From Faecalicoccus acidiformans (GTDB lineage: Bacteria > Bacillota_I > Bacilli_A > Erysipelotrichales > Erysipelotrichaceae), in contig NZ_JACHHD010000015.1 of assembly GCF_014202635.1 (NCBI RefSeq), forward strand, positions 1 to 59,098: a DNA stretch of 59,098 nucleotides, written 5' to 3'. Below, piece by piece: positions 1-59,098 of the stretch; the first letter of the stretch is position 1; every line of letters starts with the position of its first letter. The position numbers and the translations under genes were made by a program. The notes under the pieces are model-generated. The model worked only from the letters and a program-made list of their open reading frames with translations, was not told the DNA's origin and ran no database searches.

Positions 1-120
1 GTAGATAAAACCACATAAATCAATCAGAGTATTAAGGTTTCATCTATATAGTACAAAAGGTTAGAAAGGAAATTGATATAAATGTGTGACAAGGTGCATT
101 TGTATCATACAAGGAATATA

Positions 121-309
121 ATGAAAGAAAAACGTAACTTGGATATTAGAAACAAATTAAAGGAGACAGAAATCTATCTTTGGGAGGTAGCAGACAAATT
201 AGGGATAAGCGAAACTCACTTTGTCCGCAAAATGCGTTATGAACTGCCAGAAGAAGAAAAAGAAAAGATTTTATCTATCATTGATGAGATTGTAAGGGAG
301 CGTAGATAA
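121..309 (+). CDS. small helix-turn-helix protein of a mobile element
   Basis: A 62-aa protein whose middle (tryptophan-glutamate-valine-alanine followed by KLGISETHF) reads as a helix-turn-helix, with an acidic tail ending in EKILSIIDEIVRERR. Proteins of this shape are common in conjugative elements of Firmicutes, usually next to excisionase- or replication-like genes, as here. I chose the ATG at 121 because AAGGA at 111-115 sits five bases before it and the family normally begins near MKEKR. An in-frame ATG at 82 would add 13 residues and has a weaker site. It lies two bases before the next gene, so the two are probably co-transcribed. Function inferred only. Confidence 0.6.
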   Translation: MKEKRNLDIRNKLKETEIYLWEVADKLGISETHFVRKMRYELPEEEKEKILSIIDEIVRERR

Positions 310-311
310 AT

Positions 312-584
312 ATGAATCAAGACAGACGGATAGATTTTCCTAAAAACTTAATTATGCTTACTAGAGAAGATGTTGGATATTTATTAAAGGCAACGCCTGA
401 AATGGTATCTGTTTGGAATGAATTAGGCATACTTCACGGGATTAAAACTGGAAGAAATATCATGTTTTCTCAAACGGAAGTTGAACGATTTCAAAACGAT
501 TATCAAGGTTATGATTTAAGTTCTTACGAAAAGTCTAAGAAAGCTTATGAAAGCCTGATTTTCGAGAATGAGGAAAATTTATGA
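312..584 (+). CDS. excisionase-like / MerR-type winged-helix DNA-binding protein
   Basis: A 90-aa protein with a predicted short winged-helix DNA-binding region: LTREDVGYLLKATPEMVSVW is the likely helix-turn-helix, followed by a basic wing (GIKTGRNIMFSQTEVERF), the layout of excisionase-family proteins. The tail is charged and probably unstructured. It starts two bases after the preceding stop and precedes a replication-type gene, so it belongs to the same mobile-element cluster. It may direct excision or regulate neighbouring genes. No partner integrase is present in the window, so the exact role is open. Confidence 0.55.
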   Translation: MNQDRRIDFPKNLIMLTREDVGYLLKATPEMVSVWNELGILHGIKTGRNIMFSQTEVERFQNDYQGYDLSSYEKSKKAYESLIFENEENL

Positions 585-616
585 GAAATGAAATCAAAAA
601 TTTGTAGGGTTGAGTT

Positions 617-955
617 TTGGCTAAGTATAAAGAAAGATACTTTTTACAAGTTGATAGAGGTGTATTTGATTCAGATTATAAAGACCTTACGCCAAGTGCG
701 TGTAAAGTCTATTTCATGTTATGTGAACTAGAACACCGCTTTTGTACTGATGACAGCAATTATTTTTTTAGGACAAATGAAGACCTTGCCGAAGATACAG
801 GGTTAAATATTTCAACTGTGAAAAGGGCAAAAAAAGAATTAGTGGAAAAAAAGTATGTGAAAACATTTCCAATTCATTTTCAGAAAGTTGCCACAAAAAC
901 TCGTTCAAAAAAGAAGGTAACAGCATATAGAATTTTAAAAAGAGGTTCAGTGTGA
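617..955 (+). CDS. replication-initiator-like winged-helix protein (RepA_N/replisome-organizer type)
   Basis: A 112-aa protein that starts at TTG. It contains a winged-helix core: LTPSACKVYFMLCELEHR, then TNEDLAEDTGLNISTVKRAK as the recognition helix, and a very basic C terminus (KVATKTRSKKKV). This is the fold of the N-terminal DNA-binding half of plasmid RepA_N initiators and phage replisome organisers; the length is far shorter than a full initiator, so it may be a truncated initiator or a stand-alone regulator. A hairpin terminator overlaps its end, and a cluster of degenerate repeats that could be its binding sites follows at 985-1080. The start is uncertain because only a weak ribosome site (TAGGG) precedes it. 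Confidence 0.5.
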   Translation: MAKYKERYFLQVDRGVFDSDYKDLTPSACKVYFMLCELEHRFCTDDSNYFFRTNEDLAEDTGLNISTVKRAKKELVEKKYVKTFPIHFQKVATKTRSKKKVTAYRILKRGSV

Positions 956-970
956 AACGGCCTCTTTTTG
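941..970 (+). terminator. hairpin terminator after the initiator-like gene
   Basis: AGAGG at 941-945 pairs with CCTCT at 961-965, with an inner TTC/GAA extension, followed by a run of T. It overlaps the last codons of the 617-955 gene. Confidence 0.6.
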
Positions 971-984
971 TATTATAAAACACA

Positions 985-1080
985 TCAAAGGTTGTTTTTT
1001 TAACCATTGATTCAAAGGGTGCTTTTTAATCCTCAATTAAAGTGTATTATTAACCCTATGTATGGGCTATTATTTAATCC
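985..1080 (+). repeat. four degenerate iteron-like repeats
   Basis: Four related 18-19-base units start near 987, 1014, 1039 and 1062, that is about every 23-27 bases. The shared pattern is AAAG-G-(T/G)-T-N, a T-rich centre, then TTAA(C/T)CC. Units 1 and 2 also share TCAAAGG. Each unit is itself a weak palindrome (GG...CC; unit 1 is GGTT-N8-AACC). This is the usual layout of initiator- or regulator-binding iterons. The neighbouring winged-helix protein is the obvious candidate to bind them, by inference only. The adjoining DNA (1080-1130) is very AT-rich, as expected for an unwinding region. Confidence 0.5.
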
Positions 1081-1163
1081 ACTATATAATAATAGAGAAT
1101 ATAAGAATTAAATAATTTAATAATTAGACTTGAGTTTATATAAGATATCGCAAGTAGCTTGTC

Positions 1164-1193
1164 TTGTCCTTTTTTAGGAAGGACAAAATTTTT
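1164..1193 (+). terminator. hairpin terminator in the gap before the lipoprotein gene
   Basis: TTGTCCTT at 1164-1171 pairs perfectly with AAGGACAA at 1179-1186 and is followed by AATTTTT. No gene ends just upstream, so it may close a short untranslated transcript from the repeat region, or the 617-955 transcript by read-through. Confidence 0.6.
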
Positions 1194-1284
1194 ATATCGA
1201 AATTATATTGAATTGACTTTTGAATATGTTCTAGAATATTAATAGAGTTTTCACAAAAAGGCATTTAGGTTTTGGAGGATATTT

Positions 1285-2124
1285 ATGAAAAAAGTGAATT
1301 TATTCTTTTCTGTACTAATTGCATCTTCTTTGTTGGGATGTGCCAGAACGATAGAATTTAAAGATGAAACATCTCATGTCGAATATGGAGAAAAAATTAA
1401 TAATGATGATATAAAAGGGATGTTGGCTAATCCTGAAGTATTGCCTGAAAAGTATGCAGTAAAACTAGATGGGAAAGATATTGATCATAATAAAATTTAT
1501 GATATAGGAAATTATACTCTAACTATTGAATATGATGATGTATCGTTAGACCATAGTATTGAAGTCTCTGATACCAAAGCTCCCACAATAACACAAAACA
1601 CATCTGACATTGAGATTAACAAACAGATTGATTTGAAATCTCTATTTACTGTAAAAGATGAGAATTCTGTAGAATACTCTGTCGAAGGGAATGTGGACTT
1701 TGCTAAAACTGGAACATATACTATTACAGTAAAAGCAGAAGATAGTGAGGGGAACAAAACTAATTCAGATTTTGATATAAGAGTTCGTGATTATAAGGCA
1801 GAAGAGGCAGCCAAACAAGCAGAAGAACAGAAAAAAGCAGAGGAAGAAAGAGCGGCACGTGAAGAAGAATTGGCGGATGATGCGGAGAACGCGGCTTATG
1901 ATTATATAGCTTTATATTATCCTGATATTTCGTTTGGCGTGGATGAAATGTTGCAATCATACACTACAAATATGGGAGATGAATATGTTGTACAATTTCC
2001 ATGTAAGATTGAAAACGTATTTGGAGAAGAAACAAGACATTCTTTAGTTGTATATGTTGCAGTAGAGAATAATGAGATAAAAGGTGTATCAAGAATCGCT
2101 CTAGATGGAGAACAAATCAAATAA
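1285..2124 (+). CDS. Ig-like (DUF5011-type) lipoprotein with coiled-coil linker
   Basis: A 279-aa secreted lipoprotein. The signal peptide ends in a lipobox (SLLGC, Cys19). Residues of about 30-90 and 93-170 form two beta-rich repeats; the second, from DTKAPTI to DIRVRDY, fits the bacterial Ig-like DUF5011/HYR fold often found in surface proteins. A highly charged Ala/Glu/Lys coiled coil (about 171-197) links to a C-terminal domain of about 80 residues that I do not recognise. GGAGG lies eight bases before the ATG. It sits at the end of the mobile-type region and looks like cargo. It probably binds or displays something at the membrane surface; no enzymatic motif is visible. Confidence 0.75.
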   Translation: MKKVNLFFSVLIASSLLGCARTIEFKDETSHVEYGEKINNDDIKGMLANPEVLPEKYAVKLDGKDIDHNKIYDIGNYTLTIEYDDVSLDHSIEVSDTKAPTITQNTSDIEINKQIDLKSLFTVKDENSVEYSVEGNVDFAKTGTYTITVKAEDSEGNKTNSDFDIRVRDYKAEEAAKQAEEQKKAEEERAAREEELADDAENAAYDYIALYYPDISFGVDEMLQSYTTNMGDEYVVQFPCKIENVFGEETRHSLVVYVAVENNEIKGVSRIALDGEQIK

Positions 2125-2131
2125 GGTTATC

Positions 2132-2162
2132 AGTCCGTTATGAAATCATGACGGACTTTTGT
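2132..2162 (+). terminator. terminator of the Ig-like lipoprotein gene
   Basis: AGTCCGT at 2132-2138 pairs with ACGGACT at 2151-2157 and runs into TTTTGTAATATTTTT. Confidence 0.7.
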
Positions 2163-2486
2163 AATATTTTTCCATATATTTTTTTGGATTATTTTTTGAT
2201 ATTTTAAAAGCATTAATCAAAAAAAAGGGGATACCCCTATATGGTTTCTTGGCTTTCTTTCAGTTTTCATCATATTGAACTGTATAAGAGGGGTATTTAG
2301 AAATTTGAGAGCCTAGAAAGTCTGTTGCGTTTTTGAAATAATATACAGATTGTTTTATAGGTGTCTACAGGTCCATTTGAGAGCGATTTTGATTTGCTAG
2401 TATAACCATACTAAAGACTCGATAATGGCTTATCATAACTTCTGAACGAGCTTATATGAGTTATTCAGTTATTCGACCAGATTTAA

Positions 2487-2513
2487 TTAAAAAGCGAGAC
2501 AAAACTGCCTCGC
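2487..2513 (-). terminator. terminator of the small minus-strand gene
   Basis: Read on the minus strand, GCGAGGCA pairs with TGTCTCGC around a GTTT loop and is followed by TTTTTAATT. It lies about 25 bases after the stop codon at 2539. Confidence 0.65.
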
Positions 2514-2538
2514 ATTATATTTACTAATATATTGTATG

Positions 2539-2739
2539 TTATTTGGTTCTGATGCCCTTTGCGTACCCTAACAGATATGCATTACCAATAGCATAAAAGA
2601 GTAAATCATTGATTGAAGTATTACTGTCTTTGCTTTTTTCTTTGGCACTATCAATGATTTCGAATACCTCTGTCATAGATAATTGTTGTCTGTTTTTGAT
2701 TCTAGTTCTTCCATATTCAATTTTTTGATTGGTGTTCAT
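2539..2739 (-). CDS. small conserved-looking protein of unknown function
   Basis: A 66-aa protein I do not recognise. The first 20 residues are basic (RTRIKNRQ), the rest is predicted helical with a hydrophobic ending (LLFYAIGNAYLLGYAKGI). A strong ribosome-binding site (AGGAGGT) lies five bases upstream of the ATG and a good terminator follows, which supports a real gene. It is alone on the minus strand between the element-like genes and the core genome. The small size, basic start and position suggest a mobile-element accessory protein. Confidence 0.55.
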   Translation of the reverse strand: MNTNQKIEYGRTRIKNRQQLSMTEVFEIIDSAKEKSKDSNTSINDLLFYAIGNAYLLGYAKGIRTK

Positions 2740-3066
2740 AATATACCTCCTGAATTCGCAACGCCATTCGCAACGCCATTTGTATATTTTTGTCTCGACT
2801 TATAGCAGTTTATAACTTATGTATTTTTTAATAAGTCCTTTATATAAGCTTGTATCAACTTGTAACTATTATGATATTTATGTACTCTTTACGCCTCCGA
2901 GGACGCCATTTTTATTTTGAATCGTTGATAAAACCTCTTGAGTATTCCTTCTATAAGGGTATCTGGTAAGAGGTTTTTTTATTCACACAACATCGGTGTT
3001 TGTGTGCTCACTTTTTATTATACATCACAAGATCTAGAAACCCAATTTGAAAAGCAGAAAGTAAAA
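2740..3066. other. repeat-rich junction between accessory and core DNA
   Basis: No gene seen. TTCGCAACGCCA occurs twice in tandem from 2755, directly upstream of the minus-strand gene, and a third related ACGCCATTT lies near 2904. Two similar motifs, CAGTTTATAACTTATG and CAACTTGTAACTATTATG, occur near 2806 and 2848. A hairpin (CACACAA 2984-2990 with TTGTGTG 3000-3006) precedes the first core promoter. This is a plausible junction or attachment region. Confidence 0.4.
2931..2980 (+). terminator. hairpin with T-run at the accessory/core boundary
   Basis: AACCTCTT at about 2932-2939 pairs with AAGAGGTT at 2968-2975 and runs into TTTTTTT. No plus-strand gene lies immediately upstream, so it may insulate the next gene from element transcription. 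Confidence 0.5.
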
Positions 3067-3096
3067 TTGACACTGAATTTTTAGGATTTGTATAAT
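3067..3096 (+). promoter_or_regulatory. sigma-A promoter of the MATE/DUF885 operon
   Basis: Perfect TTGACA at 3067-3072 and TATAAT at 3091-3096, 18 bases apart. Confidence 0.8.
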
Positions 3097-3121
3097 AAGA
3101 AAAAGAAAGAAGAGTGTGCTC

Positions 3122-4492
3122 ATGCAAAATGTATTAGGGTATGAAAAACCATCTAAATTACTAAAAAGCTTTGCCATCCCGAGTATTATCTCCATGTTGG
3201 TCAGTTCGCTTTATAATATCGTCGATCAAATTTTTATCGGGCAAGGAGTCGGTTATTTAGGAAATGCGGCTACCAATGTCGCATATCCTTTGACGACGAT
3301 CACCTTGGCTATTTCTTTGTTGATTGGGATTGGTTCTGCCTCTCGCTATTCCTTGTATTTGGGAGCTAAAGAAGAGCAAAAGGCACGCCATGTAATTGGA
3401 AATGGTGTTGTAGCGATGCTGATTAGCGGATTTCTCTATCTTGTTTTGGTTTTTTTGTTTCTTCAGCCATTGATGAAAGCATTCGGTGCGACTGAACAGA
3501 TATTACCATATGCTCTGGAATATACATCGATCACGACACTTGGCGCTCCTTTTCTGATTGGAACCAATGTTTTCAGCAATATGATTCGAGCAGATGGAAG
3601 CCCCAAATATTCAATGTTCTGCATGGTCATTGGTGCCTTGATCAACACTGTTTTGGATCCTGCATTTATTTTTGTTTTTGATATGGGTGTTGCCGGGGCT
3701 GCCTGGGCAACCGTGATTGGACAAGTTGCATCATTTGTGATGGGAGCCTTCTATTTTAAAAACTTTAAACAAGTCCACATGCATATTAAGGATTTTCGCT
3801 TTTCTTTTTCTCAGACCTTACAGACAGCAGCAATTGGAATCAGCGCCTGCATCAATCAATGTTCGATTCTTTTAGTACAGGTGATTCTGAACAACTCTCT
3901 TGTTTATTATGGTCAGTTTACTGAGTATGGGCAGGAGATTCCCTTGGCTGCCTGTGGAATTGTAATGAAGGTCAATGCGATTTTGCTGGCTGTGATCATC
4001 GGCATATCGCAGGGGACGCAGCCTATTGTTGGATTTAACTATGGCGCTAAACAATATGGCCGGGTTTGTCAAACATTGAAATTGTCATTAACTTGTGCTT
4101 TGAGTGTATCGGTAATAGGATGGGCCTCTTTCCAATTGTTTACACAGCCGATCCTTTCTTTATTTGGAACAGGAGAAGCTTTGTATTTTGAGTTTGCGAT
4201 ACGATTTATGAAAACGTTTTTGATTATGACTTGTGTAATCGGAATCCAAATCGTGTCGTCTGGATATTTTTCGGCTGTAGGAAAACCAGTAAAAGGGATG
4301 ATCTTGTCTTTAACCCGACAAGTAATCTTTTTCATTCCGTTGGTTTTGATCCTGCCGCATTTCTTGGGGTTAGACGGTATCATGTACAGCGGACCTATAG
4401 CGGATTTTGTAGCATTTATTGTATCTACCATTTTTGTGGTTCGTGAATGGCGACATTTAAATCATTTACAGAAAGCGGAGAATTATGAATAA
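3122..4492 (+). CDS. MATE-family multidrug efflux transporter
   Basis: A 456-aa integral membrane protein with the twelve-helix layout of MATE exporters, which expel drugs or metabolites using an ion gradient. The N terminus has the usual short cytoplasmic tail then PSIISMLVSSLYNIVDQIFIG, typical of the DinF/MepA-type bacterial branch. The halves repeat: both carry the small-residue and proline pattern in helices 1 and 7. I prefer the ATG at 3122 over the GTG at 3116 because it is better spaced from AAGAAGAG. Its last codons overlap the start of the peptidase gene by eight bases (ATGAATAA), so translation is probably coupled. The substrate cannot be told from sequence. Confidence 0.9.
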   Translation: MQNVLGYEKPSKLLKSFAIPSIISMLVSSLYNIVDQIFIGQGVGYLGNAATNVAYPLTTITLAISLLIGIGSASRYSLYLGAKEEQKARHVIGNGVVAMLISGFLYLVLVFLFLQPLMKAFGATEQILPYALEYTSITTLGAPFLIGTNVFSNMIRADGSPKYSMFCMVIGALINTVLDPAFIFVFDMGVAGAAWATVIGQVASFVMGAFYFKNFKQVHMHIKDFRFSFSQTLQTAAIGISACINQCSILLVQVILNNSLVYYGQFTEYGQEIPLAACGIVMKVNAILLAVIIGISQGTQPIVGFNYGAKQYGRVCQTLKLSLTCALSVSVIGWASFQLFTQPILSLFGTGEALYFEFAIRFMKTFLIMTCVIGIQIVSSGYFSAVGKPVKGMILSLTRQVIFFIPLVLILPHFLGLDGIMYSGPIADFVAFIVSTIFVVREWRHLNHLQKAENYE

Positions 4493-6239
4493 ATATAAGA
4501 GTTTTGTTATAGTTGGATTTTGTTTGTCTTTGGCATTGTGTGGATGCTCCTTTGCCGAACCAAAAGGAATGGCAGAAGACCAGGCTTTGAGTGCTGAACA
4601 AAAAGAATTTGATGCTTACTTAGAAGATCAGTTGGTTGAAACTTTGGAAGGGGATTATTATACGATGCATTCACTTGTGCAAGATCCATCTTCCTTGGGA
4701 ATCGATCCTTCTTCAATCGAAAAGACATGGGGTCGTTTTGATGAAAAGACGATGGAAGAAGATCGTGCAGAGATTGCAGAGACTTTGGAGGAATTAGAGA
4801 GCTTTTCTTATGAAGAGCTGACGACTTCTCAACAAGATACGTATGACACATTTGTTTACCAGATGAGGACTTCGCAAGAACTCAGTGATGAGCGATTTGA
4901 TTATATCGCATCTTTGTTTTCTCCGATGACAGGGATTCAAGTCTCTTTGCCCACGATCTTTTCGGATTGGGAACTGTATACAAAACAGGATGCACAAGAC
5001 CTCATCTTGATGATGGAAGATGTAGATGATTATATTCAAAGTGCATTGGACTACACATACATCCAAGAAGAACAGGGGATGCTTTGCCTTTCATTCGAAG
5101 AGATCCGATCTTATTGTGAACAGATTCTTTCTCAGGGAATAGAGAGTTCTGTTCTAGATTCTTTGAAAGAAGAAGTAGAAGATCTGAATCTTTCCAAGCA
5201 AGAATCGGAAGACATTCAAAGTGAATTAGAAATGGCATTTCAAGATTCATATTTAAAAGGCTATCAACTGATTATGAATGCGATGGATGATTTAGAAAAA
5301 AATGGAGAAAACCACAGCGCGGGTTTGGCCTCATTTGCAGCGGGAAAAGAGTATTATTCTGCTTTGATGCATTCTCAAATCGGATCTATGCGATCTGTTG
5401 AAGAGGTGCAGGAAATGATGTCATCTGCCTGTCTGGATCATCTTAGTTCAGCAATGGAACTTTCCGATGCCGCTATGGGAGTTTATTTTTTAGATACCGT
5501 ATATCAAGATTATGAAGAGATCATAGAAGATGTACAAAATAAGATGAAAGACGATTTTCCGGAGATTTCTGCTAAAGAATACCAGATTCAGGATATGAAA
5601 GAAGATATTGCTACTGATAATGGCGTAGCAGCATATTATCAGATTCCGACCTTAGATGGAGATCAGACAGGTCAGTTGCGTGTCAATCCTCTTAATGATG
5701 GTATTTCTAGTATCGATACTTATATGACAGTTTGTCATGAGGGTATGCCTGGGCATATGTACCAGTATAACTATACTCGCGAAAATTTAAACGAACCCGT
5801 TCGCTGGTCTTTGTTGACGAACACAGCTTATCAGGAAGGCTATGCGACCTATGTGGAACATTTTGTATTGCGCTATTTGGATAATGATGCTCGAACATTG
5901 AAGTTTTATAGTGAATATATGCTTTCCATATACGATGCCTTGATCTTGGCGGATATTGGAATCCATTATGAAAACTGGGATTACGCCACTTGTGCTGCCC
6001 AAATGGAGACTTATGGCTTGACAATGACTCAAGAGCAGTATGATCAGCTATTGTATACACCATGTGCTTTTCAGCCTTATTACGTTGGCTATGAAGAAAT
6101 CGCATTGTATCGATCACAAGCTAAAGATAAAGAAGGAAAAGATTTTTCAGAATATGATTTTCATACAGTGCTGCTAGAAGCTGGTGCTGCCAGTTTTGAT
6201 GTTACTCAAAGACATATCGATTCCTATTATGGATCTTAA
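4485..6239 (+). CDS. DUF885-family lipoprotein, putative zinc metallopeptidase
   Basis: A 584-aa extracytoplasmic lipoprotein. The signal peptide ends LALCGC, giving Cys21 as the lipid anchor. The rest is a long, mostly helical, acidic chain of the DUF885 family. It has the family's HExxPGH signature (HEGMPGH at 418-424), which supplies zinc ligands and the catalytic glutamate, and a further QEGYATYVEH segment likely to supply the third ligand. Peptide cleavage at the cell surface is the expected role. It overlaps the MATE gene by eight bases, so exporter and peptidase are one transcription unit. A hairpin terminator follows. Confidence 0.85.
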   Translation: MNKYKSFVIVGFCLSLALCGCSFAEPKGMAEDQALSAEQKEFDAYLEDQLVETLEGDYYTMHSLVQDPSSLGIDPSSIEKTWGRFDEKTMEEDRAEIAETLEELESFSYEELTTSQQDTYDTFVYQMRTSQELSDERFDYIASLFSPMTGIQVSLPTIFSDWELYTKQDAQDLILMMEDVDDYIQSALDYTYIQEEQGMLCLSFEEIRSYCEQILSQGIESSVLDSLKEEVEDLNLSKQESEDIQSELEMAFQDSYLKGYQLIMNAMDDLEKNGENHSAGLASFAAGKEYYSALMHSQIGSMRSVEEVQEMMSSACLDHLSSAMELSDAAMGVYFLDTVYQDYEEIIEDVQNKMKDDFPEISAKEYQIQDMKEDIATDNGVAAYYQIPTLDGDQTGQLRVNPLNDGISSIDTYMTVCHEGMPGHMYQYNYTRENLNEPVRWSLLTNTAYQEGYATYVEHFVLRYLDNDARTLKFYSEYMLSIYDALILADIGIHYENWDYATCAAQMETYGLTMTQEQYDQLLYTPCAFQPYYVGYEEIALYRSQAKDKEGKDFSEYDFHTVLLEAGAASFDVTQRHIDSYYGS

Positions 6240-6286
6240 ACAACCATAAGATGTTTTTCATTAAAAGTAAAAGGAGAATTCATCCT

Positions 6287-6328
6287 GTCCCTCGAAACTG
6301 GGCCATCCGGCTAGGAGGGACTTTTTTT
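6287..6328 (+). terminator. terminator of the MATE/DUF885 operon
   Basis: GTCCCTC at 6287-6293 pairs with GAGGGAC at 6315-6321 and is followed by TTTTTTT. The 21-base loop contains short self-complementary segments. Confidence 0.75.
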
Positions 6329-6431
6329 GATGAAGGTCTAAAAAGAGATGGTCCCATATATACAGAGTACGAGAGATATTGTATCTGCTTCCCGTATTAC
6401 AATGCCGAAAGAACGATGTTCGTAATCAAAT

Positions 6432-6470
6432 AAAAAAGGCTTAATTCGTCTGGACAGATATTAAGCCTTA
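6432..6470 (-). terminator. terminator of the TPM/LemA operon
   Basis: On the minus strand AAGGCTTAAT pairs perfectly with ATTAAGCCTT and is followed by TTTTTA, about 35 bases after the LemA stop. Confidence 0.8.
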
Positions 6471-6503
6471 TTATCAAAAATAATTTTGGTTTGTTTTGAA
6501 CGT

Positions 6504-7124
6504 TTACTCAAAAGAAACTTGCGGAGCCTCTTGGGCTTCATCAGAAGCTTCGTAAGGATCGATCGATTCGAATCCCATTATTCCCGCAATCAGATTATTT
6601 GGAAATTTACGAATGGTCGTATTGTATTCTTGTACAGCTTCGTTATATTCTTCACGCGCAACACTGAGACGGTTTTCAATTCCTTCCACACTCGTCATAA
6701 AATCCGACATCAATTGAGTACTTCCCAAATCAGGATAGGCTTCGATCGCAATTCGAATATCATCTAAGAGTTGCGAGGAAGCTTGATCTGCTTGTTCAAG
6801 TTCACTGGCAGAAGCGTTGGAATCGATGGTCATATTGCCCTCTTCATCGATCGATACTCCTTGAATACCGCTCCGCAAAGCAGTGATCTCCTGGTAGACT
6901 TCACTTTCATGGTCCATGGACCCTTGAACACTGGGCATCAATTCGTTGATCTTATCTAAACGCGACTGTAAAGAACTTTGGATGTTGGCTTCTTTTGTGG
7001 TTACATTTTCTTCTAATGAGATCATGTTATTGTAGGGAGCGATAAACAAGCCTCCGATCAAGACAACGATGACACCGATGACGACCAGAGCAATACTCCA
7101 TTTTGGAAATTTTCTATTCTGCAT
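6504..7124 (-). CDS. lemA: LemA family membrane protein
   Basis: A 206-aa protein with one N-terminal membrane helix (about residues 10-31) and a long helical extracytoplasmic domain of the LemA family, including the conserved YNNMISLEENV start and the C-terminal REEYNEAVQEYNTTIRKFP-type helix. LemA proteins are often encoded beside TPM-domain proteins, as here, and are thought to take part in envelope functions; the biochemical role is not established. The last 15 residues are acidic and non-conserved. It is the second gene of a minus-strand pair. Confidence 0.9.
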   Translation of the reverse strand: MQNRKFPKWSIALVVIGVIVVLIGGLFIAPYNNMISLEENVTTKEANIQSSLQSRLDKINELMPSVQGSMDHESEVYQEITALRSGIQGVSIDEEGNMTIDSNASASELEQADQASSQLLDDIRIAIEAYPDLGSTQLMSDFMTSVEGIENRLSVAREEYNEAVQEYNTTIRKFPNNLIAGIMGFESIDPYEASDEAQEAPQVSFE

Positions 7125-7149
7125 GCTTCATACCTCTTTTCTTTTTTAT

Positions 7150-8175
7150 TTACCAGCTTCCGCCAGCTCCTCCGCCGCGGCTGGATCCACCGCCCCCGCC
7201 ACGGAAACCTCCAAATCCGCCAGAACGAGGAAAACCGCCCATATAGCGCCTTCTTCGTCCGGATGACAGAAGGGAACCCCATAACATAGCTTCTAAAACA
7301 GCATCGTCATCCCGTGATGTGGATGCGTGGTTTTTACGGACGACTACGTTAATGTAATCTTTTTTTGTTGACTCTAACCTCTGTAAAAAGATTTTAGTTC
7401 TTCCAACTTTATGGGCATGGATCTTGCCGGAAGGTTCTACACTGACAATACGAGAATCCTGACTGGAAATCAAGATGTTCTCTTGGGAAAAGTCATAACC
7501 GCGAACACGAAGCTCTGTTGTTTCTTCTGGCTGCAAAACGATCGTAGAAGAGGGTTGGATGCGTTTTTGATATGCGACGAAGGCGATCAAGACTAAAATC
7601 ATGCCGATCGGAATCAAGGCGCTCCAATCAATCGCTGCTGCGGATGCATCTTGATTTCGTTCTGTCTTTAAACTGCCTTCTGAGATTCCTGATTCAATGG
7701 TTTCAATTGTGTGGGTATAGAGAGATTCTATCCCTTCGGTATAGTTTTCGTCCTGGAAACTAGGCACAAGATAATCGGTTTGTAAATGTTGGCTGGTGAT
7801 ATCGGTCAAGACAGCTTCTAAGCCTCTGCCTACTTCCATATAACGTAAACGGTCATCGATGCTGGCTATAAAAAGTACGCCATTATCGAGATCTTTGTCG
7901 CCTAACTCATAGTGGTTGAAAGTCTCATAAGCCACTTTTCGGATATCGGGATTTTCCAGATTGGATTCAATAATAAAAACAACTTGACTTCCTGTTTCTT
8001 CTTCAAAACGAGCTCCCATTTCGTTGAGTTCTTGTTCAGTGGAATCATCGATCACATTCGCGTGATCTGTAATGTAATTGTCAATGGTCAAGATCGATTC
8101 TTGCGCTCGGACGGAAAGCGGGCACAAAAGGAAGAATAAAAAAGGAACCAGTGCAAGGGTATTTCGTATGTTCAT
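7150..8175 (-). CDS. TPM-domain membrane protein (YgcG-like) with glycine-rich tail
   Basis: A 341-aa exported membrane protein: a signal peptide ending near VRA, a TPM domain (about residues 30-165, beginning with NYITDHANVID), one membrane helix (about 185-205), a small Ig-like or Big2-like domain (SSTIVLQPEETTELRV to YINVVV, about 210-285) and a Gly/Arg/Ser-rich tail ending GGSW. TPM proteins pair with LemA; the tail is typical of this group. The Ig-like insert between the helix and the tail is less usual. GAAGGAAA precedes the ATG. A divergent promoter region at 8176-8312 separates it from the tig operon. Confidence 0.85.
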   Translation of the reverse strand: MNIRNTLALVPFLFFLLCPLSVRAQESILTIDNYITDHANVIDDSTEQELNEMGARFEEETGSQVVFIIESNLENPDIRKVAYETFNHYELGDKDLDNGVLFIASIDDRLRYMEVGRGLEAVLTDITSQHLQTDYLVPSFQDENYTEGIESLYTHTIETIESGISEGSLKTERNQDASAAAIDWSALIPIGMILVLIAFVAYQKRIQPSSTIVLQPEETTELRVRGYDFSQENILISSQDSRIVSVEPSGKIHAHKVGRTKIFLQRLESTKKDYINVVVRKNHASTSRDDDAVLEAMLWGSLLSSGRRRRYMGGFPRSGGFGGFRGGGGGSSRGGGAGGSW

Positions 8176-8195
8176 AATGATTTCCTTCTGCTTGG

Positions 8196-8223
8196 ATTAT
8201 AACATAGAAACAGTGCTGTTAAA
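8196..8223 (-). promoter_or_regulatory. promoter of the TPM/LemA operon with palindromic operator
   Basis: On the minus strand TTTAAC (8223-8218) and TATAAT (8201-8196) are 16 bases apart. A perfect 12-base palindrome, AACAGTGCTGTT (8209-8220), fills the space between them, which is where a repressor would sit. The regulator is unknown. Confidence 0.55.
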
Positions 8224-8262
8224 AACCAGTGTAAAATGCTCCTTTTTTGCCATTTCCTTAGA

Positions 8263-8291
8263 TTGATTCTTAGATTCAGTTATGGTAAACT
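8263..8291 (+). promoter_or_regulatory. promoter of the DUF3196-tig operon
   Basis: TTGATT at 8263-8268 and TAAACT at 8286-8291 with a 17-base spacer, 24 bases before the start codon. Confidence 0.6.
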
Positions 8292-8315
8292 TTATATGTT
8301 TCGCTAGGAGGTATG

Positions 8316-9065
8316 ATGAATTCCTATTATCAGTCTTTCTTTGAGGAAATCAAAAAAAGAATCGAAAGGAATCAGTATCAGGAAGCGTACGATATGATTC
8401 ATCAGGAGATCGCACTTCCTTATGTTCCTAAGGATTGTTTAGAGCTCTTGGAAACGTATAGAGAAATGTGTCTGGATCATTTGTGCTCATCGACTTCATC
8501 GATGAATACAGAAAAAATCGTCAACTGGATCCATGGAAGTCTTTCGCAACAGGAAAACGCAATTCCTTATTTGCGTTCATTGAACCTTCGCCAGTATTTG
8601 GATGAGGTACAAGATCTTTTGAATTCTAAGATCAGTCAGCAGCGCAAAGGAGAATTGATTGAATATCTGATGGAACAAAAGATCGACGTTGCATTCACAA
8701 TGGAAAAAGATGGCTTGCTGATTCAGTTTGTTCCCAGTGTGATCTTGTCGCAAGATGAGGATTTGGTGATTCAGGAGGTAATGCAGTATTTTGAAACTTG
8801 GTTTGCAAATGAGGACCCGAGTTTTCAAGCCTTTTGTTTTTCGTTGATGGAACAAGAGGTTATATTGCGTCGGCCGTTTGATTTTACTGAAGAGGAACCA
8901 CTTCCTTTGGCAAAAGCCATTGTACGTTTAGTAGCGCAGGCAATGATGCGAATGGATGAATATCAATGCTTTGTACAAGCACATCAGTTAGACAAAGTTC
9001 CAGATTTGGTATTATGTATTGAAGAAAAGGAGAATTCAAATGGAAACGAAATGGACATTGAATGA
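8316..9065 (+). CDS. DUF3196-like protein upstream of trigger factor
   Basis: A 249-aa cytoplasmic, mostly helical, acidic protein. The N-terminal helices (EIKKRIERNQYQEAYDMI) resemble a tetratricopeptide-like start, and the whole resembles DUF3196 proteins of Erysipelotrichia and Mollicutes; I am moderately sure of the family and no function is known. ATG at 8313 or 8316 is possible; AGGAGG (8306-8311) is so close that 8316 is better. Its end overlaps tig by 26 bases, so it is translationally linked with that chaperone and may have a role in nascent-protein handling (inference). Confidence 0.65.
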   Translation: MNSYYQSFFEEIKKRIERNQYQEAYDMIHQEIALPYVPKDCLELLETYREMCLDHLCSSTSSMNTEKIVNWIHGSLSQQENAIPYLRSLNLRQYLDEVQDLLNSKISQQRKGELIEYLMEQKIDVAFTMEKDGLLIQFVPSVILSQDEDLVIQEVMQYFETWFANEDPSFQAFCFSLMEQEVILRRPFDFTEEEPLPLAKAIVRLVAQAMMRMDEYQCFVQAHQLDKVPDLVLCIEEKENSNGNEMDIE

Positions 9066-10317
9066 GCATTCAACAGGAGAGCTAGAAGTTGTAGTAGACA
9101 AAGAAAGCTGGCAGAAAGCTCAAAAGAAAGTTCTAAACAATTTGAAAAAACAAATGAATTTGAAAGGGTTCCGTCAGGGACATGTTCCGGAAGCTTTGAT
9201 TCGCAAACAAATTTCTAAAGCCGGTTTACATGAATTCGCTGCAGAAGAAGTTGCGAATGAAGCCTTGGCTAAAGGAATCGAAGAAACTAAGATCGAATTA
9301 GTAGCTCGTCCTACGATGGAATTGAAAGAAGCCGATGACGAAAAGGCTGTTTTAGTATTCCATTGTACTGTCATTCCTGAAGTTACTTTAAAAGAATATA
9401 AAGGATTAGATATCCATAAAGAAGAAGTTAACGTAACAGATGAGGATGTCGAAGAAGAAGTAAAACGCATCCAAAATCGTTATGCAGATTGGGTTCTTCG
9501 AGAAGAGGAAGAAGCTGCACAAAACGGTGATCAGGTCGTAATCGATTATGCCGGTACGATCGATGGAGTTCCTTTTGAAGGCGGATCCGCTGAAAATTAT
9601 CCATTAGAACTGGGTTCAAATACGTTCATCCCAGGATTTGAAGATCAGTTAGTGGGTGTAAAAACGGGAGATGAGAAAGACGTTGTAGTTACTTTCCCGG
9701 AAGATTACAACGCAGCTGATTTAGCAGGTAAAGAAGCTGTCTTCAAATGTACAGTTCACGACATTAAATATAAAGAGCTTCCAGAAGCAAATGACGAATT
9801 GATCCAGAAGTTAAAACGCGAAGGAGTTGAGACTTTGGAAAAATTCAAAGAAACGACAAAGGAAGATCTTACAAAACGCCGTGAAGAGCAGGCGGAACGT
9901 GCTTTTGAAGAAGCTTTGATCGCCAAAGTTTCAGAAGATGCGGAAGTGGAGATTCCTGAAGTTATGATTGAAAATGAGATCAATCGTTTGTTCCGCAACT
10001 TCGAAAATCAGATGAGTCAGTCTGGCTTTACCGCAAAACAGTATTATGAAGCAACAGGTCAGACAGAAGCAGATTTGAAAAACATGTTGAAACCAGATGC
10101 TCAACATAATGTCAAAACGATGCTTGTATTAGAAGCTGTTGTAAAACAAGAAGGTATTGAAGTTACAGAAGAAGACATCAATAAAGAATATGAAAACATG
10201 TCTAAGACTTACGGCATGGATGTAGACCGCATCAAACAGATCGTCTCTGCAGACAACATCCGTTATGACTTAGCGCAACAAAAAGCGGTCGACTTGATTA
10301 AAGCTTCTGTAAAATAG
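9040..10317 (+). CDS. tig: trigger factor, ribosome-associated chaperone
   Basis: A 425-aa chaperone that meets nascent chains at the ribosome exit tunnel. The order of domains is normal: ribosome-binding domain with the GFRQGHVP signature, FKBP-type prolyl isomerase domain (about 160-245, GDQVVIDYAGTIDG to HDIKYKE) and a long helical C-terminal chaperone domain. The ATG at 9040 follows AAAAGGAG by seven bases; a further upstream TTG in frame has no ribosome site. It is followed by its own terminator and then lon, the same tig-then-protease neighbourhood seen in many bacteria. Confidence 0.95.
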   Translation: METKWTLNEHSTGELEVVVDKESWQKAQKKVLNNLKKQMNLKGFRQGHVPEALIRKQISKAGLHEFAAEEVANEALAKGIEETKIELVARPTMELKEADDEKAVLVFHCTVIPEVTLKEYKGLDIHKEEVNVTDEDVEEEVKRIQNRYADWVLREEEEAAQNGDQVVIDYAGTIDGVPFEGGSAENYPLELGSNTFIPGFEDQLVGVKTGDEKDVVVTFPEDYNAADLAGKEAVFKCTVHDIKYKELPEANDELIQKLKREGVETLEKFKETTKEDLTKRREEQAERAFEEALIAKVSEDAEVEIPEVMIENEINRLFRNFENQMSQSGFTAKQYYEATGQTEADLKNMLKPDAQHNVKTMLVLEAVVKQEGIEVTEEDINKEYENMSKTYGMDVDRIKQIVSADNIRYDLAQQKAVDLIKASVK

Positions 10318-10331
10318 TATAATGAATTCAC

Positions 10332-10356
10332 AAAAAAGGCGCGTAGCGTCTTTTTT
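10332..10356 (+). terminator. terminator between tig and lon
   Basis: AAAAAAGGCGC, a three-base GTA loop, then GCGTCTTTTTT. The short GC core is flanked by A- and T-runs that extend the stem. Confidence 0.7.
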
Positions 10357-10379
10357 AAAAGTTAAAGGAGGTTTTAAAA

Positions 10380-12683
10380 ATGAGTCAAACATATCCTTTG
10401 ATTTGTACTCGGGGAGTAATACTTTTTCCGGATCAGGAGATCGTCATTGATGTAGGAAGAGAAGCTTCCTTGAAGTCAATTGAGAATGCACAAGACAATT
10501 ATGAAGATAAAGTGGTTTTGATATCACAGATCGATATGCAGACCAATGATCCTACTTGGGACGACATCTATAAGGTGGGGACACTGTGTGAGATCCGCCA
10601 TATACGTCGATTTGATAACTTTTTACGCATCAAATTCAAGGGCTTGGATCGAGTTCGTTTGAATCAATGGGAAAAGGGCAGTTTGAGCGACATTGCACAA
10701 ATCGATATCTTGAACAGTTTCCGCCAAGATGAAATGGAAGAAGTGGCACTGGTCCGCATGATTGCCAGTGAGTTTGAAGAGATGGGCAATGCGGAAAAAT
10801 TCTTCTCAAAAGAATTGGTCATTGAATTATCAAAAGGCGTGGGAGCCGATATGCTCAGTGACAAAGCCATTCAAGTTTTCCCAATCTCTACAGAAAGAAA
10901 ACAAAAATATTTGGAAACTCTCGGCATCAATGATCGCTTGGAAATGCTTCTGCAAGATATGAAAAAAGAAAAAGAGATGTCAGAAGTTGAACAGAAGATC
11001 AACCAGACTGTCAAAGAACGTATCGACCAAGGGCAGAAAGATTATTACCTTCGCGAAAAGATGAATGCGATTCGTGAAGAATTAGGAGATGTAGCTGCCC
11101 AAGACCAGGATGCGGAAAAGATTCGTCAGCGTTTGGAAGAGAACCCATATCCAGAGTATATCAAGGAGAAGGTTTTGGAAGAACTGCGCCGTTATGAAAT
11201 CTTACCAATGGCTTCGGGAGAAACCGGAGTGATCAAAACGTATATCGATTGGCTGATGGATCTTCCCTGGTGGCAAGAAACCAAAGATAACGAAGATCTC
11301 AATGCTGCACAAAAGATTTTGGATGAAGACCATTATGGATTAGAAAAAGTCAAAGAAAGAATCTTAGAGTATTTGGCTGTCAAACAAATGACCAATTCTT
11401 TAAAAGCGCCGATCTTGTGTTTGGTCGGTCCTCCAGGAGTCGGAAAGACTTCTTTGGCAAAGAGTGTAGCTCGTGCCTTGGACCGCCATTTTGTCAAAAT
11501 CTCATTAGGCGGTGTTCGAGATGAAGCAGAGATTCGCGGACATCGAAGAACTTATTTAGGGGCTCTGCCTGGGCGTATCATTCAAGGAATGAAAAAAGCA
11601 GAAGTTATCAATCCCGTCTTTTTGATTGATGAGATCGATAAAATGGCCTCCGATTATAAAGGAGATCCTTCTTCGGCCATGTTGGAAGTATTGGATCCGG
11701 AACAGAATTCTTTCTTTTCAGATCACTACATTGAAGAAAACTATGATTTGTCAAAAGTTCTCTTTATTGCGACAGCTAATTACTTGGAGAACATTCCGCC
11801 GGCTTTGCGTGACCGCTTAGAGATTATTGAATTAAGCAGTTATACGGATATTGAAAAGATCAATATTGCTAAGGGTCATTTGTTGACAAAACAATTAGAG
11901 GAAAATGGACTAAAACCTTCTCAATTAAAGATCAGCGATAAGATGTTGTTGTATCTGATCCGCTACTATACTCGAGAAGCTGGAGTCCGTCAGCTTGAAC
12001 GTACGATTGCTACCATTTGCCGAAAAACCGTCTTAGCGATTTTAAAAGACGGTAAACGCTCAGTTTCTTTGAATAAGAAGCTAGTTCATGAGTGGTTAGG
12101 CAATGAAAAAGTAGACTATGGGAAAAAAGAGAAGAAAAACCAGGTTGGCACTGTGACAGGGCTTGCCTATACCAGCTTTGGCGGCGATATCTTACAAATC
12201 GAAGCCAATAAATTTGATGGTCATGGGAAATTGATCTTAACGGGTCAGCTTGGGGATGTCATGAAGGAAAGTGCCAGCATTGCACTGGACTATATCCGTG
12301 CGCATGCTAAAGAATACCATATTGATTCAAGCGATTTTGAAAAATTGGATGTTCATGTTCATGTGCCGGAAGGAGCTGTTCCGAAAGACGGTCCTAGCGC
12401 CGGGGTGACGATGACAACAGCTCTTGTGTCATGCTTTTCCAATATTCCAGTTAAAGCCAATCTTGCGATGACTGGAGAAGTCACTTTACGAGGCAATGTA
12501 TTGCCGATAGGCGGATTGAAAGAAAAGTCTCTGGCAGCTTATCGAAGCGGTATTGATACGATCTTAATTCCGAAGGGAAATGTCAAAGATCTTGAAGAAC
12601 TTCCTCAAGAAGTGAAAGATGCGGTGACTTTTATTCCTGTTTCCAATGTGAAACAAGTTTTGAGTCACGCTTTGGTTCAATAA
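10380..12683 (+). CDS. lon: ATP-dependent protease La (Lon)
   Basis: A 767-aa cytosolic protease that unfolds and degrades damaged and regulatory proteins. An N-terminal substrate-binding LON domain (about 1-200) and coiled coil precede the AAA+ module with Walker A GPPGVGKT at 350-357 and Walker B FLIDEIDK, then the serine-lysine protease domain with DGPSAG (Ser673) and Lys716, the normal 43-residue spacing of the Ser-Lys dyad. AAGGAGG lies eight bases before the ATG. engB begins one base after the stop, so they share a transcript. Confidence 0.97.
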   Translation: MSQTYPLICTRGVILFPDQEIVIDVGREASLKSIENAQDNYEDKVVLISQIDMQTNDPTWDDIYKVGTLCEIRHIRRFDNFLRIKFKGLDRVRLNQWEKGSLSDIAQIDILNSFRQDEMEEVALVRMIASEFEEMGNAEKFFSKELVIELSKGVGADMLSDKAIQVFPISTERKQKYLETLGINDRLEMLLQDMKKEKEMSEVEQKINQTVKERIDQGQKDYYLREKMNAIREELGDVAAQDQDAEKIRQRLEENPYPEYIKEKVLEELRRYEILPMASGETGVIKTYIDWLMDLPWWQETKDNEDLNAAQKILDEDHYGLEKVKERILEYLAVKQMTNSLKAPILCLVGPPGVGKTSLAKSVARALDRHFVKISLGGVRDEAEIRGHRRTYLGALPGRIIQGMKKAEVINPVFLIDEIDKMASDYKGDPSSAMLEVLDPEQNSFFSDHYIEENYDLSKVLFIATANYLENIPPALRDRLEIIELSSYTDIEKINIAKGHLLTKQLEENGLKPSQLKISDKMLLYLIRYYTREAGVRQLERTIATICRKTVLAILKDGKRSVSLNKKLVHEWLGNEKVDYGKKEKKNQVGTVTGLAYTSFGGDILQIEANKFDGHGKLILTGQLGDVMKESASIALDYIRAHAKEYHIDSSDFEKLDVHVHVPEGAVPKDGPSAGVTMTTALVSCFSNIPVKANLAMTGEVTLRGNVLPIGGLKEKSLAAYRSGIDTILIPKGNVKDLEELPQEVKDAVTFIPVSNVKQVLSHALVQ

Positions 12684-12684
12684 C

Positions 12685-13257
12685 ATGAAAGCTGAGTTTG
12701 TGATCAGTGCCGCTGGCAAAGACCAGTGGCCTGATTCTACATTGCCAGAAGTCGTGGTCGTAGGACGCAGTAACGTCGGGAAAAGTTCTTTTATCAATGC
12801 TTTGACGAACCGGAAACGGTTGGCTTATGTCGGAAATACACCGGGGAAAACCCGATTGATCAATTTCTTTGCGATCGATGATGCCTGGATGTTAGTCGAT
12901 GTTCCTGGCTATGGTTATGCCAAGATGTCCAAAACGATGTTAAAGAAGATGGGGGAGCTCATGGAAGAATATTTTTCTGAGCGAAGTGTCTTGGCATTGG
13001 CGATTCAATTGGTTGATGCACGCCATGATCCAACGCACGATGATATGGATATGATCGATTATTTTAAGGCCTTGGGGATTCCTATCTTGTTGGTAGCGAC
13101 AAAAATTGACAAGGTTCCTAAGACAAAACGAATCAAAGCACTGAAAAATCTATCGACAAAACTGCAACTGCCACTTTCTGAGATCTATGGTATCAGCAGT
13201 ACGGAGAAGCTTGGTTTGGACGATGTCTACCATGCGATACAAGCGAAAATATTGTAA
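12685..13257 (+). CDS. engB: ribosome biogenesis GTPase EngB/YsxC
   Basis: A 190-aa TRAFAC-class GTPase needed for late assembly of the large ribosomal subunit. G1 is GRSNVGKSS, G3 DVPGYGYAK, G4 TKID and G5 ISST. The length is the family norm. It starts one base after the lon stop without its own clear ribosome site, so translation is probably coupled to lon; the lon-engB order is conserved in many Firmicutes. Confidence 0.95.
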   Translation: MKAEFVISAAGKDQWPDSTLPEVVVVGRSNVGKSSFINALTNRKRLAYVGNTPGKTRLINFFAIDDAWMLVDVPGYGYAKMSKTMLKKMGELMEEYFSERSVLALAIQLVDARHDPTHDDMDMIDYFKALGIPILLVATKIDKVPKTKRIKALKNLSTKLQLPLSEIYGISSTEKLGLDDVYHAIQAKIL

Positions 13258-13285
13258 GGTCCTCTTTGAGAGAGGCCTTTTTTTT
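13256..13285 (+). terminator. terminator of lon-engB
   Basis: AGGTCCTCT and AGAGAGGCC form an imperfect stem followed by eight T. Confidence 0.7.
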
Positions 13286-13342
13286 AAACAACTCTTGTGT
13301 TACACTGTTAATATGTTTTTTTAAAAACAAAAGGAGATTAAC

Positions 13343-14752
13343 ATGAGCGGATTTTTTGGTGTAGCTTCAAAAAAGAGTTGTGTTTTAGATTTGTTTTTTG
13401 GTACGGATTATCATTCTCATCTAGGGACTCGACGAGCCGGGATGACGACTTATGGAGAGACTGGGTTCAGCCGTGCAATCCATAACATTGAAAACAGTCC
13501 TTTCCGTACGAAATTTGATAAAGATTTGGAAAAGTTTGAAGGAAATCTTGGAATTGGATGTATTTCAGATTTTGAGGCTCAGCCTTTGTTGGTGCACTCT
13601 CACTTAGGAAGTTTTGCTTTGACAACAGTTGGCCGAATCAACAATCTTGAAGATTTGAAAGAGCTTTGTTTCAAAAACGGAATGACTCATTTCTTTGAGA
13701 TGAGTTCTGGAGGAATCAATCCTACCGAACTGATTGCTGCTTTGATCAATCAAAAAACGAGCATTTTGGAAGGAATACGCTATGTTCAAGATGTAGTTGA
13801 CGGAAGTATGAGTCTTCTCATTTTGACACCGACGGGAATTTATTGTGCTCGTGATAAAGTAGGTCGTACACCAATCATTATTGGAGAAAAAGATTCTGGT
13901 TATTGTGCTACATTTGAAAGCAGTGCATTTTTGAATCTGGGATATCATCATTATAAGGATCTTGGCCCGGCAGAAATCGTTTTTATGTCACCGGAAGGGG
14001 TCGAAGTTTTGCAGGAGCCAGGAGAGAAGATGAAGATTTGTTCTTTCTTGTGGGTCTACTACGGCTATCCTACGAGTACATATGAAGGAATCAACGTCGA
14101 ATGTATGCGAAACCGATGCGGTGAGATCTTGTCCACTCGCGATGAGCATACCGATATTGATAGTGTAGCGGGTGTTCCCGATAGCGGGATTGCTCATGCG
14201 GTTGGATATTCCAATGCGACGAAGATTCCATTCTCTCGTCCGTTTATCAAATATACGCCTACTTGGCCTAGAAGCTTTATGCCGACAAGCCAAGCTCAGC
14301 GCAATATGATTGCGAAAATGAAACTGATTCCGGTACAGGAACTGATCAAAGATAAACGTCTGTTATTGATTGATGATTCGATCGTACGAGGAACACAATT
14401 AGGAGAGACAACGGATTTTCTGTATCAGTCGGGGGCCAAAGAAGTGCATGTTCGTCCGGCTTGTCCTCCAATTCTCTTCGGATGTAAATATTTGAACTTC
14501 TCGCGTTCGAGTTCCGAAATGGATTTGATCACGCGTCGTGTGATCAAAGATTTGGAAGGAGATCCTGTCAGTGAAGAAGTCTTAAAAGAATACGCGAATC
14601 CAGACAGTGAAAGATATCAGAAGATGTGTGAAGAGATCCGTCGTCGTTCGAAATTTACGACTCTTCGTTATCATCGCCTGGACGATATGATTAAATCGAT
14701 CGGTTTGCCAAAATGTAAATTATGCACCTACTGTTGGGATGGTGAGGAGTAA
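13343..14752 (+). CDS. PurF-like amidophosphoribosyltransferase paralogue lacking the catalytic cysteine
   Basis: A 469-aa homologue of PurF, which makes phosphoribosylamine from PRPP and glutamine in purine synthesis. It keeps the N-terminal Ntn-hydrolase-like domain, the HSHLGTRRAGM segment, the PRPP loop (LLLIDDSIVRGTQ) and C-terminal CKLCTYCW cysteines that could bind an iron-sulfur cluster. The chain begins MSGFFGV: the position of the Cys nucleophile (normally residue 2) is serine. Glutamine hydrolysis is therefore unlikely. It resembles a distinct clostridial paralogue group that starts with GGFFG. No purine genes are nearby; a nitroreductase gene overlaps its stop. AAAGGAG lies before the ATG. 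Function is unknown; ammonia-dependent or regulatory roles are possible. Confidence 0.8.
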   Translation: MSGFFGVASKKSCVLDLFFGTDYHSHLGTRRAGMTTYGETGFSRAIHNIENSPFRTKFDKDLEKFEGNLGIGCISDFEAQPLLVHSHLGSFALTTVGRINNLEDLKELCFKNGMTHFFEMSSGGINPTELIAALINQKTSILEGIRYVQDVVDGSMSLLILTPTGIYCARDKVGRTPIIIGEKDSGYCATFESSAFLNLGYHHYKDLGPAEIVFMSPEGVEVLQEPGEKMKICSFLWVYYGYPTSTYEGINVECMRNRCGEILSTRDEHTDIDSVAGVPDSGIAHAVGYSNATKIPFSRPFIKYTPTWPRSFMPTSQAQRNMIAKMKLIPVQELIKDKRLLLIDDSIVRGTQLGETTDFLYQSGAKEVHVRPACPPILFGCKYLNFSRSSSEMDLITRRVIKDLEGDPVSEEVLKEYANPDSERYQKMCEEIRRRSKFTTLRYHRLDDMIKSIGLPKCKLCTYCWDGEE

Positions 14753-15246
14753 TGGATCCCATTTTGGATCGCTGCAGTATTCGCCACTTTAAAGACCGAA
14801 AGCTTACTGAAGAGGAGATTCAAGCGTTATTAAGAGCGGGATTTAGTGCACCTTCGGCAAGAAATCTCCAGCCTTGGGTGTTTGTTGTGATCGAAGATTC
14901 TATCAAGATCCAAAATCTGCGAAGCTTTTCTCCCTATGCGGGTCCGTTAGAGAGTGCGCCGTTGGCAATTCTTGTTTGTGCGGATCAGCATGTTAATCCA
15001 AGCTTAGATTATTGCCAGCAGGATTGTGCGGCGGCTACGGAAAATATTTTGATCCAAGCTAAAGCGATGGGATTGGGGAGTTGCTGGTTAGGAGGATATC
15101 CGAATCCTGAACGTATTGATAAGATTCGCGAATGGATCGATCTACCTGAATGGCTCATGCCTCTTTGGGTTATCGCAATCGGGCAACCCGATGAAAAAGA
15201 AATCATAAAAAACAAATGGAATGATCAAAAAATAATAAGGCTTTGA
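14752..15246 (+). CDS. nitroreductase-family FMN oxidoreductase
   Basis: A 164-aa member of the nitroreductase fold, flavin-dependent enzymes that act as homodimers with NAD(P)H. The RxSIRHFKDR start binds the FMN phosphate; SAPSARNLQPW and the AMGLGSCWLGGY segment are also family signatures. It is a short form. Its ATG overlaps the preceding stop (TAATG), so it is coupled to the PurF paralogue, which suggests a shared but unknown pathway. The substrate cannot be told. Confidence 0.88.
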   Translation: MDPILDRCSIRHFKDRKLTEEEIQALLRAGFSAPSARNLQPWVFVVIEDSIKIQNLRSFSPYAGPLESAPLAILVCADQHVNPSLDYCQQDCAAATENILIQAKAMGLGSCWLGGYPNPERIDKIREWIDLPEWLMPLWVIAIGQPDEKEIIKNKWNDQKIIRL

Positions 15247-15262
15247 AAAAGCCTTATTTTTT
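15234..15262. terminator. bidirectional terminator between convergent genes
   Basis: AATAAGGCTT at 15234-15243 pairs perfectly with AAGCCTTATT at 15249-15258. T-runs lie on both sides, so it ends both the nitroreductase transcript and the minus-strand DUF1836 gene, whose last codons it contains. Confidence 0.85.
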
Positions 15263-15772
15263 AGTGGATAAGAGATAGTATTCAGTATAAATTTTTAACG
15301 CTATACTGGAAACAACATTACATAAGAGTTCTTCTTCTTTGGAACGATAACGAGGACTTAATTCATTCAAATTACCTTTTTCCATGACTTCGTGCAAATA
15401 GATTTCAAGATAAGAGGAAAACTTGTCATAAGCTTCTACATAATTTGAGTTCTGCATGCGGCTTTGAACTTCGATTAACTGAGCGATCTCTGTCAAAGTA
15501 AAGACGCGTTTTAAGATACAGACCACGATTAGATAAGCCATGTGTTTGGCATTATAGTGTTTTTTGATCGGAGGTTCCAAAATGCTGTGCTTAACATAAT
15601 TATTGACCATACTGTTGGTTAGAATCTTTTCTTCCTGAAAATAAAGAGGCTCCAGGTATTTTGTGATGCATGCGATCAGCTGATCCATATAGAGCTCAAA
15701 GTCAGGGAGATCACTCCATCGGGGGCAAGTAAAATGAAGCAGTTCTTCTTTGATCTGTCGGGTTGTTTTCAT
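15254..15772 (-). CDS. DUF1836 family protein, probable transcription regulator
   Basis: A 172-aa cytoplasmic protein with the DUF1836 layout: an N-terminal region with a MerR-like helix-turn-helix (LTNSMVNNYVKHSILEPPIKKHY), a helical middle and a variable tail. DNA binding is inferred from that motif. There is no ribosome-binding site; a good promoter places the transcription start on the ATG itself (see promoter entry), so the mRNA is probably leaderless. It is a single gene. Confidence 0.8.
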   Translation of the reverse strand: MKTTRQIKEELLHFTCPRWSDLPDFELYMDQLIACITKYLEPLYFQEEKILTNSMVNNYVKHSILEPPIKKHYNAKHMAYLIVVCILKRVFTLTEIAQLIEVQSRMQNSNYVEAYDKFSSYLEIYLHEVMEKGNLNELSPRYRSKEEELLCNVVSSIALKIYTEYYLLSTKK

Positions 15773-15778
15773 GACATA

Positions 15779-15807
15779 AGTTTAACATAAAGATAAAAAC
15801 CAATCAA
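15779..15807 (-). promoter_or_regulatory. promoter of the DUF1836 gene, predicted leaderless
   Basis: On the minus strand TTGATT (15807-15802) and TAAACT (15784-15779) are 17 bases apart. Counting the last -10 base as -7 puts +1 at 15772, the A of the ATG. Confidence 0.6.
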
Positions 15808-15830
15808 ACTAGATTTTAAAACTAGATATA

Positions 15831-15859
15831 TTGACTTTAAAAACTCTTAATGGTACTTT
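15831..15859 (+). promoter_or_regulatory. promoter of the DegV gene with upstream direct repeat
   Basis: TTGACT at 15831-15836 and TACTTT at 15854-15859, 17 bases apart. AAACTAGAT occurs twice just upstream (15806-15814 and 15819-15827), 13 bases apart, in the space shared with the divergent DUF1836 promoter. Confidence 0.5.
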
Positions 15860-15888
15860 AGAAATAGAGAAACCGAGGAGGATATCGA

Positions 15889-16728
15889 ATGTTACAGATC
15901 GTTACGGATTCATCGACCTTATATTCCATTCGTGAAGGGGAAGAAAAGGGAATCACTGTGTGTCCGCTCCATGTCAATATTGATGGGAAAAGTTATCGAG
16001 ATTTTGAAGATCTCACAAGCACAAAATTATTGAAGTTTATTCAGGAAAAGAAAGTTCCAAGCACATCGCAACCTTCGATTGGTGAAAAAATCGATACTTA
16101 CAATCGTCTTTCAGAAGAAGGGGAAGTTTTAGATATCACAATGGCACAAGGGTTGAGTGGAACATATGATAATGCCCTGTTGGCAAAAAGCCAATGCGAT
16201 CATCCGGAAAAAATCCATATCTTGAACTCAAAGACATTATGCGGACCTCACCGTTCATTGGTTGATCGGGCCATCAAAATGAAAGAAGCTGGAGCTTCAT
16301 TAGAAGAAATCAAAACCGAACTGGAGAAAGCCAGAGAGACCGACATTTCTTTCTTGATCCCTTTTGATTTTCAGTTTTTATTACGTGGCGGCCGAGTTCG
16401 CCAGATAGAGGCAGGTTTAGGCGGATTATTGAAGCTGCTCCCTGTTATGAAACGTCAAGAGGATGGAACTGTTCTTGTGAAGTTTACTGTGACGCGTACA
16501 TTTAAAAAAGCTCTTCGTTCTATTTTAGAAGAATTTGATAAACGCAATGTCACCGACGCATATACATTTTATATTACCCATGCCTTTAATGATGAATTGG
16601 CTTTTGCGGCCCAAAAAATGTTGCGAGAAAAATATCCGGAAGCCAAGATCGTCATCTATCCTTTGTCTCCGACCTTTATTACTCAAGGAGGGCCTGGGTG
16701 CATCGCAATCCAAACGATTAAGATTTAA
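15889..16728 (+). CDS. DegV family fatty-acid-binding protein
   Basis: A 279-aa cytosolic protein of the DegV/FakB family, which holds a fatty acid for phosphorylation by FakA. It has the family start (IVTDSSTLYS), the TSQPSIGE segment whose serine and threonine bind the carboxylate, and the LSGTYDNA and RGGRVRQIEAGLGGLL motifs. No fakA is in the window. GAGGAGGATATCGA precedes the ATG. It converges on nadE and shares a terminator hairpin with it. Confidence 0.92.
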   Translation: MLQIVTDSSTLYSIREGEEKGITVCPLHVNIDGKSYRDFEDLTSTKLLKFIQEKKVPSTSQPSIGEKIDTYNRLSEEGEVLDITMAQGLSGTYDNALLAKSQCDHPEKIHILNSKTLCGPHRSLVDRAIKMKEAGASLEEIKTELEKARETDISFLIPFDFQFLLRGGRVRQIEAGLGGLLKLLPVMKRQEDGTVLVKFTVTRTFKKALRSILEEFDKRNVTDAYTFYITHAFNDELAFAAQKMLREKYPEAKIVIYPLSPTFITQGGPGCIAIQTIKI

Positions 16729-16730
16729 AA

Positions 16731-16765
16731 AGAAATCCGGGATCACTGTGATTCCCGGATTTCTT
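16731..16765. terminator. bidirectional hairpin between DegV and nadE
   Basis: AGAAATCCGGGA at 16731-16742 is complementary to the right arm ending at 16765; both arms contain AAATCCGGGA or its complement. The minus-strand copy is followed by TTTTTAAAT; the plus-strand T-run is weaker. It overlaps the 3' end of nadE. Confidence 0.75.
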
Positions 16766-18680
16766 CTATTTGTGCTAGCCATAAATCACGGCAGGCATCA
16801 CTTGGCATTCGCCAATCTCCTCGCGGAGAAAAGCAGATTGAACCCACTTTGACACCATCTGGCATGCAGTTTCTTTTGAATTGTTGTGTAAAGAATCGCG
16901 AATAAAACGTTTCTAAAGCCTTTAGTATCGTTTCCTTATTTGTGGCTGGAAAGGCAATCTGGCAAAGTGCAAAGATTTTTTCTGGAGATTCGTGGAAGCG
17001 CAACATATGATAGAGAAAAAAGTCATGCAGATCATAAGATCCCAGCACTTCTTCTGTTTTTTGGGCGATTTTTCCATCCGGGTCCGGCGGTAAGAGCTCC
17101 GGAGATACGGGCGTCTCACAAATATCGATCAAAACCCGCCAGAGATCTTCTTGACCATTCTTCCGGGCTTGCAGAGCGGCACTTTCCACAATGTAGCGAA
17201 CTAATGTTTTCGGTACGCTGACATTGACGGCATACATGCTCATATGATCTCCATTATAAGTACACCATCCTAAGGCCAGTTCACTCAGGTCTCCCGTTCC
17301 TACGACAAAACCGTTATATTGATTGGCTAGATCCATTAAGATCATCGTTCGCTGTCGAGCCTGTGAGTTTTCATATGTGATATCGTGTTTTTGCGGATCC
17401 TGGTGGATATCCTTGAAGTGCATGTTTACGCTAGGCACGATACTGATCTCTTCGCTTGAAACATGCAGCAGGTCCATTAAAGCATGAGAATTGGATTTGG
17501 TGCGTTTGGTCGTTCCAAAACCCGGCATGGTAATCGCATGGATCCCTTTGGGATCTAAGTGCAACATTTCAAATGCTTTATGACACACCAACAAGGCTAA
17601 GGTAGAATCTAAGCCTCCGCTGATTCCTAATACGACGCTGGTACCGTGAATTTTTTTTAGACGTGTTGCAAGACCTTGTGCCTGAATTTGCAAGATAGCC
17701 TGACAGCGCTCCAGCCTTTTTTCTTTTTGTGTCGGGACAAAAGGGTAGGCATCGATAGATCGCTTCAATTCGATGGATTCAATAGGACGGCTGTAGAATT
17801 CTATTCTTTGAGTGGGGCCTGCGGCTTCCTCTTGGCTTGTTTTGATGTGGATGCGGTCTTGCTCTAAGTGCTGCAGATCGATCTCTGCCACGATGTAATC
17901 AGACGGATCTTGGAAAGTCGATTGAGCTAGAAGTTTTCCATTTTCCGCAATTATGTCATGGCCGCTGAAAACAAGATCGCTGGAACTTTCGTCCGGACCG
18001 GCACTGGCATAAATATAGGCTCCATAAGTCTTGGCACTTTGTTGGATAACGAGATCACGACGATAGTTTTCTTTAGCGATAATCTCATTAGAAGCACTGC
18101 AGTTGCATAAGATGTTGGCGCCTTTTAATGACAGACGCGAGCTGACCGGAATTGTCACCCAAAGGTCCTCACAAATCTCAACTCCAATGCAGGCCGATGT
18201 CGTCTTATCTTGAAAAAGAATTTGATTTGAGACCGGAACCTCTTTTCCACAGAGGTTGATCGTCGTGTTTTCAGGAAGCTCTTTACCGGAAGAAAACCAA
18301 CGTTTCTCATAGTATTCGTTATACATCGGAATATAAGTCTTGGCATAAATACCTAATACCTCGCGATCAAAGCAAACGGCAGCACAGTTATAGAGCTTGT
18401 TTTCAATCACTAACGGGAGGCCCACGATCACGACTCGATTGGTCGGCATATGAAGAAGAATATCTTCTAGCGCCTGTTGACATCCTTTCAGCAGAATCTG
18501 TTCATAGAATAGATCCTGGCATGTATAACCGCTCAAACTCAATTCAGGAAAAACTGCACATTGAGTATCCTCAGGCAACTTGTAAAGCAAGTCAATGATT
18601 GCTTGGGCATTGGCTTTAGGATTTCCGATGGATACAGGCGGGGTGCAGGCTGCTACTTTATAATAAGAAAAACGTTTCAT
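16743..18680 (-). CDS. nadE: glutamine-dependent NAD+ synthetase
   Basis: A 645-aa two-domain enzyme making NAD+ from nicotinate adenine dinucleotide, ATP and glutamine. Residues 1-300 are a nitrilase-type glutaminase with FPELSLSGYTC (catalytic Glu) and GVEICEDLW (catalytic Cys); the rest is the synthetase with the PP-loop GISGGLDSTLALL and GTGDLSELALGW. Full length for the bacterial long form. No ribosome-binding site precedes the ATG, and a TATATT element lies about six bases before it, so it may be leaderless. Confidence 0.95.
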   Translation of the reverse strand: MKRFSYYKVAACTPPVSIGNPKANAQAIIDLLYKLPEDTQCAVFPELSLSGYTCQDLFYEQILLKGCQQALEDILLHMPTNRVVIVGLPLVIENKLYNCAAVCFDREVLGIYAKTYIPMYNEYYEKRWFSSGKELPENTTINLCGKEVPVSNQILFQDKTTSACIGVEICEDLWVTIPVSSRLSLKGANILCNCSASNEIIAKENYRRDLVIQQSAKTYGAYIYASAGPDESSSDLVFSGHDIIAENGKLLAQSTFQDPSDYIVAEIDLQHLEQDRIHIKTSQEEAAGPTQRIEFYSRPIESIELKRSIDAYPFVPTQKEKRLERCQAILQIQAQGLATRLKKIHGTSVVLGISGGLDSTLALLVCHKAFEMLHLDPKGIHAITMPGFGTTKRTKSNSHALMDLLHVSSEEISIVPSVNMHFKDIHQDPQKHDITYENSQARQRTMILMDLANQYNGFVVGTGDLSELALGWCTYNGDHMSMYAVNVSVPKTLVRYIVESAALQARKNGQEDLWRVLIDICETPVSPELLPPDPDGKIAQKTEEVLGSYDLHDFFLYHMLRFHESPEKIFALCQIAFPATNKETILKALETFYSRFFTQQFKRNCMPDGVKVGSICFSPRGDWRMPSDACRDLWLAQIEEIRESQ

Positions 18681-18795
18681 CGTATAATATACAGCGATCC
18701 AGGTTTGAAATCGTTGTGTTCCTTTCTTCTTTATAACCTGTTTATTGTTCAGTAACTATAGTATACAAAAAATCAAGATTTCTAAAAAGAGAGTC

Positions 18796-19389
18796 TTAAT
18801 CAAAATCTGTACGGACAAAGCGGACTTGTCCTAAAATCCGAACCGGGAGGTCTGCGACCTCCTGCGGAGTAAAATATTTTGGTTCATATTTAGGATTGGA
18901 AGCTTCCAAGATCATCAGATTGTTTTTGTAACGGACCTTTTTGACAGTGGCTTCTTCCCCAATTAAGACAACAGCAATTTTTCCATCTTCAACCGTATCG
19001 CATTGGCGGACAAACACAAGATCTCCATCGTAAATATGAGATCCTTCCATGGAGTCTCCTTGAATTCGTAAGAAGTAATCGCCACGAGGAGCATCTTTTC
19101 CATTGACTTCCACATAACCTTCAATCGATTCTTGGGCAAAAAGATCATAGCCGGCCTTGACAGTTCCAAGAATGGGCTTTAAAGAGGATGTTTCTTCATG
19201 AAGAAGTTTTTCTACATCATATCCTAAAACGTGAGATAACTTTTGAAGAGTACTTTTCTTAAGATCTGTACTTTCTCCGCTGATCCAGCGATATAGGGTC
19301 GAGGTAGAAACCCCGATGATCTTGGCTAGTTGTGTATGGTTGAGATCATTCTCAATTTCATACCGAATCAACAGTTCTTTTAGTTTCAT
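18796..19389 (-). CDS. LexA/CI-like repressor (HTH plus S24 autopeptidase)
   Basis: A 197-aa regulator: an XRE-type helix-turn-helix (about residues 15-40, TQLAKIIGVSTSTLYRWISG) and a C-terminal S24 peptidase domain with the serine-lysine dyad GDSM (Ser113) and TVKK (Lys150), and a likely self-cleavage bond at Ala79-Gly80. Such proteins repress genes until DNA damage triggers self-cleavage with RecA. It faces a Y-family polymerase gene across a 139-base region with palindromic motifs, so it probably controls that SOS-type module. The HTH is phage-CI-like rather than LexA-like. AAGGAAG precedes the ATG. Confidence 0.88.
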   Translation of the reverse strand: MKLKELLIRYEIENDLNHTQLAKIIGVSTSTLYRWISGESTDLKKSTLQKLSHVLGYDVEKLLHEETSSLKPILGTVKAGYDLFAQESIEGYVEVNGKDAPRGDYFLRIQGDSMEGSHIYDGDLVFVRQCDTVEDGKIAVVLIGEEATVKKVRYKNNLMILEASNPKYEPKYFTPQEVADLPVRILGQVRFVRTDFD

Positions 19390-19425
19390 ACTTTCACTTC
19401 CTTGTGTCTATAATATCAAAAAAAA

Positions 19426-19515
19426 CTAAATTTGAGAAAATATAAATATAAAATTATAAAAAATTCCCAAATCTATCTTGTATATGAGAAAACATCAAAT
19501 TAAACTTCAAGATAG
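19426..19515 (+). promoter_or_regulatory. promoter and candidate operators of the polymerase gene
   Basis: TTGAGA (19432-19437) and TATAAA (19455-19460), 17 bases apart, form a promoter. The -35 is covered by the near-palindrome CTAAATTTGAG (19426-19436). Downstream, CTATCTTG (19473-19480) and CAAGATAG (19508-19515) are a perfect inverted pair in the 5' leader, and TGAGAAAA occurs at 19433 and again near 19484. These are candidate binding sites for the S24 repressor. No canonical Gram-positive LexA box was seen. Confidence 0.5.
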
Positions 19516-19528
19516 AAGGGAGAAGGAA

Positions 19529-20788
19529 ATGGAAACATCAAGAATTTATATATGCATTGACCTGAAATCTTTTTATGCTTCTGTCGAATGTGTAGAAAGA
19601 GGTTTAGACCCTTTTGAGGTCAATCTTGTCGTTGCCGACCCGACAAGAGGAAAGGGAGCAATCACTCTAGCCGCAACACCAGCTATCAAAAAACAAGGGG
19701 TCAAAAGCCGGGGACGAATCTATGAGATTCCAGAAACTATTGATTATATCATTGCGATGCCCAGAATGCATCTTTATATGAAATATGCAGCGAAGATCTA
19801 TGGGATATTTTTAAAATATATTGCGAAAGAAGATATTCATGTCTATTCGATTGACGAATCTTTTTTTGATATTACTTCCTATTTATCGCTCTATCATACA
19901 ACACCGAAAGAGTTGGCCCTTCGTATTGTGCAGGATGTGTTTGATCAAACTGGAATCACGGCTTCGATCGGAATGGGAACTAATTTGTTTTTGGCCAAGG
20001 TTGCTTTGGATATTTTGGCCAAGCAATCCGATGATCATATAGGCTTTTTAGATGAGGGACTCTTTCGACAAAAATTGTGGCATCATCAGCCTATCACGGA
20101 TTTTTGGATGATTGCCAGAGGAACAGCACAGCATTTAGCTCGCTTGGGAATTTGTGATTTATGGGGCATTACGCGGTTCCCTGAAGAAATTTTATACCGG
20201 GAATTTGGAATCAATGCAGAGATTTTGATCGATCATGCCTGGGGCAAAGAACCAGTGCAGATTCAAGATATCAAAGCGTATCATCCTAAAGGAAACTCTA
20301 TTTCAAATTCCCAGATTTTGTTTTCAGATTATAGCTGTGAAGACGCTTACTTGATTTTAAAAGAAATGGTTGATATCCATACATTGCGACTGGTACGAAA
20401 TCATTTGGTTACGGACCATATTTCCTTATTCATTGGATATTCAAAAAACATTCGGAAACCAAGCCGAGGGTCGTGCACGATCACGAATCGCACGAATTCG
20501 TATCAAATTTTGATGGAGGAGTATCGTCTTTTATTTCAGCGAATCTGTGATTCCAGGTATCCTATTCGACAAATCGCCATCACGTTTGGGCATCTGCAAG
20601 ACGAAATATATGAGCAGTGGGACCTGTTTGCGGATAGATCATTTTTAGAAAAGGAACGAAAACTGCAGCAGACATTGATTCAAATCAAAGACCGGTATGG
20701 GAAAAATTCGGTTTTAAAAGGAATGAATATGCTTGAAGCAGCCACAGCTCGTTATCGAAATAATACGATTGGAGGACATCGGGCATGA
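19529..20788 (+). CDS. Y-family DNA polymerase (UvrX/UmuC-like)
   Basis: A 419-aa translesion polymerase. The palm has CIDLKSFYASVE and YSIDESFFDIT, which give the metal-binding acidic residues; the helix-hairpin region (TAQHLARLGICDLWGI) and little-finger domain follow. It is of the UvrX/YqjW type that accompanies YolD in Firmicutes. ATG 19529 follows AGGGAGAAGG; a TTG 51 bases upstream has no ribosome site. The next gene overlaps by four bases. Likely induced after DNA damage through the divergent S24 repressor. Confidence 0.93.
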   Translation: METSRIYICIDLKSFYASVECVERGLDPFEVNLVVADPTRGKGAITLAATPAIKKQGVKSRGRIYEIPETIDYIIAMPRMHLYMKYAAKIYGIFLKYIAKEDIHVYSIDESFFDITSYLSLYHTTPKELALRIVQDVFDQTGITASIGMGTNLFLAKVALDILAKQSDDHIGFLDEGLFRQKLWHHQPITDFWMIARGTAQHLARLGICDLWGITRFPEEILYREFGINAEILIDHAWGKEPVQIQDIKAYHPKGNSISNSQILFSDYSCEDAYLILKEMVDIHTLRLVRNHLVTDHISLFIGYSKNIRKPSRGSCTITNRTNSYQILMEEYRLLFQRICDSRYPIRQIAITFGHLQDEIYEQWDLFADRSFLEKERKLQQTLIQIKDRYGKNSVLKGMNMLEAATARYRNNTIGGHRA

Positions 20789-21108
20789 TGGATCGGAAAC
20801 AGCGAGCTTATATTTTTCAATCTTTTGATGCCTTAAAAGGGTTTCGTGAGATGTTGAACGAAAAAGAACAGATTCAAGTGGCGCCAAGGATTCTTTCTGA
20901 AGATGATCTGGAAGAATTGAATCGCAAGATTCACCAGGTTCGGACAGGGGATATGCTTCAAATCGAGTATTGGGATCAAGGTGCGTATTTTCAGATGACA
21001 GGAAAGGTATCTTGTATCGATTTAGAGAATCGGCGGTTTCAGCTGGTAAAACAGAAAATCTTATTAGAACATATCGTAGATATTCAATTCATAGAGCAAG
21101 AAAAATAG
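20785..21108 (+). CDS. YolD-like protein
   Basis: A 107-aa protein of the YolD-like family, which partners UmuC-like polymerases in Firmicutes and may take the place of UmuD; its biochemical role is not established. The family pattern GMLxIxYWxxG is seen as GDMLQIEYWDQG. The ATG overlaps the polymerase stop (ATGA), with GGAGG upstream, so the two are translated together. Confidence 0.85.
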   Translation: MMDRKQRAYIFQSFDALKGFREMLNEKEQIQVAPRILSEDDLEELNRKIHQVRTGDMLQIEYWDQGAYFQMTGKVSCIDLENRRFQLVKQKILLEHIVDIQFIEQEK

Positions 21109-21136
21109 CCGATCTTTTGCGTGTGATCGGCTATTT
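21103..21136. terminator. bidirectional terminator between YolD and hydrogenase
   Basis: AAATAGCCGATC (21103-21114) pairs perfectly with GATCGGCTATTT (21125-21136). The T-run is better on the minus strand, so it mainly ends the hydrogenase transcript. Confidence 0.8.
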
Positions 21137-21145
21137 GATGTTTAT

Positions 21146-22660
21146 TTATTCAGTTAATTCTTGAAGGCGATATCCGTATTCGCTTTCATCGGAATTTTCT
21201 AAAGTGTTTTCTTTTGCGTATTTTTTGACTGCTGCACTAGATTTTGCGATTGGCTGTAATGTACCAGCTCCTGCAACACAACCGCCAGGGCAAGCCATAC
21301 CTTCTAACAGATAACCGTTGAGTCGTCCGGCTTTCGCCATCATCAACATGGTCTTACAGTTTTTAAGCCCTTCAGCCGCCTGTACTTTGACCTCGACTTC
21401 TGGATGTTCTTTGTTGATCAAAGATTTAACGGCTTTTGCGACACCGCCGCTAACCGCAAATTCACGACCGCGGTTGGATCCTTTATTTAATGGATCGTCA
21501 GCTTCTATCTCTTCAAGTTTAACATCTTTGGCAACGAACATTCCCATGACTTCTTCAAATGTCAAGACGAAGTCGACATCGCTTCGTACAGATTTACGGC
21601 TGGCTTCCAATTTCTTGGCAGCACAAGGTCCGATGAAGACAACCTTACAATCAGGATCATCTTTTTTGATCATACGAGCGGTCAAGACCATTGGAGTCAA
21701 TGCCATAGAGATGTAAGGCGCGAATTGAGGGAATTGCTTCTTGGCCATGACAGACCATGCAGGACAACAAGAAGTTCCCATCCAAGGCTGTTTTTCAGGC
21801 ACTTTGTCTAGGAAGTCCTCCGCTTCTTCGATCGTACAGAGGTCAGCACCGATCGCAACCTCTACAACATCTGAGAAACCTAACTGCTTTAAAGCCGCTG
21901 TTAATTTTTCTGGAGTTACACTAGGACCAAACTGGCCGACAAAAGCCGGGGCAACGGCAGCTACGACACGATGACCTTCTTTCATCGCATAGATCGTCTG
22001 GAAGATCTGACCTTTGTCAACGATGGCGCCAAACGGACAATTGACAAGGCACATTCCGCAGCTGACACATTTATCGTAGTCGATTACGGCTTTTCCGTCT
22101 TCATCGCTGCTGATCGCATCCATTCCGCAGCTTGCGGCACAAGGACGTTCGATTTTGGTGATGGCTTTGTAAGGGCAAGCTTCCATACAGCGACCACATT
22201 TAATACATTTATCCTGATCAATGTAACTTCTTCCGTCTACGATATGGATCGCATCTTTAGGACAAACCTCAGTACATTGATGAGATAAACAGCCTTGACA
22301 AGCATTTGTGACAAAAACTTTCTTTTCTGGACAAGCGTTACATGCGAATTTAATAATGTTGATCAAAGGATCATCGTAATATTTTTCGCCAATAGCACTT
22401 TCTTCAATACCATCGGAAAGAGCTTTGAATTCACCGGCATCACGAGTAGGAAGTCCCATTCCCAAACGAAGACGTTCACCAATGATGGCTCGTTCCAGGA
22501 AGATGCTGTTACGATAGGTGGCTTTGTCGCCAGGCAACAGCTCGTAAGGAATCTGTTCGATTCGTTTTGCCAAGTCATCACAATCTTCATAAGCCATGCT
22601 GGCGATGGCCGCAAAGACTTTTCGGCGAAGATCAGTGACAGAATTATATATACCGCGCAT
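21146..22660 (-). CDS. monomeric [FeFe] hydrogenase with ferredoxin-type clusters
   Basis: A 504-aa cytosolic enzyme that makes or consumes H2 with ferredoxin. Cysteines CQGCLSHQCTEVCP, CIKCGRCMEACP, CAASC and CVSCGMCLVNCP give three to four [4Fe-4S] sites. The H-cluster loops are present: TSCCPAW, GPCAAKK and EGMACPGGCVAGAG (one conserved Gly of the last loop is Ala). It lacks the N-terminal [2Fe-2S] domain of long clostridial HydA and looks like the shorter group-B type (assignment uncertain). No maturase genes (hydEFG) are in the window. AAGGAGGA precedes the ATG and a TATAAT lies on the minus strand at 22704-22699. Confidence 0.92.
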   Translation of the reverse strand: MRGIYNSVTDLRRKVFAAIASMAYEDCDDLAKRIEQIPYELLPGDKATYRNSIFLERAIIGERLRLGMGLPTRDAGEFKALSDGIEESAIGEKYYDDPLINIIKFACNACPEKKVFVTNACQGCLSHQCTEVCPKDAIHIVDGRSYIDQDKCIKCGRCMEACPYKAITKIERPCAASCGMDAISSDEDGKAVIDYDKCVSCGMCLVNCPFGAIVDKGQIFQTIYAMKEGHRVVAAVAPAFVGQFGPSVTPEKLTAALKQLGFSDVVEVAIGADLCTIEEAEDFLDKVPEKQPWMGTSCCPAWSVMAKKQFPQFAPYISMALTPMVLTARMIKKDDPDCKVVFIGPCAAKKLEASRKSVRSDVDFVLTFEEVMGMFVAKDVKLEEIEADDPLNKGSNRGREFAVSGGVAKAVKSLINKEHPEVEVKVQAAEGLKNCKTMLMMAKAGRLNGYLLEGMACPGGCVAGAGTLQPIAKSSAAVKKYAKENTLENSDESEYGYRLQELTE

Positions 22661-22799
22661 AGTTCCTCCTTATTAGATTTCTTTTCTATACCTTTTTCAT
22701 TATATCGGACAAATGGAATAAAAAAAAGAAAAATTGATAACAAATTCACAATACGGTTTCGAATCAAAGAACATGCTATAATCAGGAAGGTGATCAGAC

Positions 22800-23435
22800 A
22801 TGAAACGAATCGTATGGGATTGGAATGGAACCCTATTTGATGATGTAGAACTTTGTTTTCACTGCATCAATTCTGTTTTGACTTCTCATCATTGTCAACC
22901 GCTGCCTGATGTAGAAGCATATCGGAACGTCTTTGGATTTCCCATTGAAGATTATTACCGAGAATTAGGATTTGATTTTTCAGTGACGCCTTTTTCTCAG
23001 TTAGCCAAAGAATATATGGAATTGTATCAAAAGAAGAGTTATCAGTGTTGCCTGGTCGAAGATGCTCAACAAGTGTTGTCACAGGTACAAAAGGATAAGA
23101 TTCATCAGACTGTCTTATCTGCCAGCAAGAAAGAGTATCTGGACCGCCAGATCCAGGCGGTTGGTCTGTCAACTTCTTCTTTGGATGTGTATGGGATTCA
23201 GGACATCTATGCTCGCAGCAAACTGGCTTTAGCAAGAGAATATCAGAAAACATGCCGGCCTGATGATGAAATTTGGTTTATTGGAGATAGCCTGCATGAT
23301 CATGAAGTGGCAGATGCTTTGGGAGCACATTGTCTTTTGGTTACAACGGGGCATCAATCCAGAAAACGTCTTGTGCAGTCGGGAGTACCAGTTTTGGATT
23401 CTTTAAAAGAATGTCTGGAGGTTGTTTATGGTTGA
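22800..23435 (+). CDS. HAD-superfamily phosphatase (phosphoglycolate-phosphatase-like)
   Basis: A 211-aa HAD hydrolase. Motif I is DWNGTLFDD (nucleophile Asp7, acid Asp at +2 replaced by Asn, giving DxN), motif II LSASKK, motif IV IGDSLHDHEVADALG. Asn in place of the usual second Asp of DxD is found in some sub-groups and may weaken acid/base catalysis. The cap is small and helical. GGAAGGTGATC, an extended match to the 16S tail, lies eight bases before the ATG, and TATAAT is at 22777-22782. It overlaps the next gene by eight bases. Substrate unknown. Confidence 0.85.
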   Translation: MKRIVWDWNGTLFDDVELCFHCINSVLTSHHCQPLPDVEAYRNVFGFPIEDYYRELGFDFSVTPFSQLAKEYMELYQKKSYQCCLVEDAQQVLSQVQKDKIHQTVLSASKKEYLDRQIQAVGLSTSSLDVYGIQDIYARSKLALAREYQKTCRPDDEIWFIGDSLHDHEVADALGAHCLLVTTGHQSRKRLVQSGVPVLDSLKECLEVVYG

Positions 23436-24312
23436 GGTCCTTGTCAAAGAAAATGATGCCGGGCAGCGTTTGGATCGCTTTTTACAAAAAACATTTATTT
23501 CTTTACCGGCTTCCATGATGTACAAAGGAATTCGTAATAAGAAGATCAAAGTAAATCGAAAACGCTGCGAACCCAAACAAATCTTATGTTCGGGAGATGT
23601 GATCTTATTGTTTCTTCCGCCCGAAGTCTTAACGGAACGATCCAAAAAACAGATTCGGGAAACGAAGCCCATCGAGGTGGTTTATGAAAATCATGATCTA
23701 TTGATTGTCAATAAACCCTATGGATTGCTGTCTCAAAGCGATCAGCCAACCTGGCAAGATACTTTAGTAGAACGAGTTCGATATTATTTGTGGAAAAAGA
23801 AGGAGTATGATCCGGAAAATGAAAATAGTTTTTCGCCTGCTCTTTGCAATCGTTTGGATCGAAACACCAGCGGACTTGTGATCGCGGCAAAAAATGCGAA
23901 AGCGTTACGGATCCTAAATGCGGCCATGGCAAAGCATAAGATTCATAAATCGTATAAAGCACTGGTCCAAGGCACGTTTCAGGGATCGTTTCAATCGTAT
24001 ACATTTTATATCAAAAAAGAGCAGACGAAGGCGATTGTCTTAGATCATCCTTGTGCTGGTTATAAAAAAGCGCAGATGGATGTATCTAGAACAGCTAGTG
24101 AAGGAAATAATACTTGGGTAGAGGTTCAACTGCATACGGGACGTTTTCATCAGATTCGGGCGGGGATGGCTCATTATGGGTATCCTTTAGTAGGGGATCG
24201 AAAATATGGATATGCCGGTAAACAAAGTCAATATTCATTGTGTGCATATAAATTGGAGTTCGAGGATCTGGGATTAGATCTAAATCAACATGTTTTTATG
24301 CTTTCATATTAA
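23428..24312 (+). CDS. RluA-family 23S rRNA/tRNA pseudouridine synthase
   Basis: A 294-aa enzyme converting uridine to pseudouridine in structured RNA. An S4-like RNA-binding region (GQRLDRFLQK, about 12-70) precedes the catalytic domain with NRLDRNTSGL (catalytic Asp) and the HTGRFHQIRAGMAHYG and VGDRKYG motifs. TGGAGG lies seven bases before ATG 23428, which overlaps the phosphatase stop. The target uridine cannot be told. A second RluA-family gene lies at 26177. Confidence 0.9.
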   Translation: MVEVLVKENDAGQRLDRFLQKTFISLPASMMYKGIRNKKIKVNRKRCEPKQILCSGDVILLFLPPEVLTERSKKQIRETKPIEVVYENHDLLIVNKPYGLLSQSDQPTWQDTLVERVRYYLWKKKEYDPENENSFSPALCNRLDRNTSGLVIAAKNAKALRILNAAMAKHKIHKSYKALVQGTFQGSFQSYTFYIKKEQTKAIVLDHPCAGYKKAQMDVSRTASEGNNTWVEVQLHTGRFHQIRAGMAHYGYPLVGDRKYGYAGKQSQYSLCAYKLEFEDLGLDLNQHVFMLSY

Positions 24313-24335
24313 TGAAAAATTAACACTTATTTTTC

Positions 24336-24380
24336 TTGATGTATCCTAATCAAAAGACTATAATTCATTGTGTTTTGATT
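24336..24380 (+). promoter_or_regulatory. promoter and candidate operator of the antiporter gene
   Basis: TTGATG (24336-24341) and TATAAT (24359-24364), 17 bases apart. A perfect 8-base inverted pair, AATCAAAA (24348-24355) and TTTTGATT (24373-24380), flanks the -10 and the transcription start, which is a good position for a repressor. Confidence 0.65.
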
Positions 24381-24396
24381 TTAAGGAGATTGAAAT

Positions 24397-25593
24397 ATGG
24401 ATAGTTATCGTTATCTATTAGATCTGGCTCTGATTTTATTGGGTACGAAAGTGTTCGGATTGTTTTCTCGGAAACTGCGTATGCCAGCCGTTGTCGGAGC
24501 TTTGTTGGCAGGAATCTTGCTAGGACCTGCCGTCTTTGGTTTGGTGCAGCCAAGCAACCTGATCTCGACTTTATCTGAGATTGGTGTGATCGTATTGATG
24601 TTCGGGGCCGGTTTGGAAACCAGCATTACGGATCTGAAAAAAGCCGGTTTGAAGGCGTTTGTGATTGCGGTATTAGGTGTTTTGGTTCCTCTGGCTATGG
24701 GATATGCAATCGGCATGATGTATAACGTTGGACCAGAAGCCTGGATCGAGAATTTATTCTTAGGTGTTATTTTAACCGCAACTTCGGTAGGAATCACGGT
24801 TGAAACCTTGAAAGAGATGGGCGCTATGAAAACCGAGAGCGGGAATGCGATTTTGGCGGCTGCCGTAATTGATGATGTTTTGGGAATCATTGCTTTGACG
24901 ATCGTTTCTGGCTTGGCCGACAGCAGCATCGATGTAGGAATGGTGCTGTTGAAGATCGTATTGTTCTTTATCTTTGCAGTTGTGGTGGGAATCGTATTAC
25001 ATAAGGCGTTTGCCTGGTGGTTTGATCATGACTCTCGCGGAGGTTTGCAGCGGTATTCAATTGTCAGCTTTGCCTTTGCCCTATTGATGGCCTATGCTTC
25101 GGAAGCATTCTTTGGGGTTGCGGACATTACGGGATCTTTTGTGGCCGGCTTGATTATTTCAGGAACCAGTCAATGTGCTTATGTTGAAAAACGTATTGGT
25201 ACTTTGTCGTATCTGTTGATTTCGCCAGTATTTTTCGCAAGCATTGGACTGAAATTGGAACCGCTACAACTGTCAACCAGCTTATTGATCTTGATTGTTT
25301 TACTTTGCGTTGTATCGGTTGTCAGCAAAGTGGTCGGCTGCGGATTGGGAGGCTTGCTTTGCCGGTATTCAAAGACACAGTCGATTCGGATCGGATGCGG
25401 TATGGTTTCACGCGGAGAAGTTGCTTTGATCGTTGCCAATCGCGGGATGGCATTGGGCATCTTGCCTTCGATTTTTGTGACCCCTATTTTATTGTGTGTA
25501 GTCTTTACAACGATCATCACGCCTGTTTTATTGAAACTGGTTTATAATCCAAAAGGGGATGATCCTGATTATCTGCAGACTGTCCAAAAATGA
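24397..25593 (+). CDS. CPA2-family cation:proton antiporter
   Basis: A 398-aa membrane protein with about 12 helices of the monovalent cation:proton antiporter-2 family (KefB/NapA-like membrane domain only; no TrkA-N nucleotide-binding tail). Typical features are RMPAVVGALLAGILLGP in the first helices, VIDDVLGIIAL carrying the two adjacent aspartates used for ion/proton exchange, and a late SRGEVALIVANRG helix. Exchange of Na+ or K+ for protons across the membrane is expected. TAAGGAGAT precedes the ATG. A terminator at 25620 follows. Confidence 0.92.
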   Translation: MDSYRYLLDLALILLGTKVFGLFSRKLRMPAVVGALLAGILLGPAVFGLVQPSNLISTLSEIGVIVLMFGAGLETSITDLKKAGLKAFVIAVLGVLVPLAMGYAIGMMYNVGPEAWIENLFLGVILTATSVGITVETLKEMGAMKTESGNAILAAAVIDDVLGIIALTIVSGLADSSIDVGMVLLKIVLFFIFAVVVGIVLHKAFAWWFDHDSRGGLQRYSIVSFAFALLMAYASEAFFGVADITGSFVAGLIISGTSQCAYVEKRIGTLSYLLISPVFFASIGLKLEPLQLSTSLLILIVLLCVVSVVSKVVGCGLGGLLCRYSKTQSIRIGCGMVSRGEVALIVANRGMALGILPSIFVTPILLCVVFTTIITPVLLKLVYNPKGDDPDYLQTVQK

Positions 25594-25619
25594 TCTTTGG
25601 TCACACTTTTGTAAGAAAC

Positions 25620-25653
25620 GATCTCTATACTTTCTTGTATGGAGATCTTTTTT
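25620..25653 (+). terminator. terminator of the antiporter gene, overlapping the next start codon
   Basis: GATCTCTATAC (25620-25630) pairs with GTATGGAGATC (25637-25647), eleven base pairs with one G-T pair, followed by TTTTTT. The second arm contains the ATG at 25639 of the downstream ORF. Confidence 0.8.
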
Positions 25654-26211
25654 ATTGGATTGAGTTTTTTGGGAATTCTACTTTTCGAAAGATATGGACT
25701 AAAAACAGAATTGCCTTGGATGGGAAAGCTTTGTTTTCTTTGCGGTCAGATCATAACGATTCGATCGCTTCCGCAAGAATCTATGACCGAAGGAATGGTC
25801 TTGTTGATTTATATTTATTGTTTGTTTTGGCAAGATTTAAAAACTTATTATATTTCCAAGAAATGGATCGTGCCTTCGTTATTTTTGATTCTTTATCTGG
25901 GATTTCCACAAAACTGGCTTTCTTCTGTGAGCGGAGCTTTGCTATATGGTCTTCCTTCATTCGCAATGCATCGTTTTAAACCGGAATGGATCGGTTTGGC
26001 GGATGTTGTTTACTTTTTTTATTTTGGTGCTTTATTGGGGCTGGAACGTATGATTGTCGCTTGTTTGATTGCGATTGGGATTGGTTTTTTTTGGATGCTT
26101 GGCATGAAAAAAACGATCCTTCCTTTTTGCTCATGTTTAAGTATAGGAGTATGGATCGCTTATCTTAAGGGGTATACTATTCTAATATCATTCGCGGATC
26201 TTTTGGGCTGA
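25639..26211 (+). CDS. A24-type prepilin-peptidase-like membrane protein
   Basis: A 190-aa protein of about six membrane helices resembling type-4 prepilin peptidases. The two expected aspartates are present in WQDLKTYYIS and in GLADVVYFF, but the latter replaces the usual GxGD, so it is divergent. The N-terminal methylase domain of ComC/PilD is absent, as in short archaeal-like or TadV-type forms. No pilin genes are nearby. The first ATG lies in the distal arm of a terminator and has no ribosome site; a TATACT seven bases upstream would give a leaderless mRNA. It converges on and overlaps the 26177 gene by 35 bases. Confidence 0.6.
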   Translation: MEIFFIGLSFLGILLFERYGLKTELPWMGKLCFLCGQIITIRSLPQESMTEGMVLLIYIYCLFWQDLKTYYISKKWIVPSLFLILYLGFPQNWLSSVSGALLYGLPSFAMHRFKPEWIGLADVVYFFYFGALLGLERMIVACLIAIGIGFFWMLGMKKTILPFCSCLSIGVWIAYLKGYTILISFADLLG

Positions 26212-27034
26212 TCACTGTGACAGGATCCTTCTGAAAAGGAACGTGGAAACGCAGCTGCTTGCTTTGTAGAAGCATGCCGCGGCTGTCCTCGATTTTTCCA
26301 TATAAAGGATCATTGTAAATAGGATGGCCCAGATTTTTCATATGAACACGAATCTGATGGCGCCGTCCTGTCTGGATCTGTACCTGAATCAACGAAGTGT
26401 TAGATTTTTCTTCCAAAACTGTATACAAGGTACTGCAAGGCTTTCCCGTTTTTGAAATTCGCATTTTGTTGGCATCATGCCGGTCTTTTGCGATCGGGTT
26501 CTGAAGGATACCGTGCTTAGAGGACAAGATCCCTTTTACGATGCAAAGATATTCTTTTTGAATCAGATGGGTTCCCATTTGATGATCAAAGAAGGGCTGG
26601 AAGAAAGGAAATTTACAAAAGAGAACCAAGCCGCTCGCTTCGGTATCGATTCGATGGATCGCTTGAGCGTTGTAAGGCCATTTTTGTGAATCTAAATAGG
26701 CATTGATGCGCCCTTGTAAGGTGTCTGTGTGATGACCATCATCATGAACGAGTAAAAAAGCCGGTTTGAAGGCAACAATACAAAAGGAATCTTCGTAGAC
26801 AACAGAAACTGGTTGATTCGAGTATTCGCAAGATTTTGCCTGCATTTTAAAAGAAATCGTATAGTTTTTTTTAGGTTCTAAAGTTGGGATCGAAAAATCG
26901 GTGCATCGATTCCAATGTTTTTTAGAACAAAAAAAATGATTTCGAAGTTCATCCAGACGGATTGGTTTCATGACTTGAAATCGCAACTGATAGGGAGTGC
27001 ATTGTAAAATATTGTAAGATGCGGTCATATTCAT
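26177..27034 (-). CDS. RluA-family pseudouridine synthase (second copy)
   Basis: A 285-aa pseudouridine synthase with the catalytic motif HRIDTEASGL (Asp), then TGRRHQIRVHMKNLGHPI and the closing NDPLYG motif. The N-terminal 80 residues are beta-rich but show no clear S4 domain. It belongs to the RluA/RluD group; target unknown. There is no ribosome-binding site; TTGACA and TAAATT on the minus strand put the transcription start at or within two bases of the ATG. Its end overlaps the convergent peptidase-like gene. Confidence 0.88.
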   Translation of the reverse strand: MNMTASYNILQCTPYQLRFQVMKPIRLDELRNHFFCSKKHWNRCTDFSIPTLEPKKNYTISFKMQAKSCEYSNQPVSVVYEDSFCIVAFKPAFLLVHDDGHHTDTLQGRINAYLDSQKWPYNAQAIHRIDTEASGLVLFCKFPFFQPFFDHQMGTHLIQKEYLCIVKGILSSKHGILQNPIAKDRHDANKMRISKTGKPCSTLYTVLEEKSNTSLIQVQIQTGRRHQIRVHMKNLGHPIYNDPLYGKIEDSRGMLLQSKQLRFHVPFQKDPVTVISPKDPRMILE

Positions 27035-27038
27035 AGAT

Positions 27039-27067
27039 AATTTAAGTTTTTATCGATATAATGTCAA
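27039..27067. promoter_or_regulatory. overlapping divergent promoters of RluA (minus) and superoxide reductase (plus)
   Basis: Minus strand: TTGACA (27067-27062), 17 bases, TAAATT (27044-27039), ending four bases before the RluA ATG. Plus strand: TATAAT at 27057-27062, with only a weak -35. The minus -35 and plus -10 share base 27062, so the two polymerases cannot bind at once. Confidence 0.6.
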
Positions 27068-27087
27068 TATAGAGGAGGATTTCAAAA

Positions 27088-27474
27088 ATGAAAATCGTAA
27101 AATGCAATGAATGTGGTGCAGTGTTTGAAATGGTCGTAGAACCAAAAGGCGGACAGTTGCCAGAAGGATTCCACGAAGTTAAAGCCGGTACCACGGATGG
27201 AGCTTTAGAAAAACATGTACCAGTTGTAGAACAGAATGGACATAAATTGATCGTAAAAGTGGGCAGCGTTCCACATCCAATGTTGGAAGAACATTATATT
27301 ACAGCCGTATGGGCAGAATTTGAAGATGGTACAGTGGAAAAGAAAACGTTGAATCCCGGACAGGAACCACAAGTTCATTTTTGTGTAAAACATCGTTCTG
27401 GTAAAGTGACTGTTTACGAATACTGCAATCTGCACGGGCTTTGGAAAACAGAATTCACGATCAGCGCAGAATAA
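27088..27474 (+). CDS. superoxide reductase (desulfoferrodoxin/neelaredoxin)
   Basis: A 128-aa cytosolic enzyme that reduces superoxide to peroxide, an anaerobe's oxygen defence. The active iron ligands are all present: His43, His63, His69, His116 and Cys113, with the catalytic Glu41-Lys42 pair (LEKHVP). The N terminus has CNEC (Cys6, Cys9), but the following CC pair needed for the desulforedoxin FeS4 centre is missing, so it probably works as a one-iron enzyme. GAGGAGGAT precedes the ATG. Monocistronic, with a strong terminator. Confidence 0.93.
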   Translation: MKIVKCNECGAVFEMVVEPKGGQLPEGFHEVKAGTTDGALEKHVPVVEQNGHKLIVKVGSVPHPMLEEHYITAVWAEFEDGTVEKKTLNPGQEPQVHFCVKHRSGKVTVYEYCNLHGLWKTEFTISAE

Positions 27475-27500
27475 AGACATGGACTTCCATGTCTTTTTTT
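27473..27500 (+). terminator. terminator of superoxide reductase
   Basis: AAAGACATGGA and TCCATGTCTTT form an 11-base-pair stem with a two-base loop, followed by further T. Confidence 0.85.
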
Positions 27501-27514
27501 CGTAAGATGAGTTC

Positions 27515-28690
27515 ATGGAATCATTGATCGAATTTGGAAGAAAAAAGGGACGGTTCATTGTCTTTTGTCTGTTTTTGGGCCTAGTTGTCGGCATGGTTGA
27601 AAGTATCTTTGTTTCAGGCGTTCGGCTTTTAACGGATCTTCATTTGAAAATGGGCAGCCTTTTTTTATGGGGATTACCGGTTGGAGCTTTGTTGACACGA
27701 TGGCTAATCAAAAATATAGGACACGATAAACAGAATATAGAACAGATTTTTCAAGCAGAAGAATCTGCGGTTCATATCCCTTTGAGGAATGCACCTTTAG
27801 CGATATCAGAAGCTTGGATTTCACATCTTTTGGGGGCTTGTACAGGCCGCGCGGGGGCCAGTCTGCAGCTGGGGTCGGCGATAGGAAGCTTCCTTCAAAA
27901 AAGAATTCCTGTCTTTTCGATGGGGTGTTCTTTGACTTGCGGAATCGCAGCAGCGCTGTCGTGTTTATTTGGCTGCCCGATTGCGGCTGCTTTTTTTGCG
28001 GTGGAAATCTTTTCGCGGCGATGGAAAGAGCTTCCTTATGCTTTATTGGCTTCTTTGATGTCTTATAGCGTACATCTTATTTTTCAAATTCCATCTTTGC
28101 GTCTATCTGTTTTGGAGTTGCCCAGCTTTTCGTGGGGTGTTTTGTTCAAAATCTTTTTGTGTGCAGTATTGTTTGGAGTTATAGGAAATCTTTTTGCGAG
28201 AAGTCTTCAGTGGGCTCGATCTCAGATACAAAAAAGTGAACATGCAATTGTTTTAATTATCGTCCTGAGTTTGATTTTGATGCTTTTGCTGATGTTCATT
28301 CGTAACTTTCGATATATTGGAACAGGTGAAATTCTTCTGCAAGCGGTCTTTGAAGGAGAACAGGTGTTTTTGTCAGATTGGATTTGGAAAGCGGTTTTGA
28401 CAATATTGACATCGGCTTGTGGTTTTGTAGGCGGAGAAATGACGCCCATGTTTTCGGTTGGCGCTAGTTTAGGAGTCGTTTGCGGTCCCTTGGTTGGTCT
28501 GGATCCGTTGGTTTGTGCTGCAATCGGCATGCTTTGTGTTTTTGGAGCAGGGACGCATTCTATATGGGGAACGGCTTTTTTTGGCATTGAGATTTTTGGA
28601 CTGTGGTTTGTTCCGCTTTCTTTGACGGCTGGTTTGGCATCCTGTCTTACTAAAGGAAAATGGAGTGTATATCGGCTGAACTCAAAATGA
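27515..28690 (+). CDS. ClC-type chloride/fluoride channel protein
   Basis: A 391-aa membrane protein of the ClC family with about ten membrane helices. Motif 3 is GGEMTPMFSVGASLG, close to bacterial fluoride-type ClCs. At motif 2, which reads GREGP or GREGT in most ClC proteins, the sequence is GRAGASLQ: the gating glutamate is alanine. That residue couples proton exchange, so this may be an uncoupled channel or have another mechanism. There is no ribosome-binding site; TAAGAT ends six bases before the ATG, so it may be leaderless. Fluoride specificity is an inference. Confidence 0.82.
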   Translation: MESLIEFGRKKGRFIVFCLFLGLVVGMVESIFVSGVRLLTDLHLKMGSLFLWGLPVGALLTRWLIKNIGHDKQNIEQIFQAEESAVHIPLRNAPLAISEAWISHLLGACTGRAGASLQLGSAIGSFLQKRIPVFSMGCSLTCGIAAALSCLFGCPIAAAFFAVEIFSRRWKELPYALLASLMSYSVHLIFQIPSLRLSVLELPSFSWGVLFKIFLCAVLFGVIGNLFARSLQWARSQIQKSEHAIVLIIVLSLILMLLLMFIRNFRYIGTGEILLQAVFEGEQVFLSDWIWKAVLTILTSACGFVGGEMTPMFSVGASLGVVCGPLVGLDPLVCAAIGMLCVFGAGTHSIWGTAFFGIEIFGLWFVPLSLTAGLASCLTKGKWSVYRLNSK

Positions 28691-28700
28691 AAGCTACTTA

Positions 28701-28729
28701 TTGTTAAGATACTTAAGTAATGGTATAAT
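28701..28729 (+). promoter_or_regulatory. promoter of the MacB-like ABC gene
   Basis: TTGTTA (28701-28706) and TATAAT (28724-28729), 17 bases apart, 22 bases before the ATG. Confidence 0.7.
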
Positions 28730-28750
28730 ACCTCAGTCAGGAGGGATTTC

Positions 28751-31339
28751 ATGTTAGAAGTAAGGCATCTTGTGAAAGATTATTCGACATCAACTGATGT
28801 TGTTCATGCGCTGAAGGACATCACAATTACTTTTCGTGATAGTGAGTTTGTTTCCATCTTGGGACAAAGCGGATGTGGTAAAACTACTTTTTTGAATATA
28901 ATTGGTGGTTTAGATCATTACACCTCTGGAGATTTGATTATTAATGGCCGATCGACAAAGAATTATACAGATAAAGACTGGGATACTTATCGCAATCATC
29001 GAGTGGGGTTTGTGTTTCAGAGCTATAACCTGATCATGCACCAAACGGTGTTGAGCAATGTGGAATTGGCATTGACTTTAACGGGTGTTGGAAAAGAAGA
29101 GCGCCGAAAACGGGCAATCGAAGTTCTGAAAAAGGTTGGTTTGGAAGATCAGATCCATAAGAAGCCGACTCAAATGTCGGGAGGGCAAATGCAGAGGGTA
29201 GCTATTGCTCGGGCAATGGTCAATGCCCCGGATATTTTATTGGCAGATGAACCAACAGGAGCTTTGGATTCTAAAACGAGTGTTCAGATCATGGAACTTT
29301 TGAAAGAGATTTCTAAAGACCGGCTGGTTGTTATGGTGACTCACAATCCTGAACTGGCCAAACAATATTCGACTCGAATCATTCAACTTTTTGACGGTGA
29401 AGTCAAAGGCGATACAGATCCGGTCAGTCCTCAAGAGATCCAGCCCTCTTCAGAAGAGCTCAAGAAACCGGGAATGTCTTTTAAAACGGCTCTTTCGCTG
29501 AGCTTGAACAATTTAATGACAAAAAAAGGCAGGACGATTCTAACCAGCTTTGCGGGAAGCATCGGGATTATCGGGATTGCGCTGATCTTGTCGTTATCTA
29601 ATGGAGTGCAGAACTATATCGATCGTGTAGAAAACGATACGATGGCAAGTTATCCCATTGAGATTCAGGATAATACAATGGATATGTCGACCATGATGGA
29701 AACCATGATGAATATGACTGAATCCAAAGAAGAGCAACAAAAAAATGAGGATGAGATCACATCTTCGCCATATATCAATGATATTCTCAATTCGATTTCG
29801 AGCTCATCGGAAAATAATCTTACTGCTTTTAAGTCTTACATTGAAAGCGATGGAGGGAAGGATTTGCGTGATCATGCGAAGGCAATTGAGTATAGCTATG
29901 GCCTGAGTCTTCATGTGTACAATGACTTGGGAGATCAAGGCTTGGTGCAAGTCAGCCCTAATGGATTATTAGAACGCTTGGGTTACTCGGATATGATGAA
30001 TCTGTCTTCGCAATTTATGCCGTCTTCGAGTTCGATGATGAACAATGAGGTTTGGCTTCCTTTGCCGGATAGTCAGGAGCTTCGTGATGATGAGTATCAA
30101 CTGGTGGCCGGAGAATGGGCCGATGATTATAATGAGGTTGTGATCGAGGTCGATGAAAACAACGAGATCTCCGATTATGTCCTATATTCTTTGGGATTGA
30201 TGAATCAGGATGAGCTGGTTGAAAACTATGAGGAACTGCTGGCGGGCAATCGCGATAAGATCCAGACAAGTGAAAGCGTAACCTATACAATGGATGAATT
30301 GATGGATACGACATTTAAATTGATTCCCAATTCGGATCTTTATCAGAAAATCAATGGGGTATGGATCGATAAAAGCGATGATGAAGCTTACGTTGACAAA
30401 TTGATGGCCGATGCCGAAGAGATCAAAATCGTCGGAATAATCAAGCCGACTGATTCGACGGTGTCTTCTACGACCATGGGTGGAGTTTACTATACTAGTG
30501 CGATGCAGGATCATATGATCGATGTTTGTTCGCAATCTGAGATCGTTCAAGAACAGATTGCCCATCCAGATATCAATGTCTTTACAGGGGCCGAGTTTTC
30601 AAATGCAGAAAAAATTCAGATGTCGGATCTGAGCACAGAACAGCAAATGGCTCTGGCAAGTATGTCTCAAGAAGAGCTGATGGCTTATATCCAGACATAT
30701 AATGATAATTTGAATGCCACTTACGAGACGAATCTTCAGAAACTGGGCTATATTGATTTGAATAATCCTACCGCAATTCAGATCTATGCTTCCAACTTCG
30801 AAGACAAAGAAATGATCAGCGATCAGATCAATGCGTATAATGAAGAACAAAAAGCGAACGGTGACATCAACAATGTGATCACATATAACGATTTTATTGG
30901 GATGATGTTGTCGAGCGTGACCAGTGTGATCAATATGATCTCTTATGTTTTGATTGGATTTGTTTCTGTATCTTTGATCGTTTCCAGTATAATGATTGGA
31001 ATCATCACCTATATTTCCGTTCTGGAAAGAACCAAAGAAATCGGAATCTTGCGTTCCATCGGAGCTTCAAAAAAAGATATATCGCATGTCTTTAATGCCG
31101 AGACTTTTATCATCGGTCTATGCAGCGGCTGCATGGGGATCTTGATTACTTTGTTATTGAATCTTCCTATCAGTTTGATTGTGGAACATCTAACGGGAGT
31201 TTCGCATATTGCTCGTTTGCCATGGCAAGGAGGGCTGATTCTGATTTTGATCAGCTTGATCTTAACGGTGATTGCCGGGCTGATACCAAGCCGTTATGCC
31301 TCGAAAAAGGATCCTGTAGAAGCTTTGAGAAGTGAATAG
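28751..31339 (+). CDS. fused ABC ATPase/permease (MacB/FtsX type)
   Basis: An 862-aa protein joining an ABC ATPase of the LolD/MacB type (Walker [10 protein letters not shown], signature MSGGQMQR, Walker [10 protein letters not shown], residues 1-225) to a permease with one membrane helix (about 260-280), a large extracytoplasmic domain (about 285-715) and three C-terminal helices (about 725-850) in the FtsX arrangement. Such proteins use mechanotransmission rather than a transport channel and often serve antimicrobial-peptide or lipoprotein export. No membrane-fusion partner or sensor kinase is next to it. AGGAGGG precedes the ATG. It has its own promoter and terminator. Confidence 0.92.
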
Positions 31340-31344
31340 TATCG

Positions 31345-31371
31345 TGTCGGGTCGAAAGATCCGACATTTTT
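31345..31371 (+). terminator. terminator of the MacB-like gene
   Basis: TGTCGGGTC, loop GAAA, GATCCGACA, then TTTTT. Confidence 0.8.
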
Positions 31372-31380
31372 GTTTCAAGA

Positions 31381-31396
31381 ATGAAAACGCATACAT
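31381..31396 (+). promoter_or_regulatory. cre-like CcpA box upstream of glgC
   Basis: ATGAAAACGCATACAT matches the catabolite-responsive element consensus TGWAANCGNTNWCA with one mismatch and shares its first nine bases with the box before pgm. It lies about 40 bases upstream of the likely glgC -10 (TATACT, 31434-31439). Confidence 0.5.
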
Positions 31397-31478
31397 TTTA
31401 CTGAAAAATCGTTTTAATTTCATAAAAAAGTGGTATACTTGGAAATGAGTAATCACTATGTAGTATAGGAGGATGGTT

Positions 31479-32618
31479 ATGGAACAAAATAATATGCTCG
31501 CAATGATCCTGGCGGGCGGGCGTGGAACGCGTTTACTGGATTTGACCAAGAAAAACGCAAAACCAGCCGTTTACTTTGGCGGGAAATATCGAATCATTGA
31601 CTTCCCGTTGAGCAACTGTGCCAATTCAGGAATCAAAGTCGTCGGTGTACTGACACAATATGAGTCCGTTATGTTGAATGCATACGCCGGAGCCGGACAG
31701 CGTTGGGGATTAGATACCCGAGGAAGCGGTGTTTATGTATTGCCGCCACGAGAAAAAGACGGAACAAAATTTGATGTGTATCAAGGAACTGCTGATGCCA
31801 TCACTCAAAATATCGATTTTATTGATACCTTTGATCCTGAATATGTTTTGATTCTTTCGGGTGACCATATCTACAAAATGGACTATGCAGATATGCTTTC
31901 ATTACACAAAGAAACAGAAGCTGCCTGTACGATTGCCGTGTTGCCGGTTCCTATGAAAGAAGCGAGTCGTTTTGGAATCATGAATACAGATGAGGAAGGA
32001 CGCATCGTAGAATTCGAAGAAAAACCAGCACATCCAAAATCAAATCTGGCAAGTATGGGTATTTACATTTTCAATTGGAAGGACCTTCGTAAAGAATTGA
32101 TTGCGGATATGAGTGTAGAAGGCAGTCATCATGATTTTGGAAAAGACATCATTCCTTCTTTCTTGAATCAAGGAAAGAAACTGCAGGCTTATAAATTTGA
32201 AGGTTATTGGAAAGATGTAGGAACTATTGATTCTCTGTGGGAAGCCAATATGGATCTTTTGGACAAGACCAGTGAGTTAAATCTGGACGATCCAGAATGG
32301 AAGATCTACACCGAAGATGTTCCGGCACTGCCGCATTATGTAGGACCGGAAGGATCGGTCAAGAATAGTTACATCAATCAAGGTGCTATCATTCGCGGAC
32401 ATGTGGAAAGCTCTGTTCTTTTCAATGATGTGACGATCGATAAAGATGCTACTGTAGAACAAGCTGTATTGATGCCGGGGGTTACCGTAGGTGAAGGAGC
32501 TAAGGTCTATCGCGCTATCGTTGCGGATGGTGTCAAGATCGATCCAGGTGCTGTTGTAGGCTCCTTGGACAGTGAAGAGATCGCGTTGATTTCAAAACGC
32601 GTAAAGAAAGGGGAGTAA
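31479..32618 (+). CDS. glgC: glucose-1-phosphate adenylyltransferase, GlgC subunit
   Basis: A 379-aa enzyme making ADP-glucose from glucose-1-phosphate and ATP, the committed step of glycogen synthesis. The N-terminal nucleotidyltransferase has [10 protein letters not shown] and the [10 protein letters not shown] catalytic motif; the C terminus is a left-handed beta-helix. ATG 31479 is chosen because AGGAGG (31467-31472) is six bases upstream; an ATG at 31473 touches it. In Firmicutes GlgC is activated by its partner GlgD, encoded next. Confidence 0.96.
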
Positions 32619-32624
32619 CCGACA

Positions 32625-33740
32625 ATGTGTGATGCATTAGGAATCGTAACTTATAATGACCCGAGCGTTTATGTGAGAGGCTTGCAGAAATATCGTCCGA
32701 TTGCGGCATTTAGTTTTATTGGAAGATATCGATTGATCGATTTTCCACTCTCTAACATGGCCAATTCAGGAATCCATGATATCAAGGTTTTTGTAAATGG
32801 CAACCCTCAGCCATTGATTGAACATGTTGGCAGTGGCCGTCATTATAATATCAACTCGAAACATGGACGTATTGATTTGATTCCTTTATATCGTGAAGAT
32901 GGAGCCATTCAGTATGTTTCGGATGTTCAAAGCTATTATGATCAGATCGATTCAATCCAGGAAAATAAAAATGATTATGTGGTCATTGCGCCAGTCAATA
33001 TGGTTTATATGGTCAATTATGCCGATTATTTGGATCAGCATATCCAAAGCGGTGCTGAAATCACAATGTTATATCAGAATGTGGATGATGCCAAAACACA
33101 TTACATCAATTGCGATGTATTGCAGATGAATCGCCAAAAAGGGGTTCTGAGCATTGAGAGCAATCTTGGCAACTATAAGAATCGCCAGCTTTCTTTACAG
33201 ACTTATATCATGTCAAAAGAGATCTTTGTTTCTTTAGTTGAAGAAGCACGTAAGGTCAGCAGCATGTATTGGTTCAAAGACATTGTCAATGATCATTGTA
33301 AAGATATGGATATTCGCGGTGTCAATTTTAGAGGCAGCGTTTACTGCATCAATGATTTAAAATCGTATTATGATAGCAACATGGCAATTTTGAATGAGGC
33401 GAATATGCGTGAATTCTCAAATCCAAAATGGCCGGCATATACACGGACAAATGACAGTGCACCAGCCATTTATTTGGATGGCGGAAGTGCTATTGGCTCT
33501 TTAGTATCCAACAGCAGTGAGATTCATGGAGAAGTGGTCAATTCGATCATTGGCCGAGCTTGCAAGGTAGGAAAAGGCGCTCATATTGAAAACTGCTTGA
33601 TCTTGCCAGATGTTGAGATCGGAGACAATGCGGTCTTGAAAAATGTGATTGTTGACAAACATACGAAGATCTATAAAAAGATCGATTTGACAGGAACTCC
33701 GGAAGATCCGCTTTATATTGGTAGAAGGGAGAATATTTAA
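32625..33740 (+). CDS. glgD: GlgD, regulatory subunit of ADP-glucose pyrophosphorylase
   Basis: A 371-aa paralogue of GlgC. The GGGRGTRL-type nucleotide loop is lost (the chain begins CDALGIVTYNDPSVYVRGL), and the catalytic SGDH is replaced by APVNMVYMV, so it is a non-catalytic partner that stimulates GlgC in the heterotetramer. It follows glgC after six bases and overlaps glgA by one base (TAATG). Confidence 0.95.
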   Translation: MCDALGIVTYNDPSVYVRGLQKYRPIAAFSFIGRYRLIDFPLSNMANSGIHDIKVFVNGNPQPLIEHVGSGRHYNINSKHGRIDLIPLYREDGAIQYVSDVQSYYDQIDSIQENKNDYVVIAPVNMVYMVNYADYLDQHIQSGAEITMLYQNVDDAKTHYINCDVLQMNRQKGVLSIESNLGNYKNRQLSLQTYIMSKEIFVSLVEEARKVSSMYWFKDIVNDHCKDMDIRGVNFRGSVYCINDLKSYYDSNMAILNEANMREFSNPKWPAYTRTNDSAPAIYLDGGSAIGSLVSNSSEIHGEVVNSIIGRACKVGKGAHIENCLILPDVEIGDNAVLKNVIVDKHTKIYKKIDLTGTPEDPLYIGRRENI

Positions 33741-35185
33741 TGGCTTCGATTTTAATGGTTGCTGGTGAAGGGCTTCCTTTTATCAAAACAGGGGGCCTTG
33801 CCGATGTAATTGGTTCTTTGCCCAAGGCGTTGACAGACCAGGGACATGAAGTGAAGGTCGTTATGCCTTTATACAAGAAAATCGCGGAAAAATATATGGA
33901 TGATCTATATTTTGATTGCGAATATTCGGTGTCGATCGCTTATCATGAAGTTCCTGTAAGGGTGTATTCGAAAATGGAAGGCGATGTGTGTTTTTTCTTC
34001 ATTCAACATCAAGGATATTTTGAAAGAGATACGCTTTATGGTTACGATGATGATGGAGAGCGTTTCGCGTATTTCCAAAAAGCTGTGATCGAGATGCTGA
34101 ATCAGTTGAATTACTGGCCTAACATTATTCATTGTCATGATTGGCATACTGGTATGATTCCATGCATGGTAAAAGAAACTCACGATAATGATGCGCGTTA
34201 TCGCAGTATTCGTTTTGTATACACGATCCATAACTTAGCTTACCAAGGAAATTTTGGACCAGAGATGTTGGATTCTTGTCTGGGACTTCCATATTACCTG
34301 CTGGATAATGGAAATGTACGTTTTGATGGCGGTATTTCCTTTATGAAATCTGGAATTTTATATTCTGATAAAGTCACGACCGTTTCTCCCACTTATGCGC
34401 AAGAAATCTTAACTCCACAGTATGGGGAACATTTAGAAGCAATCTTGAATATGCGAAAATATGATCTTTGGGGAATCGTTAACGGAATCGACATTGATTT
34501 GTGGAATCCAAAGACCGATCCAGAGATTCCGTATCATTTCGACAAAGTGAATATGGACAAACAAAAGAAAGAGAATAAACTTGCACTTCAAAGAGAGTTA
34601 GGACTTGAAGAGAACCCGGACGTATTGCTTGTAGGTTGTGTTAGCCGTTTAACATGGCAAAAAGGATTCTATCTATTGATGGAACAGTTAGATGCTTTAT
34701 GTGCGGCTCCGATCCAAATCGCGATCTTAGGCAGCGGAGAGAATCAGATCGAAAATAAATTCCGCGAACTAGAGAATGGAAATAAAGGAAAGATCTGTTT
34801 CTATTATGGCTATAACGAGAGCTTGGCTCATCGCATCTATGCTGCCAGTGATTTATTTTTAATGCCGAGTCTTTTCGAACCTTGTGGTATTTCGCAACTT
34901 TGCTCAATGCGTTATGGAACGCTTCCTCTGGTTCGTGAGACGGGTGGTTTAAAAGATACAGTCAATCCATATAATGAATACGATAAGAGTGGAAACGGCT
35001 TCAGCTTTGAGAACTACAATTCAAATGAGTTGATCAATACGCTTTATTATGCAATCGATGTCTTCTATAATCGCAAAGATGATTGGAAGATGTTGCAGAC
35101 TAACGCATTGAATACCGATGTAAGTTGGGCAAATAGTGCAAAGACCTATTCTTTGCTTTATGATGAATTGATGTCAAATTCATGA
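33740..35185 (+). CDS. glgA: glycogen synthase (ADP-glucose type)
   Basis: A 481-aa GT5 glycosyltransferase that adds glucose from ADP-glucose to the non-reducing end of glycogen. The ADP-glucose loop KTGGLADVIGSLPKAL is near the N terminus, and the C-terminal domain has SRLTWQKGF and the catalytic FEPCGISQLCSMRYG motif. Translationally linked to glgD. No glgB or glgP is in this window, so branching and breakdown enzymes are elsewhere. Confidence 0.97.
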   Translation: MASILMVAGEGLPFIKTGGLADVIGSLPKALTDQGHEVKVVMPLYKKIAEKYMDDLYFDCEYSVSIAYHEVPVRVYSKMEGDVCFFFIQHQGYFERDTLYGYDDDGERFAYFQKAVIEMLNQLNYWPNIIHCHDWHTGMIPCMVKETHDNDARYRSIRFVYTIHNLAYQGNFGPEMLDSCLGLPYYLLDNGNVRFDGGISFMKSGILYSDKVTTVSPTYAQEILTPQYGEHLEAILNMRKYDLWGIVNGIDIDLWNPKTDPEIPYHFDKVNMDKQKKENKLALQRELGLEENPDVLLVGCVSRLTWQKGFYLLMEQLDALCAAPIQIAILGSGENQIENKFRELENGNKGKICFYYGYNESLAHRIYAASDLFLMPSLFEPCGISQLCSMRYGTLPLVRETGGLKDTVNPYNEYDKSGNGFSFENYNSNELINTLYYAIDVFYNRKDDWKMLQTNALNTDVSWANSAKTYSLLYDELMSNS

Positions 35186-35586
35186 AGATCTTGATTAGCG
35201 CTTGCCTTTGTAAGGAGCGTTGTCGATACGATGGAAGGGATTGTTTTCGCAAAGAGGTCATGGATCTGATCGCCGGACATGAAATCGTACCAGTTTGTCC
35301 TGAAGCTTATTTAGGAATCCCGAGAGCACCTTGTGAGATCTTGAATGGCCGATTGATTGATAAAAATGGGGAAGATCTGACAGAGAGTATGCAGGAATCC
35401 ATAACGAAAATACTGAATGAAGTTCATTTGGAATCGGTTGATTTAGCGATCTTGAAAGCTCGTTCACCGACTTGCGGTTATGGATGGATCTTTGATGGAA
35501 ACTTCAAAAATCGTCTGATTTATGGATATGGAATGTTTGCGAAAGTCCTTGCAGATCGAGGAATTCGAATCTTGGAAGTTGACTGA
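35182..35586 (+). CDS. DUF523 family protein
   Basis: A 134-aa cysteine-rich cytosolic protein of the DUF523 family: ISACLCKERCRYDG at the start, VCPEAYLGIPRAPCEI in the middle and KARSPTCGYGWIFDG near the end. The conserved cysteines suggest metal or [Fe-S] binding; DUF523 is related to the 2-thiouracil desulfidase group, but activity is not established here. It overlaps the glgA stop by four bases, yet no link to glycogen is known. Confidence 0.85.
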   Translation: MKILISACLCKERCRYDGRDCFRKEVMDLIAGHEIVPVCPEAYLGIPRAPCEILNGRLIDKNGEDLTESMQESITKILNEVHLESVDLAILKARSPTCGYGWIFDGNFKNRLIYGYGMFAKVLADRGIRILEVD

Positions 35587-35593
35587 AATTATA

Positions 35594-35622
35594 TTGATTT
35601 ATTGATAGAAATGGACTAAAAT
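35594..35622 (+). promoter_or_regulatory. promoter of ptsH
   Basis: TTGATT (35594-35599) and TAAAAT (35617-35622), 17 bases apart, 32 bases before the ATG. Confidence 0.65.
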
Positions 35623-35654
35623 ATTTTTAGATTTACTTTAGGAGGAAATTTATA

Positions 35655-35921
35655 ATGAAACAAGTGACTGTTACTGTAGTTGATCCAGTAGGATTACATG
35701 CTCGTCCTGCAACTGTTGCGGTAAATGCCGCCAGCAAATTTAAGAGCGAAATCAATGTTGCATTCAAAGGACGTGAAGTAAACATGAAATCAATCATGGG
35801 CGTTATGTCTTTAGGAATTCCTACACAGTCTGAAATTACAATCAGCTGCTCTGGAGAAGACGAAGAAGAAGCTATTGCAGCTATCGAAGAAGTACTTCGC
35901 GCACAAAAAATCATTGCTTAA
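35655..35921 (+). CDS. ptsH: HPr, phosphocarrier protein of the PTS
   Basis: An 88-aa phosphocarrier that passes phosphate from enzyme I to sugar-specific EII proteins. GLHARPA carries the active His15, and MKSIMG carries Ser46, the HPr-kinase site through which Firmicutes activate CcpA. ptsI does not follow; the gene is alone with its own promoter and terminator. AGGAGGAA precedes the ATG. Confidence 0.97.
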   Translation: MKQVTVTVVDPVGLHARPATVAVNAASKFKSEINVAFKGREVNMKSIMGVMSLGIPTQSEITISCSGEDEEEAIAAIEEVLRAQKIIA

Positions 35922-35934
35922 TTGAATCAAAAAG

Positions 35935-35958
35935 AAAAGCCTTCGGGCTTTTTTTTTG
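35935..35958 (+). terminator. terminator of ptsH
   Basis: AAAAGCC, TTCG tetraloop, GGCTTTTTTTTT. Confidence 0.85.
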
Positions 35959-35990
35959 ATTTTTCCTAATGAAAAATCAAACATTTTATC

Positions 35991-36018
35991 TTGAAAGAAA
36001 TTTTCATCGTCGTATAAT
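35991..36018 (+). promoter_or_regulatory. promoter of the DUF969-DUF979-pcp cluster
   Basis: TTGAAA (35991-35996) and TATAAT (36013-36018), 16 bases apart. Confidence 0.65.
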
Positions 36019-36065
36019 TAAAGCAAGTCAAAAATTTCAAAAACGAGTAGTAAGGAGAGAGAATC

Positions 36066-36749
36066 ATGGAAATTTTGAAATTGTTGGGTATCCTGATTGT
36101 CATCATTGGATTTATCCTCAAGCTGGATTCCATCTTGATAATCATGGTTGCTGCGGTTGTAACAGCACTTGTATCTGGCATCGACCTTGTCACTTTTTTA
36201 GAAACATTAGGATCGAGCTTTGTATCGAACCGAAGCATGTGTACATTTATTATTGTTCTGGTACTTACCGGAACCCTGGAACGAAACGGTTTGAAACAAG
36301 CGGCGGCAGAGTTTATGGGAAAATTCAAAAACGCTTCTGCTGGTCTGATTGTTGGTATTTATGGAATTATCCGTCTGATTTTTGGTGCGTTTAATATCAG
36401 TGTAGGTGGAGCGGCCAGCTTTATTCGTCCTATTGTTATGCCTATGGCACAAGCGATCGTCGAAAAGGATGGACATCCAATTGCTGATGAGTATTTGGAA
36501 CAGTTAAAAGGTATGTCCAGTGCTATGGATAACGTGGCATGGTTCTTTGGCCAAGTTTTGTTTGTTGGAACGAGTGGAATGTTGTTAGTGCAATCTACAT
36601 TGGCTGATCTTGGTTATGAAGTAGCGCTGATCGATCTGGCCAGCGTTCAGATCCCGGTAGCTTTGATCGCAACTGCTGTTGCTATCATTTATTATTTCTT
36701 GAAAGATAGACGTCTGGCCAAGAAATATGCAGGAGGTGCTAAATCATGA
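36066..36749 (+). CDS. DUF969 membrane protein
   Basis: A 227-aa membrane protein of the DUF969 family with about five to six helices. DUF969, DUF979 and pyroglutamyl peptidase are a recurrent neighbourhood in Firmicutes, so the DUF969/DUF979 pair is thought to form a transporter, perhaps for pyroglutamate or pyroglutamyl peptides (inference). The GAFNISVGGAASFIRPIVMPMAQAI segment is the best-conserved part. AAGGAGAG precedes the ATG. Overlaps the next gene by four bases. Confidence 0.88.
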   Translation: MEILKLLGILIVIIGFILKLDSILIIMVAAVVTALVSGIDLVTFLETLGSSFVSNRSMCTFIIVLVLTGTLERNGLKQAAAEFMGKFKNASAGLIVGIYGIIRLIFGAFNISVGGAASFIRPIVMPMAQAIVEKDGHPIADEYLEQLKGMSSAMDNVAWFFGQVLFVGTSGMLLVQSTLADLGYEVALIDLASVQIPVALIATAVAIIYYFLKDRRLAKKYAGGAKS

Positions 36750-37702
36750 CGAACCCTATGGAATTTTTCATGAGTGTTGATGTTTCACTTTCAGATAAAC
36801 TGTTAGAAATTTTGTATTTCGTGATTGGCTTGATCGCCATCTATGTCGCAATTCGCAATCTGAATGATAAGACCAACGAAAAAAGATTTGGTACATTTAT
36901 TTTCTGGTTCTTGTTAGGACTGATGTTTTTGATCGGAAAATGGATTCCGCCGATGGCTACAGGTGTATTAATGGTATTGATGGTCTTGAGTCCAATCTTT
37001 AAACAAGTGAAGGCTGGAAATGAGCCTAGTCCAACGCCGGAAGAAATGCAGAATAATTATAAAAAAATTGGATATAAAGTTTTTGTGCCGGCCCTTTCCA
37101 TTGGTGCATTTGCACTAATTGCGGCTCTGTTTACAACGATTTCACCAATCTTTGGTATGGGAGTCGGTGTTGTTTTCGGAATCATCTTATTGATGCTCTT
37201 TTCCAAAGAAAACACGCCTAAGGTGTTTTTAAATGATGGTCGGCGTATGTTAGATATCGTGGGACCGCTGAGTATGTTACCGACTTTGTTGGCTGCTTTG
37301 GGAGCCGTCTTCACTACAGCCGGTGTCGGAGATGTGATTTCTGGTTTAGTCACAAATATCATTCCAGAAGGAAATGTAGCTTTTGGTATCATTGTTTATG
37401 CGGTTGGCATGGCATTGTTCACAATGGTCATGGGAAATGCTTTTGCGGCAATTACGGTAATGACAGTTGGTATTGGGGCTCCATTTGTATTGGCTTATGG
37501 TGCTGATCCGGTCATTATCGGTTCTTTAGCTCTGACTTGTGGTTATTGTGGTACCTTGTGTACGCCGATGGCGGCCAACTTCAATATCGTTCCTGTAGCG
37601 GTTTTGGAGATGAAAGACGATTATGGGGTTATCAAAAACCAAGTATTGATTGCGGCTATTATGCTTGTTATACAAATTATAATGATGATCGTTTTATCTT
37701 AG
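36746..37702 (+). CDS. DUF979 membrane protein
   Basis: A 318-aa membrane protein of the DUF979 family with about nine helices; includes the glycine-rich GVGDVISGLVTNIIPEGN and TCGYCGTLCTPMAANFN segments typical of the family. It is the partner of DUF969, with an ATGA overlap and AGGAGGT upstream. Probably one half of a two-component membrane transporter. Confidence 0.88.
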   Translation: MTNPMEFFMSVDVSLSDKLLEILYFVIGLIAIYVAIRNLNDKTNEKRFGTFIFWFLLGLMFLIGKWIPPMATGVLMVLMVLSPIFKQVKAGNEPSPTPEEMQNNYKKIGYKVFVPALSIGAFALIAALFTTISPIFGMGVGVVFGIILLMLFSKENTPKVFLNDGRRMLDIVGPLSMLPTLLAALGAVFTTAGVGDVISGLVTNIIPEGNVAFGIIVYAVGMALFTMVMGNAFAAITVMTVGIGAPFVLAYGADPVIIGSLALTCGYCGTLCTPMAANFNIVPVAVLEMKDDYGVIKNQVLIAAIMLVIQIIMMIVLS

Positions 37703-37726
37703 AATACGATCTAGAGAGGCTTTCTT

Positions 37727-38374
37727 ATGAAAAAAATACTGATTACTGGCTTTGATCCTTTTGGCGGCGAAAAAATCAATCCGGCTTATGAAGCTGTAAA
37801 GCTTTTGCCGGATCAAATTGCAGACGCTGAAGTGATTAAGCTGGAAGTACCAACCGTATTTGGAAAAGGTCCACAGAAGACAGTCGACGCTATTGAAGAA
37901 TTTCATCCTGATTATGTATTGTGCATTGGGCAAGCGGGTGGACGTTCGCAGATAACACCTGAGTTTGTCGGTATCAATTATGTGCAAGCCCGTATTCCGG
38001 ATAATGAAGGCAATCAACCAATGAATCAGCCATTAGTAGAAGGAGCTCCGGCTGCTTACTTTGCGACGATTCCGGTTCATGCGATGGTAGAAGAGATGAA
38101 AAAGGCTGGTATTCCGGCATCGGTTTCTTTTACGGCAGGAACCTATGTGTGCAATGCGATGTTATATTGTGTTATGCATGCTTTGGCAACAAAACATCCT
38201 ACGATTAAAGGCGGATTTATGCATGTTCCATATGCCACAGAACAAACTGTGAATCAACCGGCTGGAACTCCGGGAATGAATCTTTCTGATATCGCAAAAG
38301 GAATTGAATTAGCCGTAAAGGCCATAGTAGAAAATGAAACAGATATCCAAACGGTTGGGGGAGAAACTCATTGA
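37727..38374 (+). CDS. pcp: pyroglutamyl-peptidase I
   Basis: A 215-aa cytosolic cysteine peptidase that removes N-terminal pyroglutamate from peptides. The triad is Glu79, Cys142 (GTYVCNAMLY) and His166 (GFMHVPY), at the family positions. AGAGAGG precedes the ATG. It follows DUF979 by 24 bases, so import and cleavage of pyroglutamyl peptides are probably encoded together. Confidence 0.96.
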   Translation: MKKILITGFDPFGGEKINPAYEAVKLLPDQIADAEVIKLEVPTVFGKGPQKTVDAIEEFHPDYVLCIGQAGGRSQITPEFVGINYVQARIPDNEGNQPMNQPLVEGAPAAYFATIPVHAMVEEMKKAGIPASVSFTAGTYVCNAMLYCVMHALATKHPTIKGGFMHVPYATEQTVNQPAGTPGMNLSDIAKGIELAVKAIVENETDIQTVGGETH

Positions 38375-38856
38375 TCTTTTCTCCTGTTGCGTTGAATGAA
38401 GATATTTTAGTTTCTGGTGTTGAATTGAAAACGAGCGAGTCTACGCTTTTTGAAGATCTTCCAGCTCTTTCCAAAAAGTATGCTAAGATTCGCCCGCATA
38501 TTCAATTTCAGATCAAGCCTTTAACTACTTGTGTGGCTTCGGGACCCAATAAAGTTTTTATGGGTGATTTTGTTTTGAAGAAAAATAAAGAGTTTAAAAA
38601 TCTTTATATCTCAAAAGGTATTGAAGCAGTTAAGGTGAATATTCCTGTTCATTCTCAGTTGACTTTGCCGGCAAAAGTCGCAAAGATTCGAAAACGTTTT
38701 TATGATGAATGGTTACCGTCCAGTGGTTATCGGTCTTTTCCGGAATGGAAAGATCTGGAAGTTTATCATTATCGTCGACGTTATTTTCGAAAATCACGTA
38801 AAATGATCATGGAATTATGGTTTTTGATTGAAAAGAGTGAAAAAAATGACAATTGA
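38371..38856 (+). CDS. GyrI-like effector-binding-domain protein, TTG start
   Basis: A 161-aa protein resembling the GyrI/AraC-effector small-molecule-binding fold, judged by the C-terminal pattern FYDEWLPSSGYRSFPEWKDLEVYHY. There is no helix-turn-helix. The start is a TTG at 38371 that overlaps the pcp stop (TTGA), with GGGGGAG seven bases upstream. I cannot assign a ligand. It is the fourth gene of the DUF969 cluster and overlaps the next. Confidence 0.5.
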   Translation: MIFSPVALNEDILVSGVELKTSESTLFEDLPALSKKYAKIRPHIQFQIKPLTTCVASGPNKVFMGDFVLKKNKEFKNLYISKGIEAVKVNIPVHSQLTLPAKVAKIRKRFYDEWLPSSGYRSFPEWKDLEVYHYRRRYFRKSRKMIMELWFLIEKSEKNDN

Positions 38857-39289
38857 TCCACAATCCGCTATTATTTATGCCGCATATGGCAGCAACCTGG
38901 ATTTAAAGGCTATGGCAAAGCGATGTCCCGATGCGAAACGGCTTTCGAAAGGGATCCTTAAAGATTATAAACTTGTGTTTGGAGCTAAAGGATTCTTGGA
39001 CGTCGTACCTTCTCAAGGAGATCGCGTCCAAGTTGGTGTCTATTCGGTATCTATGACAGATCTAGCGGCATTGGATGAATATGAAGAGTATCCTGAACTA
39101 TATGATCGGATTCCGTTAATGATCCATACTGAAGATCTGGGGGATGTTGAGGCCTTGGTTTATGTCATGCAGCCATATACAGATCAGAAATATCCTTCGG
39201 AAACATATTGGAAGACAATCAAGCAAGGCTTTGAAGATTATGGTTTTGATGTATCGGATCTTGAGCGGGCTCGTGATAGTGTGATGTAG
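38846..39289 (+). CDS. gamma-glutamylcyclotransferase-like protein
   Basis: A 147-aa protein of the gamma-glutamylcyclotransferase fold. The YGSNLD substrate loop is at residues 13-18, and DEYEEYP supplies the expected catalytic glutamate. Enzymes of this fold release pyroglutamate (5-oxoproline) from gamma-glutamyl groups, which fits the pyroglutamyl peptidase two genes upstream. ATG 38846 is preferred; an in-frame TTG at 38828 would add six residues. It overlaps the preceding gene and is followed by a terminator. Confidence 0.85.
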   Translation: MTIDPQSAIIYAAYGSNLDLKAMAKRCPDAKRLSKGILKDYKLVFGAKGFLDVVPSQGDRVQVGVYSVSMTDLAALDEYEEYPELYDRIPLMIHTEDLGDVEALVYVMQPYTDQKYPSETYWKTIKQGFEDYGFDVSDLERARDSVM

Positions 39290-39320
39290 AGACATTCTGA
39301 ATGGAATGTTTCTTTTTCTT
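39290..39320 (+). terminator. terminator of the pcp cluster
   Basis: AGACATTC (39290-39297) pairs with GAATGTTT (39304-39311, one G-T pair), then CTTTTTCTTT. Confidence 0.65.
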
Positions 39321-39321
39321 T

Positions 39322-39337
39322 ATGAAAACGATTTCAT
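39322..39337 (+). promoter_or_regulatory. cre (CcpA) box at the pgm promoter
   Basis: ATGAAAACGATTTCAT is a perfect inverted repeat around ACGA and a full match to the cre consensus. It covers the -35 position of the promoter whose -10 is TATAAT at 39354-39359, so CcpA would be expected to act on initiation directly. Confidence 0.7.
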
Positions 39338-39387
39338 TTCATTGAAAAAATGCTATAATAAGCTCGTAGATTTAGGAGGATTTCTTT

Positions 39388-41088
39388 ATGTCACTTGTAC
39401 AAGAAAGATATGAAAAATGGGTCAACCATCCAAATTTAGATCCTCGTTATAAGGATGATTTGGCAAATATGACCGAAGAAGAAAAAAATGATGCATTTTA
39501 TACGTTGATCGAATTTGGAACCGCCGGGATGAGAGGTCTTTTAGGGCCGGGAACCAATCGTATCAACATTCATACGATCCGTAAAGCAACGCAGGGATAT
39601 GCCAACTATATTCAAAAAGCAGGACCGGAGGCATGCCAGGCAGGAATCGCGATCGGATATGATAATCGACATATGTCCAAGGAATTAGCTTTTGATTGTG
39701 CTGATTTGCTCGCAAAAAATAATATTCGTTCTTATGTATTTGAATCTTTGCGCCCAACACCGGAATTGAGTTTTGCGGTTCGTCATCTGCATTGCTTTGG
39801 CGGCATTATGATCACAGCCAGTCATAATCCAAAAGAATATAATGGTTACAAGCTTTATGATGATAAAGGCTGTCAGCTGGTTCCGGCTTTAGCCAGTCAG
39901 GTGATTGGAGAGGTCAACGCCATTGAGGATGAACTTGCTATTGATGCTAAATGTACCGACGAACAGAAGAAGTTGGTTACGGTTATCGGCAAAGATGTGG
40001 ATGAAGAATACTATAAAAATGTTTTGAGTATCCAATTGAATCCGGATGTCAAAAAGGATATCAAGATTGTTTTCTCGCCAGAACATGGGACAGCCAATAT
40101 TCCGGTCCAGGAAGTTTATAAACGTGCCGGATATACTTGCATACCTGTTGTAGAACAATGCACGCCAGATCCAGATTTTTCGAACACTCCAACACCAAAT
40201 CCAGAACAACCTGGAGCATATGAATTGGCTTTGAAATATGCCAAGGAAAACGATGCAGATGTGATCTTGGTGTGTGACCCGGATGCTGACCGTATGGGAG
40301 TCGGTGTTAAACATAATGGCGAGTATGTCGTATTGACCGGTAACCAGTCAGGTTCGGTAGAAATTGAATATATTTGTTCTCAACTGAAGGAAAAAGGATT
40401 AATGCCTGAAAATCCGGTGATGTTCAATACAGTAGTTACAAGTGATCTTGGTGAAAAAGTAGCTGCGGATTATGGGGTTTCAACTGAAAAAACATTGACC
40501 GGCTTCAAGTTCATTGGAGAAAAAGTTGCCAAATATGAAGTTACTCATGAAAAGAATTATGTATTTGGCTATGAAGAATCTTACGGATCTTTGATTAAAC
40601 CTTTTGTTCGTGATAAAGATGCCCCTCAGGCTTGTTTGATGTTGGCAGAGGCTGCCAGCTACTATAAACAACAAGGGAAAGATCTTGTGGATGTTCTTGA
40701 TGGTTTGTATGAACGCCATGGAACATACGAAGAAAGTCAAGTTGCTTTGACATTGTCTGGAGAAGCAGGAGCCAATCGAATTAAAGAGATTTTAGCGAAT
40801 CTGCGTAAAGATGCTCCATCACAGATTAACGGGGTTAAGGTCGTTCGCAGCGAAGACTATAAAGAATGTACGATCAAAGAAGGAGATACAGTTACTGAAT
40901 TGACCGGATTTACAAAATCGGATGTCTTAAAATATTATTTGGAAGATGGAAGTTGGATTGCGGTCCGCCCGAGTGGAACAGAACCAAAATGTAAGTTCTA
41001 TTATTGTATCAAGGGGAACTCAAAAGAAGATGCCCATGAAAAGACCGTTGCTTATCAGCAGGCAATGAAAGAATTGACAAACAGTTAA
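39388..41088 (+). CDS. pgcA: alpha-phosphoglucomutase/phosphomannomutase
   Basis: A 566-aa enzyme that interconverts glucose-6-phosphate and glucose-1-phosphate, feeding glycogen and cell-wall sugars. The phosphoserine motif is TASHNP, the metal loop DPDADR and the sugar loop GYEESYG, followed by the phosphate-binding RPSGTEPK, in the family order. Length matches the Firmicute PgcA group. TTAGGAGG precedes the ATG. Monocistronic, with a cre box in its promoter. Confidence 0.95.
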   Translation: MSLVQERYEKWVNHPNLDPRYKDDLANMTEEEKNDAFYTLIEFGTAGMRGLLGPGTNRINIHTIRKATQGYANYIQKAGPEACQAGIAIGYDNRHMSKELAFDCADLLAKNNIRSYVFESLRPTPELSFAVRHLHCFGGIMITASHNPKEYNGYKLYDDKGCQLVPALASQVIGEVNAIEDELAIDAKCTDEQKKLVTVIGKDVDEEYYKNVLSIQLNPDVKKDIKIVFSPEHGTANIPVQEVYKRAGYTCIPVVEQCTPDPDFSNTPTPNPEQPGAYELALKYAKENDADVILVCDPDADRMGVGVKHNGEYVVLTGNQSGSVEIEYICSQLKEKGLMPENPVMFNTVVTSDLGEKVAADYGVSTEKTLTGFKFIGEKVAKYEVTHEKNYVFGYEESYGSLIKPFVRDKDAPQACLMLAEAASYYKQQGKDLVDVLDGLYERHGTYEESQVALTLSGEAGANRIKEILANLRKDAPSQINGVKVVRSEDYKECTIKEGDTVTELTGFTKSDVLKYYLEDGSWIAVRPSGTEPKCKFYYCIKGNSKEDAHEKTVAYQQAMKELTNS

Positions 41089-41092
41089 AACA

Positions 41093-41129
41093 AAAAGTAC
41101 CGCCAGTGAAATGAATTGGCGGTACTTTT
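41093..41129. terminator. bidirectional terminator between pgm and aminotransferase
   Basis: AAAAGTACCGCCA (41093-41105) pairs perfectly with TGGCGGTACTTTT (41117-41129). T-runs on both strands. Confidence 0.9.
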
Positions 41130-41139
41130 ATATTTAGTA

Positions 41140-42300
41140 TCAATCCAAATTTTGAAGGAAATGCTCAATGCGATCACATGCTTCTTTGAGGTGGTCTATA
41201 CTATATGCATAAGAAATTCGAATAAAACCTTCACCGTGTTCGCCGAATGCGTTGCCTGGGACACAGGCAACTTTTTCTTTTTCCAAGAGCTTTTCACAGA
41301 ATTCTTCACAGGTCATTCCGGTCTTTTGGATGTTTGGGAAAACATAGAATGTTCCATGAGGCATATTCGTATCCAATCCCATGCGATTTAATCGGTTGAC
41401 TAACAAATTTCTACGATTCAAATAATCGTTGCGCATGCGGATGACATCATCCAATCCGTGAGTCATGGCTTCAATCGCAGCATACTGTGCCTGTGTTGGG
41501 GCAGACATGATCACATACTGATGAATTTTTGTCATGGCATCAGAGACATCTCGGTTTGCTAAAGCATAGCCCAGACGCCATCCTGTCATCGCAAAAGCTT
41601 TTGAAAATCCGTTGACTACAATGATTTGGTCACGAACTTCATCAAATTGAGCTAAAGAAGCAAATTCTTGGTCAAAACTAAGTTCTGCATAGATTTCATC
41701 ACTGACAACGTAGATGCCGGTTTCTTTGATGATGGGAACAAGCTTTTCATAGTCTTCCTTTGTCATGACACCGCCCGTTGGGTTGCTTGGGTAGTTGATG
41801 ATCATGGCCTTGGTTTTTGGAGTAATGGCCTTTTTTAAATCTTCCGGCAAACATTTAAACTCCGTTTCTTCTTTTAGAACGATAGGAACCGGTATTCCGC
41901 CGGCTAATTCAATGGTTGGTGCATATGCTACATAATTCGGATCTAGAACAATGACTTCATCGCCTGGCTCCACTAGTGTTCGCATAGCTAAGTCAATGGC
42001 TTCGCTACCGCCCACGGTCACTAGCGTTTCGGTCTTGGGATCATAGTTTTGATGATAGCGGATGGCATGGAATTGACATATTGCTTGACGCAGTTCTAAA
42101 AGACCTCGATTGGCGGTATAGTGTGTTTTTCCTACCGACATGGAATGAATGGCGTTTTCACAGATATGCCACGGGGTATCAAAATCGGGTTCGCCGACCC
42201 CCAGAGAAATAACGCCTTTCATAGTATTTGCCAAATCAAAAAATTTTCGGATACCGCTAGGTTTCATTGCCTTAACGGTAGGATTGATGGATTTGATCAT
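41140..42300 (-). CDS. class I/II PLP-dependent aminotransferase
   Basis: A 386-aa fold-type I aminotransferase of the aspartate/aromatic family. It has GEPDFDTP near the start, SNPTGG, and NGFSKAFAMTGWRLGY carrying the PLP lysine and the phosphate-binding arginine region. Substrate not certain; the sequence is like PatA/AspC-type enzymes. Its ATG overlaps the upstream Lrp gene by four bases, so it is probably under that regulator. Confidence 0.92.
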   Translation of the reverse strand: MIKSINPTVKAMKPSGIRKFFDLANTMKGVISLGVGEPDFDTPWHICENAIHSMSVGKTHYTANRGLLELRQAICQFHAIRYHQNYDPKTETLVTVGGSEAIDLAMRTLVEPGDEVIVLDPNYVAYAPTIELAGGIPVPIVLKEETEFKCLPEDLKKAITPKTKAMIINYPSNPTGGVMTKEDYEKLVPIIKETGIYVVSDEIYAELSFDQEFASLAQFDEVRDQIIVVNGFSKAFAMTGWRLGYALANRDVSDAMTKIHQYVIMSAPTQAQYAAIEAMTHGLDDVIRMRNDYLNRRNLLVNRLNRMGLDTNMPHGTFYVFPNIQKTGMTCEEFCEKLLEKEKVACVPGNAFGEHGEGFIRISYAYSIDHLKEACDRIEHFLQNLD

Positions 42301-42791
42301 GGTGTCACCACCAGTCTAGGTTCTTCCGGCTGGACTTCATCTTGCATTAAAATACCACTTTGTTTATATTGCTTTAAAACAAAAAGGGTTTTAGTGGATT
42401 GCACATTTTCTACGCAGGCAATTTTGTCGGAGACAAAGCGGGCTACCTCAAACATGGTTTTTCCTGAGACTAAGCATAAGAAATCGCAATCGCCACTTAA
42501 AAGATACATCGTTTCCACTTCGGGATATTTCGCAATTAAAAGTGCGGTTTTGTCATAGCCCTGATTTCTTTGTGGAGTACAGTTGACTTCGATATAAGCC
42601 ATCACTTTTTGATCTTTTTGTGCTTTGTTGTAATTGATGACCGTGTGATAGCCACAAATGATCTTATCTTTTTCTAATTGTTCGATCTGCTGCGCGATAT
42701 AATCTTTATCCTCGTTGAGAATGTCGGCCAGATCCTGACTGGTCAGGCGGGCATTGTTTTCTAATAAATCTAAAATGGTTCCTTGATTCAT
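42297..42791 (-). CDS. Lrp/AsnC-family regulator
   Basis: A 164-aa regulator: N-terminal winged helix (LLENNARLTSQDLADILN) and C-terminal RAM ligand-binding domain (VMAYIEVNCTPQR to CLVSGKTMFEVARFV). Such proteins sense amino acids and often control adjacent amino-acid genes; here the overlapping aminotransferase is the likely target. CAGGAGGTG precedes the ATG. Confidence 0.92.
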   Translation of the reverse strand: MNQGTILDLLENNARLTSQDLADILNEDKDYIAQQIEQLEKDKIICGYHTVINYNKAQKDQKVMAYIEVNCTPQRNQGYDKTALLIAKYPEVETMYLLSGDCDFLCLVSGKTMFEVARFVSDKIACVENVQSTKTLFVLKQYKQSGILMQDEVQPEEPRLVVTP

Positions 42792-42926
42792 ACGTACACC
42801 TCCTGAAGTATAATCACTATTCTAGCACAGAATCAAAAGATTGGCACTTCCTTTCCATCCTTTTAAATGGACAGGGATCGAATGAAAAATGGGCGTAAAA
42901 TCAGTCTGAAACAAAAGGGTCACTGA

Positions 42927-42955
42927 TTGACAAAAAAGACTTTAGTTTTTATAAT
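42927..42955 (+). promoter_or_regulatory. strong promoter of gap
   Basis: Perfect TTGACA (42927-42932) and TATAAT (42950-42955), 17 bases apart. Confidence 0.85.
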
Positions 42956-42987
42956 GATGTTGTTAATTTAAAGGAGGATTTACTGAT

Positions 42988-44001
42988 ATGACAGTAAAAG
43001 TTGCAATCAACGGTTTTGGACGTATCGGACGTTTAGCATTCCGTCAGATGTTCGGTGCCGAAGGGTATGAAGTTGTTGCTATCAACGACTTGACCAGCCC
43101 TAAAATGTTAGCTCATTTGTTAAAGTATGACTCTACTCAGGGTACTTATGCAAAAGCTGATACAGTTAAAGCTGGTGAAAACTCTATCACTGTTGATGGA
43201 AAAGAAATCACAATTTATGCAGAAGCAGATGCTTCTAAACTGCCTTGGGGAGAACTGGGCGTAGATGTTGTTTTGGAATGTACAGGATTCTATACTTCAA
43301 AAGCAAAAGCTGAAGCTCATATCAAAGCTGGTGCTCGTAAAGTTGTTATCTCTGCTCCAGCCGGAAATGATCTTCCAACGATCGTTTACAATGTAAACCA
43401 TGAAACATTGACTCCAGAAGATACAGTTATCTCTGCAGCTAGCTGTACAACAAACTGCTTGGCTCCTATGGCTAACGCATTGAACAAATTAGCACCAATC
43501 GAATCTGGTATCATGACTACAGTTCATGCATACACTGGTGACCAGATGACTTTGGATGGTCCTCAGCGTAAAGGTGACCTTCGTCGTAGCCGTGCTGCTG
43601 CTGTTAACATTGTTCCTAACTCTACAGGCGCTGCTAAAGCTATCGGTTTGGTTATCCCTGAATTGAACGGAAAACTGATTGGTTCTGCTCAGCGTGTTCC
43701 AACTCCTACAGGATCAACTACGATCTTAGTAGCTGTATGTAAAGGAAAAGTTACAGTTGACGAAATCAATGCTGCTATGAAAGCTGCAGCCACTGAATCT
43801 TTCGGTTATACGGAAGAACAATTAGTATCTAGTGATATCATCGGTATGCGTTATGGTTCATTGTTCGATGCTACTCAAACAATGGCTCATGAAATGGAAA
43901 ATGGTGATACTCAAGTTCAGGTTGTTTCTTGGTATGACAATGAAAATTCTTACACGAGCCAGATGGTTCGTACAATCAAATACTTCTCTGAATTAGGATA
44001 A
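42988..44001 (+). CDS. gap: glyceraldehyde-3-phosphate dehydrogenase
   Basis: A 337-aa glycolytic enzyme oxidising glyceraldehyde-3-phosphate with NAD+. The Rossmann start [14 protein letters not shown], catalytic Cys153 ([12 protein letters not shown]) and GSTTILVAV region are standard. Codon use is visibly biased (GCT, GTT, ATC), as for a highly expressed gene, and the promoter is consensus. AAAGGAGGA precedes the ATG. No pgk or cggR is adjacent, so the gene is separated from the usual glycolytic cluster. Confidence 0.97.
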
Positions 44002-44026
44002 GATTTGATTTAAGAAACTCATTACA

Positions 44027-44050
44027 GGATCCTTCGGGATCCTTTTTTTT
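44027..44050 (+). terminator. terminator of gap
   Basis: GGATCC, TTCG tetraloop, GGATCC, eight T. Confidence 0.9.
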
Positions 44051-44065
44051 GTGAATTTGCTTTCC

Positions 44066-44094
44066 TTGAAATATAGGTAGTTTTAAGGTATTCT
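44066..44094 (+). promoter_or_regulatory. promoter of the small acidic ORF
   Basis: TTGAAA (44066-44071) and TATTCT (44089-44094), 17 bases apart. Confidence 0.6.
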
Positions 44095-44118
44095 AAATGT
44101 ACACTGGAGGGAAAGAGT

Positions 44119-44283
44119 ATGCCAATCAAACAACGGTTAGTAGAAGATGATCGAGACGAACTTACAGAAGATGTAGACGATCTGGATGCTGCCTATATCC
44201 AAACTTTGAAAGATTTAGGAGTAGACCGTGATTTATTGGAACAATTTCGTGATCTGACTCTCGAGAACAAAACAGAAGACTGA
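44119..44283 (+). CDS. 54-residue acidic protein of unknown function
   Basis: A short ORF with its own promoter and GGAGG eight bases before the ATG. The product starts basic (MPIKQRLVE) and then is strongly acidic (about 19 Asp/Glu of 54), with a likely helical segment AAYIQTLKDLGVD. No known motif. It is followed at once by a hairpin terminator that overlaps the stop codon, then cysS. It might be a genuine small protein or a leader ORF for control of the cysS-nusG operon. Confidence 0.6.
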   Translation: MPIKQRLVEDDRDELTEDVDDLDAAYIQTLKDLGVDRDLLEQFRDLTLENKTED

Positions 44284-44308
44284 CATAGACCCGCGTCTAT
44301 GTTTTTTT
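44283..44308 (+). terminator. terminator/attenuator between the small ORF and cysS
   Basis: ACATAGAC (44283-44290), loop CCGC, GTCTATGT (44295-44302), then T-run. It lies 21 bases before the cysS start; no separate cysS promoter is evident, so read-through here may set cysS expression. Confidence 0.75.
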
Positions 44309-44328
44309 ACAGAGAAAGAAGGAAAAAA

Positions 44329-45660
44329 ATGAATCTTTATAACAGTTATACTCAGACTATCGAACCTTTAAAGCCTATTGAACCAGGAAAGGTATCCATG
44401 TATGTCTGCGGACCAACCGTATATAATGAGCCTCATGTTGGGAATGCCCGGCCCATTGTGGTTTTTGACACATTGAAGAAAGCTCTGCAACTGCAGGGAA
44501 TGGAAGTGATGTTTGTCAGTAATTATACAGATGTGGATGACAAGATCATCAAAACAGCAATTGAACAAAACGTGAGTGAAAAAGAAATTACAGATCGATA
44601 TATCGAGGCTTATAATCGCGTTCGAAGGGATTTGCACGCAGATTTGCCAGATATAGCTCCTCGTGTTACAGAAACAATGGATGAAATCATTTCTTTTATT
44701 CAAAAATTGATCGACCGTGGAGCAGCTTATCAAGTGGATGGGGATGTTTACTTCCGGGTCATGAGCGATCATACATATGGAGAATTATCTCATCAAAAAA
44801 TGGAAGACTTGATGGTTGGTGCTCGTATTGATGAAAATACGAAAAAAGAGAATCCTCTGGATTTTACTTTATGGAAGAAGACAGATCAAGGCATCCAATG
44901 GGATTCTCCTTGGTCAAAGGGACGCCCAGGATGGCACACTGAATGTGTGGTCATGATCCAAGATGTTTTCCAAAAATCATTGATCGATATCCATGGCGGG
45001 GGATTGGATTTGAAATTCCCTCATCATGAAAATGAAATGGCGCAATGTCGTATGTGCTCATCTACACCACTCGCAAATATGTGGGTACATAATGGGATGA
45101 TCAATATTCAAAATGAAAAGATGTCTAAGTCTTTAGGCAACGTTTGGTGGGCTAAGGATCTGATTCGTGATCATGGTGGGAATGTCATTCGTTGGATGAT
45201 GATCTCAGTACATTATCGCGCTCCTTTAAATTTAAGCGCAGAAGCCATTGAAACATCTAAAAAAGAACTTCAAAAGATTCAGACGGCATATAAACAAGCT
45301 ATTGTAAAGCTGCAGTTAGAAAATGCTCCGAAAGTTGAAGCGGATCCGCAAATGATGCAAGAATTTATCGATGCATTGAATGATGATCTAAATACACCGA
45401 ATGCGATTTCTGTGGTGTATGAAGTGGTAAAAACGATCAATCAAACATTGCGTTCTCGTCCAATGCCAACGGAAAAACTGGCTTCCAGCACAAAAGCGCT
45501 AGAAACGATGCTTTCGGTATTGGGCATTGAATTGGATGCGATCCTTCTTAGTGAAGAAGATAAAAAAATGTATCGTGATTGGCGCAAAGCAGTCAAAGAA
45601 AAAGAATTTTCGGTAGCTGATTCTTATCGTTCCAAGCTTCAGGAGAAGGGAATCCTCTAA
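44329..45660 (+). CDS. cysS: cysteinyl-tRNA synthetase
   Basis: A 443-aa class I synthetase charging tRNA-Cys. The HIGH-type motif is PHVGNARP preceded by the zinc cysteine in MYVCGPTVYN, and KMSKSLGN is the KMSKS loop. A little shorter than the usual 460-470. ATG 44329 follows AGAAGGA; an ATG at 44299 lies in the terminator. It begins a translation-related run in the same order as B. subtilis (cysS, mrnC, rlmB, sigma, rpmG, secE, nusG). No T-box was seen. Confidence 0.96.
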   Translation: MNLYNSYTQTIEPLKPIEPGKVSMYVCGPTVYNEPHVGNARPIVVFDTLKKALQLQGMEVMFVSNYTDVDDKIIKTAIEQNVSEKEITDRYIEAYNRVRRDLHADLPDIAPRVTETMDEIISFIQKLIDRGAAYQVDGDVYFRVMSDHTYGELSHQKMEDLMVGARIDENTKKENPLDFTLWKKTDQGIQWDSPWSKGRPGWHTECVVMIQDVFQKSLIDIHGGGLDLKFPHHENEMAQCRMCSSTPLANMWVHNGMINIQNEKMSKSLGNVWWAKDLIRDHGGNVIRWMMISVHYRAPLNLSAEAIETSKKELQKIQTAYKQAIVKLQLENAPKVEADPQMMQEFIDALNDDLNTPNAISVVYEVVKTINQTLRSRPMPTEKLASSTKALETMLSVLGIELDAILLSEEDKKMYRDWRKAVKEKEFSVADSYRSKLQEKGIL

Positions 45661-46046
45661 TGGAGGTTGTCACACATAACGCAACCAGCTTGGCTTGGAT
45701 GGGAGATGCTTTAATGACATTGCGGGTTCGTGAACATCTTTTGAATCAGGGATATCAAAAACCAGATATTCTGCAAAAGAAAAGCGCAAGAATCTGCAGC
45801 GCCAAAGCGCAGGCAAGAATCTTAGAGGCATTGAAGGAAGAAGCTTTTTTCACGGAAAGGGAGCAGCAAATTCTTCAAAGAGGCCGAAACGCCACAATTC
45901 ATTCAAAAGCCAAGAATGCCGATGGCAAGACTTATTTAGAAGCGACAGCTTTGGAAGCCCTTTTAGGCTATTTGTATCTTTATGGACATGCTGATCGATT
46001 GGAAGTTTGTCTGCAGGCTATTCTAAAAAAGGGAGATTCTTTATGA
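45660..46046 (+). CDS. mrnC: mini-ribonuclease III
   Basis: A 128-aa RNase III-like nuclease without a double-stranded RNA-binding domain; it trims 23S rRNA ends in Firmicutes. AWMGDALMTLRVREHL corresponds to the family's metal-binding signature, and EATALEALLGYLYL contains the second acidic pair. ATG overlaps the cysS stop. Confidence 0.94.
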   Translation: MEVVTHNATSLAWMGDALMTLRVREHLLNQGYQKPDILQKKSARICSAKAQARILEALKEEAFFTEREQQILQRGRNATIHSKAKNADGKTYLEATALEALLGYLYLYGHADRLEVCLQAILKKGDSL

Positions 46047-46756
46047 TCGTATATGGAAAAAATGTATTCACACAGCTGGAACAAGATCCTGATTCGATTG
46101 AACGGATCTATCTTCAAAAAGGAATCCGTGATCGAAAGCTGATTGATCGAGTGCAAAGACTGAAATGCGATATTCAGTATATGGACCGCAATCAGTTGGA
46201 TCAGCTGGTCAAAGATCGTCATCATAACGGAATCGCTTTAAAGGTTTGTCCGATCCCGGAATTGAGTTTAGAGGAACTGATTCAAAAAGCAGATCGTCCG
46301 GGATTGCTGGTGGCCCTGGACGGAATCCAGGACCCCCATAATTTAGGTGCCATTTTAAGAACTTGTGATTGCGTGGGAGCCGATGGAGTGATTCTATGTC
46401 GACACAACAGTGTTTCTTTGACACCAACTGCTGTTAAGGCGAGTACCGGAGCTGCTTATACGATCCCTGTTTGTACGGTGACCAATCTCAAGAATGCTTT
46501 GAATCAATGCAAGGAAAACGGGTATTGGGTCATTGGCAGCGATATGGAAGGTGCAAGAGATTATCGTGAAGGGATCTATGATGTACCGTTGGTCTTAGTT
46601 ATCGGCTCAGAGGGGAAAGGAATCTCTCCTCTTGTGAAAAAACAGTGTGATTATATGATCAAACTTCCTATGGAAGGAAAAATCACATCATTGAACGCCA
46701 GTGTGGCTTGTGCCGTGTTGTTGTATCAGATTTATCAAGCTCGACATCCTCTGTAA
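46043..46756 (+). CDS. rlmB: 23S rRNA (guanosine-2'-O-)-methyltransferase RlmB
   Basis: A 237-aa SpoU/TrmH-family methyltransferase of the knotted SPOUT fold. N-terminal L30-like substrate domain (about 1-75), then DPHNLGAILRTCDCVGADG, VIGSEGKGIS and LNASVACAVLLYQ, the three SpoU motifs. ATG 46043 overlaps the mrnC stop (ATGA). Confidence 0.94.
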   Translation: MIVYGKNVFTQLEQDPDSIERIYLQKGIRDRKLIDRVQRLKCDIQYMDRNQLDQLVKDRHHNGIALKVCPIPELSLEELIQKADRPGLLVALDGIQDPHNLGAILRTCDCVGADGVILCRHNSVSLTPTAVKASTGAAYTIPVCTVTNLKNALNQCKENGYWVIGSDMEGARDYREGIYDVPLVLVIGSEGKGISPLVKKQCDYMIKLPMEGKITSLNASVACAVLLYQIYQARHPL

Positions 46757-46785
46757 TTTCTTTTCGCTCTGGAAAGGGCAAAAGA

Positions 46786-47382
46786 ATGAATAAAAATATC
46801 AATCTTTATATTTATTTGTTTTTTCTGAAAGATGAAGAAGCGTTTTTAATCTTAAAAGAAATTTTCAGACCTCTGATCTATCATACTATTGGAACATTTC
46901 ATGTTCACTCCACAGATTGCTCATGGAATCAAAGTGATTTCTTCATGGTAGCAGATATGGTCTTATTGAAATGTCTTTATTATTTTCGAATTCATACAAG
47001 ATATAATTTTGCATCTTTTTATAAGTTTTCTTTGAACAATAAGATCAAAGATATCTGTCGAACAAATCGAAGAAATTCCATTCCGCAAGACATGGAAATC
47101 GTTCATCTGGATTATTTGGTTTCGGAAGAAAGATCACAATATGCCGTAGAAAAGATCGATGCACAGCGTTTTTCTCTTCATGAAACAGTGGTAAATAAGC
47201 TTTTGTATGATGAATTGATCCAGAAGCTTTTTTTACAAATGGATGAAACTGCCCAAAATGTACTGAAGTTATGGTTGCAGGGATATAAACGAAAAGAGAT
47301 TTGTCAAATTCTCAATCTTCGTGTCTATGAAGTTGCTCGTATCCTAGAAAAAGTGAAAAATTATCGAGTCTCAATTGACTAA
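46786..47382 (+). CDS. sigma-70-family-like factor in the sigH position
   Basis: A 198-aa protein with a plausible region 2 (about residues 5-85) and a C-terminal helix-turn-helix of the sigma region 4 type (VLKLWLQGYKRKEICQILNLRVYEVARILEKVK). In B. subtilis sigH occupies this slot between rlmB/yacP and rpmG, so it may be a diverged sigH orthologue. Core-binding residues are poorly conserved by eye and it is rich in aromatics. Start 46786 follows GGAAAGGG. What it controls is not known; no sporulation genes are present here. Confidence 0.7.
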   Translation: MNKNINLYIYLFFLKDEEAFLILKEIFRPLIYHTIGTFHVHSTDCSWNQSDFFMVADMVLLKCLYYFRIHTRYNFASFYKFSLNNKIKDICRTNRRNSIPQDMEIVHLDYLVSEERSQYAVEKIDAQRFSLHETVVNKLLYDELIQKLFLQMDETAQNVLKLWLQGYKRKEICQILNLRVYEVARILEKVKNYRVSID

Positions 47383-47428
47383 GAGTAGTTTAAATGTTAA
47401 ATTGATTAAGTTATGGGGGTGTTGAAAT

Positions 47429-47578
47429 ATGGCCGATAAAGTAATATTGACTTGCACAGAATGTCTTTCAAGGAATTATGTAACGACCAAAAACAAAAAA
47501 ACCAATACCCAGCGATTAGAAGTAAAAAAATATTGTCCAAAATGTGGAAAACATACTCTGCATAAAGAAACAAAGTAA
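47429..47578 (+). CDS. rpmG: 50S ribosomal protein L33 (zinc-ribbon form)
   Basis: A 49-aa ribosomal protein. Two CxxC pairs, Cys9/Cys12 (CTEC) and Cys36/Cys39 (CPKC), mark the zinc-binding form. Located before secE as in B. subtilis. GGGGGTG precedes the ATG. Confidence 0.95.
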
Positions 47579-47588
47579 AGGAGTCTAT

Positions 47589-47798
47589 ATGGCAAAGAAT
47601 AAAGAAAAGAAAGAAAAAAAATATCGTACATATTCCCCGAAAGGAATTATTCGTGAATTAAAACAAGTTCAATGGCCAGGATTTAAAGGGTTGATGAAAT
47701 CTAGCGGTCTGGTTATCTTGTTTACGCTTTTGTTTGGCCTTTACTTCTTTATCTGTGAGATTTTGGCCAGCGGATTGATTCAAGTGATCGTAGGCTAG
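47589..47798 (+). CDS. secE: preprotein translocase subunit SecE
   Basis: A 69-aa membrane protein, single-helix SecE of Gram-positive type: a basic lysine-rich tail, the amphipathic ELKQVQWPGFKGL helix, and one membrane helix. It clamps SecY in the export channel. AAAGGAG precedes ATG 47589. Confidence 0.95.
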   Translation: MAKNKEKKEKKYRTYSPKGIIRELKQVQWPGFKGLMKSSGLVILFTLLFGLYFFICEILASGLIQVIVG

Positions 47799-47813
47799 TG
47801 AGGAGGATCGCAT

Positions 47814-48362
47814 ATGGCAGAAGAATTAAAAAAAGAATGGTATGTTGTTAATACGTATGCAGGGCAGGAAAACCGGGTAAAAGAAAATTTGGAACGCCGT
47901 ATCAGCACGATGGGGCTGGAAGATTATCTTTTTCAAATCGTAGTTGCTGAAGAAAAAGAAATCGAATATAAAAATGGTAAACCGGTTGAAAAGACTCGAA
48001 ACCTCTTCTCCGGTTATGTTTTAGTTCAAATGATCATGACGGACGAGGCTTGGTATGTTGTTCGTAATACGCCAGGGGTTACTGGGTTTATCGGATCATC
48101 CGGAAAAGGGGCAAAACCATTCCCGGTGGCTCAAGAGGAAATTGATTCTGTATTGCGTCGTTTAGGACGTCAGGATGTCAATGTCCAGGTGGATTTCCAA
48201 GTGGGCGATACTGTGGAGATCTTGAGTGGAGCCTTTAAAAATTCTGAAGGTGTTGTTGAAGCGATGGATGAAGAAAAACAAGAAGCAACCGTGCTGTTGA
48301 TATTGTTTGGAAGAGAGACACCAACAGAAATTCCTTATATGGATCTAAAGAAAGTCGACTAG
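47814..48362 (+). CDS. nusG: transcription termination/antitermination protein NusG
   Basis: A 182-aa elongation factor: NGN domain starting WYVVNTYAGQENRVKENLERR and with GYVLVQMIMTDEAWYVVRNTPGVTGFIG, then a KOW domain (about 125-182, VGDTVEILSGAFKNSEGVV). Couples RNA polymerase to ribosomes or Rho. GAGGAGGAT precedes the ATG. The terminator hairpin overlaps the stop. Confidence 0.97.
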   Translation: MAEELKKEWYVVNTYAGQENRVKENLERRISTMGLEDYLFQIVVAEEKEIEYKNGKPVEKTRNLFSGYVLVQMIMTDEAWYVVRNTPGVTGFIGSSGKGAKPFPVAQEEIDSVLRRLGRQDVNVQVDFQVGDTVEILSGAFKNSEGVVEAMDEEKQEATVLLILFGRETPTEIPYMDLKKVD

Positions 48363-48375
48363 ACTTTCTTTTTTT
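48347..48375 (+). terminator. terminator of the cysS-nusG operon
   Basis: AAAGAAAGTC (48347-48356) pairs with GACTTTCTTT (48362-48371), then T. Overlaps the last codons of nusG. Confidence 0.8.
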
Positions 48376-48388
48376 CAAGGAGATGAAC

Positions 48389-49171
48389 ATGAAAACCTTA
48401 TTATTGGATCTGGATGGCACAATGTATCGAGGGGATGCGGTCATTGAGAGTGCCAAGATTTTTTTGGAAGCTTGTCAAAAACATAAGATCCCTTATATTT
48501 TTTTGACTAATAATTCTATGCGAACACGCGAAGAAAATGTTTCTCATATGGAAAAAATGGGCTATCGAGGCATAAAACCCGAACAGTTTTATAACAGCGC
48601 CATGGCGAGTGTCCAATATGTAAAAACACATTATACAGGAAACAAGGCATATTATTTAGGGAAAGCAGGGCTATGGCAGGCGTTGACGGAAGAAGGCTAT
48701 CGTATTACGGATCAAGATCCCGATTTCGTTTTTGTCGGCTTGAATAAAGAGGCGACTTATGCTGAGTATTCAAAAGCGTTGACCTTTCTTTTACAGGGAG
48801 CAAAATTGATTGGAACGAACCAGGATCGGATTTTGGCTAAACCAGACGGGTTCGAAATTGGCAATGGAAGTGTTGTCGCGATGTTTGAATATGCATCCAA
48901 TCAAAAATCACCGGATATCGCAAAACCTCATACACCAATTCTGGACCTGTGTTTACGGCACTATGATCTTCAAAAAGAAGATGTGATTTTGATTGGAGAT
49001 AATTTAGAAACGGATATACTTTTAGGAAAGAACGCTGGTGTAGAAACGGTATTCGTACAGACAGGTGTACATATGGTGAAAGACATCTCGCGTTTAGGAA
49101 TCGAACCGGATCATATTGTTACGGATCTGAGAGATTGTTTGGACTTTTCTTTTGGATCGTTTATGTTATAA
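48389..49171 (+). CDS. HAD-IIA family phosphatase (NagD/AraL-like)
   Basis: A 260-aa cytosolic HAD hydrolase of the IIA type with a large C2 cap. Motif I LLDLDGTMYRG, motif II TNNSMR, motif III/IV with GKPH-like AKPHTPILDL and IGDNLETDILLG. Removes phosphate from small metabolites; substrate unknown. AAGGAG precedes ATG 48389; an ATG six bases earlier touches the ribosome site. Confidence 0.9.
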   Translation: MKTLLLDLDGTMYRGDAVIESAKIFLEACQKHKIPYIFLTNNSMRTREENVSHMEKMGYRGIKPEQFYNSAMASVQYVKTHYTGNKAYYLGKAGLWQALTEEGYRITDQDPDFVFVGLNKEATYAEYSKALTFLLQGAKLIGTNQDRILAKPDGFEIGNGSVVAMFEYASNQKSPDIAKPHTPILDLCLRHYDLQKEDVILIGDNLETDILLGKNAGVETVFVQTGVHMVKDISRLGIEPDHIVTDLRDCLDFSFGSFML

Positions 49172-49198
49172 TTGTAGCGTCTAGAAAGAGTGAGGGAT

Positions 49199-49429
49199 AT
49201 GGCAGATATTTTGAATGTGATTTTGATGATTCTTTCAGGGATCATTATTATATTAGTTTTATTACAAAGCGGTAAATCCGATGGTTTGAGTGCTGCGTTC
49301 ACAGGGAGCGGGGATTTGAACCTGTTTGCAGTACAGAAAGAGAGAGGACCCGAGAAAGTCATTTCTCGTATGACTTTGATTTGTGGTATCTTATTTTTTG
49401 CTTTAGTGATTGCATTACAAATCGTTTAA
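49199..49429 (+). CDS. secG: preprotein translocase subunit SecG
   Basis: A 76-aa membrane protein with two helices flanking the conserved SGKSDGLSAAFTGSGDLNLF loop. Accessory subunit of SecYEG. ATG 49199 follows GTGAGGG; a GTG at 49190 is inside that site. A terminator separates it from rnr, but the secG-rnr order is conserved in Firmicutes. Confidence 0.94.
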   Translation: MADILNVILMILSGIIIILVLLQSGKSDGLSAAFTGSGDLNLFAVQKERGPEKVISRMTLICGILFFALVIALQIV

Positions 49430-49431
49430 GG

Positions 49432-49453
49432 AAGACCGTTAAGGTCTTTTTTT
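49432..49453 (+). terminator. terminator of secG
   Basis: AAGACC, loop GTTAA, GGTCTT, T-run. It lies just before rnr. Confidence 0.7.
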
Positions 49454-49465
49454 GGTGGTGATTTT

Positions 49466-51526
49466 ATGGAAAAAGAACAATTAATAGAAGCTTTTCGAAA
49501 AAAGAAACAATGGACGATCAAAGAATTAGAACGAAAATTCCAGTGCCAGTCTTCTAAAGATTTTACAAGTTTGATTCAAAATCTCAATGCTTTGGAACAG
49601 GAACGTTTCCTTTGTAACAACCATAATGTTTATTTTTTGATTGACGATGACGAATATATGATCGGCAAGGTCAAAGATGTTTCAAAATGGGAATTTGCGG
49701 TGATTCAGAAGGATCGAAAAGTGTATGTACCAAAAAAATATGCTCGTAACATTTTTGACAAAGATGAGGTTTTAGTACATAAAGGAAAAAAATTCAATGA
49801 GATTATCCATGTCTATTCTCGAGGCATCACTTGGGTTACAGGCACCTTTTATTGGAAAAAAGATCATTTTATCTTTTATAGCGATTTAGATATGCATACT
49901 CGTTTTTTGATTCGTAATCTTGATGACTACTCTCTGTCTCATCGCATGAAAGCTGTTCTCAAGATCGAAAAATATGGGGATCCTTTAGTGTGCTCAATTG
50001 ATCGCCTGCTGGGGTATGAATATGAGAAAGGAATGGATATTACGGCTATCTTATCTCGCCATCATGTACGCCAGTATTTCTCGGAACCAGTTATGGATCA
50101 AGCCAATGCTTTAGAAAAAGAAGTCAACAAACATGATTTGGTTGGTCGTGAAGACTTTCGCAATCTGTTGACGGTTACGATCGACGGGGATGATGCACGT
50201 GATTTTGATGATGCGATCTCAATTGAAAGTCTTTCGAGCGGATATCGTCTTTATGTTCATATTGCGGATGTATCTTATTATGTCAAGGAAGGCAGTTTTA
50301 TCGATCAGGAAGCATTTGCTCGATCAACGAGTATTTATGTCGCAGATCGTGTTGTTCCGATGTTGCCGTTTTCTTTAAGTAATGGAATCTGTTCTTTGAA
50401 TCCGCATGTTGATCGCTGTACGCTTACTTGTATTATGGATATAGATTTAAATGGTCATATTATTTCCAGTCGAATCGTTCCTTCTGTGATTCATTCGGAT
50501 ATGCGATGCACATATACAAAAGTTAATGCGTTTTTAGAAGGAGATCCGGATGTTTGTAAAGAATATGAATCGATTGGTAAGTTGTTAAAAGATTTTGAAG
50601 CTTGTTCCCGACAGTTACAAAAACGTGCTGTAGAACGAGGCACGGTCGATTTTAATACCGTTGAATCGGATCTGATCTTGGACGATAAAGGAAAATGTAT
50701 TGATGTTCGCTGTAAAGAAAGAGGATTTGCGCAGGAGATGATCGAACAGGCGATGATCAGTGCAAATGTATGCGTGGCCCATACATTGAATTCATTACAG
50801 ATTCCTGGAATCTATCGGGTTCACGAAAAACCCGATCCGGAAAAATTATCTTCTTTATTGCAGTTGGCACAGTCATTAGGCATAAAGTCTTCATTTTATC
50901 CAGATGATGTCACACCTAAACAATTACAAGTATTTTTGGATTCTATCAAAGATCTGGATCTTTCGCAGATTATGAGTACATTGGCCTTACGATCAATGCA
51001 AAGAGCGCGTTATGACGCTTCCTGTTTAGGACATTATGGTTTGGCTTTGAAAGAGTATTGTCACTTTACGTCACCGATTCGTCGATACCCGGACCTTATC
51101 GTCCATCGGATGCTCAGAAGATATCTCTTTAGAAAGTATTCCACTTTGCGTGAAAAAGACTATGGAAAATGTGAGCGGCAAGCTTACTTTGTCTCTGAAA
51201 GAGAAAATGAGGCTGTTTTGACCGAAAGAGAAGTGACTGATTGTAAAAAAGCGGAATATATGGAGGATAAGATTGGTCAGACATTTACCGGAAAGATCGT
51301 CAGTGTACAAGCATTTGGTTTCTTTGTAGAGTTGCCCAATACCATAGAAGGCTTAGTTCCTTTACATAGTCTAGTTGATGATTTTTATAATTATGATGAA
51401 ATGGCTTCTTGTTTGACAGGAGAGGCGACCAAGAAAAAATATCAATTGGGGCAGAAAATCGATGTAATCTGTGTCGGTGCTGATAAACTCAAAGGACAAG
51501 TTTCCTTTGCATGTAAGGAAGAGTGA
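49466..51526 (+). CDS. rnr: ribonuclease R
   Basis: A 686-aa 3'-5' exoribonuclease that degrades structured RNA. An N-terminal winged helix and cold-shock-like domains precede the RNB catalytic domain with DGDDARDFDDAISIE carrying the metal-binding aspartates, and the C-terminal S1 domain (GQTFTGKIVSVQAFGFFVEL). It acts with tmRNA in ribosome rescue; smpB is not in this window. The next gene follows closely. Confidence 0.96.
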   Translation: MEKEQLIEAFRKKKQWTIKELERKFQCQSSKDFTSLIQNLNALEQERFLCNNHNVYFLIDDDEYMIGKVKDVSKWEFAVIQKDRKVYVPKKYARNIFDKDEVLVHKGKKFNEIIHVYSRGITWVTGTFYWKKDHFIFYSDLDMHTRFLIRNLDDYSLSHRMKAVLKIEKYGDPLVCSIDRLLGYEYEKGMDITAILSRHHVRQYFSEPVMDQANALEKEVNKHDLVGREDFRNLLTVTIDGDDARDFDDAISIESLSSGYRLYVHIADVSYYVKEGSFIDQEAFARSTSIYVADRVVPMLPFSLSNGICSLNPHVDRCTLTCIMDIDLNGHIISSRIVPSVIHSDMRCTYTKVNAFLEGDPDVCKEYESIGKLLKDFEACSRQLQKRAVERGTVDFNTVESDLILDDKGKCIDVRCKERGFAQEMIEQAMISANVCVAHTLNSLQIPGIYRVHEKPDPEKLSSLLQLAQSLGIKSSFYPDDVTPKQLQVFLDSIKDLDLSQIMSTLALRSMQRARYDASCLGHYGLALKEYCHFTSPIRRYPDLIVHRMLRRYLFRKYSTLREKDYGKCERQAYFVSERENEAVLTEREVTDCKKAEYMEDKIGQTFTGKIVSVQAFGFFVELPNTIEGLVPLHSLVDDFYNYDEMASCLTGEATKKKYQLGQKIDVICVGADKLKGQVSFACKEE

Positions 51527-51533
51527 GGAATTT

Positions 51534-52067
51534 ATGAAAATTGCAGTATATCTCGGATCCAGTTCGGGAATAGATGAAAAATATTCGAAATTGACAAAAG
51601 AGATCGGAAATTGGCTGGTCGAACACAAGCATACCTTGGTTTATGGAGCTGGAAGCAAAGGATTAATGGGTGTTTTGGCCGATACAGTTCATCAAAAAGG
51701 CGGGATGATCATCGGTGTTATGCCTGAATTTTTATTGGAACAAGAAAAACTTTATCCGGCGATCGATGAGTTGTATATGGTCGATACGATGTCTAAACGA
51801 AAACAAAAGATGATCGATGAGGCAGAAAGCTTTATTGCTTTGCCTGGTGGACCTGGGACTTTGGAAGAAGTAACAGAGATCATTTCTTTAATTCGGCTCA
51901 ATCGTATTTCTGGATCTTGTGTTCTATGGAATTTGGATGGATATTATCAGCCGTTGAAAGATCAGTTAGACCGCATGATAGAATGTGGGTTTTTAAGTGC
52001 CGAGATGATCAATAGGGTTTATTTTATTACTTCCATGGATGAGTTGGATGCTATTTTTCGAAAATGA
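51534..52067 (+). CDS. LOG-family nucleotide 5'-monophosphate phosphoribohydrolase
   Basis: A 177-aa Rossmann-fold protein of the LOG (lonely guy/TIGR00730) family that splits ribose-5-phosphate from cytokinin-type or other nucleotide monophosphates. The PGGxGTxxE motif is PGGPGTLEE, with GGMIIGVMP and the SKRKQKMID arginine/lysine region. GTGAGGAA precedes ATG 51534. Seven bases after rnr, so probably co-transcribed. Confidence 0.9.
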   Translation: MKIAVYLGSSSGIDEKYSKLTKEIGNWLVEHKHTLVYGAGSKGLMGVLADTVHQKGGMIIGVMPEFLLEQEKLYPAIDELYMVDTMSKRKQKMIDEAESFIALPGGPGTLEEVTEIISLIRLNRISGSCVLWNLDGYYQPLKDQLDRMIECGFLSAEMINRVYFITSMDELDAIFRK

Positions 52068-52108
52068 TGTCTTGTTTGGTTCATAATTTGTCTAGATTGG
52101 CTCTTGAT

Positions 52109-52136
52109 TTGTCTTTTGATCACGCTTTGTTATAAT
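52109..52136 (+). promoter_or_regulatory. promoter of the leader-ORF/ankyrin/EF-G-like unit
   Basis: TTGTCT (52109-52114) and TATAAT (52131-52136), 16 bases apart. Confidence 0.6.
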
Positions 52137-52162
52137 GCAGACAAGAAGAGGAAGTGGTGACG

Positions 52163-52225
52163 ATGGCAACAGTTCAAGATGTAAAAAATGTCAATCAAGT
52201 CATATACTTCTTTTATAGAGGATAA
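52163..52225 (+). CDS. 20-codon leader ORF
   Basis: ATGGCAACAG... to TAA encodes 20 residues (MATVQDVKNVNQVIYFFYRG). A GAGGAAGTGG stretch precedes it. It ends three bases before a terminator hairpin and about 68 bases before the ankyrin gene. The position is that of an attenuator leader peptide, though it has no run of one amino acid except YFFY. It may be fortuitous. Confidence 0.35.
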   Translation: MATVQDVKNVNQVIYFFYRG

Positions 52226-52227
52226 AG

Positions 52228-52264
52228 CTGGGATGTTAGATTCATTCCAGTTTTTCTGTTTTTT
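52228..52264 (+). terminator. terminator/attenuator before the ankyrin gene
   Basis: CTGGGATG (52228-52235) pairs with CATTCCAG (52243-52250), one G-T pair, seven-base loop, then TTTTTCTGTTTTTT. No other promoter is evident between it and the ankyrin gene. Confidence 0.7.
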
Positions 52265-52292
52265 GATCATACAATAAAGAGGAGGAATTAAA

Positions 52293-52964
52293 ATGGATCA
52301 AAATTTCAACAAGGTATTCTGGGATGCTTGTGCCAATGGAGATTTCCCAATGGTCTGCGGACAGATCAAAGCAGGTGCTGATGTAAACTATCAAAACGGA
52401 GATGGAAGAACGGCCCTGATGCGTGCCGCAAAACGTGATCGGAAAGATGTAGTGCAAGTGCTCATTGATAATGGCGCGGACGTGAATCTAGTGGATAATA
52501 AAGGAAAAACGGCTTTGATGGGTGCTGCCAAAAAAGGAAATAAAACGATTTGTAAAGCTTTATTAGATGCCGGAGCAGACGTGAATGCAAAAGACGATCG
52601 CGGCCGTACCGCTTTGATGCGTGCTGCCTTATTAGGGCAAGATCGTTGTGTACAAGTTCTTTTGGATGCCGGAGCGGATATCAATGCTCAGGATGAAGTA
52701 GGGCGTACTGCTTTAATGGAAGCTTGTATAGCTTTTAAGCGGGATACGATTTCAATTTTGTTAGAAAGAAATGCCAACGTGAATTTATTTGATAATAATG
52801 GATGTACAGCTCTGATGCGTGCCGCTTATGGAGGATATCCAAGCCTTGTTGAAAAATTATTGTCTTATGGAGCTGACAAAGATATGCAAGATAAACAAGG
52901 GAACGTTGCACTAGATTATGTACGCGAACATTGCCGCGCTCAACTAGAGCCGATCTTAAAGTAG
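52293..52964 (+). CDS. ankyrin-repeat protein
   Basis: A 223-aa protein made of about six 33-residue ankyrin repeats from residue 5 to the end, with the consensus GRTALMRAA...LLDAGADVNAKDD. There is no signal peptide or membrane helix, so it is cytosolic and probably binds a protein partner. AGAGGAGGA precedes the ATG. It is 12 bases upstream of the EF-G paralogue, so the two are co-expressed; whether they interact is not known. The repeats are highly alike and may have expanded recently. Confidence 0.9.
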   Translation: MDQNFNKVFWDACANGDFPMVCGQIKAGADVNYQNGDGRTALMRAAKRDRKDVVQVLIDNGADVNLVDNKGKTALMGAAKKGNKTICKALLDAGADVNAKDDRGRTALMRAALLGQDRCVQVLLDAGADINAQDEVGRTALMEACIAFKRDTISILLERNANVNLFDNNGCTALMRAAYGGYPSLVEKLLSYGADKDMQDKQGNVALDYVREHCRAQLEPILK

Positions 52965-52976
52965 GAGGATGCAGAC

Positions 52977-55052
52977 ATGAGAGATTATTTAAGTTCTGAA
53001 GTCCGCAATGTAAGCGTGATCGGACATAGTGGAGCCGGTAAAACGAGTGTTTTGGAAGCTATGCTCTACTATACAAAAGCTACGGATCGCTTTGGGAAAA
53101 CATCGGATGGTAGCAGCATGATCGACTTTGATTCAGAAGAAATCAAACGTGGAATCTCAGTTTATACATCGATTGTTCCGATTGAGTGGGAAGAGTGCAA
53201 AATCAATTTTATCGATACGCCAGGCTATTTAGATTTCGTGGGTGAGAAACAAGCAGGTTTTGCGGTAGGAGACAGCTGCCTGATTGTTGTCAATGCGAAA
53301 GATGTCTTAGAATCAGGGACAAAAATAGCGTTTAAACAAGCAATCGAAGCCAAAAAACCAACGATTTTCTTTATCAATAAATTGGATGAAGAAAATACAA
53401 ACTTTGCAGATGCTTATGGACAGCTTCATGAAGAGTTTGGAAAATCGATCATCCCATTTGAAGTTCCGATTGTTGAAAACGGTGAAGTAGTAGGTTCCGT
53501 CAATATCATCAAAAACAAAGCATGGTACTATAAGGGCCCTAAAGCGAATTCCGAAATGGCTCAGCCGGTTCCAGAAGATATGGTTGATGAAGTCAGTATG
53601 TATAAAGACCAAATTGCAGAAGCCGTGGCAATGGGTGATGACGAGTTGATGGAAAAGTTCTTCTCAGGTGAAGAATTCACGGATGCAGAATTGACAAAAG
53701 GTGTCCGTATCGGTGTCCGTAATGGCGAAATATGTCCAGTATTCTCTGGAAGTGCTATTCAATCCATAGGGATCCAACGTCTGATGGATTTGATCATCTC
53801 TTATTTCCCAACCTATTCAGAGAAGGGAATGTATACGGCGACTACACCAAATGGTGTAAAGGTTGAACTTTTGACCTCTGAAACAGAAACATTAACAGCC
53901 CAAGTTTTTAAGACGATCGTAGACCCATTTGTAGGACGCATCTCTTATTTAAAGGTTTTGAGTGGAGTTCTGAGTTCTGATTCTGTTTTAGTTAATGCCA
54001 ACAATGGAAAACCAGAAAAAATAAGTTCGATCTATACGATCAAAGGAAAGCACCAGACTGCGGCAGGAAAATTATTCACAGGTGATATTGGAGCTTTGGT
54101 CAAACTGCAGAATACAAAGACAAATGATACTTTGTGTGAAAAAGGAAAGCTCTTGATCGCCGATCCAATCCAATTTGATGAACCGATGTTTGGACAAGCC
54201 ATTTTTCCAAAATCGAAAAATGACGAAGATAAGCTTTCAAATGGTTTAGCCCGTTTAGTAGAGGAAGATCCAACATTTAAAGTCGTTAACAATGCTGAAA
54301 CCAAAGAAACTGTTATTTATGGAATTGGGGACCAGCATTTGGATGTCATGCTGAATAAACTAAAGAATAAATATAAGGCCGAAGTCATTCTTCAAGATCC
54401 AAAAGTAACATATCGGGAAACGATTACGAAAAAAGCCATGGGAGAAGGACGCCATAAGAAGCAATCTGGAGGACATGGACAGTTTGGACATGTATTCGTT
54501 GAATTTGAACCGAATCCGGGAGTTGAGGAAATGGAATTTGATGAGCGTGTCTTCGGCGGTGCAGTTCCGAAACAATATTTCCCAGCTGTAGAAAATGGAT
54601 TACGTGAATGCTGCAACGAAGGCACATTAGCCGGATATAAAATGGTTAATATCAAAACTACGTTGACGGATGGAAAATATCACGATGTGGACTCCAGTGA
54701 GATGGCATTCAAATTGGCAGCGCGTCTTGCTTTCAAAGATGCAATGACCAAATGTCATCCTATCTTGTTAGAGCCGATCATGAATATCGTTGTTACAGTT
54801 CCGGATGAATATACGGGAGCCGTAATTGGAGATCTGAATAAACGTCGCGGGGCTATTATGGGGATGACGCCAGAAGATGGTGACCAAATCATTGAAGCGC
54901 AGGTACCAATGGCCGAGATGGCACGTTATTCTATCGAACTTCGCTCTATGACACAAGGGCTTGGACGATATACCATGGAAATGGATCGCTATGATCCGGT
55001 GCCGGAACCACAGGCTAGCCGCATCGTTCAAGCACATCAAAAAGAACAATGA
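52977..55052 (+). CDS. EF-G-like GTPase (EF-G II type paralogue)
   Basis: A 691-aa translational GTPase with all EF-G domains. G1 is GHSGAGKTS, G2 RGISVYTS, G4 NKLD, and domain IV and V are complete. G3 is DTPGYLDF: the catalytic histidine of canonical EF-G (DTPGH) is tyrosine at position 84, and the switch II region differs, as in EF-G II-type paralogues. These are not the main elongation factor; their role is uncertain. AGGAGGAT precedes the ATG. Twelve bases after the ankyrin gene. Confidence 0.9.
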   Translation: MRDYLSSEVRNVSVIGHSGAGKTSVLEAMLYYTKATDRFGKTSDGSSMIDFDSEEIKRGISVYTSIVPIEWEECKINFIDTPGYLDFVGEKQAGFAVGDSCLIVVNAKDVLESGTKIAFKQAIEAKKPTIFFINKLDEENTNFADAYGQLHEEFGKSIIPFEVPIVENGEVVGSVNIIKNKAWYYKGPKANSEMAQPVPEDMVDEVSMYKDQIAEAVAMGDDELMEKFFSGEEFTDAELTKGVRIGVRNGEICPVFSGSAIQSIGIQRLMDLIISYFPTYSEKGMYTATTPNGVKVELLTSETETLTAQVFKTIVDPFVGRISYLKVLSGVLSSDSVLVNANNGKPEKISSIYTIKGKHQTAAGKLFTGDIGALVKLQNTKTNDTLCEKGKLLIADPIQFDEPMFGQAIFPKSKNDEDKLSNGLARLVEEDPTFKVVNNAETKETVIYGIGDQHLDVMLNKLKNKYKAEVILQDPKVTYRETITKKAMGEGRHKKQSGGHGQFGHVFVEFEPNPGVEEMEFDERVFGGAVPKQYFPAVENGLRECCNEGTLAGYKMVNIKTTLTDGKYHDVDSSEMAFKLAARLAFKDAMTKCHPILLEPIMNIVVTVPDEYTGAVIGDLNKRRGAIMGMTPEDGDQIIEAQVPMAEMARYSIELRSMTQGLGRYTMEMDRYDPVPEPQASRIVQAHQKEQ

Positions 55053-55060
55053 TTCAAATA

Positions 55061-55088
55061 GAAGTCGTCTTGTGCGGCTTCTTTTTTT
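55061..55088 (+). terminator. terminator of the ankyrin/EF-G-like unit
   Basis: GAAGTCG (55061-55067) pairs with CGGCTTC (55075-55081), one G-T pair, then seven T. A TATAAT for the next gene is at 55101-55106. Confidence 0.75.
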
Positions 55089-55122
55089 CCTTGGTTTTGG
55101 TATAATAAAGCGCGGTGAGATT

Positions 55123-56865
55123 ATGAAAACTTTTCAACATTTTTTGACATACTATAAACCATATTTAGGCGTTTTCTTCTTAGACTTATTCTGTGCCTTT
55201 TTAGTTTCTGTTATCGATTTAGCATTTCCTTTGATCTTGACATATTGTACCGATGTCTTATTCATTCAAAAATCGGCCGAAATTTTGGACGGACTTTTGA
55301 TACTCGGCCTATTTTTATTCGGCATGTATTTGATTCGTGCGGTTTGCCGATACTATGTCAGTGCCCAGGGACACATCATGGGAAGTTATATGGAACGCGA
55401 TATGCGAAAGGATCTCTTTGATCAATATCAAAGATTGTCCTTCTCTTATTATGATCGTCATAATACGGGAATCATGATGTCGCGCGTTGTCAGTGATTTA
55501 TTTGAAATTTGCGAATTTGCACATCATGGCCCTGAAAATCTTTTCATTTCTTTAGTCAAGATTATAGGTTCATTTGTGATCTTAGCTTTTATTTTTTGGC
55601 CGCTGGCTTTAATTCTGTTTTTGGTAACGATGATCATGTTGGTTTTCAGCTATTTTCAGAACAAAAAGATGCAGGAGACCTTTATGGATAACCGTCGTAA
55701 GATTGGGGAAGTGAATGCATCTTTACAAGATTCTTTAGCGGGAATACGCATCGTTCAGTCTTTTACGAATGAGGAGATTGAAAAAACAAAATTTGAACAT
55801 TCTAATGATGAATTCTTGGAGTCTAAAAAGCGTAACTATCATGTCATGGGAACGTATTATTCTTTTAACAATTTTTTTCAAGGAATGCTTTATCTGACTG
55901 TGATCGTGGCAGGTGGTCTCTTTGTAGCTCAAGGAGAGCTGAGTCCTTTGACACTGGCCACGTTTGCACTTTATATCAACATTTTTGTAGCTCCAATTGA
56001 TATTTTGGTTGAATTTACAGAAATGTTCCAAAAAGGTTTTTCGGGGTTTAAGCGTTTTGAAGAAGTGATGAAGGAGATTCCAGAAATCCAGGATGCCAAA
56101 GATGCGAAGGATTTGGAACATGTTCGAGGAGACATTTGTTTTGAAGATGTTTCTTTTACATATAATAAAGAAGAATCGGTTCTAGAACACGTGAATCTGA
56201 CTATACCTGCAGGTCAAAAATTAGCTTTAGTAGGGCCAAGCGGCAGTGGTAAAACGACACTTTGTTCTTTGATTCCCCGGTTTTATGATGTGGACCAAGG
56301 ACGTGTTTTAGTGGATGGACAAGATGTCCGGGATTTAAAATTGAAATCTTTGCGACAGGCTATTGGCTTAGTTTCTCAAGATGTTTATTTATTTTCAGGC
56401 ACGATTGAGCAAAATATTCGTTATGGCAAACCGAATGCGACAACCAAAGAAATCGTTGAGGCTGCTAAAAAAGCGAATATTCACGAATTCATTCAATCTC
56501 TTCCTGAGGGTTATGATACTTATGTTGGAGAAAGAGGCGCTCGTTTATCCGGCGGGCAAAAACAGCGTATATCAATTGCTCGCGTTTTTTTGAAAAATCC
56601 AAAGATTTTAATCTTGGATGAAGCAACAAGCGCTTTGGATAATGAAAGTGAACGGATCATACAAAGTTCTTTGGATCGCTTGAGTGAAGGAAGGACGTGT
56701 ATAACGATCGCTCATCGTCTATCGACGATTCAGAATGCTGATGAGATCGTTGTGATCGATCAGGATGGGATGAAAGAAAAAGGAACTCACGAAGAACTTT
56801 TGAAAAAGAATGGAACTTATGCCCGATACTACCATCTTCAATTTTCGAAAGAAGAGGATGAGTAA
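55123..56865 (+). CDS. ABC exporter (half-transporter, MsbA/BmrA type)
   Basis: A 580-aa half-transporter: six membrane helices (1-310) then an ATPase (Walker A GPSGSGKTT, signature LSGGQKQR, Walker B ILILDEATS, H-loop AHRLST). It should function as a homodimer, exporting lipid or drug. ATG 55123 follows GGTGAGA; the frame is open upstream but has no ribosome site. The acetyltransferase fusion starts 21 bases later. Confidence 0.94.
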   Translation: MKTFQHFLTYYKPYLGVFFLDLFCAFLVSVIDLAFPLILTYCTDVLFIQKSAEILDGLLILGLFLFGMYLIRAVCRYYVSAQGHIMGSYMERDMRKDLFDQYQRLSFSYYDRHNTGIMMSRVVSDLFEICEFAHHGPENLFISLVKIIGSFVILAFIFWPLALILFLVTMIMLVFSYFQNKKMQETFMDNRRKIGEVNASLQDSLAGIRIVQSFTNEEIEKTKFEHSNDEFLESKKRNYHVMGTYYSFNNFFQGMLYLTVIVAGGLFVAQGELSPLTLATFALYINIFVAPIDILVEFTEMFQKGFSGFKRFEEVMKEIPEIQDAKDAKDLEHVRGDICFEDVSFTYNKEESVLEHVNLTIPAGQKLALVGPSGSGKTTLCSLIPRFYDVDQGRVLVDGQDVRDLKLKSLRQAIGLVSQDVYLFSGTIEQNIRYGKPNATTKEIVEAAKKANIHEFIQSLPEGYDTYVGERGARLSGGQKQRISIARVFLKNPKILILDEATSALDNESERIIQSSLDRLSEGRTCITIAHRLSTIQNADEIVVIDQDGMKEKGTHEELLKKNGTYARYYHLQFSKEEDE

Positions 56866-56886
56866 GGGCAATGAAGGAGAAACGAC

Positions 56887-57837
56887 ATGATCCGACCAAT
56901 TCACACAACAGATTTAGACGCGATTTATAAGATCTACGCTCATTATGTAAACACAACGGCTTATAATTTTGATGATCAACCGAAACCTTTTACAGTTTTT
57001 TGTCAAGAAATGAAAGCAATAGCGAGAACATATCCTTTTTATGTGGCAACGTACAAAGATGAAGTCCTAGGTTATGCTTATGTGCATCCGGCTTTTCAGA
57101 AAAAGGCATATCAGTATTGTGTAGAAGTAACGATCTATTTTAGAGAAGGAAATCATTATGGAATGGCTTCTAATTTGCTGGAGACATTAGAAAATGCGTG
57201 TCGGGAGAACTCGTTTCGCTGGATGATTTCCTGTATTACCGATTCGAATGATCGAAGCATTGCGTTTCACAAAAAACATGGATATATCCAAATGGGGAAG
57301 TTGCCAGAATGTGGTTGGAAAGGTGGCCAATGGAATGGAGTGATCTGGATGTGCAAAGATCTTTCATCTTCTTTTTCTTCTTTTATAGCAGACTCGGCGC
57401 AAGTGATAGGGGATGTTGAAATCGCTGAGGAATCCAGCATTTGGTTTGGATCTGTCGTTCGTGCGGATCAGGAAAAAATAACGATTGGTAAACAAACTAA
57501 TATTCAAGATCATTGTACACTGCATTGTTCTGTAGGGCATCCTCTTGTAATCAAAGATCGGGTTACCGTTGGGCACGGAGCGATTGTTCATGGATGTACG
57601 ATTGAAGACGAAGTGCTGATCGGGATGGGAGCAATCGTCCTTGATGGTGCTTATATTGGCTCTCACTCAATCATTGGAGCTGGGGCATTGATTCCAGAAG
57701 GTATGAAAGTTCCGGAAGGGTCTGTCGTTTTGGGCTGTCCTGGGACGATCCGTCATCAAATAACAGCTGAACAGCTGGAAAGAATCAAAAACAACGCGAT
57801 GGAGTATGTGGAACTCGCAAAACAGTATAAGGGGTAA
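56887..57837 (+). CDS. fusion of GNAT acetyltransferase and gamma-carbonic-anhydrase-like protein
   Basis: A 316-aa chain. Residues 1-154 are a GNAT N-acetyltransferase of the phosphinothricin-acetyltransferase type (IRPIHTTDLDAIYKIY start; acetyl-CoA loop near REGNHYGMASNLL). Residues 160-316 are a left-handed beta-helix of the gamma-carbonic-anhydrase/YrdA type with metal histidines His213, His230 and His235 (VGHGAIVHGC). The two are normally separate. An in-frame ATG at 57349 (Met155), preceded by GGAGTGATC, could start the second domain alone. It follows the ABC exporter by 21 bases and the hydrolase starts three bases after it. Confidence 0.85.
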   Translation: MIRPIHTTDLDAIYKIYAHYVNTTAYNFDDQPKPFTVFCQEMKAIARTYPFYVATYKDEVLGYAYVHPAFQKKAYQYCVEVTIYFREGNHYGMASNLLETLENACRENSFRWMISCITDSNDRSIAFHKKHGYIQMGKLPECGWKGGQWNGVIWMCKDLSSSFSSFIADSAQVIGDVEIAEESSIWFGSVVRADQEKITIGKQTNIQDHCTLHCSVGHPLVIKDRVTVGHGAIVHGCTIEDEVLIGMGAIVLDGAYIGSHSIIGAGALIPEGMKVPEGSVVLGCPGTIRHQITAEQLERIKNNAMEYVELAKQYKG

Positions 57838-57840
57838 ACT

Positions 57841-58965
57841 ATGGAAAATTTATTGAACTACGTTCATTTACGAAAAGATATTTCTTTCAAGGAACGAAAA
57901 CTAAATTCAGTCGATTTGTTGATCTTTAGTGAATTAGCCTACGTTGATTTTTCTATAGAAATGGAAAATGGTCCTATTCTATTGCCAGAGGCTTGTAGAC
58001 ACTATATTGAATCCCGTTCCCCTGAATATATCAAAGGTTATTTTTGTTTCTCAAACAACATACCTGTTTTGGTTCAAGAACTTTGCGAGTGTCCTCGGTT
58101 TGCTAATGTATGGATCCGGAAAGTAGAGCAATGTAATGACGATGAAAAAAAGATTCAATTTGGAGCGACTCTGTTCCAAATAGAAGATAAAGATATGATT
58201 GTGAGTTATCGAGGAACCGATGCGAGTATGACCGGATGGAAAGAAAATATGCAGATGACGTATATGGATGATTTGCCATGTCAAAAGATGGCGGTTTCGT
58301 TTTTTGATTCGATCATTGATGAGATTCCTGCGGAGTCTTATCTATTTGGCTTTTTTCAAAAGAAAAAGATCCCGAACTTCTATTTGACCGGCCACTCAAA
58401 AGGCGGACACTTGGCTATGTATACATTTTTAAATACTCAATATCCTGCTCAGGTCAAAAAATGTCAGGTGTTTGATGCACCCGGATTTCGTTCATCTTTT
58501 GTAAAGTCTTTAGAGAATCGGGATATATTTTCGCAAATTGAAAACATAAAACCGCAAGACTCGATTATTGGGTGCTTAATGGAGCATCCAGAAAAAGAAA
58601 CAGTTATTAAAGCACAAGAAGAAGGACTTCTTCAACACGATGCGTTTTATTGGTCAATTCAGCCGGAAGGCTTTGAGAAAACAAAGAGTTTATCGATTAA
58701 GAGTCATGATACGATTGCTTTGATCGATCGTCTGTTGCTGTCGAAGTCGGACGAACAAAAAAAAGAAGCAATCGATTTGATCTTTTCGATTTTGGATCGC
58801 TTGGATATTACATCTGTATCCGGATTGAATGAGATCCACTTTCGGCAGATTTTCCAAGGAGTTATCGAATTAAAAAATATGACACAGGAAGAACGAAAAT
58901 TCATGTTTGATATTATTCGATTTCTGGTCTCACAAACTGCCTCATGGATGAAAACACAAAAATAG
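57841..58965 (+). CDS. DUF2974/Mbeg1-like alpha/beta hydrolase
   Basis: A 374-aa protein of the lipase-like DUF2974 family. GHSKGGHLA carries the nucleophilic serine, SYRGTDAS is the oxyanion-hole-side motif, and a late SHDT is likely the catalytic histidine. No signal peptide. It probably hydrolyses an ester, substrate unknown. Three bases after the fusion gene, so co-transcribed. AAGGGG precedes the ATG. A terminator follows. Confidence 0.88.
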   Translation: MENLLNYVHLRKDISFKERKLNSVDLLIFSELAYVDFSIEMENGPILLPEACRHYIESRSPEYIKGYFCFSNNIPVLVQELCECPRFANVWIRKVEQCNDDEKKIQFGATLFQIEDKDMIVSYRGTDASMTGWKENMQMTYMDDLPCQKMAVSFFDSIIDEIPAESYLFGFFQKKKIPNFYLTGHSKGGHLAMYTFLNTQYPAQVKKCQVFDAPGFRSSFVKSLENRDIFSQIENIKPQDSIIGCLMEHPEKETVIKAQEEGLLQHDAFYWSIQPEGFEKTKSLSIKSHDTIALIDRLLLSKSDEQKKEAIDLIFSILDRLDITSVSGLNEIHFRQIFQGVIELKNMTQEERKFMFDIIRFLVSQTASWMKTQK

Positions 58966-59003
58966 GGATGGTTCTGTTAAATTTAAGAATCACCCTTTTT
59001 TTA
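58965..59003 (+). terminator. terminator of the exporter-fusion-hydrolase unit
   Basis: GGGATGGTTCT and AGAATCACCC form a stem with one bulge and one wobble, followed by seven T. Confidence 0.7.
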
Positions 59004-59049
59004 TGGCGCTTTAAATTCTGTTGGGGTTTTCCTAAATTCAATTTAAATC

Positions 59050-59081
59050 AAATTGGGGTGATTTCACCCCAATTTGTTTTT
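59050..59081 (+). terminator. second strong hairpin near the window end
   Basis: AAATTGGGGTGA (59050-59061) pairs perfectly with TCACCCCAATTT (59064-59075), a 12-base-pair stem with a two-base loop, then GTTTTT. It lies about 50 bases after the first terminator with no gene between. It may end a gene outside the window or be an element end. Confidence 0.55.
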
Positions 59082-59098
59082 AAAGGCTCGATTCTATG

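Follow-up and report, generated by a model that had tools for sequence, protein, structure and literature searches.

The window analysed here, a contig of 59,098 nucleotides from Faecalicoccus acidiformans (NZ_JACHHD010000015.1), contains a gene in which a GNAT acetyltransferase and a gamma-carbonic anhydrase (gamma-CA) are joined in one polypeptide. The fusion is genuine, is old enough to cross genera and, as far as seen, is confined to the Erysipelotrichaceae, because ten genomes of this family carry the open reading frame (ORF) and none was found outside it in the samples searched. As far as the searchable open-access papers show, the GNAT-CA fusion is undescribed: nothing relevant to the pairing of GNAT and gamma-CA was found in them, although both families are known. 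The whole is likely to represent a single bifunctional GNAT-CA polypeptide that was assembled at tsaD, with some lineages losing one of the halves; the activities, the oligomeric state and the order of events are what we infer from the comparisons described below.

Distribution of the fusion

Full-length fusions were found in 10 of the 273 Erysipelotrichaceae genomes searched, namely that of the window (1.77 Mb, 99.7% complete, the window being one of its contigs) and those of nine relatives, which together with it represent five genera. The proteins of the relatives are 47-81% identical to the window fusion in the alignment and are read in the same frame, and none of the ten genes contains an internal stop. 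Many other genomes of the family encode a free gamma-CA only. At the thresholds used, at which divergent fusions could be missed, no fusion was detected beyond the family in samples of the order (316 genomes), the class (395) and the phylum (392). A non-exhaustive pattern scan of 84,980 species, from which 80 loci were kept, recovered the fused form only in Faecalicoccus and Holdemanella, and none of the plasmid records spanned both halves.

The sequence-only reading of this DNA had left room for the fusion being a sequencing artefact and had pointed to fused homologues as the way to find out; the nine relatives answer this. The chance that a sequencing or assembly error joined two genes is negligible: free versions of each half do occur in other genera, but nothing was found to support an artefact, and the same ORF is present in ten separate assemblies, including those of F. 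pleomorphus DSM 20574 and Holdemanella biformis DSM 3989.

Domain architecture and structure model

The features of the gene and its immediate neighbors are collected in Table 1. Residues 2-154 match the Pfam family PF13420 (Acetyltransf_4; 61.4 bits against a cut-off of 24.3), and residues 164-315 match the NCBIfam gamma carbonic anhydrase profile with 173 bits over profile positions 15-166; the CA half is also matched by PF00132. The CA half misses the equivalog cut-off of NF050158 (173 against 250 bits), with the first 14 profile positions unmatched, and the free gamma-CAs of the Erysipelotrichaceae likewise score below this cut-off. The earlier description of an acetyltransferase and a complete beta-helix in one frame is therefore correct as to the single ORF, both domains and the beta-helix itself, but the standard N-terminal gamma-CA segment of approximately 14 residues is absent. 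Several free gamma-CAs of the family (loci L120, L128, L129 and L162) apparently also start without this segment, and short forms seem, judging from these sequences, to be tolerated in the family.

Table 1. Coordinates of the fusion gene, its parts and its neighbors in the window
Feature	Position	Strand	Basis or remark
GNAT-gamma-carbonic-anhydrase fusion gene	56887..57837	+	single uninterrupted ORF, 316 aa, ATG start
Shine-Dalgarno (SD) sequence AAGGAG and spacer of the fusion's own start	56873..56886	+	sequence; SD pairing -9.2 kcal/mol
GNAT half, residues 1-159, PAT/ArsN1-like	56887..57363	+	PF13420, ArsN1b profile, fold match
Last GNAT beta strand, residues 148-158, with M155 inside	57328..57360	+	AlphaFold2 model, DSSP E148-158
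GGAGTGATCTGGATG, proposed internal SD and ATG (57349); codons of G151-M155	57337..57351	+	not conserved; synonymous shuffles give an equal signal
Linker codons, residues 159-163	57361..57375	+	model and alignment; sequence and length variable
Gamma-carbonic anhydrase half, residues 164-316	57376..57834	+	NF050158 and PDB matches, invariant residues, fold Z ~30
ABC transporter, 21 bases upstream of the fusion	55123..56865	+	adjoins the fusion in 4/4 genomes of the genus
Mbeg1-like (PF11187) gene, 3 bases downstream of the fusion	57841..58965	+	also follows the fusion in Holdemanella and g62

An AlphaFold2 model of the fusion, built on 61 aligned sequences, has a mean pLDDT of 96.3; its pTM of 0.73 means that how the two domains sit relative to each other is uncertain. 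In fold comparison, the GNAT half (residues 1-162) resembles PAT, ArsN1 and PA4866 structures with Z of 24-26, and the CA half (from residue 162 to 316), a left-handed beta-helix followed by a C-terminal helix, resembles gamma-CAs with Z of 27-30. The sequence-only reading had placed an internal ATG, the codon of M155, exactly at the seam between the halves. In the model, M155 lies inside the GNAT domain and the seam at about residues 159-163, because the last GNAT strand comprises residues 148-158; GNAT chains from the PDB align to the model through residues 159-162.

Active sites and carbonic anhydrase content

Residue E80, present in all ten fusions, aligns with Glu88 of ShPAT, which is the general base of that enzyme (PMC6465285), and the positions of the substrate-binding arginines of PpArsN1, Arg75 and Arg77 (PMC6465285), are occupied here by Phe70 and Lys72, both invariant in the fusions. 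The CoA pyrophosphate loop (R/Q-x-x-G-x-G/A) appears as the variant N-H-Y-G-M-A, in which the Gly and the Ala are in place and the Arg/Gln position varies among the fusions. The GNAT half scores below the NCBIfam equivalog cut-offs for ArsN1b (108/210 bits), PAT (87.5/300 bits) and ArsN1a (60/170 bits), and two ArsN1 arginines are replaced; the half is PAT-like but probably has a different substrate. The possibility that the half is a decarboxylase of the GNAT fold, supplying the carbonic anhydrase with CO2, was also considered and set aside, as the half matches the PAT/ArsN1 acetyltransferases.

In the CA half, H213, H230, H235, R192, N205, Q207 and Y307 are invariant in the alignment of the ten fusions. 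In the phmmer register, the three histidines correspond to His64, His82 and His87 of gamma-CaCA, and R192, N205, Q207 and Y307 to its Arg43, Asn56, Gln58 and Tyr159; in gamma-CaCA, the metal is bound by His64, His82 and His87, with Tyr159, and Arg43, Asn56 and Gln58 are conserved catalytic residues (PMC12648627). The features of Cam, that is, the proton-shuttle Glu85 in an acidic loop, Glu63 and Asn203, were not found in the fusion, which has no acidic loop after H213 and has Y307 at the position of Asn203. The Cam-type proton-shuttle loop is likewise missing from gamma-CaCA, and low activity has been reported for a related gamma-CA (PMC12648627).

Each of the 15 genomes examined contains one strong gamma-CA match, fused or free, and in 14 of them no beta-CA was found. 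Nine of the ten fusion genomes yielded no gamma- or beta-class CA besides the fused domain; in the genome of the window, where a search for the alpha class was also negative, the fusion is the only CA found among the alpha, beta and gamma classes searched. G000 and the 14 related genomes may depend on a single gamma-CA, and its constant presence across the 15 genomes argues for an enzymatic role of the CA half beyond that of a scaffold.

Gene order and origin of the fusion

In four of the five genera, g22 (Holdemanella), g62, g74 and g14, the fusion lies directly 3' of tsaD, and in g62, g74 and g14 the tsaD stop codon overlaps the fusion start (TAATG). In G060 (Absicoccus) and G014 (Catenisphaera) only a CA occupies this slot, and in G191, G031 and G006 only a GNAT. 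The CA-only gene of G060 begins with a GTG that overlaps the tsaD stop and encodes 149 aa starting at the beta-helix. The slot after tsaD is thus variable across genera, holding fusion, GNAT or CA, and the start position at the tsaD stop is reused (loci L036, L008/L037, L119/L152, L147, L148, L112-L114, L005 and L006). A HAD hydrolase gene, guaA or both come next in several of the tsaD-slot loci.

An ABC transporter gene and an Mbeg1-like gene flank the fusion in all four Faecalicoccus genomes. In the genome of the window, tsaD is found on another contig, where an opposite-strand PfkB-like gene (L135:521-1423) lies between tsaD and the HAD gene; this PfkB-like gene occupies the place where other genera have the fusion. 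The fusion and the Mbeg1-like gene seem to have moved together, since the Mbeg1-like gene comes after the fusion in Holdemanella and g62 as well, and the two may form a functional unit. Farther upstream in the window (52293-52964), a 223-aa ankyrin-repeat-like protein is encoded just 5' of an EF-G-like gene.

In the GNAT tree, the GNAT halves of the fusions group with the GNAT of G191 (94/86), beside other tsaD-linked GNATs. In the best CA tree, from which some of the tsaD loci holding the fusion were left out, the CA halves are interspersed with free CAs, so that five changes are needed; a single clade of CA halves is not rejected (p-AU 0.15, or 0.24 with two tsaD-linked CA-only genes added). 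The fusion was probably assembled in the tsaD slot and later came apart in places, given that relatives hold a GNAT alone or a CA alone there. Since the usual N-terminal segment is missing from the tsaD-linked CA-only genes as well as from the fusions, a CA would have been joined to the tsaD-linked GNAT before one of the halves was lost. Repeated fusion or replacement of the CA is also possible on these trees.

Alternative explanations

The CA half could be no more than a scaffold for trimerisation, the role that the gamma-CA-like domain of CcmM has in Synechococcus elongatus, with the GNAT as the working part. Gamma-CA-like domains do act as trimerisers elsewhere (PMC8580825), and the proton-shuttle Glu and acidic loop of Cam are missing from the fusion (PMC12648627), but we regard this explanation as unlikely: none of the ten fusions departs from the three metal-binding histidines or from the Arg, Asn, Gln and Tyr, G060 and G014 have a CA in the tsaD slot with no GNAT attached, and one gamma-CA is retained, fused or free, in 15 of 15 genomes. 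There is an even slighter chance that the CA half acts on acyl-CoA instead of CO2, like the thioesterase PaaY, and handles acyl groups in concert with the GNAT. A match to the PaaY profile (103 bits) and the report that Acinetobacter PaaY is a thioesterase with gamma-CA activity (PMC467105) would agree with such a role; however, the score falls far short of the TIGR02287 cut-off of 319.6, the match to the gamma-CA profile is closer (173 bits), and no adjoining gene is recognisable by sequence as belonging to acyl-CoA degradation.

The sequence-only reading had further proposed that ribosomes also start at the ATG at 57349, so that a free gamma-CA of 162 aa would be made beside the fusion. An in-frame ATG is indeed present there, behind a GGAG with 8 bases between, and alternative in-frame starts are known in bacteria (PMC11005335), including the gamma-CA-like fusion CcmM with its internal start (PMC8580825). 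The shorter product could fold, as the start lies at a similar depth in some of the family's free gamma-CAs, and CA-only genes share the tsaD slot. The site was described as near-ideal, yet its SD pairing is -5.9 kcal/mol, against -9.2 kcal/mol at the gene's own start, and is weaker than at most starts in the window. Among the 53 crudely called genes of the window, the median SD value is -7.3 at the first ATG and -8.15 at the best start, and values of -5.9 or better occur at 33 of 52 first-ATG starts and at 21 of 440 internal ATGs, which places the site in approximately the strongest 5% of the latter. An ATG with an SD of -4 or better within the 22 junction codons is present in five of the ten fusions, against 4.7% of the other stretches of these genes, but this enrichment is explained by synonymous codon shuffles, which give the same signal (P 0.49-0.51 for the window and 0.23 for all ten genes; genus-averaged P 0.09 with ATG only and 0.18 with ATG, GTG and TTG). 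A hand-picked subset of six genes gave P 0.01, but the choice favoured the stronger members.

Neither is the site conserved. The codon at the M155 position is ATG in 5/10 fusions, a Leu codon (TTG, CTT or TTA) in 3/10 and TTT (Phe) in 2/10, and Met is the usual residue there in free GNATs without any CA (15 of 21), more often than in the fusions. The nearest relative has GGCG in place of GGAG, with an SD of -1.7, the junction of Holdemanella biformis (L005) contains no ATG, GTG or TTG, and the SD bases are paired in the predicted RNA centroid. The SD-like GGAGTG consists of the codons of a conserved Gly-Val, and these bases follow from the conserved W-x-G-V-x-W-M strand; the internal start is not supported by the sequence, and a dual product appears very unlikely. 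The same holds, at much the same strength, for a version in which junction starts differing between lineages would yield the fusion and some free gamma-CA, and thereby mixed trimers with one to three GNAT domains.

Discussion

The bifunctional polypeptide that we favor would combine two activities which, to our knowledge, have not been linked before, those of a small-molecule acetyltransferase and a carbonic anhydrase. The PAT/ArsN1-type GNAT would use an acyl-CoA, presumably acetyl-CoA, to acylate a primary amine, E80 serving as the general base. The CamH-type CA half would form the usual trimer, with a metal at each interface to which one subunit contributes H213 and H235 and its neighbor H230, and would hydrate CO2, perhaps slowly. 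Such a trimer would bring the GNAT domains together. As the PAT/ArsN1 GNATs are dimers whose active sites are shared, two trimers could plausibly pair into a hexamer. With respect to origin, the tsaD-linked GNAT gene would have been joined to a gamma-CA gene within the family, one half being lost later in some lineages.

The conserved fusion ties a GNAT to what is apparently the sole carbonic anhydrase of these gut bacteria and offers a clean way to test the need for the CA and to find what is acetylated by the GNAT. The tsaD slot, which in close relatives holds the fusion, the GNAT or the CA, is a compact natural series for the gain and breakup of a domain fusion. The internal start, if repeated unchecked, would mislead, as a protein motif here imitates a ribosome binding site.

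Among known systems, the PAT and ArsN1 enzymes (5jtf/5wph, 5t7d, PA4866) share with the GNAT half the fold (Z 24-26), the general-base Glu and the overall length; the fusion differs in its scores below the family cut-offs, in Phe and Lys at the positions of ArsN1 Arg75 and Arg77, and in its C-terminal CA. PaaY has the same gamma-CA fold as the CA half (8gpp, Z 28.4) and, like the proposed bifunctional protein, has been reported to possess a second catalytic activity, but both its activities reside in a single domain, without a GNAT, and the fusion is far below the PaaY profile cut-off. CcmM (M58/M35) of beta-carboxysomes is, like the fusion, a multidomain protein with a gamma-CA-type domain; in CcmM, however, this domain is N-terminal, the partner is SSUL and not a GNAT, and the CA function has been lost in S. 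elongatus. CcmM also has a short isoform, whereas in the fusions the start codon and SD show no conservation beyond what the amino acids require. The closest counterparts of the CA half are the CamH/YrdA-type gamma-CAs (gamma-CaCA 9qev, Pyrococcus horikoshii 1v3w and Clostridioides difficile 4mfg), which are alike in fold (Z 29-30, rmsd 0.7-0.8) and share with it the three metal-binding histidines and the Arg, Asn, Gln and Tyr; the known members of this type are stand-alone proteins, whereas the fusion carries a GNAT domain in place of their N-terminal segment of approximately 14 residues.
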